The notes beneath the pieces are model-generated. The model did no database searches, was not told the DNA's origin, and saw only the letters and a program-made list of their open reading frames with translations. Made by a program: the position numbers and the translations under genes. Below, one piece after another: positions 1 through 36,666 of a stretch of 36,666 bases of DNA (the first letter of the stretch is position 1; each line of letters opens with the position of its first letter). The DNA lies in IMG/VR virus record IMGVR_UViG_3300005753_000012, positions 1-36,666 of that record. One strand, 5' to 3'. This DNA comes from a virus.

Positions 1-206
1 GCAGCATAAGCAGCAGCATCAGCAGCATAAGCACCAGCACCAGCAGCAGCACTAGCAGCAGCATAAGAAGCAGCACCAGCAGCAGCATAAACAGCAGCAT
101 AAGCAGCAGCAGCATAAGCATCATCAGCAGCAGTATAAGCATCAGCAGCAGCAGCAGCAGCACTAACAGCATCAGCAGCATCAGCATCAGCAGCAGCACC
201 AGCATC
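1..206. repeat. Degenerate GCN/GAT/TAT triplet repeat at contig edge
   Basis: On the plus strand this is an unbroken run of agc, atc, ata, acc and act triplets. It codes for the Ala/Asp/Tyr/Gly/Ser tail of the Ala-rich protein on the minus strand. The same triplets reappear at 36626-36666. The repeat explains why an assembler would open a circular genome here. Confidence 0.9.
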
Positions 207-641
207 TTTGAATTCTCGACTTTCAGTGTCTCCGCTCAATATGCCGCTTGCTATAATTCTGATTGATGGTTTTAGATATTCACTTGCATATTGAACGACC
301 CCATATTTTTCATCTACTAAAAGCCAGTTCCCAAAAATAGGCCAAACTTTAGATAAGTCTTTGCAATCAATTGCTGCTTGCATAAATTTTCTTGGCCAAG
401 TCTTAGAAAACTCAATCGTATTTCTTTCAAACAATGAATCTTCAAGATGTAATAATTGAAGCGGGATATTGTATTTATCACTTAGAAATTTATGTCTGTT
501 ATCTTCTCCAGGTGCTAAACATCCTATCGCACAACCTTTTCCTTCATCATTTTGATATATGCCCTGCAAATACAGGTCAGCTTCTTCATGTTGTGTGATT
601 AAGTCCATTACTTCTGTTTTTAATTCTTGATTAAATCTCAT
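1..641 (-). CDS. Ala-rich repeat phage protein, N-terminal 213 codons (runs off base 1)
   Basis: The start ATG at 641 overlaps the stop of the upstream gene (ATGA). The first ~140 residues form a globular domain with a GKGCAIGCLAPGED motif (two Cys about residues 37-41). After about residue 145 the protein is almost entirely Ala with interspersed Asp, Tyr, Gly and Ser, encoded by GCT/GAT/TAT triplets, up to base 1. The frame continues exactly at the right-hand end of the window (36666 back to 36564), where the protein ends in a short charged helix; the joined product would be about 247 residues. Phage proteins with a GC-x-VGC N-domain followed by an Ala/Tyr repeat and a final amphipathic helix are a recurring but functionally unknown family (recalled, not searched). 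The repeat copy number may be misassembled. Function unknown. Confidence 0.8.
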   Translation of the reverse strand, partial: MRFNQELKTEVMDLITQHEEADLYLQGIYQNDEGKGCAIGCLAPGEDNRHKFLSDKYNIPLQLLHLEDSLFERNTIEFSKTWPRKFMQAAIDCKDLSKVWPIFGNWLLVDEKYGVVQYASEYLKPSIRIIASGILSGDTESREFKDAGAAADADAADAVSAAAAAADAYTAADDAYAAAAYAAVYAAAGAASYAAASAAAGAGAYAADAAAYA

Positions 642-883
642 TGATCTCTCCAGTGTTTAACTAATGTTGCGTATTGTATTTCCATTATTGCTATCAGAAT
701 TGAAATATCACTTCGCTGATTTCTAGTAAGAGTCTGCAAATAATCATTGAGCTCTAACTTACATTTCCTTATCCGTCTAATAATTTCTTCCTGCTCATCT
801 GCTATAACTTTTATTCTGTCTATAATGTGCATTAATGGTGTAGAAGTTTTGCGATGCTTATCTAAATCGATAATGTTATTCAT
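638..883 (-). CDS. Small hypothetical protein, 81 aa
   Basis: Mostly helical, charged protein with no motif I recognise. The middle (about residues 25-55) is heptad-like (EQEEIIRRIRKCKLELNDYL) and may form a coiled coil. It starts on the stop region of the upstream 103-aa gene and its own stop overlaps the start of the Ala-rich gene, so the three are translationally coupled early-left genes. Function unknown. Confidence 0.75.
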   Translation of the reverse strand: MNNIIDLDKHRKTSTPLMHIIDRIKVIADEQEEIIRRIRKCKLELNDYLQTLTRNQRSDISILIAIMEIQYATLVKHWRDQ

Positions 884-1194
884 TACACTCTCAACAAATA
901 TTCTTCGATTTCATCACGAGTCATTTCTGACATTAGAAAAGCTTCCATCGTGACCACCCCTAATTCTGTAGCATCGCCATTTTCTAAAGCTTTTATAAAT
1001 CTCTCAGCTCGATTAGCTGAATAGAAATCAAAGAATTCATTAATTTCAGGATGTGATGGATCAGATAGAACCGGATTAGCTAAGTCAATGTAAAAAGCTT
1101 TTTGAGCATGGTTAACATTGTCTGCTGCAATCCGTTCTCTTTCTTCTTCTTCACGCTGAACATTTTTTGAGTAGTCATTAGCTAGATTTGTCAT
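883..1194 (-). CDS. First gene of leftward early operon, hypothetical 103 aa
   Basis: I chose the ATG at 1194 because it has an AAAGGAAA-type ribosome site just upstream; a longer frame reaches 1245 but would run into the putative operator. The product is acidic and helical, with a strongly charged stretch (REEEERERIAADN, about residues 15-27) and no recognisable domain. It is the promoter-proximal gene of the leftward operon, the position of early-left genes such as N or cIII in lambdoid phages, but no sequence feature supports either identity. Confidence 0.7.
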   Translation of the reverse strand: MTNLANDYSKNVQREEEERERIAADNVNHAQKAFYIDLANPVLSDPSHPEINEFFDFYSANRAERFIKALENGDATELGVVTMEAFLMSEMTRDEIEEYLLRV

Positions 1195-1230
1195 TTTTCT
1201 GTTTCCTTTATTTGTTAATCTTGGTACAAG

Positions 1231-1442
1231 TGTACACGCTAACAAGAATAAAGCAAGTACAGTTATACTATTAATTTAAATAGATTAATGCACGCTAAGT
1301 GAGTATTAATAATTAAAATGTCAAAGGATAAGCTTAGAAATAAAAAATATTAGCTTTATCCTTTTGACTTCTATATATGACCACAATAACCACAAAGAAT
1401 AATATCTGTATTTTGTACTTGCTTATTAAGTATGCGTGTACT
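1231..1442. promoter_or_regulatory. Divergent early control region with mirrored ~30-bp operator-like elements
   Basis: Two ~30-bp elements face each other: bases 1231-1261, read on the minus strand, begin TGTACTTGCTTTATT and end GCGTGTACA; bases 1414-1442 on the plus strand begin TGTACTTGCTTATT and end GCGTGTACT. Each has inverted TGTAC/GTACA ends. A third CACGCTAA half-site lies at about 1290. One element sits upstream of each divergent early operon, as expected for operators of the HTH protein encoded at 1455. I could not assign convincing -35/-10 hexamers, so the promoters themselves are inferred. Confidence 0.6.
1321..1367. other. Imperfect hairpin in the divergent intergenic region
   Basis: TCAAAGGATAAGCT at 1321-1334 faces AGCTTTATCCTTTTGA at 1352-1367, forming a bulged stem around an A-rich loop. 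It lies between the two operator-like elements. There is no clear T-tract, so it is not a standard terminator; it could be part of a leader RNA or a protein-binding inverted repeat. Confidence 0.4.
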
Positions 1443-1454
1443 AGACTGTATTTT

Positions 1455-1637
1455 ATGAGCATAAAAATTGAAGCAATAAATATTATATTATCTAATAAAG
1501 GTCAATGGTTAGATATTGAGAGAGAGGCTGGCATTAGTAAATGGTGGTTACAGAAAATGGCATATAGACCGCCAACTAACCCTCAACTTGATTTACTAGA
1601 AAAAATAATCAAGTGGGAAAAAGATAAGGCTTTATAA
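1455..1637 (+). CDS. Cro-like HTH DNA-binding protein, 60 aa
   Basis: First gene of the rightward early operon. From the ATG at 1455 the product is a 60-residue protein with a predicted helix-turn-helix around WLDIEREAGISKWWLQKM (about residues 16-33) followed by a short helical tail, typical in size for Cro-type phage repressors. Longer in-frame starts exist (1377) but add a poor leader that crosses the operator-like repeats. It directly follows the mirrored operator elements and is followed by an intrinsic terminator, matching the cro-tR1 arrangement of lambdoid phages. No CI-type partner is divergent to it. HTH call from sequence; Cro role inferred from position. Confidence 0.65.
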   Translation: MSIKIEAINIILSNKGQWLDIEREAGISKWWLQKMAYRPPTNPQLDLLEKIIKWEKDKAL

Positions 1638-1650
1638 ATTCCGTGTACTT

Positions 1651-1680
1651 GGCCCACACCTTAACAAATGGGCCTTTTTT
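1651..1680 (+). terminator. Intrinsic terminator after the cro-like gene
   Basis: GGCCCA (1651-1656) pairs with TGGGCC (1669-1674) around a 12-nt loop and is followed by six T residues. Its position between the first and second gene of the early-right operon parallels tR1 of lambda, implying that downstream genes depend on read-through or antitermination. Confidence 0.8.
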
Positions 1681-1754
1681 AGAGAGCATTAGTCTGGTGT
1701 TTGCCTGGTTTTTTGATTAGTGCTTTCTAAAAAATTATAGCTTTTGGCTGGAAT

Positions 1755-1928
1755 ATGAAAACTATTGAAGAGCAAATCAAAGAGCAAGAATCAAAACGGG
1801 CAATGGCTAAAAGTGGTTATGAATTTGGTCTGGCTCACAAAGAAATCTCAAGGCTAACAAAACTAAAAAAAGATGAAGAAATTGAATTATTAAAGGGGCT
1901 TTATAAAATGGAGAAGAAAGCACAATGA
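1755..1928 (+). CDS. Small hypothetical protein, 57 aa
   Basis: ATG at 1755, TGA at 1926-1928. Lys/Glu-rich helical protein (ends KMEKKAQ). Its stop overlaps the next start (ATGA at 1925), giving a coupled chain of small genes leading to the replication initiator. No recognised domain. Confidence 0.6.
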   Translation: MKTIEEQIKEQESKRAMAKSGYEFGLAHKEISRLTKLKKDEEIELLKGLYKMEKKAQ

Positions 1929-2092
1929 AAAATTACGAACTTGAAGTGTACACAGAAGATAATCTTATTTGTCTTTATCAAGTCAGAACTCAAGGAATGA
2001 TCGGTGAGGATTCAAAAATTTATATTAATAAGTCTCAAATAGATTTCTTGATTGTCTCTTTAAAAAAATTACAAAATCAGGAATCAAAATGA
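1925..2092 (+). CDS. Small hypothetical protein, 55 aa
   Basis: Starts on the previous stop (ATGA) and ends by overlapping the start of the replication gene (ATGA at 2089), so it is held in place by coupling on both sides. The sequence looks like a small alpha/beta fold with a beta-like N-terminus (YELEVYTEDNLICLYQV) and a helical C-terminus. Function unknown. Confidence 0.6.
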   Translation: MKNYELEVYTEDNLICLYQVRTQGMIGEDSKIYINKSQIDFLIVSLKKLQNQESK

Positions 2093-2922
2093 AGTGGTTT
2101 AGACATTTATCCAATAGTCGAAATCATCCCAAAATAGCAAAACTTAGAATGAAATATGGTGCTGATGGCTACGCAATATATTGGTATTGCTTAGAGTGTG
2201 TTGCTGAAAAATTAGGCGAGAACTGTAGCAATGAAATCAATTTTACACTTACACATGATTCCGAACTTATTGGATTTGAGTTGAAAGTTGACACACTTAG
2301 AGTTGAAGAGATTATGAACTATATGGTGTCAATAAATCTATTTGAATCAAATGAAAGTAATATATCATGCATAAAGATAGCAAAATATTTAGACAAAAAA
2401 ACTACTAGAAACAAAAACATACATGAAATTATTGATGCAAGAGTAAAGCTAAAAAGTGTCGGGGACAGTCGTGGACAGTCACGGAACAGTCACGGAACAG
2501 TCACGGAACAGTCACGGAACAACTGGGGACTTCCGGGGCTAGATAAGATTAGATTAGATGAGATTAGAGAAGAGAAAGAGGGCCTTCCTAAAAAAAATTT
2601 ATTAGGTAGAGCAGCATCGACAACCATTCAGACTTTATACAACGACACATGTATTAAATTGCCAAAATGTAAAGTTATGAACGAATTAAGGATCAAGGCT
2701 ATTGCTAAAATCTGGAAGTTAGACAATGAATATCAAGATTTTGATTTCTGGAAAACATTTTTTAAGAAAGTAAATTGTTGCGATTTTCTTAATGGTGAAA
2801 ATGATAGAGGTTGGAAAGCTGATTTTGATTTCTGCACAAAAGAAAAAAACTTCATAAAAATACTTGAAGGATCATATGCACATAAAAATCAACAAGTAGA
2901 GGTTGATGAATATGAGCATTAA
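2089..2922 (+). CDS. Replication initiator-like protein with DUF4373-type N-terminus
   Basis: The 277-residue protein begins MKWFRHLSNSRNHPKIAKL and continues KYGADGYAIYWYCLE, the hallmark of the Lin1244/Lin1753 (DUF4373) winged-helix N-domain found in phage replication initiators. The N-domain covers about residues 1-110. A low-complexity linker at about 118-150 (Ser/Arg/Asn/Gly) is encoded by 11-bp iterons. A helical C-domain (about 170-270) has Trp/Phe-rich motifs like those of DnaD/O-type proteins. The next gene is a DnaB-like helicase, so this is the O-like partner of an O-P/helicase pair. It should bind the iterons inside its own gene and load the helicase. Family from sequence; role inferred from context. 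Confidence 0.8.
   Translation: MKWFRHLSNSRNHPKIAKLRMKYGADGYAIYWYCLECVAEKLGENCSNEINFTLTHDSELIGFELKVDTLRVEEIMNYMVSINLFESNESNISCIKIAKYLDKKTTRNKNIHEIIDARVKLKSVGDSRGQSRNSHGTVTEQSRNNWGLPGLDKIRLDEIREEKEGLPKKNLLGRAASTTIQTLYNDTCIKLPKCKVMNELRIKAIAKIWKLDNEYQDFDFWKTFFKKVNCCDFLNGENDRGWKADFDFCTKEKNFIKILEGSYAHKNQQVEVDEYEH
2465..2521 (+). repeat. Iterons of probable replication origin inside the initiator gene
   Basis: The unit ACAGTCACGGA occurs at 2475, 2486, 2497 and 2508, preceded by a 10-bp variant at 2465 and followed by a partial unit at 2519. The 11-bp period is not a multiple of three, so successive units encode different residues (QSRN, SHGT, VTEQ, SRNN): conservation is at the DNA level. Directly downstream (about 2542-2580) is a strongly purine-biased run of AGATTAGA-like sequence. 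The arrangement copies lambda ori, where iterons in O are flanked by a purine/pyrimidine-biased unwinding element. Confidence 0.8.
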
Positions 2923-3901
2923 ATTGTCACAGCATGAAACATCAGATAAAAACTACGTTCCATCGCAAGCAATGCAAGCAAGAATTAATCGTCTGTACAT
3001 CAACCAAGACGCAATCGATGAATTTGAAGCAAGTGAAGACGCTGCAAGCATAAAGTCTGCATTGTCGTTTCAAGATGAGCTCATAAACCGAATATTAGGT
3101 GATGAAGAATTGCAGGGTGCAAAACTTCCTTGGGTTAAGACTCATGACAAAATTAGATTTAGGAAAAAAGAGCTCTCACTTTGGTCGGGATATAACGGTC
3201 ATAAAAAATCAATGATGCTTGGTCAAGTAGCACTAGATTTAATTTGTCAGGGCGAAAAGGTTTGCATTGCAAGCATGGAATTATCACCAGCTCAGACATT
3301 GCAGCGAATGTGTGTGCAGGCAATAGGTAATCAAAGGCCAGGCGTTGAGTGGATTTTAAAGTTCTTGAATTTTCTTGAGGGAAAGTTATTTATTTACGAT
3401 CAGCAGAACTCAGTCGCAAAAGATCGTATTTTGAAAATGGCAAGATACGCTTGTGTAAAACTAAAGTGCAATCATGCGATGATTGACTCAATGATGAAAT
3501 GTGGAATTAAGCCAGATGACTACGGGACGCAAAAACAATTCATCAATGATTTATGCTCAATTGCTAAAGACACAGATTCACATGTTCATCTTGTTGTTCA
3601 CATGCGCAAACCACCGGAAAAACATAATCACATTCCGAATCGATATGACATTGCTGGCGGTTCAGATATCTCAAACCAGGCTGATAATATTTTTATTTGC
3701 TGGTCAGACATTCAAAAAAATCATGAGCGGAATAAGCCTGAGCAATATCGAGACCAAGAAATTATGGAAAGGGTTTGTCAAAAGTTGGTAGTTGAAAAGC
3801 AAAGGAACGGAGAATTTGAGGGAAGGTTAACTTTAGAATTTGATACTCGATCACTGCAAATGTTTAATGGCGCAACGAAGAAATATTATGAGCAATTCTA
3901 A
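2912..3901 (+). CDS. DnaB-like replicative helicase / RecA-fold ATPase
   Basis: From the ATG at 2912 (AGAGG ten bases upstream) the protein is 329 residues. The P-loop reads GYNGHKKS (residues 93-100); the usual GKS is KKS, so the last Gly is replaced by Lys. A glutamate follows in SMELS (about 123), Walker B is HAMIDS (188-193), a VVHMRKP motif (about 228-234) matches the helicase sensor region, and RYDIAGGSDISNQADN (244-259) is the typical loop of phage DnaB/T7 gp4-type helicases. It lacks a primase domain. It should unwind DNA at the fork after loading by the preceding initiator, whose coding region it overlaps by 11 bases. Confidence 0.82.
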   Translation: MSIKLSQHETSDKNYVPSQAMQARINRLYINQDAIDEFEASEDAASIKSALSFQDELINRILGDEELQGAKLPWVKTHDKIRFRKKELSLWSGYNGHKKSMMLGQVALDLICQGEKVCIASMELSPAQTLQRMCVQAIGNQRPGVEWILKFLNFLEGKLFIYDQQNSVAKDRILKMARYACVKLKCNHAMIDSMMKCGIKPDDYGTQKQFINDLCSIAKDTDSHVHLVVHMRKPPEKHNHIPNRYDIAGGSDISNQADNIFICWSDIQKNHERNKPEQYRDQEIMERVCQKLVVEKQRNGEFEGRLTLEFDTRSLQMFNGATKKYYEQF

Positions 3902-4046
3902 ATCTCAAAATAGAAAAGATTTTCCATTGTGCGCAATAATTATTGATCAGTGTAGAAAAGCTTTTGGAAATGTAAAAGTACAGTTCATTAGTGAGAAAGG
4001 AAAAAGCTTAGGTACTGAAATAAAATTCAAGAACTGGAAAAAATGA
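3888..4046 (+). CDS. Small hypothetical protein, 52 aa
   Basis: ATG at 3888 overlaps the last codons of the helicase gene, and the stop overlaps the next start at 4043. Basic small protein (MSNSKSQNRKDF... KFKNWKK), no recognised motif. Position in the tightly packed nin-like region suggests a DNA metabolism accessory role, but that is only inference. Confidence 0.55.
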   Translation: MSNSKSQNRKDFPLCAIIIDQCRKAFGNVKVQFISEKGKSLGTEIKFKNWKK

Positions 4047-4249
4047 AATATTACACAGTAGGCAAGAAGCTTTATTACCAGTTTATGAATAAACATAAAT
4101 TTGTGATTGAAGTGGATACAGAAGATGAAGCTAAAGAATTGTGTGACAGGAAGAATGCAGAAGTTGAAAGACAAAAAGAAATAGTTAGAAATCAATCGAA
4201 GAAAAAAATAAATAAATGGAAAACCACAGTGATCTATAATCATGATTAA
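4043..4249 (+). CDS. Small hypothetical protein, 68 aa
   Basis: Very basic protein: a beta-like N-terminus (KYYTVGKKLYYQFMNKHKF) followed by a long charged helix (about residues 27-58) with a Lys cluster. It overlaps both the preceding and the following gene by a few bases. Nothing identifies its role. Confidence 0.6.
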   Translation: MKYYTVGKKLYYQFMNKHKFVIEVDTEDEAKELCDRKNAEVERQKEIVRNQSKKKINKWKTTVIYNHD

Positions 4250-4694
4250 GAAAACTGAAATCATTTGCACTGATGAGCAAAGAGAAAACTTTGTATCTCG
4301 CTTTATGTTGTATCAGTTATCAGATGGTCCAATTTCTATTAACTACAAAAAATATCTTAACTCAAGAACAGAAGCTCAGAATGCAACTTACTGGATGTGG
4401 CTAGATGAAATCAGAGATCATCTACTTGAAAGATTAGGAGAGGCTCATACAACTTATGATATTCACGAACACATGTGTGAATTATTCTTGCCGACAAAAG
4501 TAATAACCATAGCTAGAAAAATTACAACAAGAAGAACATCAACATCAAGTTTAAAAGTAAAACAGTTTAAAGAATACTTAGATAAAATTAATTACTACTG
4601 TTCAGAGCATTTAGAATTATTTGTTTCACTACCAGAGGAATACAAAAATGAATACAAAAATGAATATAGAGAAAATAGCAGAAATTGCACATGA
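4242..4694 (+). CDS. ninB: NinB-like recombination protein
   Basis: The 150-residue protein has the NinB/Orf signature: SRTEAQNATYWMWL (about residues 44-57), LFLPTKV (about 81-87), a basic RRTSTSSL stretch, and a C-terminal helix ending near LPEEY. Lambda NinB (Orf) binds SSB-coated single-stranded DNA and acts as a recombination mediator; here the phage carries its own SSB and annealing protein in the leftward operon, which would be its partners. It lies in the expected nin position between replication genes and the Q-like gene. The last residues are Asn/Glu/Tyr-repetitive because they overlap the start of the next gene. Confidence 0.85.
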   Translation: MIKKTEIICTDEQRENFVSRFMLYQLSDGPISINYKKYLNSRTEAQNATYWMWLDEIRDHLLERLGEAHTTYDIHEHMCELFLPTKVITIARKITTRRTSTSSLKVKQFKEYLDKINYYCSEHLELFVSLPEEYKNEYKNEYRENSRNCT

Positions 4695-5001
4695 AATTAA
4701 TAGAGCTTATTGTAAGTCAATAGGTGACTTAAGCCAAGTAAATTGGAATGAGGCATCAGATCATCAAAAGTTAAGCGCAATAATGGGAGTTAAATTTCAT
4801 CAATCTAGTAATGATGCTTTACCAAATAATAGCCATAATAGCTGGATGAAAGAAAAAGAAGATGCTGGATGGGTTTATGGTGAAGAGAAAAATGAAGAAC
4901 TAAAAACGCATCCTTGCATGGTTCCTTACGAAGATTTACCGCAAAAACAGCAAAGCAAAGATTATATTTTTGCAGCAGTAGTTAATCAGCTTAGCAAATA
5001 A
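4648..5001 (+). CDS. RyR-domain phage protein, 117 aa
   Basis: The sequence follows the ryanodine-receptor (RyR) domain pattern seen in many phage proteins: IAEIAHEINRAYC near the N-terminus, then a Trp and an SAIMGVKFH segment, a SHNSWMKEKEDAGWVYGEEK core, and HPCMVPYEDLP ... KDYIFAAVV at the end. The chosen ATG (4648) has AGAGGA eight bases upstream; a second ATG lies at 4660. RyR domains in phage have no settled function (ligand or nucleotide binding has been suggested). It overlaps ninB by 47 bases. Confidence 0.82.
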   Translation: MNTKMNIEKIAEIAHEINRAYCKSIGDLSQVNWNEASDHQKLSAIMGVKFHQSSNDALPNNSHNSWMKEKEDAGWVYGEEKNEELKTHPCMVPYEDLPQKQQSKDYIFAAVVNQLSK

Positions 5002-5115
5002 TTAATCTTAAGGATCATTTGAAGTTACAGATTTAACATTCAATAAACTTTCAAGCATTATTCAAGCATTAAAGGTTAAAGCGAAATTGTGTAATCGCTG
5101 AAAAGATTTTTGACT

Positions 5116-5445
5116 ATGGCAAGACAGGAAAACCAATTGAATTTAGTTAAACAACCAAGAGCCAGATTAAAAAAATGGTTAGCAGCAGCTAAAAGTCAAG
5201 AGTGCACAATGAGAACGGTAGTTTGTAATCATGATCTTGATACAACTGTTGCAGCACATCTGCATAGTTGCGGAGGAATGGGAATGAAAAATCATGATTA
5301 TGAAATAGCGTTTATGTGTAGCGACTGTCATACATATTATGATCAGTATAAAGGTGAATCAAGAATATCATTAGAGCAAGATGCTGAAAGAGCAAAAAAG
5401 AGAACGATGTATATTATTTATCAAATGGGGTTAATGAAACCATGA
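5116..5445 (+). CDS. DUF1364 / YbcO-like metal-binding nuclease
   Basis: 109 residues from the ATG at 5116. Conserved pattern of the DUF1364 family of lambdoid nin regions: LKKWLAAAKSQEC (Cys30), VCNHD (Cys37), TTVAAHLHS (His49/51), GGMGMKNHDYEIAFMC (Cys68) and SDCH (Cys71, His72). The Cys/His arrangement implies a Zn-binding, HNH-like treble-clef fold, and the E. coli YbcO protein is regarded as a nuclease. A junction- or branch-processing role together with NinB is likely but inferred. About 115 bp upstream of this gene carry no gene and no clear signal. Confidence 0.8.
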   Translation: MARQENQLNLVKQPRARLKKWLAAAKSQECTMRTVVCNHDLDTTVAAHLHSCGGMGMKNHDYEIAFMCSDCHTYYDQYKGESRISLEQDAERAKKRTMYIIYQMGLMKP

Positions 5446-5894
5446 TGATCTCAACTACAAATTTAAGAATTCGCTGTCAAGTTTTGGAGGCAATTTCTAT
5501 TAGTGGGGAGATAGATTCGTATGAAGTTCATGATCTTCTATCTAATTTAGATATTGAGCAAGTAAGAAGCGCAATATACAGATTGCTAGATACAGATAGA
5601 ATATACAAAGTAAAAAAAAGAAAATCATCAAAATCAAATACAACAGTTTGGGTTTACGCATTAAATAATAATTTAGTTGTAGAGAAAAAAGATAAACGAA
5701 AGAAATTAGGCAGAAAAAATTACAAGGAAGAACTTAGAGGAACAAAGAAAGATGGCTTTATTTCAGTTATCTATTTTCGCGATAGGAAAATCAGGTTATT
5801 AACAAGGTTATTACTGAAAGTAGAGAATACAGATACAGATTTAGTACATGGAATTATATCTGACTATAAAATTGAAAGTAATGTGATTAAATGA
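5442..5894 (+). CDS. Hypothetical winged-helix-like protein, 150 aa
   Basis: Residues about 8-65 (RCQVLEAISISGEIDSYEV ... VRSAIYRLLDTDRIYKVKK) look like a winged helix: three helices then a two-stranded wing. A Lys-rich linker follows (about 80-105) and a small helical C-domain. It is coupled to the preceding nuclease gene by a 4-base overlap and to the next gene at its 3' end. DNA binding is likely; target unknown. Confidence 0.6.
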   Translation: MMISTTNLRIRCQVLEAISISGEIDSYEVHDLLSNLDIEQVRSAIYRLLDTDRIYKVKKRKSSKSNTTVWVYALNNNLVVEKKDKRKKLGRKNYKEELRGTKKDGFISVIYFRDRKIRLLTRLLLKVENTDTDLVHGIISDYKIESNVIK

Positions 5895-6055
5895 AAAAAT
5901 ATAGCGTTGAGGAAATCATTGACTTATATCGTGATTACACAAAAGAAGCTTACCGTTTAATTTTTAGCAAAGATGCCCCAACGCCGTCATCATATGATTT
6001 TATTATACATCTGAAAAAACTAAAGGAGCAACAATGCGACAAGCAGCAAAAATAG
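5891..6055 (+). CDS. Small hypothetical protein, 54 aa
   Basis: ATG at 5891 overlaps the previous stop (ATGA) and the gene ends inside the next one (TAG at 6053-6055). Residues 1-45 are plausible for a folded helical protein (VEEIIDLYRDYTKEAYRLIF); the end (KEQQCDKQQK) is constrained by the overlapping ribosome site AAGGAG of the nuclease gene. Function unknown. Confidence 0.55.
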   Translation: MKKYSVEEIIDLYRDYTKEAYRLIFSKDAPTPSSYDFIIHLKKLKEQQCDKQQK

Positions 6056-6315
6056 ATTCGAACCAACCTGAAATTGTTGACTCATTTAAAGCCCATGGAG
6101 CATCAGTAAAGTACACGCCTGTTGGCGATGGTTTCCCTGATCTTGTTGTTGGATACAATAAACGGAATTATTTAATTGAAGTGAAAAGTGAGAAAGGAAA
6201 GCTCAGGAAAGAGCAAATTAAATTCTTTGGTGATTGGAACGGTCAAGCAGATGTGATTAGAACGCAGGAAGATGTAGATAAATTTATGAAACGAATCAGA
6301 GAGTCGGGATTATGA
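6034..6315 (+). CDS. VRR-NUC / PD-(D/E)XK nuclease-like protein, 93 aa
   Basis: A compact nuclease fold is visible: Glu13 in the first helix, GDGFPDLVVG (Asp36), then LIEVKSEKGKL (Glu49, Lys51), giving the E...PD...ExK pattern of the VRR-NUC/PD-(D/E)XK superfamily. Small phage versions act on branched DNA such as Holliday junctions. Good ribosome site (AAGGAG). In the nin region it could replace RusA or NinG functions; that is inference from position. Confidence 0.8.
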   Translation: MRQAAKIDSNQPEIVDSFKAHGASVKYTPVGDGFPDLVVGYNKRNYLIEVKSEKGKLRKEQIKFFGDWNGQADVIRTQEDVDKFMKRIRESGL

Positions 6316-6389
6316 TTGAAACATTAATTAGTTGTGTTGCTTTAATTGCTGCTTTAATTGCCGTAATATTTGCAATCAGAAATATTTAA
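6312..6389 (+). CDS. Tiny membrane protein, 25 aa
   Basis: ATG at 6312 overlaps the stop of the nuclease gene. The product is essentially one hydrophobic helix (LISCVALIAALIAVIFAI). It is coupled to another single-span protein just downstream. Possibly a membrane-acting small phage peptide; function unknown. Confidence 0.5.
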   Translation: MIETLISCVALIAALIAVIFAIRNI

Positions 6390-6532
6390 TGAAACGCAAA
6401 ACTAAAAAGATGCTAAAGAGCATAAAGATAATAATAGTCTCAATGATAATATACTGCATAGCTTTTGTATTTACAGTTAACTATGCAGATAAGCATAAAA
6501 TAAAATTTAAGAATGAAAAAGTTTGCAATTAA
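6389..6532 (+). CDS. Small membrane protein, 47 aa
   Basis: Start overlaps the previous stop (TAATG). A Lys-rich N-terminus is followed by a hydrophobic span (IKIIIVSMIIYCIAFVFTV, about residues 12-30) and a basic tail. A single-pass inner-membrane protein, N-in C-out or the reverse, of unknown role. Confidence 0.55.
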   Translation: MKRKTKKMLKSIKIIIVSMIIYCIAFVFTVNYADKHKIKFKNEKVCN

Positions 6533-6582
6533 CTTATGGATGTATGCGATTGATTATTAATAATCACAATATTGGAAATGTT

Positions 6583-6954
6583 ATGAAGAACGAGAAAATA
6601 GACGTTTACGAACGTCCAATATACTATTTAACGAGATGGGTAAAGTGGGCGAATGCAGTAAAGTTGCCAAAACTAGGATATCCTGAGCGAAGGATATCTG
6701 TAATACAGGAATACGAATGTGAGGAATCTGAGAGAATAGATTATCTGATCGGAATGATGCCAGAAGCATTAAGACCTATGTTAATTTTGACACATTTAGA
6801 AAATTGGCTTAATGAAGACATTGCAATAAAAATGAAAGTGTCACTAGCAACAATGAAAACCCACCGAAATTATGCATATATGTGGATTGATGGATATATC
6901 GTTTGTGACACTTTATTTAAATCGTTTAATCACGAGCTCAGACATTTCAAGTAG
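6583..6954 (+). CDS. Q-like late regulator / antitermination protein
   Basis: 123 residues from the ATG at 6583 (GGA eight bases upstream). The C-terminal half carries a sigma-region-4-like HTH: LTHLENWLNEDIAIKMKVS then LATMKTHRNYAYMWIDGYI (about residues 64-105). The N-terminal half is Trp/Arg-rich (YYLTRWVKWANAVKLPKL). Size, HTH and location as last gene of the early-right operon match phage Q-type antiterminators or RinA/ArpU-type late activators. The late promoter would be the one at 10383-10411. Family is suggested, not proven; an ordinary activator is the alternative. Confidence 0.6.
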   Translation: MKNEKIDVYERPIYYLTRWVKWANAVKLPKLGYPERRISVIQEYECEESERIDYLIGMMPEALRPMLILTHLENWLNEDIAIKMKVSLATMKTHRNYAYMWIDGYIVCDTLFKSFNHELRHFK

Positions 6955-7089
6955 GAGCTCTTTTTTAGTTGTAGTTTTTAGCTTCTTTTGAGCTTTTAGT
7001 AAAACTTTATTTTCATCAACATTTAAAAAGCACTCAAATCTAACTTTGTCTTGTCGATGTCGGTTGTTGTGAGGATCATCTTTACTCAT
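6913..7089 (-). CDS. Small basic protein, last gene of accessory cassette
   Basis: 58 residues; ATG at 7089 overlaps the stop of the upstream zinc-ribbon gene (ATGA). Residues 12-58 (DKVRFECFLNVDENKVLLK ... LLLEMSELVIKRFK) look like a small beta-strand plus two helices, reminiscent of ribbon-helix-helix proteins, but I cannot confirm it. Its 3' end overlaps the end of the Q-like gene on the opposite strand by 42 bases. Confidence 0.55.
   Translation of the reverse strand: MSKDDPHNNRHRQDKVRFECFLNVDENKVLLKAQKKLKTTTKKELLLEMSELVIKRFK
6934..6966 (+). terminator. Intrinsic terminator at end of early-right operon
   Basis: GAGCTC at 6934-6939 pairs with GAGCTC at 6955-6960 (each self-complementary), followed by six T residues (6961-6966). 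The 5' arm lies in the last codons of the Q-like gene and the whole element lies inside the convergent small gene on the other strand. Confidence 0.75.
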
Positions 7090-7358
7090 TTTAAACACTC
7101 AGGACAAATATCATTCTGTAAAAAAGCTCCATTAAACCCACAATTCTCACAAATTAAAAATTTAGCTTCAAACGTCATATAGTCAACTCCTTTTTGATTA
7201 AATGTAATTGCTGCACCATCAGCACCATCATATTTACTAGCATTTTCTATAATCTGGCGATAAGCAAACTCAGCGACATCTTGAGATTCAGTTGTAGTTT
7301 TATCACTGACTCGTTGCCCAGGCCAGCGCACGTAGACTTTGTAAGTTTTAGGTTTCAT
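7086..7358 (-). CDS. Phage zinc-ribbon protein, 90 aa
   Basis: The N-terminal half (KVYVRWPGQRVSDKTTTES) is a conserved-looking segment seen in small phage proteins of unknown role; the C-terminal half has two CxxC knuckles (CENC and CPEC, about residues 70-73 and 85-88) that should bind one Zn. Starts 6 bases after the upstream gene in the leftward accessory cassette. Function unknown; nucleic acid or protein binding is likely. Confidence 0.7.
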   Translation of the reverse strand: MKPKTYKVYVRWPGQRVSDKTTTESQDVAEFAYRQIIENASKYDGADGAAITFNQKGVDYMTFEAKFLICENCGFNGAFLQNDICPECLK

Positions 7359-7364
7359 TTGTAA

Positions 7365-7613
7365 TCAACATACGCTTGACGTGATTGATAAGTTAAATTT
7401 ATAAATCTTTGCTTCTGTTACTAACATATTAAATTGCTTTTTACTCTGTCCGCTATCATCTTGCTTTTTATCATTTATATAGTAATCAATGTGACTCGCA
7501 TATACTTTTATAGTGTGCTTATCAGCATAGTAATTTAGCGATAATGTCGCTCTATGACCCGTTGTAAGTGACTTAAATTTTGGAGGAATTAGCAAACTTA
7601 TTATTTGTTCCAT
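7365..7613 (-). CDS. Hypothetical protein, 82 aa
   Basis: Good ribosome site (CGGAG). Predominantly beta-like sequence with alternating polar and hydrophobic residues (ATLSLNYYADKHTIKVYASHIDYYIN) and a Lys/Asp/Gln-rich loop at about residues 48-58. No recognised family. It is preceded by an 8-bp perfect hairpin in the intergenic spacer. Confidence 0.65.
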   Translation of the reverse strand: MEQIISLLIPPKFKSLTTGHRATLSLNYYADKHTIKVYASHIDYYINDKKQDDSGQSKKQFNMLVTEAKIYKFNLSITSSVC

Positions 7614-7651
7614 TTTATTTATCTCCGTTTTTGTTTAGATTAACATCATAA

Positions 7652-7687
7652 ATCACTCTAATTAAAGAGTGATCTAGTTATTAACTT
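7652..7687 (-). other. Intergenic hairpin plus 26-bp repeat (copy 1)
   Basis: ATCACTCT (7652-7659) and AGAGTGAT (7666-7673) form a perfect 8-bp stem with a 6-nt loop. Bases 7662-7687 are an exact 26-bp copy of 9452-9477. The repeat includes the stop codon of the 187-aa gene, and the second copy includes the stop of the 128-aa gene. Possible 3'-end or RNA-processing element. Confidence 0.6.
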
Positions 7688-8244
7688 TCGTAAATTAAAA
7701 AATCGGGGCGTCCGTATTCTCCGCTACTAAGATAATAATTTCCTTCATTTTCTTTGTCTATGTAATCCTGTGCGTCTTTTGTAGTACTAAAAGTCATTAC
7801 GTCGCGCTCATCTCTCAACGTGCCGGAAATTTGGTTAGTGTAAGAGCCTTGCGTGTAAAAAACTTCTCGCCAAATCCTAACATCTTCCGATTTTTCTGCT
7901 GCGACTGTTAGCGTTGATTTAATCTCGATATCAAAACTCATTGCGTAGTCTGATAAAGTTGGATATTGATCGAGATCAAAATCATGATTAGCAGATAAAT
8001 AGTCTACTACTATCTCGTTTTCAGATTTTTCACACACTGATCGTGCGCGAAAGGATGTAGTCCAGCCGAAATCATTTACTTCTAAGATTTCGGTCGGCAT
8101 GACAAAGATATTAATTCCCGCATCATTTGTGTAGTGTCGATCTGCTAAATCTTCTAGCGCTGAGATTACATCGTCTGTGTCTAACATATCTTCATCAAGT
8201 AAATACGATGTTTTGATTGCTTCAATTGTTGTTTCTTTAGTCAC
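7681..8244 (-). CDS. Hypothetical protein, 187 aa (GTG start)
   Basis: Two GTG codons are possible (8253, 8244). I prefer 8244, since the near-identical leader of the 161-aa gene has its ATG at exactly this spacing from AAGG. The protein is acidic, with a helical N-terminus (IEAIKTSYLLDEDML), a beta-rich centre and a C-terminal TKDAQDYIDKENEG segment. No catalytic motif stands out and I do not recognise the family. It sits downstream of a structured leader in the accessory cassette; a host-directed (for example anti-defence) role is only a guess. Confidence 0.7.
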   Translation of the reverse strand: MTKETTIEAIKTSYLLDEDMLDTDDVISALEDLADRHYTNDAGINIFVMPTEILEVNDFGWTTSFRARSVCEKSENEIVVDYLSANHDFDLDQYPTLSDYAMSFDIEIKSTLTVAAEKSEDVRIWREVFYTQGSYTNQISGTLRDERDVMTFSTTKDAQDYIDKENEGNYYLSSGEYGRPDFLIYES

Positions 8245-8330
8245 TTTAGTCACCTTATTTTAGTTGCTGCAAACCCGTGCAGCGCGGTTTATATCTGAGA
8301 GCAACCTATTTCTAAGTTGCTCAGGGATAT
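8245..8330 (-). ncRNA. Structured 5' leader RNA, copy A
   Basis: On the minus strand a 40-nt hairpin (8330-8291) has a 5-bp stem ATATC/GATAT, a 3x3 internal loop, a 7-bp stem GAGCAAC/GTTGCTC and a 10-nt loop. It is followed directly by AAACC, GCTGC, GGTTT and GCAGC, giving two overlapping pairings (AAACC/GGTTT and GCTGC/GCAGC), then an A-rich linker and AAGG before the GTG. Copies B and D share the same architecture with different stem sequences. The hairpin begins 2 nt after the upstream stop. Confidence 0.75.
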
Positions 8331-8331
8331 A

Positions 8332-8817
8332 CTAATCTTCTATATTTTTAAAACTTACTGCTGCTTGATCATTGCAATCTATAATAACAGTCATCTTTCT
8401 AGTATCATCCTGCACTGTAATTTCGAATTTTTCGTCTTCATCGTCATTAATCCAATCTTGTTTTATTTCAGTTACTACACCACATTTTCTAAGTTCTGCG
8501 ACAAAATCATCATCTATATTAACGTATTTACTAATCTCACAAAATATGTCGAATGTTTTCATTTCAGCAATGAAGTCAACTTCTAAACATTTCCCTAAAA
8601 TTTCTGGCTCATCAGATGTATCAATTATTGTATTTCCAGATTTTAATTCGTCAAAACGAGTTATCATCCACTCTTTAGAGCCAAGCAAAACCAAGGGGTC
8701 TATAGAATACTTATAAACGAAATCTTTAATTGAATTTATCTCAATAGAGTGAAGATTTTTAATGTAATTGTTAGTGTTAAAAAATGATGTTTCCATTTTG
8801 TCTGTAAATACTTTCAT
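8332..8817 (-). CDS. Hypothetical protein, 161 aa
   Basis: ATG at 8817 lies eight bases after AAGG; an upstream in-frame GTG (8826) overlaps the ribosome site and is less likely. Acidic protein with no recognised domain. Visible features: a helical middle (KDFVYKYSIDPLVLLGSKEW), a FVAELRKCGVVTEIKQDWIN segment (about residues 103-125) with an acidic DDEDEKFE stretch, and a beta-like end. Expressed from the accessory leftward operon with leader copy B. Confidence 0.7.
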   Translation of the reverse strand: MKVFTDKMETSFFNTNNYIKNLHSIEINSIKDFVYKYSIDPLVLLGSKEWMITRFDELKSGNTIIDTSDEPEILGKCLEVDFIAEMKTFDIFCEISKYVNIDDDFVAELRKCGVVTEIKQDWINDDEDEKFEITVQDDTRKMTVIIDCNDQAAVSFKNIED

Positions 8818-8903
8818 TTTAGTCACCTTATTTTAGTTGCTACAAACCCGTGCAGCTCGGTTTATATCACATAGCCCACTTTTTAAAATGGGCTAGAGGA
8901 TAT
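8818..8903 (-). ncRNA. Structured 5' leader RNA, copy B
   Basis: Same layout as copy A: hairpin 8903-8864 with ATATC/GATAT, a 3x3 internal loop, TAGCCCA/TGGGCTA and a 10-nt loop. Then AAACC (8863-8859), GCTGC (8856-8852), GGTTT (8848-8844) and GTAGC (8843-8839). The change GCAGC to GTAGC relative to copy A keeps pairing through a G-U. The region from GGTTT to the start codon is nearly identical to copy A. The hairpin begins within the stop codon of the upstream gene. Confidence 0.75.
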
Positions 8904-9193
8904 TATAAAACTGCTACAACATGTTTACTAAAATCAGTTTTATCTACATCTATGAAAAAAGAGTTTTCGTAAACATCGCTATAAATTTCTTCAATTTCTG
9001 TTTCTGAGTAGTTAACATTCCAGCCAGCTTTTTTAATATATTCCCATGATTTTGAAAAATCCTCAGCATAGTAGTAGCTAATTTCTAAAGCACATTTTAC
9101 AAGTCCATGTTCTGCTGATATTCTTTTATTTCTAGCTCGATTAGTTAAGTTAAATACGTAATCTTTATTTATTGCTAAATATTGTATAGCCAT
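8903..9193 (-). CDS. Hypothetical protein, 96 aa
   Basis: Strong ribosome site (GGAG) before the ATG at 9193. Tyr- and Glu-rich, mostly helical (KCALEISYYYAEDFSKSWEYIKKAGWNV, read here as a helix-turn-helix-like hairpin, not a DNA-binding HTH), then an acidic EIEEIYSDVYENSFF segment. No recognised family. The spacer to the preceding 47-aa gene is only 23 bases and lacks the leader element, so the two are probably co-translated. Confidence 0.65.
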   Translation of the reverse strand: MAIQYLAINKDYVFNLTNRARNKRISAEHGLVKCALEISYYYAEDFSKSWEYIKKAGWNVNYSETEIEEIYSDVYENSFFIDVDKTDFSKHVVAVL

Positions 9194-9216
9194 TTTGTAT
9201 TGCTCCGTTTTTTAAG

Positions 9217-9360
9217 TTAACAACTAATGCATTTTATTGCTTCCTTTTCTGTTATTTCACTGCACTCATATAATTTTTTTACTTGCTTTAACAATTCTGC
9301 GTGTCTTACTGATCTTGCAGATTCCATTTCAATTTCAAAAACGTGACTAAAGTTCTTCAT
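9217..9360 (-). CDS. Small hypothetical protein, 47 aa
   Basis: ATG at 9360 is preceded by a strong AGGAG. The product is a charged helical peptide (EIEMESARSVRHAELLKQVKK) ending in a Cys pair region (KCISC). It is directly downstream of leader copy D. Function unknown. Confidence 0.65.
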   Translation of the reverse strand: MKNFSHVFEIEMESARSVRHAELLKQVKKLYECSEITEKEAIKCISC

Positions 9361-9443
9361 TTTGTATCTCCTAATTTTTGCTAGAACCCGCTAGCTTCGG
9401 TTTATATCGCGTAGCGCACTTTTTCAAATGCGCTAGAGGATAA
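9361..9443 (-). ncRNA. Structured 5' leader RNA, copy D
   Basis: Hairpin 9443-9404: outer stem of 4 bp, 3x3 internal loop, 7-bp stem TAGCGCA/TGCGCTA, 10-nt loop. Compared with copy B a C-G pair is swapped to G-C in the stem. Downstream: AAACC, GCTAG, GGTT, CTAGC, so the second pairing is GCTAG/CTAGC instead of GCTGC/GCAGC: compensatory change on both sides. Ends in a TTAGGAG ribosome site, shared with the promoter-proximal copy. Confidence 0.75.
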
Positions 9444-9451
9444 TTAACTAT

Positions 9452-9477
9452 TTAAAGAGTGATCTAGTTATTAACTT
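9452..9477 (-). repeat. 26-bp intergenic repeat (copy 2)
   Basis: Exact copy of 7662-7687, covering the stop codon of the 128-aa gene and the start of its 3' spacer. Here the partner arm that forms the hairpin in copy 1 is missing, so the intergenic regions look like mosaics of shared modules. Confidence 0.8.
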
Positions 9478-9857
9478 ATAGATACTTTTTTGTCTAACAG
9501 TGCTTCGATCTCCATATTTGCATCAATAATTGCTTGATTAATATCGTCGATAGAGTTTAAAAAGCGTTTGACCTGATCTAAATTTGGATACGCTGTGGGT
9601 AAACTAAAATCACCATAATCGTAAAAAAAATCATCGGAATCTCTTATTGTAGTACATAATAAATCTCCATTTTCGTTATGATCTGACTCTATATATAAAT
9701 AAGTTTGCTTACCGTGTGTGTGCGATTGTCTGTATTCTATTTTTACACAATCTAAGCTCGTGACACCCAATTGCTCCATTTTTGCTACTACTTCATGCGC
9801 TAATTTGCTTGATTTATCTGCTAATTTTTGTACGTTTCCAGTGTTTACTTTTTCCAT
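9471..9857 (-). CDS. Hypothetical protein, 128 aa
   Basis: Good ribosome site (AAAGGAAAAAT). Two helical ends (KLADKSSKLAHEVVAKMEQL, about residues 11-30; FLNSIDDINQAIIDANMEIE, about 98-117) flank a beta-rich centre with KIEYRQSHTHGKQTYLYIES and an acidic/Tyr stretch. The HTH sequence THTHG-like is only a His-rich loop. No known family recognised. Part of the accessory leftward operon. Confidence 0.7.
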   Translation of the reverse strand: MEKVNTGNVQKLADKSSKLAHEVVAKMEQLGVTSLDCVKIEYRQSHTHGKQTYLYIESDHNENGDLLCTTIRDSDDFFYDYGDFSLPTAYPNLDQVKRFLNSIDDINQAIIDANMEIEALLDKKVSIS

Positions 9858-9875
9858 TTTATTTTTCCTTTTTAA

Positions 9876-9915
9876 GATGTTGAAATTAACATCAATTAGC
9901 GCTATTGCTAGCGCT
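9876..9915 (-). other. Tandem hairpins in accessory-cassette spacer
   Basis: AGCGCT (9898-9903) and AGCGCT (9910-9915) form a perfect 6-bp stem; GATGTT (9876-9881) and AACATC (9888-9893) form a second. Both lie between the 62-aa and 128-aa genes upstream of AAAGG. They differ from the leader A/B/D type and may be processing or attenuation structures. Confidence 0.5.
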
Positions 9916-9923
9916 TGCTGATA

Positions 9924-10112
9924 TTAACTTTCTAAATCTACGTGTAAGTTAGTGATTATTTCGTGACCATCATTTTTGCATCTAGTAACTAAGCGTACTT
10001 GCTCATTTGTCCATGTCCACGACAACAATTGCTCATTTTTTAGCTGAGTGTCGACTAGATATATTACGTGATCATCTATGTCTAATATTTGATCTGTTGT
10101 TAATGTGCTCAT
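9924..10112 (-). CDS. Small hypothetical protein, 62 aa
   Basis: ATG at 10112 with AAGGA upstream. Acidic protein (DQILDIDDHVIYLVDTQLKNE) with WTWTNEQVRLVTRC in the middle; probably a small beta-sheet protein. No motif recognised. Confidence 0.65.
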   Translation of the reverse strand: MSTLTTDQILDIDDHVIYLVDTQLKNEQLLSWTWTNEQVRLVTRCKNDGHEIITNLHVDLES

Positions 10113-10147
10113 ATTGTTATTCCTTTTTGTTTGATTGATGATATTAA

Positions 10148-10249
10148 CTATTTAAGCAACCATGCTACATATTTACAGATCGCAACGCCGATCCAATATC
10201 CTCCGGCGGTCATTGTCGCTACTAGTATTAATCCGTTTAAAGTTTCCAT
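10148..10249 (-). CDS. Tiny membrane protein, 33 aa
   Basis: First gene of the accessory leftward operon: ATG at 10249 with AGGAG upstream, TAG at 10148-10150. One hydrophobic span (LILVATMTAGGYWIGVAI) and a short WLLK tail. Single-pass membrane peptide, role unknown. Confidence 0.6.
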   Translation of the reverse strand: METLNGLILVATMTAGGYWIGVAICKYVAWLLK

Positions 10250-10310
10250 TTTTTATCTCCTAATTTTTGATAGAACCCGCTAGCTCGGTTTTTGCTTAAT
10301 CTCTAAGCTT
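10250..10310 (-). ncRNA. Promoter-proximal leader RNA, copy H
   Basis: Runs from the inferred transcription start to the first gene. It has a small hairpin GCTTA/TAAGC, then AAACC, GCTAG, GGTT and CTATC, and the same TTAGGAG ribosome site as copy D. AAACC/GGTT is intact; GCTAG/CTATC has one mismatch. It lacks the 40-nt hairpin of copies A, B and D. Confidence 0.6.
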
Positions 10311-10316
10311 GTAGTA

Positions 10317-10344
10317 AGTATAGCATACGTCCGGACGTTGTCAA
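10317..10344 (-). promoter_or_regulatory. Strong leftward promoter with palindromic operator in spacer
   Basis: Minus strand: TTGACA (10344-10339), 16-bp spacer, TATACT (10322-10317). The spacer contains the perfect 12-bp palindrome ACGTCCGGACGT (10327-10338). A repressor bound there would block RNA polymerase directly. Drives the accessory genes 10249 to 6913. Confidence 0.8.
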
Positions 10345-10382
10345 GTATTATTTACATTAAAAGTAAAAATAATTGAAATTAA

Positions 10383-10411
10383 TTGACAAGTAGCTAGCCG
10401 ACAGCCATACT
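10383..10411 (+). promoter_or_regulatory. Rightward late promoter candidate
   Basis: TTGACA (10383-10388), 17-bp spacer, CATACT (10406-10411). It lies about 75 bp upstream of the first rightward gene of the late block and back-to-back with the leftward promoter. In lambdoid terms this would be the pR'-type promoter acted on by the Q-like protein. Confidence 0.7.
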
Positions 10412-10486
10412 AATTGTCATACGCTGACGAAATGCGCCAAGAAAACACAACTCGATTGCTAAATGAGGCTGGTAATGGTGAGCTAA

Positions 10487-10819
10487 ATGAAAAAACTAAT
10501 CTTAATTGTAGTATTTACATTAGTAGCATGCTCAGCAAGAGCTGATACACCGCCTAATTTTTTAGTTTTGTATGAAATGTGCGATAGACCGATTTTAATT
10601 CTTGTCAGATACAACGGCAAGATGTTTAGAGTTAACTATAGATATACAAAATTTGGCAAAATTGTCGGCATCTCAAAAATAGATAATAAAAACAAAGCGA
10701 TATACAAGCAAATAACTAAAAAAAACGAAAAGATGGTTGATACTTGCAAACGGCTGAACATGATTTGCAGCATAGAGACACTTAACTATATCTATGGCGA
10801 CTGTGTAGACACTACATAA
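10487..10819 (+). CDS. Putative lipoprotein, 110 aa
   Basis: MKKLILIVVFTLVACSARA is a classical lipoprotein signal with lipobox LVAC (Cys15). The mature part (about 95 residues) contains four further Cys (CDRP, CKRLNMIC, GDC), suggesting disulphides in the periplasm, and is Lys-rich. It is the first gene after the late promoter. Phage lipoproteins at this position often act in superinfection exclusion or lysis, but nothing here proves either. Confidence 0.7.
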   Translation: MKKLILIVVFTLVACSARADTPPNFLVLYEMCDRPILILVRYNGKMFRVNYRYTKFGKIVGISKIDNKNKAIYKQITKKNEKMVDTCKRLNMICSIETLNYIYGDCVDTT

Positions 10820-10856
10820 CAACTCTTAGCTAGACATCAAAATCAAATTTAAACTT

Positions 10857-10988
10857 ATGACACGAGCTCACATAGAGCCAATAGTCATACTGTGCATAAC
10901 AACAGTGTGGATATTAACAGTGGATTATATTACATATGAGCAAGTTAACAGCAAAACAATCAGCTTTTGTCAAAGAGTATTTAATTGA
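10857..10988 (+). CDS. Possible small membrane protein overlapping terS start
   Basis: ATG at 10857 opens a 43-codon frame with a hydrophobic stretch (IVILCITTVWILTVDYI). It overlaps the first 53 bases of the small terminase gene in another frame and has a poor ribosome site. The first half looks genuine, the second half is a shadow of terS. Confidence 0.3.
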   Translation: MTRAHIEPIVILCITTVWILTVDYITYEQVNSKTISFCQRVFN

Positions 10989-11355
10989 TCTAAATGGAGC
11001 AAAAGCAGCAATTAGAGCTGGGTATAGTAAAAATAGTGCAAAAGAGATAAGTTCAGAAAACTTAACCAAACCTAACATTCTGCAAGCCATTGAAAAGGCT
11101 ATGAAAAAACGCTCAGATAGGGTAGAAATCACAGCAGATATGGTACTAAAAGAATTAGGATCAATAGCATTTAGCAAAAATGACGAATATAAGTTAGCAG
11201 ATAAAATCAAATGTTTAGAGCTCCTGGGAAAGAATTTAGTTTTGTTTACCGATCGAAGAATTATCGAAGTCGTTGACAAAAAAGTTAAAGACATGACAGA
11301 CGCGGAATTATATCAAGCACTTGAAGAAAGTAGATTAGAAAAGAGGACACATTAG
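10936..11355 (+). CDS. terS: Terminase small subunit
   Basis: MSKLTAKQSAFVKEYLIDLN then GAKAAIRAGYSKNSAKEIS (HTH, about residues 20-40) is the signature of the Terminase_2 small-subunit family; a middle helix and an acidic C-terminus follow. 139 residues, a normal length. It recognises the packaging site and regulates the large subunit. The large subunit lies 4.3 kb downstream, separated by fibre-like genes, which is unusual. Confidence 0.88.
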   Translation: MSKLTAKQSAFVKEYLIDLNGAKAAIRAGYSKNSAKEISSENLTKPNILQAIEKAMKKRSDRVEITADMVLKELGSIAFSKNDEYKLADKIKCLELLGKNLVLFTDRRIIEVVDKKVKDMTDAELYQALEESRLEKRTH

Positions 11356-11357
11356 AA

Positions 11358-11639
11358 ATGACTAATAAAGTTTTGAGCGGAATTCGGCAGATTGAAGGCG
11401 GTGCAAATAGGTTGGTCGATATTGGTGCAGGTGGATCAACATTGTACACAGGCGATAATATTTTAATCGCTGTTTATGTTGGAGATGTATCAGCCGGCGC
11501 AACTGTAAAAGTTACTGATGAAGCTGGTACAGCATTAACTTTTCAAAACGTGCCAGTTGGCACCACTTTGACGGGCAGATTTCAGCGAATTTGGAACACA
11601 GGATCGCTAGCAGCCGGATTTATCGGATATCAACGATAA
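11358..11639 (+). CDS. Small virion-like protein, 93 aa
   Basis: Ribosome site GAGG before the ATG at 11358. Gly/Thr/Val-rich beta protein (ATVKVTDEAGTALTFQNVPVG) resembling small decoration or fibre-associated proteins. No firm family match. It shares its 3' end with the next gene (TAATG) and belongs to the fibre cluster between terS and terL. Confidence 0.65.
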   Translation: MTNKVLSGIRQIEGGANRLVDIGAGGSTLYTGDNILIAVYVGDVSAGATVKVTDEAGTALTFQNVPVGTTLTGRFQRIWNTGSLAAGFIGYQR

Positions 11640-11800
11640 TGCCGATTTCTACAGGTGAGGGTATCAGCCATATTTTTCGCGGTGATGAAGCAGCGAGTCA
11701 AGCAGACGTTAACGAAGGTGGTGAATTTTTGTTCACTGAAGCAGGTGCAAATCTCACAACCGAATCTGCCATTAATCTCGAAGATGAGGGTAAAGTGTGA
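11639..11800 (+). CDS. Small hypothetical protein, 53 aa
   Basis: Start from TAATG coupling at 11639; stop overlaps the GTG of the next gene. Acidic and beta-like (GGEFLFTEAGANLTTESAINLE). Probably a virion accessory encoded with the fibre-like proteins. Function unknown. Confidence 0.55.
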   Translation: MPISTGEGISHIFRGDEAASQADVNEGGEFLFTEAGANLTTESAINLEDEGKV

Positions 11801-13935
11801 CTAAACTTTCGGATTTAGCATCAGGCACTAGCGCAGACGATCAAAAATTATCTGGACTTGATCCAACTGATCCAGCGATGGCGGCGACTGGGACTAATAA
11901 GACTTACTTAATGTCAGCGCTTAAGTCGTACATTATCAGTGGATTACTTGCAGATGTGGCTGATGATACTACACCCCAATTAGGCGGTAATCTTGATTTA
12001 AATAATAAGGTTGTGGGATTTGTAGGCACGAATAACACTGTCTCAAATATAGCAGCAGGCGAACCGATCTATATATCAGCAGCTAGCAATGTAGTTAGTC
12101 CAGCCGATGCAGATGCAGCAGCTATGCCGTGTGAGGGAATTGCATCAGAAACTTTAACAGCTAGCGGTGGAACGGGAATAGTAGCGGTATTAGGCACAAT
12201 TGGCAGCTTAGATACTAGCTCGTTTGCAGCGGGTGATTTGCTTTATATCTCAAATACCCCTGGAGTTTTAACTAACACAGCACCGCCAAGCAACGTCCAG
12301 GCAGTAGCCAGGGTGATCACAAGTCACCTAACAACCGGATCGATCTTTGTAAACACGCTGCATAAAACGTTAGCGATTGGCGGATTAACTGCAAGCGCTG
12401 CATTAACAACTAGTGACTTAGTTATATTCGGCGATGTCACAGATAGCAGTAACACTAAAGCAAGGACATTAGCTAACTTTATCACTGATTTAGCTATCGC
12501 TACAGCAACAAATACACTGACTTTTACAAACAAGACTCTTACTAGTCCTGTTTTAACCACCCCGAAAATCAATGACACTAGCTCAGATAATCAGTATATT
12601 TTTGCAGTTAGTGAGCTGATAGCAAATCGAACAATTACTTTACCGCTTCTGACAGCTAATGACACTTTTCTGTTTGCTGCATTTGCTGCAACTTTAACCA
12701 ACAAGACTATTGACTCTGATAACAATACGATCACTAATATTGTTGACGCTGACATTAAAGCTAGCGCTGCAATTAATGCAAGTAAAATAGCGGACGGAAC
12801 GGTAAGTGATGCTAAGTATCAATATATAAATAGCTTGACATCTAATGCTCAGACACAGATAGATACAAAAATAACTAATAGTTCTACAGACACATTAACT
12901 AATAAAACTCTTGATGACTTCACTAATCTTATCCATGCAGACGAAATACACTTAGAGATAAGAAATGAGTCAGGCGGAACAATTAGCAGAGGTGATGCTG
13001 TTCACATATCTGGATATTCAATAGGCCAGAATTTACCCTTGGTTGATTTAGCAGATGCAGATAGCACTCAAATGCCTTGCATCGGCGTAGTTGAGTCAAG
13101 CTCAATAGCTAATAATGCAAGTGGCAAAATATCAATCTCAGGACGTCTAACTAGCGTAGATACATCGGCTTTTAGTGTTGGTGACTTTCTGTATATTTCT
13201 ACGTCAGGTACAACAGGCAACACGCTAACTGCAACTAAGCCAAATGGCGCAACTTCAAGCGTGCAGAGGATCGGTGAAGTATTAAGATCACATGCGACTT
13301 TGGGCGTCTTAGAAGTATCCGGAAATAACAGAGCTAATGACTTTCCGAATAAGCATGAAGACAACAGATTTCGATTAGCCGATAACTCAGATACAACTAA
13401 GCTGGCGATGTTTCAGTGTTCCGGAATTACAACAGGTACGACTAGAACCTTTACATTTCCTAATTATAACGCAACTTTTGCAACTATTGCAGGAACAGAA
13501 ACATTAACAGCTAAGACATTAACTAGCCCAGTAATTAGCGATATAGTAAGTCTTTCAAATGGTGACATTAATATCACGCCGAACGGCACTGGTCATACAG
13601 TAATAACAAACCCTGATTTGCCAATCGATATAAATACCCAAACTGGCACAACTTATACAGCAGTGATAGGTGATGCAGGTGCGATAATTACGATGAATAA
13701 TGCTAGTGCTAATACTTTGACTATTCCTGCCAATGGAAGTGTGGCTTTTGCAGTAGGTACACAATTGTACTTTGAACAGCTTGGCGCTGGTGCAACCACT
13801 ATTGCAATCACAACCGATACGCTAAACGTAAATAGTAACCTAACTTTAGTGCTTAATGGTCAGTATGCTCAAGCAGTAGCAACTAAGATCACATCAACAA
13901 CGTGGACACTTGGTGGTAACCTGGTGGCTGCATAA
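11797..13935 (+). CDS. Tail fibre-like protein with duplicated domain, 712 aa
   Basis: GTG start with GAGGG upstream. Near residue 58 a DTTPQLGGNLDLNN motif typical of phage fibre repeats appears. A domain at about 83-187 (PIYIS, MPCEGIA, TSSFAAGDLLYIS) recurs at about 387-508 (AVHIS, MPCIGVV, TSAFSVGDFLYIS). The motif LTNKTL (with variants) recurs at about 242, 300, 367 and 565. The last ~90 residues (TYTAVIGDAGAIITMNNA ... QLGAGATTIAI) resemble C-terminal fibre domains. Presumably trimeric and involved in host attachment. Confidence 0.75.
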   Translation: MTKLSDLASGTSADDQKLSGLDPTDPAMAATGTNKTYLMSALKSYIISGLLADVADDTTPQLGGNLDLNNKVVGFVGTNNTVSNIAAGEPIYISAASNVVSPADADAAAMPCEGIASETLTASGGTGIVAVLGTIGSLDTSSFAAGDLLYISNTPGVLTNTAPPSNVQAVARVITSHLTTGSIFVNTLHKTLAIGGLTASAALTTSDLVIFGDVTDSSNTKARTLANFITDLAIATATNTLTFTNKTLTSPVLTTPKINDTSSDNQYIFAVSELIANRTITLPLLTANDTFLFAAFAATLTNKTIDSDNNTITNIVDADIKASAAINASKIADGTVSDAKYQYINSLTSNAQTQIDTKITNSSTDTLTNKTLDDFTNLIHADEIHLEIRNESGGTISRGDAVHISGYSIGQNLPLVDLADADSTQMPCIGVVESSSIANNASGKISISGRLTSVDTSAFSVGDFLYISTSGTTGNTLTATKPNGATSSVQRIGEVLRSHATLGVLEVSGNNRANDFPNKHEDNRFRLADNSDTTKLAMFQCSGITTGTTRTFTFPNYNATFATIAGTETLTAKTLTSPVISDIVSLSNGDINITPNGTGHTVITNPDLPIDINTQTGTTYTAVIGDAGAIITMNNASANTLTIPANGSVAFAVGTQLYFEQLGAGATTIAITTDTLNVNSNLTLVLNGQYAQAVATKITSTTWTLGGNLVAA

Positions 13936-15263
13936 TGCTTTTAAAGGGTATTCTTTCACACTCTATACTGTCTGCTGCTGGCGGTGATGTTTACATGTAT
14001 GATCAAATGTGGGATTTTAACGCTATATTAAAAGCTCCACTAATCGCAGGAACATTAGATTCAACGGATGGCATAACCACTGGCTCACCTGTTTTAACAG
14101 ATACCTCAACCGGAGTTTTTGAGACAACTGGAACAACGCTAAAATGTAGCACGGGTGGCGGCACTAATAATTTAACTATTGTTGATACTGGCGGAGTAAC
14201 TACCACTTTCGGAATGATATTAGCTCATGCTTCGCTTGATTTAAGTGTAACAAATGGCGATTGGCATGCTGCCTTAAATTATCAAACAAGCAACGTGCAT
14301 GCACGTCCACCCGGGTTCACGGCTGAGAATTCAGGCTATATAAAAGTTAACGCGGCTAGCGGGCAAAGATTTACTAAATCACTTTCAAATAAATATCACA
14401 TTATTGTATTGCTAGGTGGCTTTGGTACTAATTACAGACCGCACCCAGAGCTATCTAAAGCTAATTCAACTAATGGCGGCTCTATTTTAATTAAGAGCGA
14501 TACTGGTTCAGAGTTCACAAGCTGGACGCTTATTTGTCAAAATGTAAAACAGTGGGGCGTACTACAAACAACAACGTATGCATCAATAGACGGACGGGGC
14601 ACTGGAATTGAGGTAAGCGGAGTTTCTTTACCTGATCCAGCATTAAATACATTTGATGCAGCTTTAACTGGTAGCTCAGTTGTAGACTTATTTGTAGATA
14701 CTGGAAGCACAGCATTAACTGCTCACACTATGAATCAAGGCGGGTTAAGCTGGGCCAATGGCAATTTTGCGATATTGTCCGGCGGCACTAATTCAGAATG
14801 TACTACGATTGGTGAAGAAGCTGTTGATATGTCAATTAGTGACATCATCGGAAATCTATATTTTGAAACACATGCAACAAAAACTGATGAGATTAAACTA
14901 GTCTTTAGATGGGTTGATGCCAATAACCATTGGTTTGTAAGTATCATCCCTGGCACCGGTGTTGCACTAAAGAAAATAGTATCAGGCACATCGACAACAT
15001 TAGCGAGCTCAGGAACAACAGTAAATGCAAGTACAAAATATCATGTGCAAATTGCTTGCTGGGGAACAGCTAATTATAATATCGGCTGGAATGATGCTCA
15101 ATTAATCTCATATACTACTAACGACACAGCACACAGCACAGCTACTAAACACGGAATTGGTGATGCTGCAACTTCAAACGCTAAATTTATCAACATAGCT
15201 TTTTTTCCTGCTAGATCATCAGATTACGATGTATTTGATACTGTTATTTCGGAGAGCACATGA
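13935..15263 (+). CDS. Tail/receptor-binding-like protein, 442 aa
   Basis: Starts on the stop of the fibre gene (TAATG). Ser/Thr/Gly-rich beta protein. The segment around residues 285-425 (DIIGNLYFETHATKTDEIKL, WVDANNHWFVSI, YHVQIACWG, IGWNDAQLISY) has the look of a concanavalin A/LamG-type jelly roll that binds sugars. The middle contains a Gly/His-rich loop. No depolymerase catalytic motif seen. Likely an adhesin or distal fibre part; the exact virion position is inferred. Confidence 0.6.
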   Translation: MLLKGILSHSILSAAGGDVYMYDQMWDFNAILKAPLIAGTLDSTDGITTGSPVLTDTSTGVFETTGTTLKCSTGGGTNNLTIVDTGGVTTTFGMILAHASLDLSVTNGDWHAALNYQTSNVHARPPGFTAENSGYIKVNAASGQRFTKSLSNKYHIIVLLGGFGTNYRPHPELSKANSTNGGSILIKSDTGSEFTSWTLICQNVKQWGVLQTTTYASIDGRGTGIEVSGVSLPDPALNTFDAALTGSSVVDLFVDTGSTALTAHTMNQGGLSWANGNFAILSGGTNSECTTIGEEAVDMSISDIIGNLYFETHATKTDEIKLVFRWVDANNHWFVSIIPGTGVALKKIVSGTSTTLASSGTTVNASTKYHVQIACWGTANYNIGWNDAQLISYTTNDTAHSTATKHGIGDAATSNAKFINIAFFPARSSDYDVFDTVISEST

Positions 15264-15694
15264 TAATTGGCGAGCTAATAACAAGGTGGACGTTAGAGCG
15301 TGGGCTAGCAGTGCAAGATATTCACCCAGGAATAAGTGTAGCCATCGATGATCCCACGTTTGATCCTGTTGTTGATGAAATTAGATTTAAGCATAGTTCG
15401 TACTCAGTCAGTACAGCACAAGACCACAAGCGAATCGGAAAAGGCGTGAATTGGTGCGTTTGTGAATTTCAAGTAGATGAAGCAACTTTTCTAGCATTAG
15501 ATGCAGATTCAGATTTTTTAGTGTTAATGCGTAAAGGCAAAGACGAAATACCAGCAGGTAAAGAAATTAATAAGACAAGACAGTTTTTAGTGAGCTTAGG
15601 TGTTAGTTCGTCAAAAGCTGCTGAGATTGCTGCATCAGGATTAACAAGATTTGGCATAACTAAAAACATTAAGAATATAGCCGCTATTCTTTGA
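15260..15694 (+). CDS. Hypothetical virion-associated protein, 144 aa
   Basis: ATGA-coupled to the upstream gene, with GGAGAG upstream; its stop overlaps the TTG start of terL. Mixed alpha/beta protein; no Cys/His motif. I do not recognise it. Its location in the fibre-terminase block suggests a virion or fibre-assembly function. Confidence 0.65.
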   Translation: MIIGELITRWTLERGLAVQDIHPGISVAIDDPTFDPVVDEIRFKHSSYSVSTAQDHKRIGKGVNWCVCEFQVDEATFLALDADSDFLVLMRKGKDEIPAGKEINKTRQFLVSLGVSSSKAAEIAASGLTRFGITKNIKNIAAIL

Positions 15695-17199
15695 GCTTAG
15701 AAATTCTCGAAGAAATAGCAATAAGACGTGAAGCAAGAAATAACTTATTAAGTTTTACTGAATATACAAAAGATGATTTTGAGTCAGCAGCACATCATAA
15801 GTTAATTACTGCAAAACTAGAGGAAGTAGAAAGAAAGATTAGTTCTGGCGAAGGCGCAAGGCAAATGATCTTTATGCCTCCGCGTCATACTAAATCAGAA
15901 TTGGGCAGCAGAAGATTTCCGGCCTGGTGTTTAGGTCGCAACCCCACTTGGCAGATAATTACAGCAACATATTCAGGCGATTTTGCTGCTGATTTTGGCC
16001 GTGATGTTAGAGGCATAGTTAATTCAGAGGAATATAAAAAATTATTTCCTGATGTCAGCTTAAACCCTGATGTTAGAGCGGCAGCTCGCTGGAACACCAA
16101 TAAAGGTGGGATATACGTTGCAGCTGGTGTTGGTGGTGCATTAACAGGTCGAGGTGCTCACTTATCTATAATCGATGACCCGATTAAGGACGCTCAAGCA
16201 GCAAGTTCTGAGGCACTTAGAGCACACGCTTGGAAGTGGTATTTATCAGTATTGCGGACTAGATTAATGCCAGGTGGCGCTATAGTTTTAATTATGACTC
16301 GCTGGCATGACGACGATTTAGCAGGAAGATTGATTGCACAACAAGAGGCAGGAAATGGCGAAGAGTGGGATATAGTTTCACTACCTGCATTAATCGAAAC
16401 AGAAAAAGAAAAGCAAGCTGATCCTTTAGGCAGAGAGATTGGCGAGTCAATTTGGCCAGCATGGTTTCCGCCTAAAGACTTACTTGTTACAAAAGCAATC
16501 ATGCCGGTTTACGAATGGTCAGCGTTGTATCAACAAAAGCCGGTGCCAGACGAAGGCGACTTCTTTAAAAAAGAATATTTCAAGTGGTATGAAACACGAC
16601 CACAATATTTAAACATCTATATTACACATGACGATGCAGTTAGCGAAAATACTGGAGACTTTACGGAAATAGCAGTGTGGGGCGTTGATCAAAATGAGAA
16701 TATATTTGCGATCGATTGGTTTAGCGGGCAAGTGGCAAGCGATATCTGGATAGAGCAACTAATAGACTTCATTTTGAAATACAACCCAATTGCGGTAATA
16801 GGCGAAACAGGGCCAATCAGAAAAGCAATTGAGCCATTTTTGCTTAAACGGATGGAACAACGCAAAGCGTACACATTGCTTAAATGGCTACCGACAATCG
16901 GCGATAAAGAATCAAGATGTGCGGGTTTCAGGGGATTGGCTAGCATGGGCAAGATTTACTTGCCTAAATCTAAAGCTTGGTCCTTAGATGTAATCTCCCA
17001 ATTAATCAGATTTCCAAACGGTGTATTTGACGATAAGGCAGATACATGCGGGTTAATGGGCAGGACAATAAACGAAACATGGGCAACTACACCCCCCAAA
17101 CGAGTAAAAAAAGTAGAGATGCATAAGCAACCAACTTTAAACGAATTAATCGAAATGAATAAAAAAACTAGCAACAATGGATTAGAGCGCATTGGATAA
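15691..17199 (+). CDS. terL: Terminase large subunit
   Basis: 502 residues from a TTG start that overlaps the previous stop. No later ATG precedes the ATPase motif, so TTG is needed. The P-loop-like MPPRHTKSE (about 62-70), Walker B LSIIDDP (159-164), and coupling motif IMTRWHDDDLA (201-211) define the ATPase. The nuclease has Asp in ITHDDAVS (about 314-315), Glu in VIGETG (372) and Asp in DDKADT (451), the RNase H-like acidic triad. It translocates DNA into the prohead through the portal encoded next. Full length for the Terminase_6 group. Confidence 0.92.
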   Translation: MSLEILEEIAIRREARNNLLSFTEYTKDDFESAAHHKLITAKLEEVERKISSGEGARQMIFMPPRHTKSELGSRRFPAWCLGRNPTWQIITATYSGDFAADFGRDVRGIVNSEEYKKLFPDVSLNPDVRAAARWNTNKGGIYVAAGVGGALTGRGAHLSIIDDPIKDAQAASSEALRAHAWKWYLSVLRTRLMPGGAIVLIMTRWHDDDLAGRLIAQQEAGNGEEWDIVSLPALIETEKEKQADPLGREIGESIWPAWFPPKDLLVTKAIMPVYEWSALYQQKPVPDEGDFFKKEYFKWYETRPQYLNIYITHDDAVSENTGDFTEIAVWGVDQNENIFAIDWFSGQVASDIWIEQLIDFILKYNPIAVIGETGPIRKAIEPFLLKRMEQRKAYTLLKWLPTIGDKESRCAGFRGLASMGKIYLPKSKAWSLDVISQLIRFPNGVFDDKADTCGLMGRTINETWATTPPKRVKKVEMHKQPTLNELIEMNKKTSNNGLERIG

Positions 17200-19036
17200 A
17201 TATAAATTTTGGCTAGATGAGATTGAACGAGAAGAAAAGGCTCATGATAAGTATCGTAAAAAAGCGAGGCAAACAGAAGAACGCTATAACTCTGACACAA
17301 ATAAAAAACAAGAGTTCAACATTCTATGGTCTAACACTAAAACAACTCAATCAGCAGTATTAAGTAATACACCTAAACCGGATGTAAGACGGCGCTTTCT
17401 AAGTGACAGCAAAGTAGAACGTGAAGTTGCGGAAGTATTGGAAAAAGCACTTAGCTATTCGACAGATCAATATGATTTCAAAGGTACATTAGATAAGATT
17501 GTTGAAGACTTATTGGTAACGGGTCTGGGTGTTTCGAGAGTTCATTACAAGCCATTTTTTACTAATGTTAAGTCTAATATAGACCTTGAACCAAAAGAAA
17601 TTGAAGATGAATTCGGAGTGGTGACAGTTCGTTATTACAACGATTCAGAAGAAATTTTAAAAGAAAAGGTACAATTTAACGATTCTGGTGATCCTTTTTT
17701 TGAAGGCTTTGAAGAAAAGAAAACATTTGAAGAAGTCTACACTTCACAGGTTCCCTGGGCTAAGTTTCGTTGGCAAGTAGCGGAGTCATGGAATGGTGTT
17801 GCGTGGGCAGCTATAGATCACATGCTGACACGTCAAGAGCTGGTTAGTCAATTTGGTTTGGAAATGGGAGAATCTATCCCGTTACTTTATTCAACTGATG
17901 GCAAACAACGTAATAAAGATGCTAAACAAGGGTCACATGCTTTAGTTTATGAAATCTTTGATAAGCGCGCTAGAAAGTACAGATATTTAGCGCAAGGCAT
18001 GCAGGGTTTTATTAAGATTGTAGATGACCCACTAAAATTAGAAGGATTCTATCCGTTCCCTGAGCCACTAATGGATAATGTTAAATCAGGTGATTTAGTA
18101 CCTAAGCCTGAGTATTATTTTTATGAAGTACAAGCACTTGAGCTTGAGCTTATTAGCAGACGATTAACTAAATTAACAGCTCAATTAAAATATCGTGGAA
18201 TTTATGATTCATCTTTCCCTGGGCTAGGCGATCTAGCAAATGGTGAAGATGGCGACCTAAAAGCGGTTGATGATTTCAAAAATAAGTTTCCAAAGGGCAG
18301 GCTTGAAGATGTAATTGCCTTTATGCCTTTAGAAGAATTAATCAGGGTTATCACGTCATTATCACAAAGACGTGAAGAAGTTAAACAGACTATTTACGAG
18401 ATTATTGGAATCTCAGACATTATTCGCGGTGTTTCTAAAGCAAGTGAGACTTTAGGTGCTCAAGAGATTAAAAAGCAATTTGCTGGTTTGAGAATCAATC
18501 AACGACAACAACGTGTTGAGCGATTCATTCGTGATATTTACAGGATTAAGTCTGAGATCATAGCGGAAAACTTTAGCGCTGACACGTTGACATTAATGAC
18601 GGGAACGCAAGTAACTGATGAAATGTTAGAGATCATGCAAAACGATTTGCTTCGATCTTACAAAATCGATGTTGAGACAGATTCTACAGTTTTTCAAGAT
18701 TCTAAAGAAGAACAGAAAAATAGAGTTGATGCATTAAGCGCGATAACAAGCTTTATGCAGCAAGCTTTTCCATTAATTCAGGCTGGTTTTCTTGACCCTG
18801 AAATTGCCAAAGAAATGGTGCTTTTCGGAATAAGATCATTTAAAGGTGCGAGGCAGTTAGAAGATGCAATCGAAGCAATGGGAAACAAAGATGCTGCTGG
18901 ATCAACACCCGCACCTGCTCAAATTGGCGGGCAAGTACCTGAAAACGGAATTCCCGCCGGAGTCCAAGACCCTAGGGGTGACGTACCAGAACAAGCTAGT
19001 GTTCCTATCGGTTTGGAGCAAATTATCGGTCAATAA
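17192..19036 (+). CDS. Portal protein
   Basis: 614 residues from a TTG that overlaps terL by 8 bases. Long helical protein with a conserved-looking NILWSNTKTTQSAVLSNTPKPDV near residue 50, a wing region, and the stem/clip part with EIIGISDIIRGVSK (about 405-418). The C-terminus (about 565-614) is Pro/Gly/Gln-rich and probably disordered. Length and position directly after terL fit podovirus portals. Dodecamer at the head vertex. Confidence 0.85.
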   Translation: MDKYKFWLDEIEREEKAHDKYRKKARQTEERYNSDTNKKQEFNILWSNTKTTQSAVLSNTPKPDVRRRFLSDSKVEREVAEVLEKALSYSTDQYDFKGTLDKIVEDLLVTGLGVSRVHYKPFFTNVKSNIDLEPKEIEDEFGVVTVRYYNDSEEILKEKVQFNDSGDPFFEGFEEKKTFEEVYTSQVPWAKFRWQVAESWNGVAWAAIDHMLTRQELVSQFGLEMGESIPLLYSTDGKQRNKDAKQGSHALVYEIFDKRARKYRYLAQGMQGFIKIVDDPLKLEGFYPFPEPLMDNVKSGDLVPKPEYYFYEVQALELELISRRLTKLTAQLKYRGIYDSSFPGLGDLANGEDGDLKAVDDFKNKFPKGRLEDVIAFMPLEELIRVITSLSQRREEVKQTIYEIIGISDIIRGVSKASETLGAQEIKKQFAGLRINQRQQRVERFIRDIYRIKSEIIAENFSADTLTLMTGTQVTDEMLEIMQNDLLRSYKIDVETDSTVFQDSKEEQKNRVDALSAITSFMQQAFPLIQAGFLDPEIAKEMVLFGIRSFKGARQLEDAIEAMGNKDAAGSTPAPAQIGGQVPENGIPAGVQDPRGDVPEQASVPIGLEQIIGQ

Positions 19037-19280
19037 TATTGAAGTTTCGATCTTTGCAACAAATAAGATTTGGCGTGAAAGACTAGATTATATAGCTTAT
19101 TACCCTTTTGAGCTGATTGGCGTAAATCGTGTTACAGCTCATGTAAAGGCCGATAATAACAAGGGCATAACGATTGTAAAAGAAATAGGTTTTAAGTACG
19201 AGGGAACGATGAGAGAAGCGCTAGACGGTAAAGACGTACATATATTTGGATTACTTAAAAGAGATTATTATGGGAATTAA
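18999..19280 (+). pseudogene. N-terminally truncated GNAT acetyltransferase
   Basis: The frame contains YYPFELIGVNRVTAHVKADNNKGITIVKEIGFKYEGTM in pieces, i.e. the FxxLGxxRVTxxVxxxNxxxxxxxxxxGFxxEG signature of phage GNAT proteins that follow portals. Only the C-terminal half of the usual ~140-residue domain is present. The best start is a GTG at 18999 inside the portal 3' end; no ATG is in frame downstream before the motif. The missing N-terminal strands suggest a decayed or trimmed gene, or use of a rare start. Confidence 0.6.
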
Positions 19281-19896
19281 AGACGCAAAAACAGCCGATG
19301 TGCCAAACCCTCAAGATTTGATTGATGCGCAGGGCAAAGCTAATCGAGTTGATCAATTCAATCCATTTGGAAACACTGTTTTTACTCAGAACCCTGATGG
19401 GTCATACCGATCAGATTTTAATTTTAGTGAAGAACTGGCACCGTTATTTGGTAATTTTGCAAACCTTGCTAAGCCGCAGGGAACTGATAATCAATATCAA
19501 GATATAGCATTTAATAGAGCACAAGAATTAATTGGTCGTGATTTTGACATCCGTGAAGACCAGACTAGACAGAATCTAGCCGACAGGGGATTACCAGAAG
19601 ACAGTGAAGCATTTGCTAACGCTCTTAGAGATAGAGTCCAAGACCCACGACAAAGAGCTATTGAAAGCGCGGCATTCGGATCAATTCAAGCTGGTGACGC
19701 AAGACGAAACAATGATTTTAACTTGCTATCTCAAATATTGGGACGTGGCCAGCAAGCGCCGACACCGCAATTAAATGTTCTTGGGCCGTATAATCTAGCG
19801 CAACAACAATCTAATGCTAATGCAAATGCACAATCTAATGCAGACCAAGCGCTGTGGGGCAATCTAACTAAAATCGGAGGTAGTATTTTCTTATGA
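19270..19896 (+). CDS. Virion protein after portal (internal/neck type), 208 aa
   Basis: ATG at 19270 preceded by AGAG. The pattern VPNPQDLIDAQGKANRVDQFNPFGN, then TQNPDGSYRSDFNFSEEL, RGLPEDSEAF, and an Asn/Gln/Ala-rich C-terminus matches a widespread podovirus family encoded just after the portal (proteins beginning with DPQ...A...N...NQVTPYGS-type motifs). Its function is unsettled; an internal virion or tail-associated role is usual. Ends by overlapping the next gene. Confidence 0.72.
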   Translation: MGIKDAKTADVPNPQDLIDAQGKANRVDQFNPFGNTVFTQNPDGSYRSDFNFSEELAPLFGNFANLAKPQGTDNQYQDIAFNRAQELIGRDFDIREDQTRQNLADRGLPEDSEAFANALRDRVQDPRQRAIESAAFGSIQAGDARRNNDFNLLSQILGRGQQAPTPQLNVLGPYNLAQQQSNANANAQSNADQALWGNLTKIGGSIFL

Positions 19897-21131
19897 GTAA
19901 TGCAGCATTAGCAGCGCAATTGAAGACGCTAGGCGCAAGAGATACAAGTCTTAGCGCATTGCAAAACACATTTGCAAATCCACAAGGTCAGCAAAATGCT
20001 GCTTCACCAATAGCTGCCGCATTATCAAGTTACATTGTTGCACGTAAACGCAAGAAAATATCAGATCAACAAGCAGCACTCACAAAAGAACACTCTCAAA
20101 ACAGCAAAGATGCTACACAAAACCTTTTAGCGGCAATGGGATTAGGCGAACCTGCAAAACAAAAGAATCAACCAGCACAACAAGTTGGACAGCCAGTGAA
20201 TCAAGACCGTGGTGGTCAAGCGCCACAGCAACTTGGTGTACCAATAAATAATCAAGCGCCACAGCAACCAAGTTTAGCAAGCGCATTAGCTAATCCTAAT
20301 CTTGACCCCAAAGTGAAAATGATGATTCTTAAGCAGCAGTTATCTAAGGGTTCAGCAGGGCCAATATCGAGCATAGGAAAAACATTATCTGATTTTGATA
20401 AATTTGGTGGCGGCGCAACACTAGAACAAAAAAGGCAAGCATATATAAATGCGTTAAGTGGAAAGAAAGGAACAAATATAAATGTGAATTTAAATAATGG
20501 GAATACAAAAGTCACTAAAAATAAGCTTCAATCAGGTGTATTTCAAGCACAAAAAACTAAAGATTTGTTGGATGCAATACAGCGAGACTATAAACCATCA
20601 TTTTTTACGTATGAATCAGATATTAAGGATTTTGGAGCAAGGATATTTGAGAAGGCATCAGGAAAACTTTCACCTGAAAGCAAAAAGAGGCTAGGAGAGA
20701 AAAAAGCATTTATATCTAAAGTAACTCACAATTTTAGTCTAGTGTTAAAAGTGATGTCAGGCGTTGCGGTTAATCCACAAGAAATGGATAGAGCTAGAAA
20801 ATATTTGCCAAATTATAATGATTCTTCAACTGAATTTGAATTTAAACTAAAAAGTATGATCGAATGGAATAATAGAGTTATTCTTAGGCATAAATATGCT
20901 TTATCAAGGGGATTAGACCCATCGGCTATGTTTGATCCAACAAATAAAGATTTTGTTTCGATTGATAATATTGAACAAATAGTTAAAAGAGAAAGGCCTG
21001 AGCTATTGGGGGATGTAAATAGCAAAGCAAAATCTAGGGCAGAAGCAATAAGTAAAGCTAATCCAAAAATGACTAGAGAGCAAATTATTAAACGTGTTAA
21101 AAGCGAAATTCAAAGTGGAAAAATTAAGTAA
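19893..21131 (+). CDS. Internal virion / DNA-ejection protein candidate, 412 aa
   Basis: ATGA-coupled to the previous gene. N-terminus is Ala-rich (AALAAQLKTLGARDTSL), then a Gln/Pro/Asn-rich flexible region (about 90-145), and a helical C-terminal domain (about 200-370). Low-complexity Gln-rich linkers and position between portal and large ejection protein fit podovirus internal core proteins. No enzymatic motif recognised. Confidence 0.62.
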   Translation: MSNAALAAQLKTLGARDTSLSALQNTFANPQGQQNAASPIAAALSSYIVARKRKKISDQQAALTKEHSQNSKDATQNLLAAMGLGEPAKQKNQPAQQVGQPVNQDRGGQAPQQLGVPINNQAPQQPSLASALANPNLDPKVKMMILKQQLSKGSAGPISSIGKTLSDFDKFGGGATLEQKRQAYINALSGKKGTNINVNLNNGNTKVTKNKLQSGVFQAQKTKDLLDAIQRDYKPSFFTYESDIKDFGARIFEKASGKLSPESKKRLGEKKAFISKVTHNFSLVLKVMSGVAVNPQEMDRARKYLPNYNDSSTEFEFKLKSMIEWNNRVILRHKYALSRGLDPSAMFDPTNKDFVSIDNIEQIVKRERPELLGDVNSKAKSRAEAISKANPKMTREQIIKRVKSEIQSGKIK

Positions 21132-23809
21132 TGGATTTTAGCAATGTAGATTTTACTTTAAATCCTAAGAAGAAAAAGAAAGGCATGTTTGATGATGTTG
21201 ATTTCACAAGCAATCAGGATTTTCAAGAGCTTGATCCTATCACTAGTGAGCTATCTCAAAATGAAGATAAGCAATCATTTTTAGGAGGCTTAGGCAGCAG
21301 CTTATCTGATGCGGGAACGGCAACGCTAGCAAATGTAAATCCTATTGATATCCAGGGTAGCGAAGAACAGCCAAGAGGAATATTTTCACAACAAGATCAA
21401 TCATTAGAAGGCACGCTAACTAAAAAACTAGATATCCCGCAAATGTTTGACATGAAGGCATCAGCTAGAGATTTAGCGGAAGGTAAAGCAAGAAATAAAG
21501 ACGCTAATCCTCTTACTAATATAGCAATGGACATTATAAAAGATGAATCAATGTCAACTGGTAAGAAATTAAAGGAATTGCAGAAAGTATTTCCTGGCTC
21601 AAAAGTAGATGTTAAGAATGAAGAGGCTTTCATCACGCTAAAAAATGGCGTAACAATGAAGGTATTTCAAAACACAAGAAGCAATGTTAAGCACAAACAA
21701 CGTGAATTCGACATTGAGCTTTTTGATTTCAATAGCATCCCTACTTTCTCAACAGAAAGTGCTGCTGCTAGTGCAGGATTTATGCTTGCAAATGATAAGG
21801 ATGCTGAAAAGAACATACTTAAAAACAATATACCAGGATCTAAGTTTGCTCAAGATAAATTTGGTAACTGGATAATTGACTATGAAGATAAGAATGGTAA
21901 ACGTGTTTTAGCTTACGTTAATCCTAAAGGATTTACCTCTCAAGACGCCGGAAAGTTTATAGTGCAGGGTGGTATCTTTGCTAGAACTGCTGGTCTTTCT
22001 GGGCTTGTGCAAAGTCAACTTAAAAAGATACTTATAGCTTCAAGCGCTGCCGGTGCTACTAGTGCTAGCATTGATAAAACAGCAGAGTTACTTGGTTCTG
22101 AAACGGGCGTTGATCCAGTTAGGACAGTATTGGCTACTTTTTTTGGTGGACTAGGTGAAGGTTTAGCTCCATTCTTTGGTAAATTCTTTAAAAGCAAAAA
22201 GTTTGTTGATGATAATGGTCAGGTAACAGAAGCAGGAAAAAGAGAAGCTAAAGACGCTGGAATTGATGTTGAAGATTTGCAAAAAAGTATTAATGATACC
22301 TTTGATGGCTTAACTGATGATTTAGTGAATGCTAACACTAATCAAACCAAACGATTTGAAATACCCCTGACTAGAGGCCAAGCAACTGGCAGTCCTAGAG
22401 ACCAAGCGAAAGAGGAATTAATTCGAGGAGGTGCATTTGGCGAAAAATCACAGAAAATAGTTCAGGGTTTTGATGAAAAGCAAAATGCCGTTATTACTGG
22501 AAAAGTTGATGATGCGCAAGGATTATTTGCTACTGATAAATTGCAAAAGTTCGCCGATGTAGATGAAGTTTCAAAATTCACAACGGAAGGCTTAAGAAAA
22601 ATATCAGATAAGCTTAAATTACAAATTGACGAAGCATATGATAAAGCGGGCTCATTTAGCTTAGCTTTCAAGAAAGAATCTTTTGATGATTTTACCAATA
22701 TCATTAACAAAGAATTTAAGACAGGATTTACAGGAAAAGACGGTGTTTTATCAAGAGTTAATACAAATATTATCGATAGGGACTTGTCTCCTGGAACGAC
22801 TAAAGCGCTTGATGCATTAAGTAAGCTTAATAAAGAGCTGCAAAGCAAAGTAGGTCAAAAAGCAACAAGAATATTAGATAGTTCTGGAAAGCCTTTTTTA
22901 AGTGAAGGCACGCAAAAATGGCAAGGAATCGACTTAGGTGGGTTATCAAATTACCGAAGAAAGCTTAACAATATACTTAACTCAAAATTAAACAGTAATG
23001 ATAAGCGTCAAGTAGTCTTAATAAAGCGAGCACTAGATAACTGGATGGATAAAGCGGTCGATGGCGCTTTGTTATCAGGTGATCCAGCGGCATTAGAGGC
23101 TCTAAAGAAAGCAACCTCGTTGCGCGCTAATTACGGCCGAAAATTTGAACAACAAGTTAATAGAAGTGGAAAAACTGATGCGGTTGGTAAAAAATTAGAA
23201 GAATTAGTTAAAGATGATATTAATGACGGTCAATTAGTAAGTTGGATTTTCGGCAATGGTCAAATAGGAAATAATCAAGCGTCAATAACAATGATTAAGA
23301 GAATCAGGGAAATTGTAGGCCAAAACTCACCAGAATTTGAAGCACTAAAACAAGCAGCTTTTATTAGATTGCAGAAAGATGTCATAAAGAATGGAAAGTT
23401 TAGCAAGGCTAAGTTTGTTACTAACGTAAGAAAGGCGCTTGATGGAAATGGAAGTGCGACAATGAATCAGCTATTTAGTGGTCAAGAAAGATCAGTGATA
23501 AGACAGCTAGCAAAGGAGATACAACGAGCTAACCCTGCAATGTTAAATCCATCAGGAACCACAAGAGGCCTAGCTGTTTTATTCTCAACAATAATTGAAA
23601 GAATTGGCGCGGCTAAAATACTTAGTGGCGTGGTATCAGCTAATCCAGCAGCAGCGGCACAAGGTGGCGGCTTTATAGTAGCGTCTAAGATACATAAATA
23701 CTTCTCTAGTCGTGCAGCAAGAGGCCTAACAAGCGGCGTTAAGGGTAAAGGTGTATTGCCTGATCAGCTTAAAGCAATACCAAATGCACTGATTATACCA
23801 GGTCAATAA
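21131..23809 (+). CDS. Large internal virion / DNA-ejection protein, 892 aa
   Basis: Longest protein of the late operon. It begins with two repeated acidic motifs (FSNVDF and FDDVDF, within residues 3-25). Two glycine/alanine-rich hydrophobic stretches (about residues 285-315 and 810-855) could insert into membranes; the remainder is helical and charged. Length, position and composition match podovirus ejection proteins that form a channel across the envelope. I see no transglycosylase motif. Confidence 0.65.
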   Translation: MDFSNVDFTLNPKKKKKGMFDDVDFTSNQDFQELDPITSELSQNEDKQSFLGGLGSSLSDAGTATLANVNPIDIQGSEEQPRGIFSQQDQSLEGTLTKKLDIPQMFDMKASARDLAEGKARNKDANPLTNIAMDIIKDESMSTGKKLKELQKVFPGSKVDVKNEEAFITLKNGVTMKVFQNTRSNVKHKQREFDIELFDFNSIPTFSTESAAASAGFMLANDKDAEKNILKNNIPGSKFAQDKFGNWIIDYEDKNGKRVLAYVNPKGFTSQDAGKFIVQGGIFARTAGLSGLVQSQLKKILIASSAAGATSASIDKTAELLGSETGVDPVRTVLATFFGGLGEGLAPFFGKFFKSKKFVDDNGQVTEAGKREAKDAGIDVEDLQKSINDTFDGLTDDLVNANTNQTKRFEIPLTRGQATGSPRDQAKEELIRGGAFGEKSQKIVQGFDEKQNAVITGKVDDAQGLFATDKLQKFADVDEVSKFTTEGLRKISDKLKLQIDEAYDKAGSFSLAFKKESFDDFTNIINKEFKTGFTGKDGVLSRVNTNIIDRDLSPGTTKALDALSKLNKELQSKVGQKATRILDSSGKPFLSEGTQKWQGIDLGGLSNYRRKLNNILNSKLNSNDKRQVVLIKRALDNWMDKAVDGALLSGDPAALEALKKATSLRANYGRKFEQQVNRSGKTDAVGKKLEELVKDDINDGQLVSWIFGNGQIGNNQASITMIKRIREIVGQNSPEFEALKQAAFIRLQKDVIKNGKFSKAKFVTNVRKALDGNGSATMNQLFSGQERSVIRQLAKEIQRANPAMLNPSGTTRGLAVLFSTIIERIGAAKILSGVVSANPAAAAQGGGFIVASKIHKYFSSRAARGLTSGVKGKGVLPDQLKAIPNALIIPGQ

Positions 23810-23967
23810 TCATCATCGGTCATCCATCGACCATGCTTGATGCGCCAATAAAATTGATAACCGATCACAAATACAAAGGCAGCACCTAGGCCATAAATAC
23901 CAAAAAAATAATAAATAACACCGGCAGTGGTTAAACCACATGCTCTTAATAAATCTTGACGATCCAT
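23803..23967 (-). CDS. Antisense-oriented small membrane protein, 54 aa
   Basis: On the minus strand, ATG at 23967 with GGGG seven bases upstream, stop inside the last codons of the ejection protein gene. The product has a hydrophobic region (TTAGVIYYFFGIYGLGAAFVFVIGY, about residues 12-36, read as one or two spans) and an acidic DDDY end. It is the only leftward gene in the late block, so it must have its own promoter if real. Holin-like size, but no support beyond hydrophobicity. Confidence 0.45.
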   Translation of the reverse strand: MDRQDLLRACGLTTAGVIYYFFGIYGLGAAFVFVIGYQFYWRIKHGRWMTDDDY

Positions 23968-23980
23968 AGGTAACCCCAAT

Positions 23981-24244
23981 ATGCCAACATACTTATATGA
24001 GTGTAGCAAATGCCATGCAGAGCAGGAAGCTATACGTAAAATTGCAGATAGAAAACAAGGGCCACAATGTTACCTATGCAAAGCTGATACAAAACAAATA
24101 ATCATCGCGCCTATGGTAAACCCAATAATTTTAGGGGGTGGTTCTTATCCTGGCTATCAATGCCCAATGACAGACAAATATGTGACAAGTAGGAAAGATC
24201 GACGCGAAATTATGAAGCAAAACCAAGTAGTAGAAAAAGACTAA
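23981..24244 (+). CDS. FmdB-like zinc-ribbon protein, 87 aa
   Basis: MPTYLYECSKCHAEQEA begins exactly like FmdB-family zinc ribbons (P-x-Y-x-Y-x-C-x-x-C); the second knuckle is CYLC (about residues 30-33). The C-terminus is charged. Such small ribbons are common in phage structural clusters. Role unknown. It is followed by an intrinsic terminator before the scaffold gene. Confidence 0.7.
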   Translation: MPTYLYECSKCHAEQEAIRKIADRKQGPQCYLCKADTKQIIIAPMVNPIILGGGSYPGYQCPMTDKYVTSRKDRREIMKQNQVVEKD

Positions 24245-24258
24245 TAATATAACCCACT

Positions 24259-24286
24259 AACCACCAGCTTAATTGTTGGTTTTTTT
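24259..24286 (+). terminator. Intrinsic terminator between ejection and capsid genes
   Basis: AACCACCA (24259-24266) pairs with TGTTGGTT (24274-24281) with one mismatch and is followed by a run of T residues (to 24286). It would reduce upstream transcription just before the scaffold gene; no promoter is evident in the 15 bp that follow, so partial read-through or antitermination is implied. Confidence 0.65.
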
Positions 24287-24300
24287 GGAGAAAATCCCCC

Positions 24301-25251
24301 ATGACAGAATTACGAGACACGCTACAAGGTGCATTTGATGCAGATCCAGAAAAATTACCTGATGATGTTCAACGACAAGGTGAAGAACCTGAAGAAATAA
24401 CCGAAGAAGAAGCAATAACCGAAGAAGAAGCAATAACCGAAGAAGTATTAACAGCGCCGGAGCATTGGGCCGCTGATGATAGAGAACTTTTTAACGGTTT
24501 AGATGATCCCTCAAAGAATTTCTTACTTAAGCAACATAAATCAATGGAGGCTGATTATACCCGCAAATCACAGACTAATGCTGAAAATATTAAACGTGGG
24601 CAAGCTATCGAAGAAGCCTTAGCACCCATAGCAGAAGAATTTAGGCTTCAAGGCGTTGATGAAGTTGGAGCAGTACGTCAATTAGCAGCGATTGCAACGC
24701 AGCTAAGAAACAACCCTTCTGAAACCCTACATAATTTAGCTCGTCAATATGGCGTTGATCTTTCTGACAATTCGAGTGATGAGGGCGAGTACATCGATCC
24801 TGCTATCGCAGAAATCAGAAAAGATCAGCAACAAATGCGGGCCGAGTTGCAACAAAGAGATAACGCGGCTAAGCAATCACAGCAAAACGATTACTTCCAG
24901 CAAATTTCTGATTTTGCAAATGCTAAAGATGAAACGGGAAATAATAGTCATCCTTTTTTTGAAGAAGTGCGCAACGATATGTCACTAATCGTCAATGCTA
25001 GGGTAACTACTAATTTAGATGAAGCTTATCAAATGGCTATCGCTAAGAATCCTAATTTAGTTAAAAAGCAATCTCAATTTCAGACTGAGCGAAACGAAAA
25101 GTCAGCACTGGAAAAGAAACGTGCGGAAGTAAAGAAAGCTAAAAATGCAGCCACGGAGATCAGCAGCTCAACAAGCACAAATAGCAAGTCTCTTGATGAT
25201 GACAGTTTAAAGTCAATAATTCGGCAGGCTTATCAACAAACACAATCTTAA
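24301..25251 (+). CDS. Scaffolding protein
   Basis: 316 residues, strongly acidic N-terminus with an ITEEEA repeat (about 33-49), then APEHWAADDRELFNGL (about 52-67), helical coiled-coil-like segments (QQQMRAELQQRDNAAKQ), and a basic C-terminal end. Immediately upstream of the capsid gene with a TTGGAG ribosome site. APEHW followed by long charged helices is typical of podovirus scaffold proteins. It would direct prohead assembly and exit before packaging. Confidence 0.78.
   Translation: MTELRDTLQGAFDADPEKLPDDVQRQGEEPEEITEEEAITEEEAITEEVLTAPEHWAADDRELFNGLDDPSKNFLLKQHKSMEADYTRKSQTNAENIKRGQAIEEALAPIAEEFRLQGVDEVGAVRQLAAIATQLRNNPSETLHNLARQYGVDLSDNSSDEGEYIDPAIAEIRKDQQQMRAELQQRDNAAKQSQQNDYFQQISDFANAKDETGNNSHPFFEEVRNDMSLIVNARVTTNLDEAYQMAIAKNPNLVKKQSQFQTERNEKSALEKKRAEVKKAKNAATEISSSTSTNSKSLDDDSLKSIIRQAYQQTQS
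24397..24444 (+). repeat. 18-bp tandem repeat in the scaffold gene
   Basis: The unit ATAACCGAAGAAGAAGCA is present twice (24397, 24415), followed by a partial copy (24433-24444). It encodes the ITEEEA repeat in frame, so length change would not disrupt the protein. Confidence 0.85.
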
Positions 25252-25263
25252 AGGTAACGTAAA

Positions 25264-26211
25264 ATGGCTGATTTAAATATCGGTGAAATTACAGCAACTA
25301 CGTTGAGAAATTACTCAACTAAAATTGCTGATAATATCACTAACCATAACGCGCTACTTCATCGTTTAAGTAGCAAAGATAATGTCGTACCCGCTGATGG
25401 CGGCGAGGATATACTTGAGCAATTGGAGTATGCAACAAACTCAACTTCTGGCTGGTACTCAGGCTCAGAAGTCCTAGACACTACACCTCAAGATGTCATT
25501 GATGCAGCTAACTTTGATTGGAAACAGTTAGCTGGAACAGTTGTTATTGATGGCCTTACAGAGCTTAAAAACTCAGGTAAGGAAAGAATGTTTAATCTAA
25601 TTGAAAAAAGAATTAAAAATCTTGATAAAACACTAGCAAATGATATGGCACTAGCGCTCTATTCTGATGGTACAGGGTCGAGTGGAAAAGAGGTTGGCGG
25701 ATTATTGCATTTAGTTGCAGACGATCCAACAGCTTCAAGTGTGGTTGGCGGCATTGATGCTTCTACAGATACATTCTGGAGAAACAAATTTACTGCTTCA
25801 GCAACTTACACAAGCGCTAATATTCGAGCAGCAATGAATCTAGCATGGCTAGGTGTGATTCGCGGAATAGACAAACCTGATTTAATCGCAACTGATTCGG
25901 TCATGTATGACTATTATGAGTCTTCACTGCAAGATTTGCAGCGTTTTCAATCTGAGAAAATGGCATCGGCTGGTTTTGAAACAATTAAATATAAATCTGC
26001 TGATGTTGTTTATGATGATAACTGCACGACTAAGCGAATGTATTTTTTAAATACCGATTACATTTACTTACGTCCACATTCTGACAGACAGTTTAAAACA
26101 CTGGAAGAAAGAAAATCAACTAACCAAGACGCGTGTGTGATTCCAATTGTTTGGGCTGGCAATGTAACTTGCTCAAATCGCTCATTACAACATGTAATCA
26201 TTGCAGCTTAA
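25264..26211 (+). CDS. Major capsid protein
   Basis: 315 residues; AAAGG ribosome site. Begins with a helical N-arm-like segment (EITATTLRNYSTKIADNITNHNALLHRL), then an E-loop/P-domain-like region with GGEDILEQLEYATNSTSGWYSG, and a C-terminal A-domain containing KPDLIATDSVMYDYYESSL and NTDYIYLRPHSDRQF. This matches HK97-fold capsid proteins of podoviruses by pattern and by position directly after the scaffold. Confidence 0.85.
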   Translation: MADLNIGEITATTLRNYSTKIADNITNHNALLHRLSSKDNVVPADGGEDILEQLEYATNSTSGWYSGSEVLDTTPQDVIDAANFDWKQLAGTVVIDGLTELKNSGKERMFNLIEKRIKNLDKTLANDMALALYSDGTGSSGKEVGGLLHLVADDPTASSVVGGIDASTDTFWRNKFTASATYTSANIRAAMNLAWLGVIRGIDKPDLIATDSVMYDYYESSLQDLQRFQSEKMASAGFETIKYKSADVVYDDNCTTKRMYFLNTDYIYLRPHSDRQFKTLEERKSTNQDACVIPIVWAGNVTCSNRSLQHVIIAA

Positions 26212-26220
26212 GGGGGCATT

Positions 26221-26673
26221 ATGGATTCTATAGCAATTGATACAAGCAAAGCCTCAACTAATGCATTGCATAAGCCTGGGCAAATTCACCAAAAATCTAA
26301 CGGCAAAGTTTATAAATATGTTCAATATGACTCGGGCTCTGGTCCAGTAGCAGCAGTTTCCTCAAACGTAACATATTACTATCTTGCTTCAGGATATAAT
26401 GCTAACAAAGTAACTTCTGATTTATCAGATTCAGTTAATTTGGGAGCAGGTGTTCTTCAATCAACACCAACAGACGGGCAATACTGTTGGATTCAAATCA
26501 AAGGATCAGCAACATTAACCACAGCTTTAACTGCTGGTGCAGATGGCAACGCATTGACAGCAGTTGGAGCCACAGACGGTACTCTTGATGTCTCAGTCGC
26601 GGTTACAGATGCTATCTGTGCTTATGCAGATGATATTAGCGCTAAAGAGATCGTGTGTGACTTTCCATTCTAA
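26221..26673 (+). CDS. Capsid decoration-like protein, 150 aa
   Basis: Strong ribosome site (GGGGG). Beta-rich Gly/Ala/Thr protein with a repeat-like TALTAGADGNALTAVGATDG segment (about 101-120). Directly follows the capsid gene, the usual place for head decoration or cement proteins. Pattern and position support the call; no specific family signature. Confidence 0.6.
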   Translation: MDSIAIDTSKASTNALHKPGQIHQKSNGKVYKYVQYDSGSGPVAAVSSNVTYYYLASGYNANKVTSDLSDSVNLGAGVLQSTPTDGQYCWIQIKGSATLTTALTAGADGNALTAVGATDGTLDVSVAVTDAICAYADDISAKEIVCDFPF

Positions 26674-26691
26674 ATAAATAATGGGGATATT

Positions 26692-26713
26692 GGCGGGGGC
26701 TAGACTCCCGTCC
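26692..26713 (+). terminator. Weak hairpin between decoration and neck genes
   Basis: GGCGGG and CCCGTCC can pair with a bulge around a short loop, followed by TTTCT. Stem is G-rich but the T-tract is poor. May attenuate transcription after the highly expressed capsid genes. Confidence 0.3.
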
Positions 26714-26736
26714 TTTCTCTATTGGAGATTATAAAA

Positions 26737-27213
26737 ATGATTGACCCCAACTTATCAGGTAGATTTTTCTTACACCCAAAACCGACACATAACGGTGGTG
26801 TAGAAGAAGCAGTTTATATTTCAATTCGTGCGAAAGGATTAAAGTCTGTTCATTCGAGAGAGATGAAAGATACAGACAAACTAGATTTCCCAGTAGCGTG
26901 GCATTTTTTCGAGACTAACGAAACAGTTATTAATGGAACACCTTTAAAAGCTTTACCTGGAGGTAATGCAGCATTAGTTCAACAATTAAACGCAGTTGAT
27001 ATTTACTCAGTTGAAGAATTAGCAGAACTTCAGGAATTATCACTAGTTAATATTCGACAAGGTAGAACACTACAGAAAAGAGCTAATGCCTATCTAGCAG
27101 CGTTACAGATAGAAGACGAAGCGGATGAAGTAGAAGAAGAGATAACTATTGATGAAGATGTTAAACCAATTGTTGCCAATAAAAAATCGACTAGGAAGAA
27201 GACTAAAAGATGA
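26737..27213 (+). CDS. Head-neck protein, hypothetical, 158 aa
   Basis: I chose ATG 26737 because GGAG lies at the right distance; a TTG at 26722 overlaps that site. N-terminal half is beta-like (RFFLHPKPTHNGGVEEAVYI); the second half contains a helix-hairpin-helix-like ALVQQLNAVDIYSVEELAEL (about 93-112) and ends in acidic then Lys-rich sequence (KKSTRKKTKR). Located between decoration and adaptor genes; likely a head-completion or accessory protein. Confidence 0.6.
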   Translation: MIDPNLSGRFFLHPKPTHNGGVEEAVYISIRAKGLKSVHSREMKDTDKLDFPVAWHFFETNETVINGTPLKALPGGNAALVQQLNAVDIYSVEELAELQELSLVNIRQGRTLQKRANAYLAALQIEDEADEVEEEITIDEDVKPIVANKKSTRKKTKR

Positions 27214-27923
27214 GCCTCTTAACTATTTGTCAAAATGCTTCTGATGAGTGCATGTTTAATGCTCCCACATCGATTATCAGTAACACAGACCCAATTGCAA
27301 TACAGTTACTTAGATTGGCAAATAGAGAAGGGAAAACGCTTGCTAATGATTTTGCTTGGCAGGCGTTAACTAAGGAGGGAACTATTACGCTTGTAACAGC
27401 GGATCAAGATTATTCTTTAGCTGCTGACTTTAATTATATTATTCCTGATACGACTTGGAATAGAGATAATAAACGTCGAGCGATGCACATCACATCAGAA
27501 TATTGGCAATATGTTAAGGCTTGGTCAACTATATCAGGACTCAATTTACGTGTTCGAATTAGAAATTCAGAACTAGAAATAGAGCAAGACATTACGGCTA
27601 GTGAGAACAATGAGATACTAGCATATGATTATGTTTCTAAGTATTGGGCTGTATCGCTGGGCACTGGTTCAGCAGATCAAGCTGAATGGCTGGATGACAC
27701 TGATACAAGTATTTTAGACGAAGAACTTATAACACAAGGTGTAGTTTGGCGGTTTAAGAAGTCTAAAAGCTTACCTGACTGGCAGCAAGATCGCTCAGAT
27801 TATGAAAACTTAAAATATAAAATGAAATCTAGGGATAAAGGAGCGCCCACAATTAATTTAGGTGGTGACAGTAGAAATTTAAGACTAGGTGTAAATATTG
27901 ATGATCAGGATTACGGCATATGA
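27210..27923 (+). CDS. Head-tail adaptor (T7 gp11 / P22 gp4-like position)
   Basis: 237 residues. SLLTICQNASDE at the N-terminus, SNTDPIAIQLLRLANREGKTLANDFAWQAL (pattern of podovirus adaptors: helix bundle that docks onto the portal), and DQDYSLAADFNYIIPDTTWNR are characteristic of adaptors found in many podoviruses. It should form the ring below the portal; the nozzle gene follows with a 4-base overlap. Confidence 0.75.
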   Translation: MSLLTICQNASDECMFNAPTSIISNTDPIAIQLLRLANREGKTLANDFAWQALTKEGTITLVTADQDYSLAADFNYIIPDTTWNRDNKRRAMHITSEYWQYVKAWSTISGLNLRVRIRNSELEIEQDITASENNEILAYDYVSKYWAVSLGTGSADQAEWLDDTDTSILDEELITQGVVWRFKKSKSLPDWQQDRSDYENLKYKMKSRDKGAPTINLGGDSRNLRLGVNIDDQDYGI

Positions 27924-29401
27924 TGAAATCCTTTTCGGCACCCACCAATGGTTGGAATGCTAGAGACTCATTAGATTCAATGAAATCTGAAGACGCTGTT
28001 TTCTTAGATAACTGGTTTCCTGATACTGGAAAATGTGTTTTAAGAAATGGCCATACATCACATGCAACAATATTGGGAGGTCATGTAGAAACACTAGCTA
28101 ATTACGAAAGTGGATCAACAGAAAAGCTTATCGCTGCTGCAAATGGCAATATTTGGGATGCTACAAGCTTAGGGGCGGCAAGCTCGCTAGGCTCCGGCTT
28201 TACTAATAATCGATGGCAAGATTTCAACATGGATGGAAAATTGTGCTTAGTTAATGGTGCAGATACCCCGCAACAATACAACGGCTCACTATCTAACCTT
28301 ACTATTACAGGTTCAGGATTAACTGCCACTTCAATTATTTTTGGCCATTCTTTTAAAAGTCGCTCTTATTTTATTATGGAAAATAGTGCCTCTTTTTGGT
28401 ATTCATCAACAAATACGTTAGGCGGGGCAACGACTGAATTTGACCTAAGTACAATAGGAAATAGTGGCGGTAAAATAATGTTTATGTCCACGTGGTCACG
28501 TGACGCAGGTGACGGCATGGATGACTTTGCAGTCTTTGTTATGTCAACAGGTGACGTTATCGTTTACCAGGGCTCGAACCCTGGGGATGCTGCTGCATGG
28601 GCTTTAGTGGGTGTTTACAAGACTGGAAACCCATTATCACGACGAGCTTATATAAAAGTTGGGGGTGAGCTTGTTTTAATGACATTAGACGGTTTTATCC
28701 CTATGTCTGCGATTATTCAGAAAGGACAATTCGCCAAAGGATCAGTTATTAATGATCGAATTAGAAATGCCGTTCAGAATGCAGCCGTAAATTACAGTGG
28801 AAATTTTGGCTGGGATGCAATCCATTACCCACGTGGGAACAAAGTTTTCTTTAATATTCCAATTATAACAAATTCAGATTCACACCAATATGTATATAAC
28901 ACAACAACCGGTGCATGGTGTCGATATAGAGACATCCAGGCTAATTGTTGGGCATTATTCAATGGAAATATTTTTTTTGGCGGTAACGCTACAGTATTTC
29001 AAGCTGAAAATGGATTTAATGATAATGGTTCAGATATTCAAGCAGATGCTATGCCAGCGTTTAACTATATGGGATTACGCAATAGTAATAAAACTTTCGG
29101 TGGTGTAATGCATACACTAGCTAGTGAGGGTGATTTGCCGATTGAGACTAGAATTGGCGTAAACTTCAAAACTCCAAACTTAGATTTTAATGAATCCAAT
29201 TTTTCAGCCACGGGTTCTGGATGGGATGATGGCGTGTGGGATTCTGCCGAATGGGTTGGCGGTGATGAGATTATTGAACGATGGATTTCAACATTAGGAT
29301 ATGGATATAACGCAACCGCACGATTAAGAATAAGCACATCAAATCAATCTGTAAGCTGGTACTCAACAAATTATCTTTATGAAAAAGGAGGGCCAATTTA
29401 A
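27920..29401 (+). CDS. Tail nozzle / hub protein
   Basis: 493 residues, beta-propeller-like. APTNGWNARDSLDSMKSEDAVFLDNWFPD is the typical N-terminal motif of podovirus nozzle proteins; multiple WD/YxY beta repeats follow (LCLVNGADTPQQYNG, FMSTWSRDAGDGMDDFAVFV). It would form the distal tail tube attached to the adaptor. Ends one base into the fibre gene start. Confidence 0.75.
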   Translation: MMKSFSAPTNGWNARDSLDSMKSEDAVFLDNWFPDTGKCVLRNGHTSHATILGGHVETLANYESGSTEKLIAAANGNIWDATSLGAASSLGSGFTNNRWQDFNMDGKLCLVNGADTPQQYNGSLSNLTITGSGLTATSIIFGHSFKSRSYFIMENSASFWYSSTNTLGGATTEFDLSTIGNSGGKIMFMSTWSRDAGDGMDDFAVFVMSTGDVIVYQGSNPGDAAAWALVGVYKTGNPLSRRAYIKVGGELVLMTLDGFIPMSAIIQKGQFAKGSVINDRIRNAVQNAAVNYSGNFGWDAIHYPRGNKVFFNIPIITNSDSHQYVYNTTTGAWCRYRDIQANCWALFNGNIFFGGNATVFQAENGFNDNGSDIQADAMPAFNYMGLRNSNKTFGGVMHTLASEGDLPIETRIGVNFKTPNLDFNESNFSATGSGWDDGVWDSAEWVGGDEIIERWISTLGYGYNATARLRISTSNQSVSWYSTNYLYEKGGPI

Positions 29402-30588
29402 TGGCTTGGAACGGATCAGGAACATTTACACGCACAAATGGAACTAACACCGGCTCAACTTTATGGAATTCTGACAAGACAGCAGGGACTAAGATAAGGT
29501 CTGATAGGCATGATACTCATGACCAAGATATAGCAAGCGGTATTAATAACTGTTTAACAATCGATGGTCAAAACGTACCTACAGCTAACTTGCCCATGGC
29601 TAGCTTTAAGCTTACCGGCTTAGCATCAGGGTCAGGAAATGGTGATTCTGTACGATATGAACAGGTAGCATTATTAGCAGCAGATAATGATATAAGCAAA
29701 GCAACCAATGTCCAGACATTGACTGATACTGATGCAACAGCAGTTGCAGGGCCAGTATTAAAGCTTCACAGAAATTCAGCTAGTCCAGCAGCTAGTGATA
29801 TAATAGGTCAGATTGATTTTGATGGTGAGGATTCAGCTAGCAATCAAGATACTTTCGCTCGATTAAGAGTTGAAATCATTGACCCAACAACAAATAGCGA
29901 AGATGGAAGAATTCTCTTATCTTCAAATGTTGCTGGCGCTTTAACTGACGTAATGACTATTGAAGCAGGTGTTCAAATTGGCGCACCCACGGGTGGCGAC
30001 AAAGGCGCAGGGGCCATTAACGCAGCCGGCGGATTGTATGACAATGGCACTAGAATAGCGTTAGCAGGTCGCGTGTACTTAGGTATACGGACGGCAGATA
30101 ACACTTCAACATCCTTAGATTTTGAGAGCTTGATAGACGGTACTTATGATGAATATGAGATTGAACTAAATGAACTACTAACTGCGAGCACGACTGACGT
30201 AGGGTTAGTATCTAGTGTCGATAATGGCACTAACTATGCAACGACAGGATATAAGTGGCTAGCCTACGGCGCTAATACAGCAGGTACCGTGCTAACACTC
30301 AATGGTGCAACAGCATCGGATATAAAACTCATTAACAATATTTCAAACACAGTGGTACAAGGTGGTGCAAGCGGAACAATTAAGCTTAAAGGACTAAATA
30401 ATTCATCCAGTTACTTTCATGCTAGTTTTTCCTTGGATTATTATCGACAAGTGACAGCGGCCTGGTCATCACTTACGGGCGCAGGTCAAAGAACTACCGC
30501 TGAGGTAATTAATGCAGTTAGAATCGTAACCGTAGCAGGTAACTTAGTTTCGGGCACTGCTACACTTTTCGGAATCAGAAAAGTATAA
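29401..30588 (+). CDS. Tail fibre protein, 395 aa
   Basis: Excellent GGAGGG ribosome site. MAWNGSGTFTRTNG, then RHDTHDQDIASGINNCLTID and QNVPTANLPMASFKLTG (to about residue 78) form the conserved tail-attachment N-domain of many podovirus fibres. The remainder is a beta-rich shaft with an aspartate/serine-rich middle and a distal domain (about 225-395). Host recognition is the expected role, possibly together with the two fibre-like proteins upstream of terL. Confidence 0.82.
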   Translation: MAWNGSGTFTRTNGTNTGSTLWNSDKTAGTKIRSDRHDTHDQDIASGINNCLTIDGQNVPTANLPMASFKLTGLASGSGNGDSVRYEQVALLAADNDISKATNVQTLTDTDATAVAGPVLKLHRNSASPAASDIIGQIDFDGEDSASNQDTFARLRVEIIDPTTNSEDGRILLSSNVAGALTDVMTIEAGVQIGAPTGGDKGAGAINAAGGLYDNGTRIALAGRVYLGIRTADNTSTSLDFESLIDGTYDEYEIELNELLTASTTDVGLVSSVDNGTNYATTGYKWLAYGANTAGTVLTLNGATASDIKLINNISNTVVQGGASGTIKLKGLNNSSSYFHASFSLDYYRQVTAAWSSLTGAGQRTTAEVINAVRIVTVAGNLVSGTATLFGIRKV

Positions 30589-30842
30589 TGGCTGACATTC
30601 TTAAAAAAGTCTTTCGGATTAAAGATGTAATATCTTTATTAAGATTTCTACTTATAGTTTCGGGAGGGCTTATTTTTTTAGGAATGCAAATAGCTACAGC
30701 TAAAGACCAAGAACGGAGGATAAGCAGTCTTAAGAAAACTCATGAACAGGACATGCAATCATTACATAAAAGAATTGATCGTTTTGAAGACCGAACGCAT
30801 GAAAACACATTGCTAATCTTGAAAGCGATTAAGAAATTATGA
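30588..30842 (+). CDS. Small membrane protein with coiled coil (holin/spanin-like)
   Basis: 84 residues. A hydrophobic segment (LLRFLLIVSGGLIFLGMQIATA, about residues 17-38) is followed by a charged coiled coil (about 43-84). The topology (one span plus long periplasmic or cytoplasmic helix) fits i-spanins or class III holin-like proteins. It is coupled to the hydrolase gene (ATGA) at the end of the late operon, the normal lysis position. Confidence 0.55.
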   Translation: MADILKKVFRIKDVISLLRFLLIVSGGLIFLGMQIATAKDQERRISSLKKTHEQDMQSLHKRIDRFEDRTHENTLLILKAIKKL

Positions 30843-31441
30843 TTCATTATATTCACGGCTTTAACGAATATCATAATTTTGATGATGGGCCTAAAATTGG
30901 AGTTTTATATAATCATTTAGATAAAAAAGGCAGAAAGCAGCATGTGCATGATTATGGGGCAGTAGGGTTATTGGCAGTTAGTGCATGTAATGACAATTTT
31001 GCACGATTGATTGCTGGACATATTAAACCTAACGACACTTTAATCTGTTATTCTAATGGCTGTGAAATAGCTCGATATATTACAGAAGTTTTAGAAGTAC
31101 GCTGCAAAACATTTATATTTATCTCACCTGCTGTAAAATCTAATTGGCAACCACCAAGCTTTGTTAAACACATGGTGGTGCTTTTTAATGAGCATGATAA
31201 AGCTGTAAAAATTGGCGCGTGGTACTCAAGAATAGCTAGATTAATGCCGTGGAACTGGAATAAGAACTGGGTACAATGGGGGCAAATGGGGAAAACTGGA
31301 TATACTGGTCCACAAGATAATAGAATTATTAACTATAATACTCACCACACCGCAGGGCTTTATCCAGCATCAGGGCATGGTGGCGTACTTGAAGATGCAG
31401 CGCTTAATGATTGGGGTGGTAAAATAGAAAGCTTTGTATAG
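30839..31441 (+). CDS. Serine alpha/beta hydrolase at the lysis position
   Basis: 200 residues. IHYIHGF near the N-terminus is the oxyanion strand; CYSNGCEIA (about 70-78) is a nucleophile elbow with Ser72 (Cys replaces the usual first Gly); VVLFNEHDKAV carries Asp120; YPASGHGGVL carries His180. This is a complete Ser-Asp-His order of an alpha/beta hydrolase (lipase/esterase-like). No peptidoglycan hydrolase is visible elsewhere in the operon. It may act in envelope disruption, comparable in logic to LysB esterases, or on host lipids or capsule; this is inference. Confidence 0.7.
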   Translation: MIHYIHGFNEYHNFDDGPKIGVLYNHLDKKGRKQHVHDYGAVGLLAVSACNDNFARLIAGHIKPNDTLICYSNGCEIARYITEVLEVRCKTFIFISPAVKSNWQPPSFVKHMVVLFNEHDKAVKIGAWYSRIARLMPWNWNKNWVQWGQMGKTGYTGPQDNRIINYNTHHTAGLYPASGHGGVLEDAALNDWGGKIESFV

Positions 31442-31501
31442 CGACTTATAAATGGTGTCACCTGTATAGTCGATTCTTTCTACAAGAATATATACTTTCA
31501 T
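31370..31501 (-). CDS. Possible small protein antisense to hydrolase end, 43 aa
   Basis: ATG at 31501 is preceded by AAGAG and overlaps the stop of a 10-codon frame (31498-31530, MTIGEIQELK) with its own AAGG site. The first ~22 residues (MKVYILVERIDYTGDTIYKS) look like phage proteins starting MKVY-like; the rest overlaps the hydrolase gene on the other strand and looks like antisense noise. Last gene of the leftward operon if real. Confidence 0.35.
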   Translation of the reverse strand: MKVYILVERIDYTGDTIYKSLYKAFYFTTPIIKRCIFKYATMP

Positions 31502-31540
31502 TTAAGCTCTTGTATTTCACCTATTGTCATATTAATTTTA

Positions 31541-31729
31541 TCACCTTGGCCTAACACTATAATTTGTAATTTGATATGCTAATGCAATTTTAGTAGGGTC
31601 TATTTTCCTACATCTAACACACTGACATACAGGCTTTTTAACTAAAATCCCATCCTTTAGTTTGATAGATTCATGTATTACAAACATATGCTTACAAAAG
31701 TATTGATTGATTTTACTTATCATTTTCAT
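31541..31729 (-). CDS. Small Cys/His protein, 62 aa
   Basis: ATG at 31729 with AAAGG upstream. Contains FCKHMFVIHE and CQCVRCRK: a potential Cys/His metal site. Basic, soluble. No family recognised. It belongs to the distal part of the leftward early operon; the region beyond it holds no clear terminator. Confidence 0.6.
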   Translation of the reverse strand: MKMISKINQYFCKHMFVIHESIKLKDGILVKKPVCQCVRCRKIDPTKIALAYQITNYSVRPR

Positions 31730-31747
31730 TTGATAACCTTTTTGTTA

Positions 31748-31864
31748 TTAATGTTTCCTATCGTCAGAATACAAAACGGGCCGCAAAAAATTAAACTCAG
31801 GCTCGATAAGTTTTTCTAGTTTATCGACTCCAGTTACCCCAATAAAAATTTCATCCTTCACCAC
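31748..31864 (-). CDS. Possible small protein, 38 aa (GTG start)
   Basis: GTG at 31864 overlaps the last codons of the pentapeptide gene. The product (VVKDEIFIGVTGVDKLEKLI...) is compositionally protein-like. A 7-bp inverted repeat TCGATAA/TTATCGA (31803-31827) lies within it and could instead be a weak terminator, which weakens the call. Confidence 0.4.
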   Translation of the reverse strand: MVKDEIFIGVTGVDKLEKLIEPEFNFLRPVLYSDDRKH

Positions 31865-32282
31865 AGATTTGACTTTCGAATACATCCATAAGCTTTAACA
31901 GTTTAGGATGCCATTCGACTGCTAACCCATTCATTTCGGCTAATTCATCCTCTTTAAATTCTTTCCACTCTTGCCACGTGTGATGCTCACAACCAACCAA
32001 TACATATTTTTTTGTTAAAGTTACTACATAGGGTATGTCGCCATTTATTTGCATTATATTTTTAGCGCCCTGCAAGTCAACACCCCGCAAGTTAGTGCCC
32101 CGCAAGTTAACACCGCGTAAATCAACACCTCGAAAGTTAGCGCCGCGCAAGTCAGCGCCCCGCAAGTCAACGCCGCGCAAATCAACACCTTTACGGACAG
32201 CAACCTCTAGCGCCGATTTAAAACTATCTGTTTCAACCGAAAATATAACTTCACCTGAAAATCTACGTTTAATTTCAATCAT
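31851..32282 (-). CDS. Pentapeptide-repeat protein, 143 aa
   Basis: About nine consecutive A(D/N)LxG-type pentapeptides (VDLRG, ADLRG, ANFRG, VNLRG, TNLRG) occupy residues 33-77, forming a short right-handed beta helix. The C-terminal domain has YVLVGCEHHTWQEWKEF (about 92-108) and a helical tail, a combination seen in other phage/prophage pentapeptide proteins. DNA mimicry (MfpA/Qnr-like) is known for longer helices, but with so few coils a role is uncertain. ATGA-coupled to the upstream 32-aa gene. Confidence 0.82.
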   Translation of the reverse strand: MIEIKRRFSGEVIFSVETDSFKSALEVAVRKGVDLRGVDLRGADLRGANFRGVDLRGVNLRGTNLRGVDLQGAKNIMQINGDIPYVVTLTKKYVLVGCEHHTWQEWKEFKEDELAEMNGLAVEWHPKLLKLMDVFESQICGEG

Positions 32283-32377
32283 GTTGTAACCACCTTATAT
32301 GTTTTAACCTCAACCGTCACCGGCACGTCATTGAAATATTCTTTTTTCAAAGGAATAAATAAAGGTTTATCATTCAT
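32279..32377 (-). CDS. Tiny protein, 32 aa
   Basis: ATG at 32377 with AGGGAAAA upstream; stop overlaps the pentapeptide start. MNDKPLFIPLKKEYFNDVPV resembles the N-terminal strand of ASCH-domain phage proteins (KPLFIPLxxEYFxAF), but it stops before the rest of that domain. It may be a trimmed remnant or a genuine small peptide. Confidence 0.5.
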   Translation of the reverse strand: MNDKPLFIPLKKEYFNDVPVTVEVKTYKVVTT

Positions 32378-32400
32378 AATTATTTTTCCCTAATCAGCAT

Positions 32401-32703
32401 TTAAATACTTAAAGCAGATATTCTTTTAGCTAGCTCTGTATACATAAATATAAATAGAGATTTAATATCAAAAGTATCCCAAGTATCATCAAATAAATTA
32501 ATTTCTATTTTTTGATATTTTGAAATTCGAATGTTAAGGTCAAAGCTTAAGTTTGGTTTTCTTGAGTCATCAACTATAATATCAAAATAATAATAATTCT
32601 CTTCGATATCTTCTAGCTCAACATCAAAAGTAAAATTACCCCAATCACCTAAGTAGCTATACAATTGATTTTTTAATACTTCTTCTGCTTTAATAGCACT
32701 CAC
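32401..32703 (-). CDS. Hypothetical protein, 100 aa (GTG start)
   Basis: GTG start with an excellent AGGAGG site; GTGA overlaps the stop of the small upstream frame. Acidic, beta-rich protein (FTFDVELEDIEENYYYFDIIVDD) with a hydrophobic C-terminal helix (DIKSLFIFMYTELAKRISAL). No recognised family. Confidence 0.65.
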   Translation of the reverse strand: MSAIKAEEVLKNQLYSYLGDWGNFTFDVELEDIEENYYYFDIIVDDSRKPNLSFDLNIRISKYQKIEINLFDDTWDTFDIKSLFIFMYTELAKRISALSI

Positions 32704-32780
32704 TTCAGCACCTCCTGATCATCATTACTTTTGCCGTATAATTCACTATATTCTTTTGCTAAATTTTTGAAGCGCTTCAC
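32700..32780 (-). CDS. Micro-gene or frameshift remnant, copy 1
   Basis: A 26-codon frame from GTG 32780 ends LAKEYSELYGKSNDD...K and its TGA overlaps the start of the 100-aa gene (GTGA), so this frame is probably translated. The neighbouring frame upstream reads WIKDGDTFCIKAKTMSEALQ and would fuse to it if one A were absent from the A5 run at about 32766-32770. It is either a 26-aa peptide or the end of a frameshifted ~50-aa gene. Confidence 0.35.
   Translation of the reverse strand: MKRFKNLAKEYSELYGKSNDDQEVLK
32724..32768. repeat. Imperfect 45-bp direct repeat, copy 1
   Basis: Bases 32724-32768 and 33132-33176 align with few differences, including the identical block GTATAATTCACTATATT. 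Each copy encodes a YSELY(G/S)KSN peptide on the minus strand. They flank the 67-aa gene. Confidence 0.65.
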
Positions 32781-32833
32781 TCATAGTTTTTGCTTTAATA
32801 CAGAATGTATCTCCATCCTTAATCCAAGTTGAT

Positions 32834-33037
32834 CTATGTCATGTTGAGTACATGGCCAACCTGGCTAAGATTTAATGCGTGGTCCTGAAGCAGGTTATGA
32901 ACGGCATCGTCCGATTTAGCATCTATGATCTGATAAATCTTTAATGCTTGTCTAATTAACGCAGTCTGACTTAAGACTTTTTCTCTGCAAATTAAATCAA
33001 CTAATGCTTGCTCATGCTTCTGTAATTCAATATTCAT
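32834..33037 (-). CDS. Small DNA-binding-like protein, 67 aa
   Basis: Helical protein: HEQALVDLICREKVLSQTALIRQALKIYQIID (about residues 8-39) resembles the helix-helix part of ribbon-helix-helix proteins, followed by an acidic helix. Weak ribosome site. Function unknown; regulatory role possible. Confidence 0.55.
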   Translation of the reverse strand: MNIELQKHEQALVDLICREKVLSQTALIRQALKIYQIIDAKSDDAVHNLLQDHALNLSQVGHVLNMT

Positions 33038-33101
33038 AATTTGCCCATTAATGTTGTTATTCTTTTGTAATAGCTATCGCCGTAAATTGTCCATCTCTTG
33101 T

Positions 33102-33179
33102 TTACAGTTCATTGTCTGCATTCTCTCTAGCATTACTTTTACTGTATAATTCACTATATTATTTCTCCAAATCTTTCAT
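33102..33179 (-). pseudogene. Micro-gene copy 2 interrupted by TAA
   Basis: ATG 33179 reads MKDLEK, then a TAA (33161-33159), then YSELYSKSNARENADNEL to TAA at 33102. The downstream part matches copy 1. A single GAA-to-TAA change would explain the break. Very short frames (MTKQVK and MKKQYCSEVDCMAAMMET) with overlapping stops and starts fill 33179-33240, typical of decay. Confidence 0.4.
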
Positions 33180-33245
33180 GTTTCCATCATCGCCGCCATG
33201 CAATCAACTTCTGAACAATATTGCTTTTTCATCTATTTGACCTGT

Positions 33246-34112
33246 TTAGTCATTATTTAATAATTCCCAAACTGCTTTAACCACTGATGGTACTTGTCCA
33301 TTTCCAAGGGCTTTAAGCCGGTCCACCCTATAGGCCAACCCATCAACCACTCGACCCACTCTGGGTTCAGAGGTCCACCAACTTCTGCATTTAGTGGTTT
33401 TGTGTTTCTTTTGATTTGGCTTTGGCTTCCGTTGTTTTTTGCATCTTGAGTTGTTGGTGTTGGCCATAGATTTCTCTTTGCCATCGATCCTAAACTCAGT
33501 CTTATTTTTGCATTCTTGCTTTCTGATTTGTTCTGTCCGTATTGCGCCGCTGTTGGCGTTGGAAACATTACTTTTGTAATGTGTCCCGTTAAATTGCTTC
33601 GTATCGTAGGCCATGATAAAGAGCCTATCTCGTTTATGCGGAGCTCCTGTTTCGGCTGCGGATAAGATACGCCATTTTGCATCAAACCCGCTTTCGGCCA
33701 AGTCTCCAAAAATTCTCTTTCCGTATTTGTGAGCAAGCAGCCCTGGGACATTCTCCAGCAGCGCGATTGCTGGTCGTACTTCGCGAAGTATTGAGATTGT
33801 TTCTGGCCACATGTTTCTTGAGTCGTTTTCACCTTCACGCTTTCCCGCAACTGAGAATGGCTGGCAAGGGAACCCTGCTGTAACCACGTCCGCAAATCCT
33901 CTATATTCTCTAGCTGCACCGGACTGCAAGAACTCACGCACGTCTGTAAAGATCGGAGCGATATCGAGAATGCCGTCTTCGATTCTTTGGCTAATAATTT
34001 TTTGACAGTATTCATTTATTTCTACATATCCTATGTGATTAAATCCTAGAAGCTTAGTTCCTAATAATCCACCACCAGCACCAGAAAATAAACTGAGTTC
34101 ATTAAGCTGCAT
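33246..34112 (-). CDS. DNA cytosine-C5 methyltransferase
   Basis: 288 residues with all main C5-MTase motifs: LFSGAGGG (8-15, AdoMet), AGFPCQPFS (79-87, catalytic Cys83), LLENVPG (118-124), GAPHKRDRLF (156-165), and RVVDGLAYRVDRLKALGNGQVP in two parts (254-275, motifs IX-X). The target-recognition part is short and contains repeated NAN/ANTN motifs (183-187, 217-220). It would methylate phage DNA against restriction or hide regulatory sites. A second long frame overlaps almost the whole gene. Confidence 0.92.
   Translation of the reverse strand: MQLNELSLFSGAGGGLLGTKLLGFNHIGYVEINEYCQKIISQRIEDGILDIAPIFTDVREFLQSGAAREYRGFADVVTAGFPCQPFSVAGKREGENDSRNMWPETISILREVRPAIALLENVPGLLAHKYGKRIFGDLAESGFDAKWRILSAAETGAPHKRDRLFIMAYDTKQFNGTHYKSNVSNANSGAIRTEQIRKQECKNKTEFRIDGKEKSMANTNNSRCKKQRKPKPNQKKHKTTKCRSWWTSEPRVGRVVDGLAYRVDRLKALGNGQVPSVVKAVWELLNND
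33257..34015 (-). CDS. Overprinted protein inside the methyltransferase gene, 252 aa
   Basis: A 252-codon frame lies in the +1 frame of the methyltransferase, starting at ATG 34015 and ending just before the methyltransferase stop. The sequence is not shadow-like: TCGQKQSQYFAKYDQQSRCW (68-87), ETWPKAGLMQNGVSY (104-118), FPTPTAAQYG (151-160), LWPTPTTQDAKNNG (183-196), and LNPEWVEWLMGWPIGWT (216-232). These match, from memory, a phage protein family with WPTPT and LMGWPxGWTDLKPL motifs found near dcm genes. WPTPT is read from the same bases as the ANTN motifs of the methyltransferase. Function unknown. Weak ribosome site. Confidence 0.65.
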   Translation of the reverse strand: MNTVKKLLAKESKTAFSISLRSLQTCVSSCSPVQLENIEDLRTWLQQGSLASHSQLRESVKVKTTQETCGQKQSQYFAKYDQQSRCWRMSQGCLLTNTEREFLETWPKAGLMQNGVSYPQPKQELRINEIGSLSWPTIRSNLTGHITKVMFPTPTAAQYGQNKSESKNAKIRLSLGSMAKRNLWPTPTTQDAKNNGSQSQIKRNTKPLNAEVGGPLNPEWVEWLMGWPIGWTGLKPLEMDKYHQWLKQFGNY

Positions 34113-34117
34113 TTATT

Positions 34118-34252
34118 TTATCTGTTTATCCAGTAAAGCTCGCCCTTTAATTGAGCAAGTTCAAACTCTAATTCCAATTGTTTATCAACTAAATCATTAG
34201 AGTTAGACGACTTTTTAGCTAAAGCAAACATTTTCTTTTCTTCTTTGTTCAT
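34118..34252 (-). CDS. Small helical protein, 44 aa
   Basis: ATG at 34252 with a very good GGAAGGTGAAGA site; ends 6 bases before the methyltransferase ATG. Charged coiled-coil-like peptide (DKQLELEFELAQLKGELYW). Probably co-translated with the methyltransferase. Function unknown. Confidence 0.6.
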   Translation of the reverse strand: MNKEEKKMFALAKKSSNSNDLVDKQLELEFELAQLKGELYWINR

Positions 34253-34333
34253 TCTTCACCTTCCAAATGATTAGATATACTTTTTAAAAACGATGAAAAT
34301 TGTTGTTTACTTCAATTAAATTAAAAATTTCAT

Positions 34334-34822
34334 TTACTCCTTACCTTCAATAGTCTCTTCAGTGTCGGTTATTGTTTGATATGCCTGATACTGAAGATTA
34401 CCATACTCATCCTTATCTTGAAGAATATTTTTATGGTTATTTACCGTTACCTTTGGATGCCCAAAGACTTTCGAAACTAATGATTCCAAAGTATCTGCTC
34501 GCTTTTCAGCTTCTTTTACTCTTATATTGGCAATTTCCACATCGATATTATTTTCTCTTTGTTCTACTTTAGTAAGTCGCTCATCTATACCTTGGCTCCT
34601 CGCTTCGAAGCATTTATGATTATTTATAATTCCTATTTTTTCTTTGAGCTGCTTTTTAAAACTTTCTAATTCTACATGTACTAGTTCATGCGATTTCTTT
34701 AATGACTCATAGGATTTTCTAATTTGTTCTGCATCCACCAAATATTCTTTCATTACTCCTGCGGTAGCTTCTGGCAAATTACCTTCAATTAATTTTTTTA
34801 TATCTTCACTATTGTTACTCAT
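34334..34822 (-). CDS. Coiled-coil hypothetical protein, 162 aa
   Basis: AAGGTG ribosome site. Nearly all helical with heptads (about residues 30-120) and a Cys at about 77 (NHKCFEARSQ), ending in an acidic tail (DTEETIEGKE). No enzymatic motif. Located between lipoprotein and methyltransferase genes in the leftward operon. Confidence 0.7.
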   Translation of the reverse strand: MSNNSEDIKKLIEGNLPEATAGVMKEYLVDAEQIRKSYESLKKSHELVHVELESFKKQLKEKIGIINNHKCFEARSQGIDERLTKVEQRENNIDVEIANIRVKEAEKRADTLESLVSKVFGHPKVTVNNHKNILQDKDEYGNLQYQAYQTITDTEETIEGKE

Positions 34823-34876
34823 TTTAATTTCACCTTTACATTAATTTGATTTTTTAATTAAGACTTTTATTAATTA

Positions 34877-35167
34877 TTAGAATCTAATCGTTCCACCTTT
34901 TAACCATCCAGAGCAAACAACACCTGAGACTCTTTTCCCTTGTGAATTAGTGGCAGTGAACTTAGTTGAAAAAGTATCATCTTTAGCGCAACCAAATAGT
35001 GAAAAACCATTAGTTTTAATATTTATATACCCAGAATTACTTAATACCTTTCTAGCATCACTACTACTTGAGCAAGCAGTTATAGAAAATATAATCAACA
35101 CAAACAACATCACTTTAAATTTAGAGTAAGAGAATTTTAGGTATTTCATAATGCTATCTATGTTCAT
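34877..35167 (-). CDS. Phage lipoprotein (KDDTFSTxFxA family), 96 aa
   Basis: A hydrophobic signal (FKVMLFVLIIFSITAC) ends in lipobox ITAC (Cys32). The mature part has SNSGYINIKTNGFSLFGCAKDDTFSTKFTA and VVCSGWLKGGTIRF in two blocks, a pattern I recall in small lipoproteins of enterobacterial phages and prophages. Two mature Cys probably form a disulphide. Expressed early, it could alter receptor access (superinfection exclusion); inference. Start supported by AAAGGAAAG. Confidence 0.75.
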   Translation of the reverse strand: MNIDSIMKYLKFSYSKFKVMLFVLIIFSITACSSSSDARKVLSNSGYINIKTNGFSLFGCAKDDTFSTKFTATNSQGKRVSGVVCSGWLKGGTIRF

Positions 35168-35202
35168 TATTCTTTCCTTTTTAAGTTAAATAATATTAAT
35201 AA

Positions 35203-35622
35203 TTAAAATGGGATGTTGTCACTAAAGCTAGTTGGATTATCTTGTGGTACAGCCTGAGGTACTTGTTCAGACCGATTGTTATCGCCTTTCTTATCTAACA
35301 TCTGCATTTGATTACACTTAATCTTCGTCGTGTACCTATCATTCCCTTGCTTATCTTGCCATTTATCAGTTTGTAGACTTCCCTCAATGTAAATACTAGA
35401 TCCTTTTTTAAGATACTTACCAACAACTTCAGCCAACTTTCCAAAGAAAACTAAATTATGCCATTCGGTTTTTTCTTTCTTTTCGCCTGATTGCTTGTCA
35501 TTCCATTGCTCGCTTGTAGCAATACTTATGTTAGCAACAGAACTACCATTAGACATATATTTAATTTCAGGGTCTTTTCCCAACGTGCCAATTAAAATTA
35601 CTTTGTTTATACCTCTAGCCAT
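35203..35622 (-). CDS. ssb: Single-stranded DNA-binding protein
   Basis: 139 residues. [22 protein letters not shown] is the start of the bacterial-type SSB OB-fold; [20 protein letters not shown] and [14 protein letters not shown] complete it (to about residue 110). The C-terminal tail ends in an acidic DNIPF tip that recruits partner proteins. GGAG site. It should coat ssDNA for the neighbouring annealing protein and the NinB mediator. Confidence 0.93.
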
Positions 35623-35631
35623 TACTTTCTC

Positions 35632-36342
35632 CTATAATGCTTTTGTGTAATCAGAAAATATATTCTTATACTTTCGTTTAGTATTTGGTGCTTTGTCATT
35701 CAGCAATTTATCAACCTGCATTCGTTCATCATCATCAAGTTTTTCACCTGATTGCTGTAGTTTTTCAGTTCTTAATTCTTCTTCAATGTCAGCATCGATA
35801 ATGGTTTTAATATAATTTACTGCTCTTTTTACTTTACCCATATCAACCTCTTCACCAGAGATTTCACCTATAACTTTTTCTCTAAATTCTTCTTTCATTT
35901 GTGCAACATACTTATTATCATCAAACTTACCCAAAAATATGTCAGCATTGAAGCCTAATTTAGATAGAGCTTTAGTTAATAAATCAGTTTCAGCTTTCTT
36001 AGCGAAGTCGTGGTCTGGCCCTTTTTTACTAGCCATCGCTATAGATGTAGATATCTCAAACTTATTTGTTTGATCAATTGAATCAGATAGAAGTCGTGGA
36101 TATTTAAAATTAGCTGAAACCATACACAGTCCATAAGTTTCTAAAAACTCATACTTAATATCATACAGTCCCCATGTTGAGCCATAAGAGCCCCACAGTT
36201 CTGTTGCTTTCTTAATCTGCGAGTAAGCATCAATAGCTGTAAATTTTCTGCCAAATGATACTTCTTTAGTGTCATTTGGATTAGTTTTATCAACCTTATT
36301 CCACAAATCCAAATTCGTGTTTTCTTCTTTATTTTTAGTCAT
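35632..36342 (-). CDS. Rad52/Sak-like single-strand annealing protein
   Basis: 236 residues from ATG 36342 (AAGGA nine bases upstream; an earlier ATG at 36363 is possible). Features: NLDLWNKVDKTNP at the N-terminus, AYSQIKKATELWGSYGSTWGL, and AKKAETDLLTKALSKLGFNADIFLGKFDDN in pieces (about 129-158), the conserved core of phage annealing proteins of the Rad52-like (Sak/DUF1071-type) group. The C-terminal third is helical and charged. Adjacent ssb supports a recombination role. Exact subgroup uncertain. Confidence 0.72.
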   Translation of the reverse strand: MTKNKEENTNLDLWNKVDKTNPNDTKEVSFGRKFTAIDAYSQIKKATELWGSYGSTWGLYDIKYEFLETYGLCMVSANFKYPRLLSDSIDQTNKFEISTSIAMASKKGPDHDFAKKAETDLLTKALSKLGFNADIFLGKFDDNKYVAQMKEEFREKVIGEISGEEVDMGKVKRAVNYIKTIIDADIEEELRTEKLQQSGEKLDDDERMQVDKLLNDKAPNTKRKYKNIFSDYTKAL

Positions 36343-36490
36343 GGTAATAATCCTTCTTTTCATCTATAATCATTTTTTGTATATCTCGTGCAACAATTTC
36401 TTGCAATGTCATATAGCTTTCATCATCCGGTTCAGATGTCTGTATTTCTGTTGCTTCACATTCTTCTAGTAACATTTTAATTTTTGACAT
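36335..36490 (-). CDS. Small acidic protein, 51 aa
   Basis: ATG at 36490 shares a base with the previous stop (TAATG). Acidic peptide (ECEATEIQTSEPDDESYM) with a helical second half; ends by overlapping the start of the annealing protein by 8 bases. Function unknown. Confidence 0.55.
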   Translation of the reverse strand: MSKIKMLLEECEATEIQTSEPDDESYMTLQEIVARDIQKMIIDEKKDYYHD

Positions 36491-36567
36491 TAGAGACTAC
36501 CTCCAATCATTAAAATTATGATAAAAAGAGCTGTCGTTATAATCGATTCATCCAGATAATCTTTCAT
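36490..36567 (-). CDS. Tiny membrane protein, 25 aa
   Basis: ATG at 36567 overlaps the stop of the Ala-rich gene (ATGA). One hydrophobic span (IITTALFIIILMIGG). Coupled on both sides to neighbours. Function unknown. Confidence 0.5.
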   Translation of the reverse strand: MKDYLDESIITTALFIIILMIGGSL

Positions 36568-36666
36568 TGTGTTTCCAATATCTCAATTAATTTATTTGCT
36601 TGTATTAATCCTATTTTCTTTTGTTTATCAGCAGCATCAGCATCATAAGAAGCAGCATCATAAGAA
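36564..36666 (-). CDS. Ala-rich repeat protein, C-terminal part (continues from base 1)
   Basis: Minus-strand frame entering at base 36666 encodes SYDAASYDADAAD and then a charged helix (KQKKIGLIQANKLIEILETQ) before TGA at 36566-36564. Bases 36666, 1 and 2 complete a GCT codon that joins it in frame to the gene on 1-641. A terminal amphipathic helix is normal for this family. Confidence 0.75.
   Translation of the reverse strand, partial: SYDAASYDADAADKQKKIGLIQANKLIEILETQ

Follow-up and report, generated by a model that had tools for sequence, protein, structure and literature searches.

A repeated leader RNA in a phage operon couples RNase III-type hairpins to a putative pseudoknot module that recurs in unrelated phages

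Introduction

A structured 5' end of a bacterial mRNA is expected to slow 5'-end-dependent decay, and the initiation region may be held open by it. Small pseudoknots near the SD motif are known from the preQ1-I and SAM-II riboswitches. In phage T4, the leader of gene 32 contains a pseudoknot 67 nt 5' of the start codon, which nucleates the binding of gp32 on A+U-rich repeats (PMC3014915). The T7 R1.1 site is a proven RNase III substrate that contains an asymmetric internal loop (PMC6121014).

Here we describe a leader RNA that is present in four copies (c1 to c4) in one phage operon. The copies c1 to c3 consist of a 5' hairpin, P1, and a 3' part, module 2, which is composed of AAACCG, a hairpin (stem P2) with a CGGGUU loop complementary to AAACCG, and then the SD motif. 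P1 resembles the T7 sites R0.3, R0.5, R1, R1.1, and R1.3 as well as hairpins of SP6/K1-like phages. All of them are intergenic in polycistronic phage mRNAs with an SD motif downstream, and they share a lower stem, an internal loop, an upper stem of about 10 bp with a U.G pair and a tetraloop, and GAU after the internal loop. However, in the phage studied here, which is not T7-like, the AAACCG/CGGGUU module directly follows P1, the sequence of P1 differs outside the 3' arm, and P1 is a predicted cleavage site.

Module 2 has the H-type connectivity and the location in a phage mRNA leader 5' of the ribosome site in common with the T4/T2 gene 32 leader pseudoknot, but it adjoins the SD motif, precedes unrelated genes, and has another sequence. 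Assignment to the autoregulatory type of T4 gene 32 was rejected, as about 15-25 nt separate the end of module 2 from the start codon and the genes are not ssb genes. With preQ1-I and SAM-II, it would share a compact pseudoknot that adjoins the SD motif. In contrast to these riboswitches, the predicted loop partner is the upstream strand and not the 3' tail, the SD motif is not sequestered, Rfam holds no match, and a shared metabolic gene is absent.

Results

The analyzed stretch of DNA (36.7 kb; 36,666 nt), referred to as the window, corresponds to a virus record of IMG/VR and has a G+C content of 37%. With 49% identity, its terminase most resembles the one of Pseudanabaena phage Pam1, and close relatives of the phage were not found in the collections searched. 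The leaders belong to a leftward operon on the minus strand, which extends from about 10312 to 7086. The predicted promoter (10317-10344, minus strand) has the sequence TTGACA-16-TATACT with an extended -10 element. It was the top promoter-like match of the region (11/12), and transcription would be expected to start at about 10310. Between -35 and -10, the spacer contains a perfect 12-bp palindrome (10327-10338, ACGTCCGGACGT), which is likely to be a repressor operator and has no second exact copy in the window.

The pattern AAACCG-N(5-10)-GGGTT occurs four times in the window, in all cases on the minus strand, whereas 0.02 occurrences were expected. The four repeated leader sites that an earlier note on this DNA had reported are thus real. 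The copies c1 (8330-8266), c2 (8903-8839), and c3 (9443-9379) could be aligned over 65 columns without gaps. Their common order is a foot of 4-5 bp, 3 nt, a stem of 10 bp that is capped by a GAAA or UAAA tetraloop, the return arm, 3 nt, GAUAU, and then module 2, in which AAACCG is followed by 1-2 nt, a stem of 5-6 bp, the CGGGUU loop, and the return arm. P1 therein comprises the 4-5-bp foot, a 3x3 internal loop, the 10-bp stem with an invariant U.G pair, and the tetraloop. The earlier note had described it as a 7-bp stem with a 10-nt loop; the stem was retained, but the loop turned out to consist of three more pairs, including the U.G, and the GAAA/UAAA tetraloop.

All features of the individual copies lie on the minus strand. 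In c1, P1 (8291-8330) carries a GAAA loop, and module 2 (8266-8290) reads AAACCG-C-GCUGCA-CGGGUU-UGCAGC. In c2, P1 (8864-8903) carries a UAAA loop and resembles the SP6/K1-like as well as the T7 sites, and module 2 (8839-8863) reads AAACCG-A-GCUGCA-CGGGUU-UGUAGC. In c3, P1 (9404-9443) has a TATC foot, the 3x3 loop, the 10-bp stem, and a GAAA loop, and the cut is predicted before GAUAU; module 2 (9380-9403) reads AAACCG-AA-GCUAG-CGGGUU-CUAGC. In these three copies, P1 was assigned by fold and covariation, and module 2 by pattern and covariation. The earlier note had placed a shorter, fourth copy at the transcription start. Its place was confirmed, but its structure is only partial. AAACCG, the loop, and the SD motif are kept in c4, while a 5-bp hairpin (GCUUA-GAGAU-UAAGC, 10294-10308), which was found by folding, is weak alone, and is located at the expected native mRNA 5' end, takes the place of P1. 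Module 2 of c4 (10269-10291) reads AAACCG-A-GCUAG-CGGGUU-CUAUC with one C.U mismatch in P2.

For a test of the structure, the foot, the 3x3 loop, the 10-bp stem, the tetraloop, AACC.GGUU, and a 6-bp P2 were scored on c1 to c3. In 97.3% of the cells the bases were paired, and 10 pairs were changed on both sides. Neither value was attained by any of 500 shuffles, and in slid controls 30-45% of the cells were paired, with 0-1 double changes. The earlier claim that the hairpin stems differ and yet pair was therefore borne out. The covariation is strong for the window, although three sequences do not amount to a phylogenetic test. The arms of the upper stem covary (GAGCAACUUA/UAGGUUGCUC, UAGCCCAUUU/AAGUGGGCUA, and UAGCGCAUUU/AAGUGCGCUA in c1, c2, and c3, respectively), as do those of the second stem (GCUGCA/UGCAGC, GCUGCA/UGUAGC, and GCUAG/CUAGC). 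For the latter, the earlier note was right about the covariation but not about the length, as the stem of c1 and c2 has 6 bp and closes the invariant CGGGUU loop. The fold z-scores were -4.1 for c1, -2.8 for c2, and -2.2 for c3; with a z-score of -1.3, the fold of c4 is ordinary. As c1 and c2 are near-identical 3' of P1, this part must have been copied.

In module 2, AACC, the first stem arm, GGUU, and the second stem arm follow one another in the order expected for an H-type pseudoknot. AAACCG and CGGGUU can pair in two registers, AACC/GGUU with 4 bp and 0 nt to cross the groove, or CCG/CGG with 3 bp. In the latter, GUU would span the groove and the P2 strand would continue directly into the loop pairing, which is the classical H-type geometry. 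While P2 is backed by compensatory change, the AAACCG/CGGGUU complementarity is invariant in all rows, in part because the search patterns fixed its bases. Because AACC/GGUU never varies, this pair contributes no covariation evidence, and the pseudoknot pairing is a prediction from complementarity. The earlier note had assumed that the two pairings exclude each other like a switch. This does not follow, because the H-type strand order allows both helices to coexist, and an alternative that sequesters the SD motif is not conserved. No conserved anti-SD pairing was seen, and the SD motif lies outside the module 2 fold. Rfam did not yield a credible match to the element at gathering and E-value thresholds, in line with the earlier note, which could not name a riboswitch either, and a tRNA/tmRNA search found none.

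Each of the four leaders ends at a ribosome site, as had been claimed. A small ORF of 33 aa follows c4 (10148-10249; SD motif AGGAG, 10261-10257), and an ORF of 47 aa follows c3 (9217-9360; AGGAG, 9372-9368). The 164-aa ORF behind c2 (8332-8826; AAGG, 8829-8826) has a likely start at ATG 8817, and the 190-aa ORF behind c1 (7681-8253; AAGG, 8256-8253) has no family match; all four are on the minus strand. Residues 41-137 of the 164-aa protein weakly match ThsB (TIR-like) in PADLOC (E 2.6e-5), without Pfam support. The C-terminal residues 154-187 of the 190-aa protein weakly match AcrIC8 (PDB 8g9s, E 0.009), so that a relationship to anti-CRISPR proteins is possible but borderline. The 90-aa protein of the last gene of the operon (7086-7358, minus strand) resembles the C-terminal end of NrdD (anaerobic ribonucleotide reductase), below the cut-off. 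Homologues of operon proteins were found neither with PHROGs (seven proteins) nor in IMG/VR (two proteins) nor by tblastn against phage records (one protein), and blastn of the operon DNA did not reveal a homologue. Elsewhere in the window, an acyltransferase-like ORF (18864-19280, plus strand; phrog_4470, E 3e-16) lies within the head-gene cluster, where the portal gene ends.

Next, P1 was compared with RNase III sites. The hairpin plan of such sites (lower stem, internal loop, upper stem of about 9-11 bp) was found in c1 to c3 and in two further gap hairpins on the minus strand. One of these (9883-9930, in the gap 9858-9923; -22.3 kcal/mol) has a 13-bp foot, a 2x2 internal loop, a 7-bp stem, and a GCAA loop. 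The other one (7639-7685, in the gap 7614-7680; -17.3 kcal/mol) has a 7-bp foot, a small internal loop, and a stem of 11-12 bp. Module 2 is absent from both. As both of the other long gaps thus contain a hairpin, every operon gap of more than 60 nt (5/5) holds a candidate RNase III site, and all five have the position typical of such sites, i.e., intergenic in a polycistronic mRNA and 5' of an SD motif. GAUAU or GAUG directly follows the internal loop in 5/5 of these hairpins. An identical 26-nt repeat (minus strand, AAGTTAATAACTAGATCACTCTTTAA) is present at 9452-9477 and 7662-7687, each time after a gene. The copy at 7662 forms the 5' arm of the RNase III-type hairpin. The copy at 9452 has lost its partner arm and is followed by c3, which suggests a module swap.

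A model (R1) that was built from c1 to c3 alone was run on two stretches of T7 early DNA that had been picked for containing sites. The best T7 match was R1.1 (15.6 bits, E 0.005), and it ended at T7 position 5887, which is reportedly the R1.1 cut coordinate (Dunn & Studier 1983). R1.3 and R0.3 were matched weakly (E 0.82 and 6.3, respectively). A BLAST search with c2 (E=3, weak alone) led to intergenic hairpins just 3' of ocr-type genes in SP6/K1-like phages. These hairpins contain the GTGGGCTATGTGATAT arm as in c2, match in layout, lie upstream of an SD motif, and are conserved in about 80 records. In two of the SP6/K1-like records, the hairpins after the ocr-type genes (L281, 701-734; L282, 701-735) lie where no RNA is annotated; they are likely RNase III sites. 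Taken together, P1 is probably an RNase III site of the T7 early-mRNA type.

To find module 2 in other phages, IMG/VR was scanned for exact patterns anchored on the SD motif (AAACCG, CGGGTT, then AAGGA or AGGAG), which yielded 87 unique sites. The strict stem length beside the loop was bimodal: 0-3 pairs at 80 sites, 5-7 pairs at 7 sites, and 4 pairs at none. Stems of at least 6 bp were present at six loci, compared with 0.28 expected from random re-pairing of the flanks (at most 3 in 5000 trials). A start codon was in place at 7/7 stem-bearing sites versus 30/80 of the others. Two further sites (L235 and L226) fit module 2 with one bulged A, although the strict rule puts both among the 80. 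Outside the window, module 2 occurs at about nine other IMG/VR phage loci, which were chosen by the fixed bases and have unrelated stem sequences. The AAACCG-to-CGGGTT spacing varies among the sites. Among 12 aligned sequences, changes on both sides were seen in five pairs of P2, with a covariation score of 0.42 versus 0.13 after shuffling. Module 2 is very probably a real structured RNA that is common to several phages.

The genes 3' of module 2 differ. One encodes a major capsid protein (L113), and another one precedes the gene for another major head protein (L350). By our reading, the gene at L253 lies shortly before a 1348-codon, tape-measure-like ORF, and that at L226 lies near a primase-like ORF; the remaining downstream genes gave no family matches. 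As relatives of its capsid gene lack the element, L113 at first looked isolated; scanning with the SD anchor then revealed additional independent occurrences. The other records contain one clear copy of module 2 each, and four copies in one operon are special to the window phage. In the other phages, P1-like hairpins showed no enrichment 5' of module 2, and the idea that a 5' hairpin abuts module 2 in all leaders was not supported. In the 50 IMG/VR records closest by terL, pattern and model searches did not find a copy. In 379 cellular genomes (about 2 Gb, a small sample for phage specificity), 9 pattern matches were obtained, which is not above the reversed-pattern control, and none had a stem by eye. 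We attribute one match in another record (L005), as well as three matches in bacterial genomes, to chance. Literature searches, which did not cover most subscription papers, found no description of the motif.

Discussion

We favor, with a probability of about 55%, a composite mechanism in which RNase III cuts at P1 and a module 2 pseudoknot guards the resulting 5' end and/or sets translation. It builds on the structures, in which both stems covary, on the resemblance between P1 and the T7 sites, and on the presence of module 2 in other phages. Host RNase III would cut P1 directly 5' of GAUAU, on the 3' side of its internal loop. In this way, the gene behind P1 would be released on a separate mRNA with the 5' end 5'-GAUAU-AAACCG-P2-SD, resembling the native end of c4. 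At the end created by the cut, module 2 would fold as an H-type pseudoknot ahead of the SD motif and the start codon, where it would block 5'-end-dependent decay and/or keep the initiation region open. As a result, each operon gene would be present as a stable message and be translated separately. The promoter-proximal mRNA would carry the small 5' hairpin and module 2 at its native end; as a cut would not be needed at the promoter, c4 would require nothing else, and the lack of P1 in this copy at the transcript start was counted in favor of the mechanism. Counted against it were the P2 mismatch of c4, the 4-bp register without a nucleotide to cross the groove, the lack of P1 enrichment elsewhere, the weak scores for R1.3 and R0.3, and the choice of the T7 stretches for their sites. 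Of the translation or transcript-stability switch that the earlier note had proposed, the role in translation or stability is retained as the best class of explanation, but not the switch. Absent from that note were what we regard as the best reading of P1, i.e., a T7-type RNase III site, the two additional gap hairpins without a pseudoknot, and the recurrence of the 3' module alone in unrelated phages.

Alternatively, module 2 could be bound by an RNA-binding protein of the phage or the host that controls the translation of each gene, with the module serving either as an autoregulatory operator or as a recruitment site for a ribosomal protein or S1. The invariant loop and 5' strand over covarying stems resemble a recognized surface, module 2 is always located just 5' of the SD motif, and gp32 at the T4 gene 32 pseudoknot (PMC3014915) sets a precedent. 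However, the downstream genes are unrelated between the phages, and module 2 is single-copy in most records. A shared phage regulator is therefore unlikely, but the protein could be a conserved host factor. Overall, we regard this explanation as unlikely, though the strongest of the alternatives.

It is considerably less probable that P1 is a mere stabilizing hairpin at a 5' end or between genes, or an intergenic cassette that was duplicated and travels with its gene. The near-identity of c1 and c2 3' of P1 does show copying, but the internal loop and the GAU position match the T7 sites, the P1 stems differ by compensatory changes, and the two non-homologous gap hairpins share the same plan.

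A function of module 2 as a small riboswitch that binds a ligand and opens or closes the SD motif seems very improbable. A compact pseudoknot beside the SD motif is reminiscent of several small riboswitches, but Rfam holds no match, the downstream genes have no common pathway, and the SD motif lies outside the fold with no conserved anti-SD pairing seen. Transcription terminators or DNA operators instead of RNA leaders can practically be dismissed: P2 looks palindromic and has terminator-like matches on the other strand, but the coding strand has no T-run after P1 or P2 in c1 to c4, where a minus-strand terminator-like site is absent, and the cross-phage stem covariation, on which the operator reading was rejected, and the variable AAACCG-CGGGTT spacing point to RNA. 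The element thus matched neither of the known kinds, terminator or riboswitch, against which the earlier note had wanted it checked.

More tentatively, and with somewhat less than even odds, AAACCG and the CGGGUU-loop stem may form a novel class of pseudoknots in phage leaders. It would be a portable expression module, which would act as a 5'-end guard or as an initiation enhancer and might be recognized by a conserved host factor, and which in the window phage is coupled to RNase III sites that would give several operon genes equal mature 5' ends. If this is true, a compact, covarying leader pseudoknot of unrelated phages that precedes unrelated genes would constitute a second, more general kind. 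The combination of module 2 with RNase III-type hairpins leads to a simple proposal of how a polycistronic phage transcript may be converted into stable single-gene messages.
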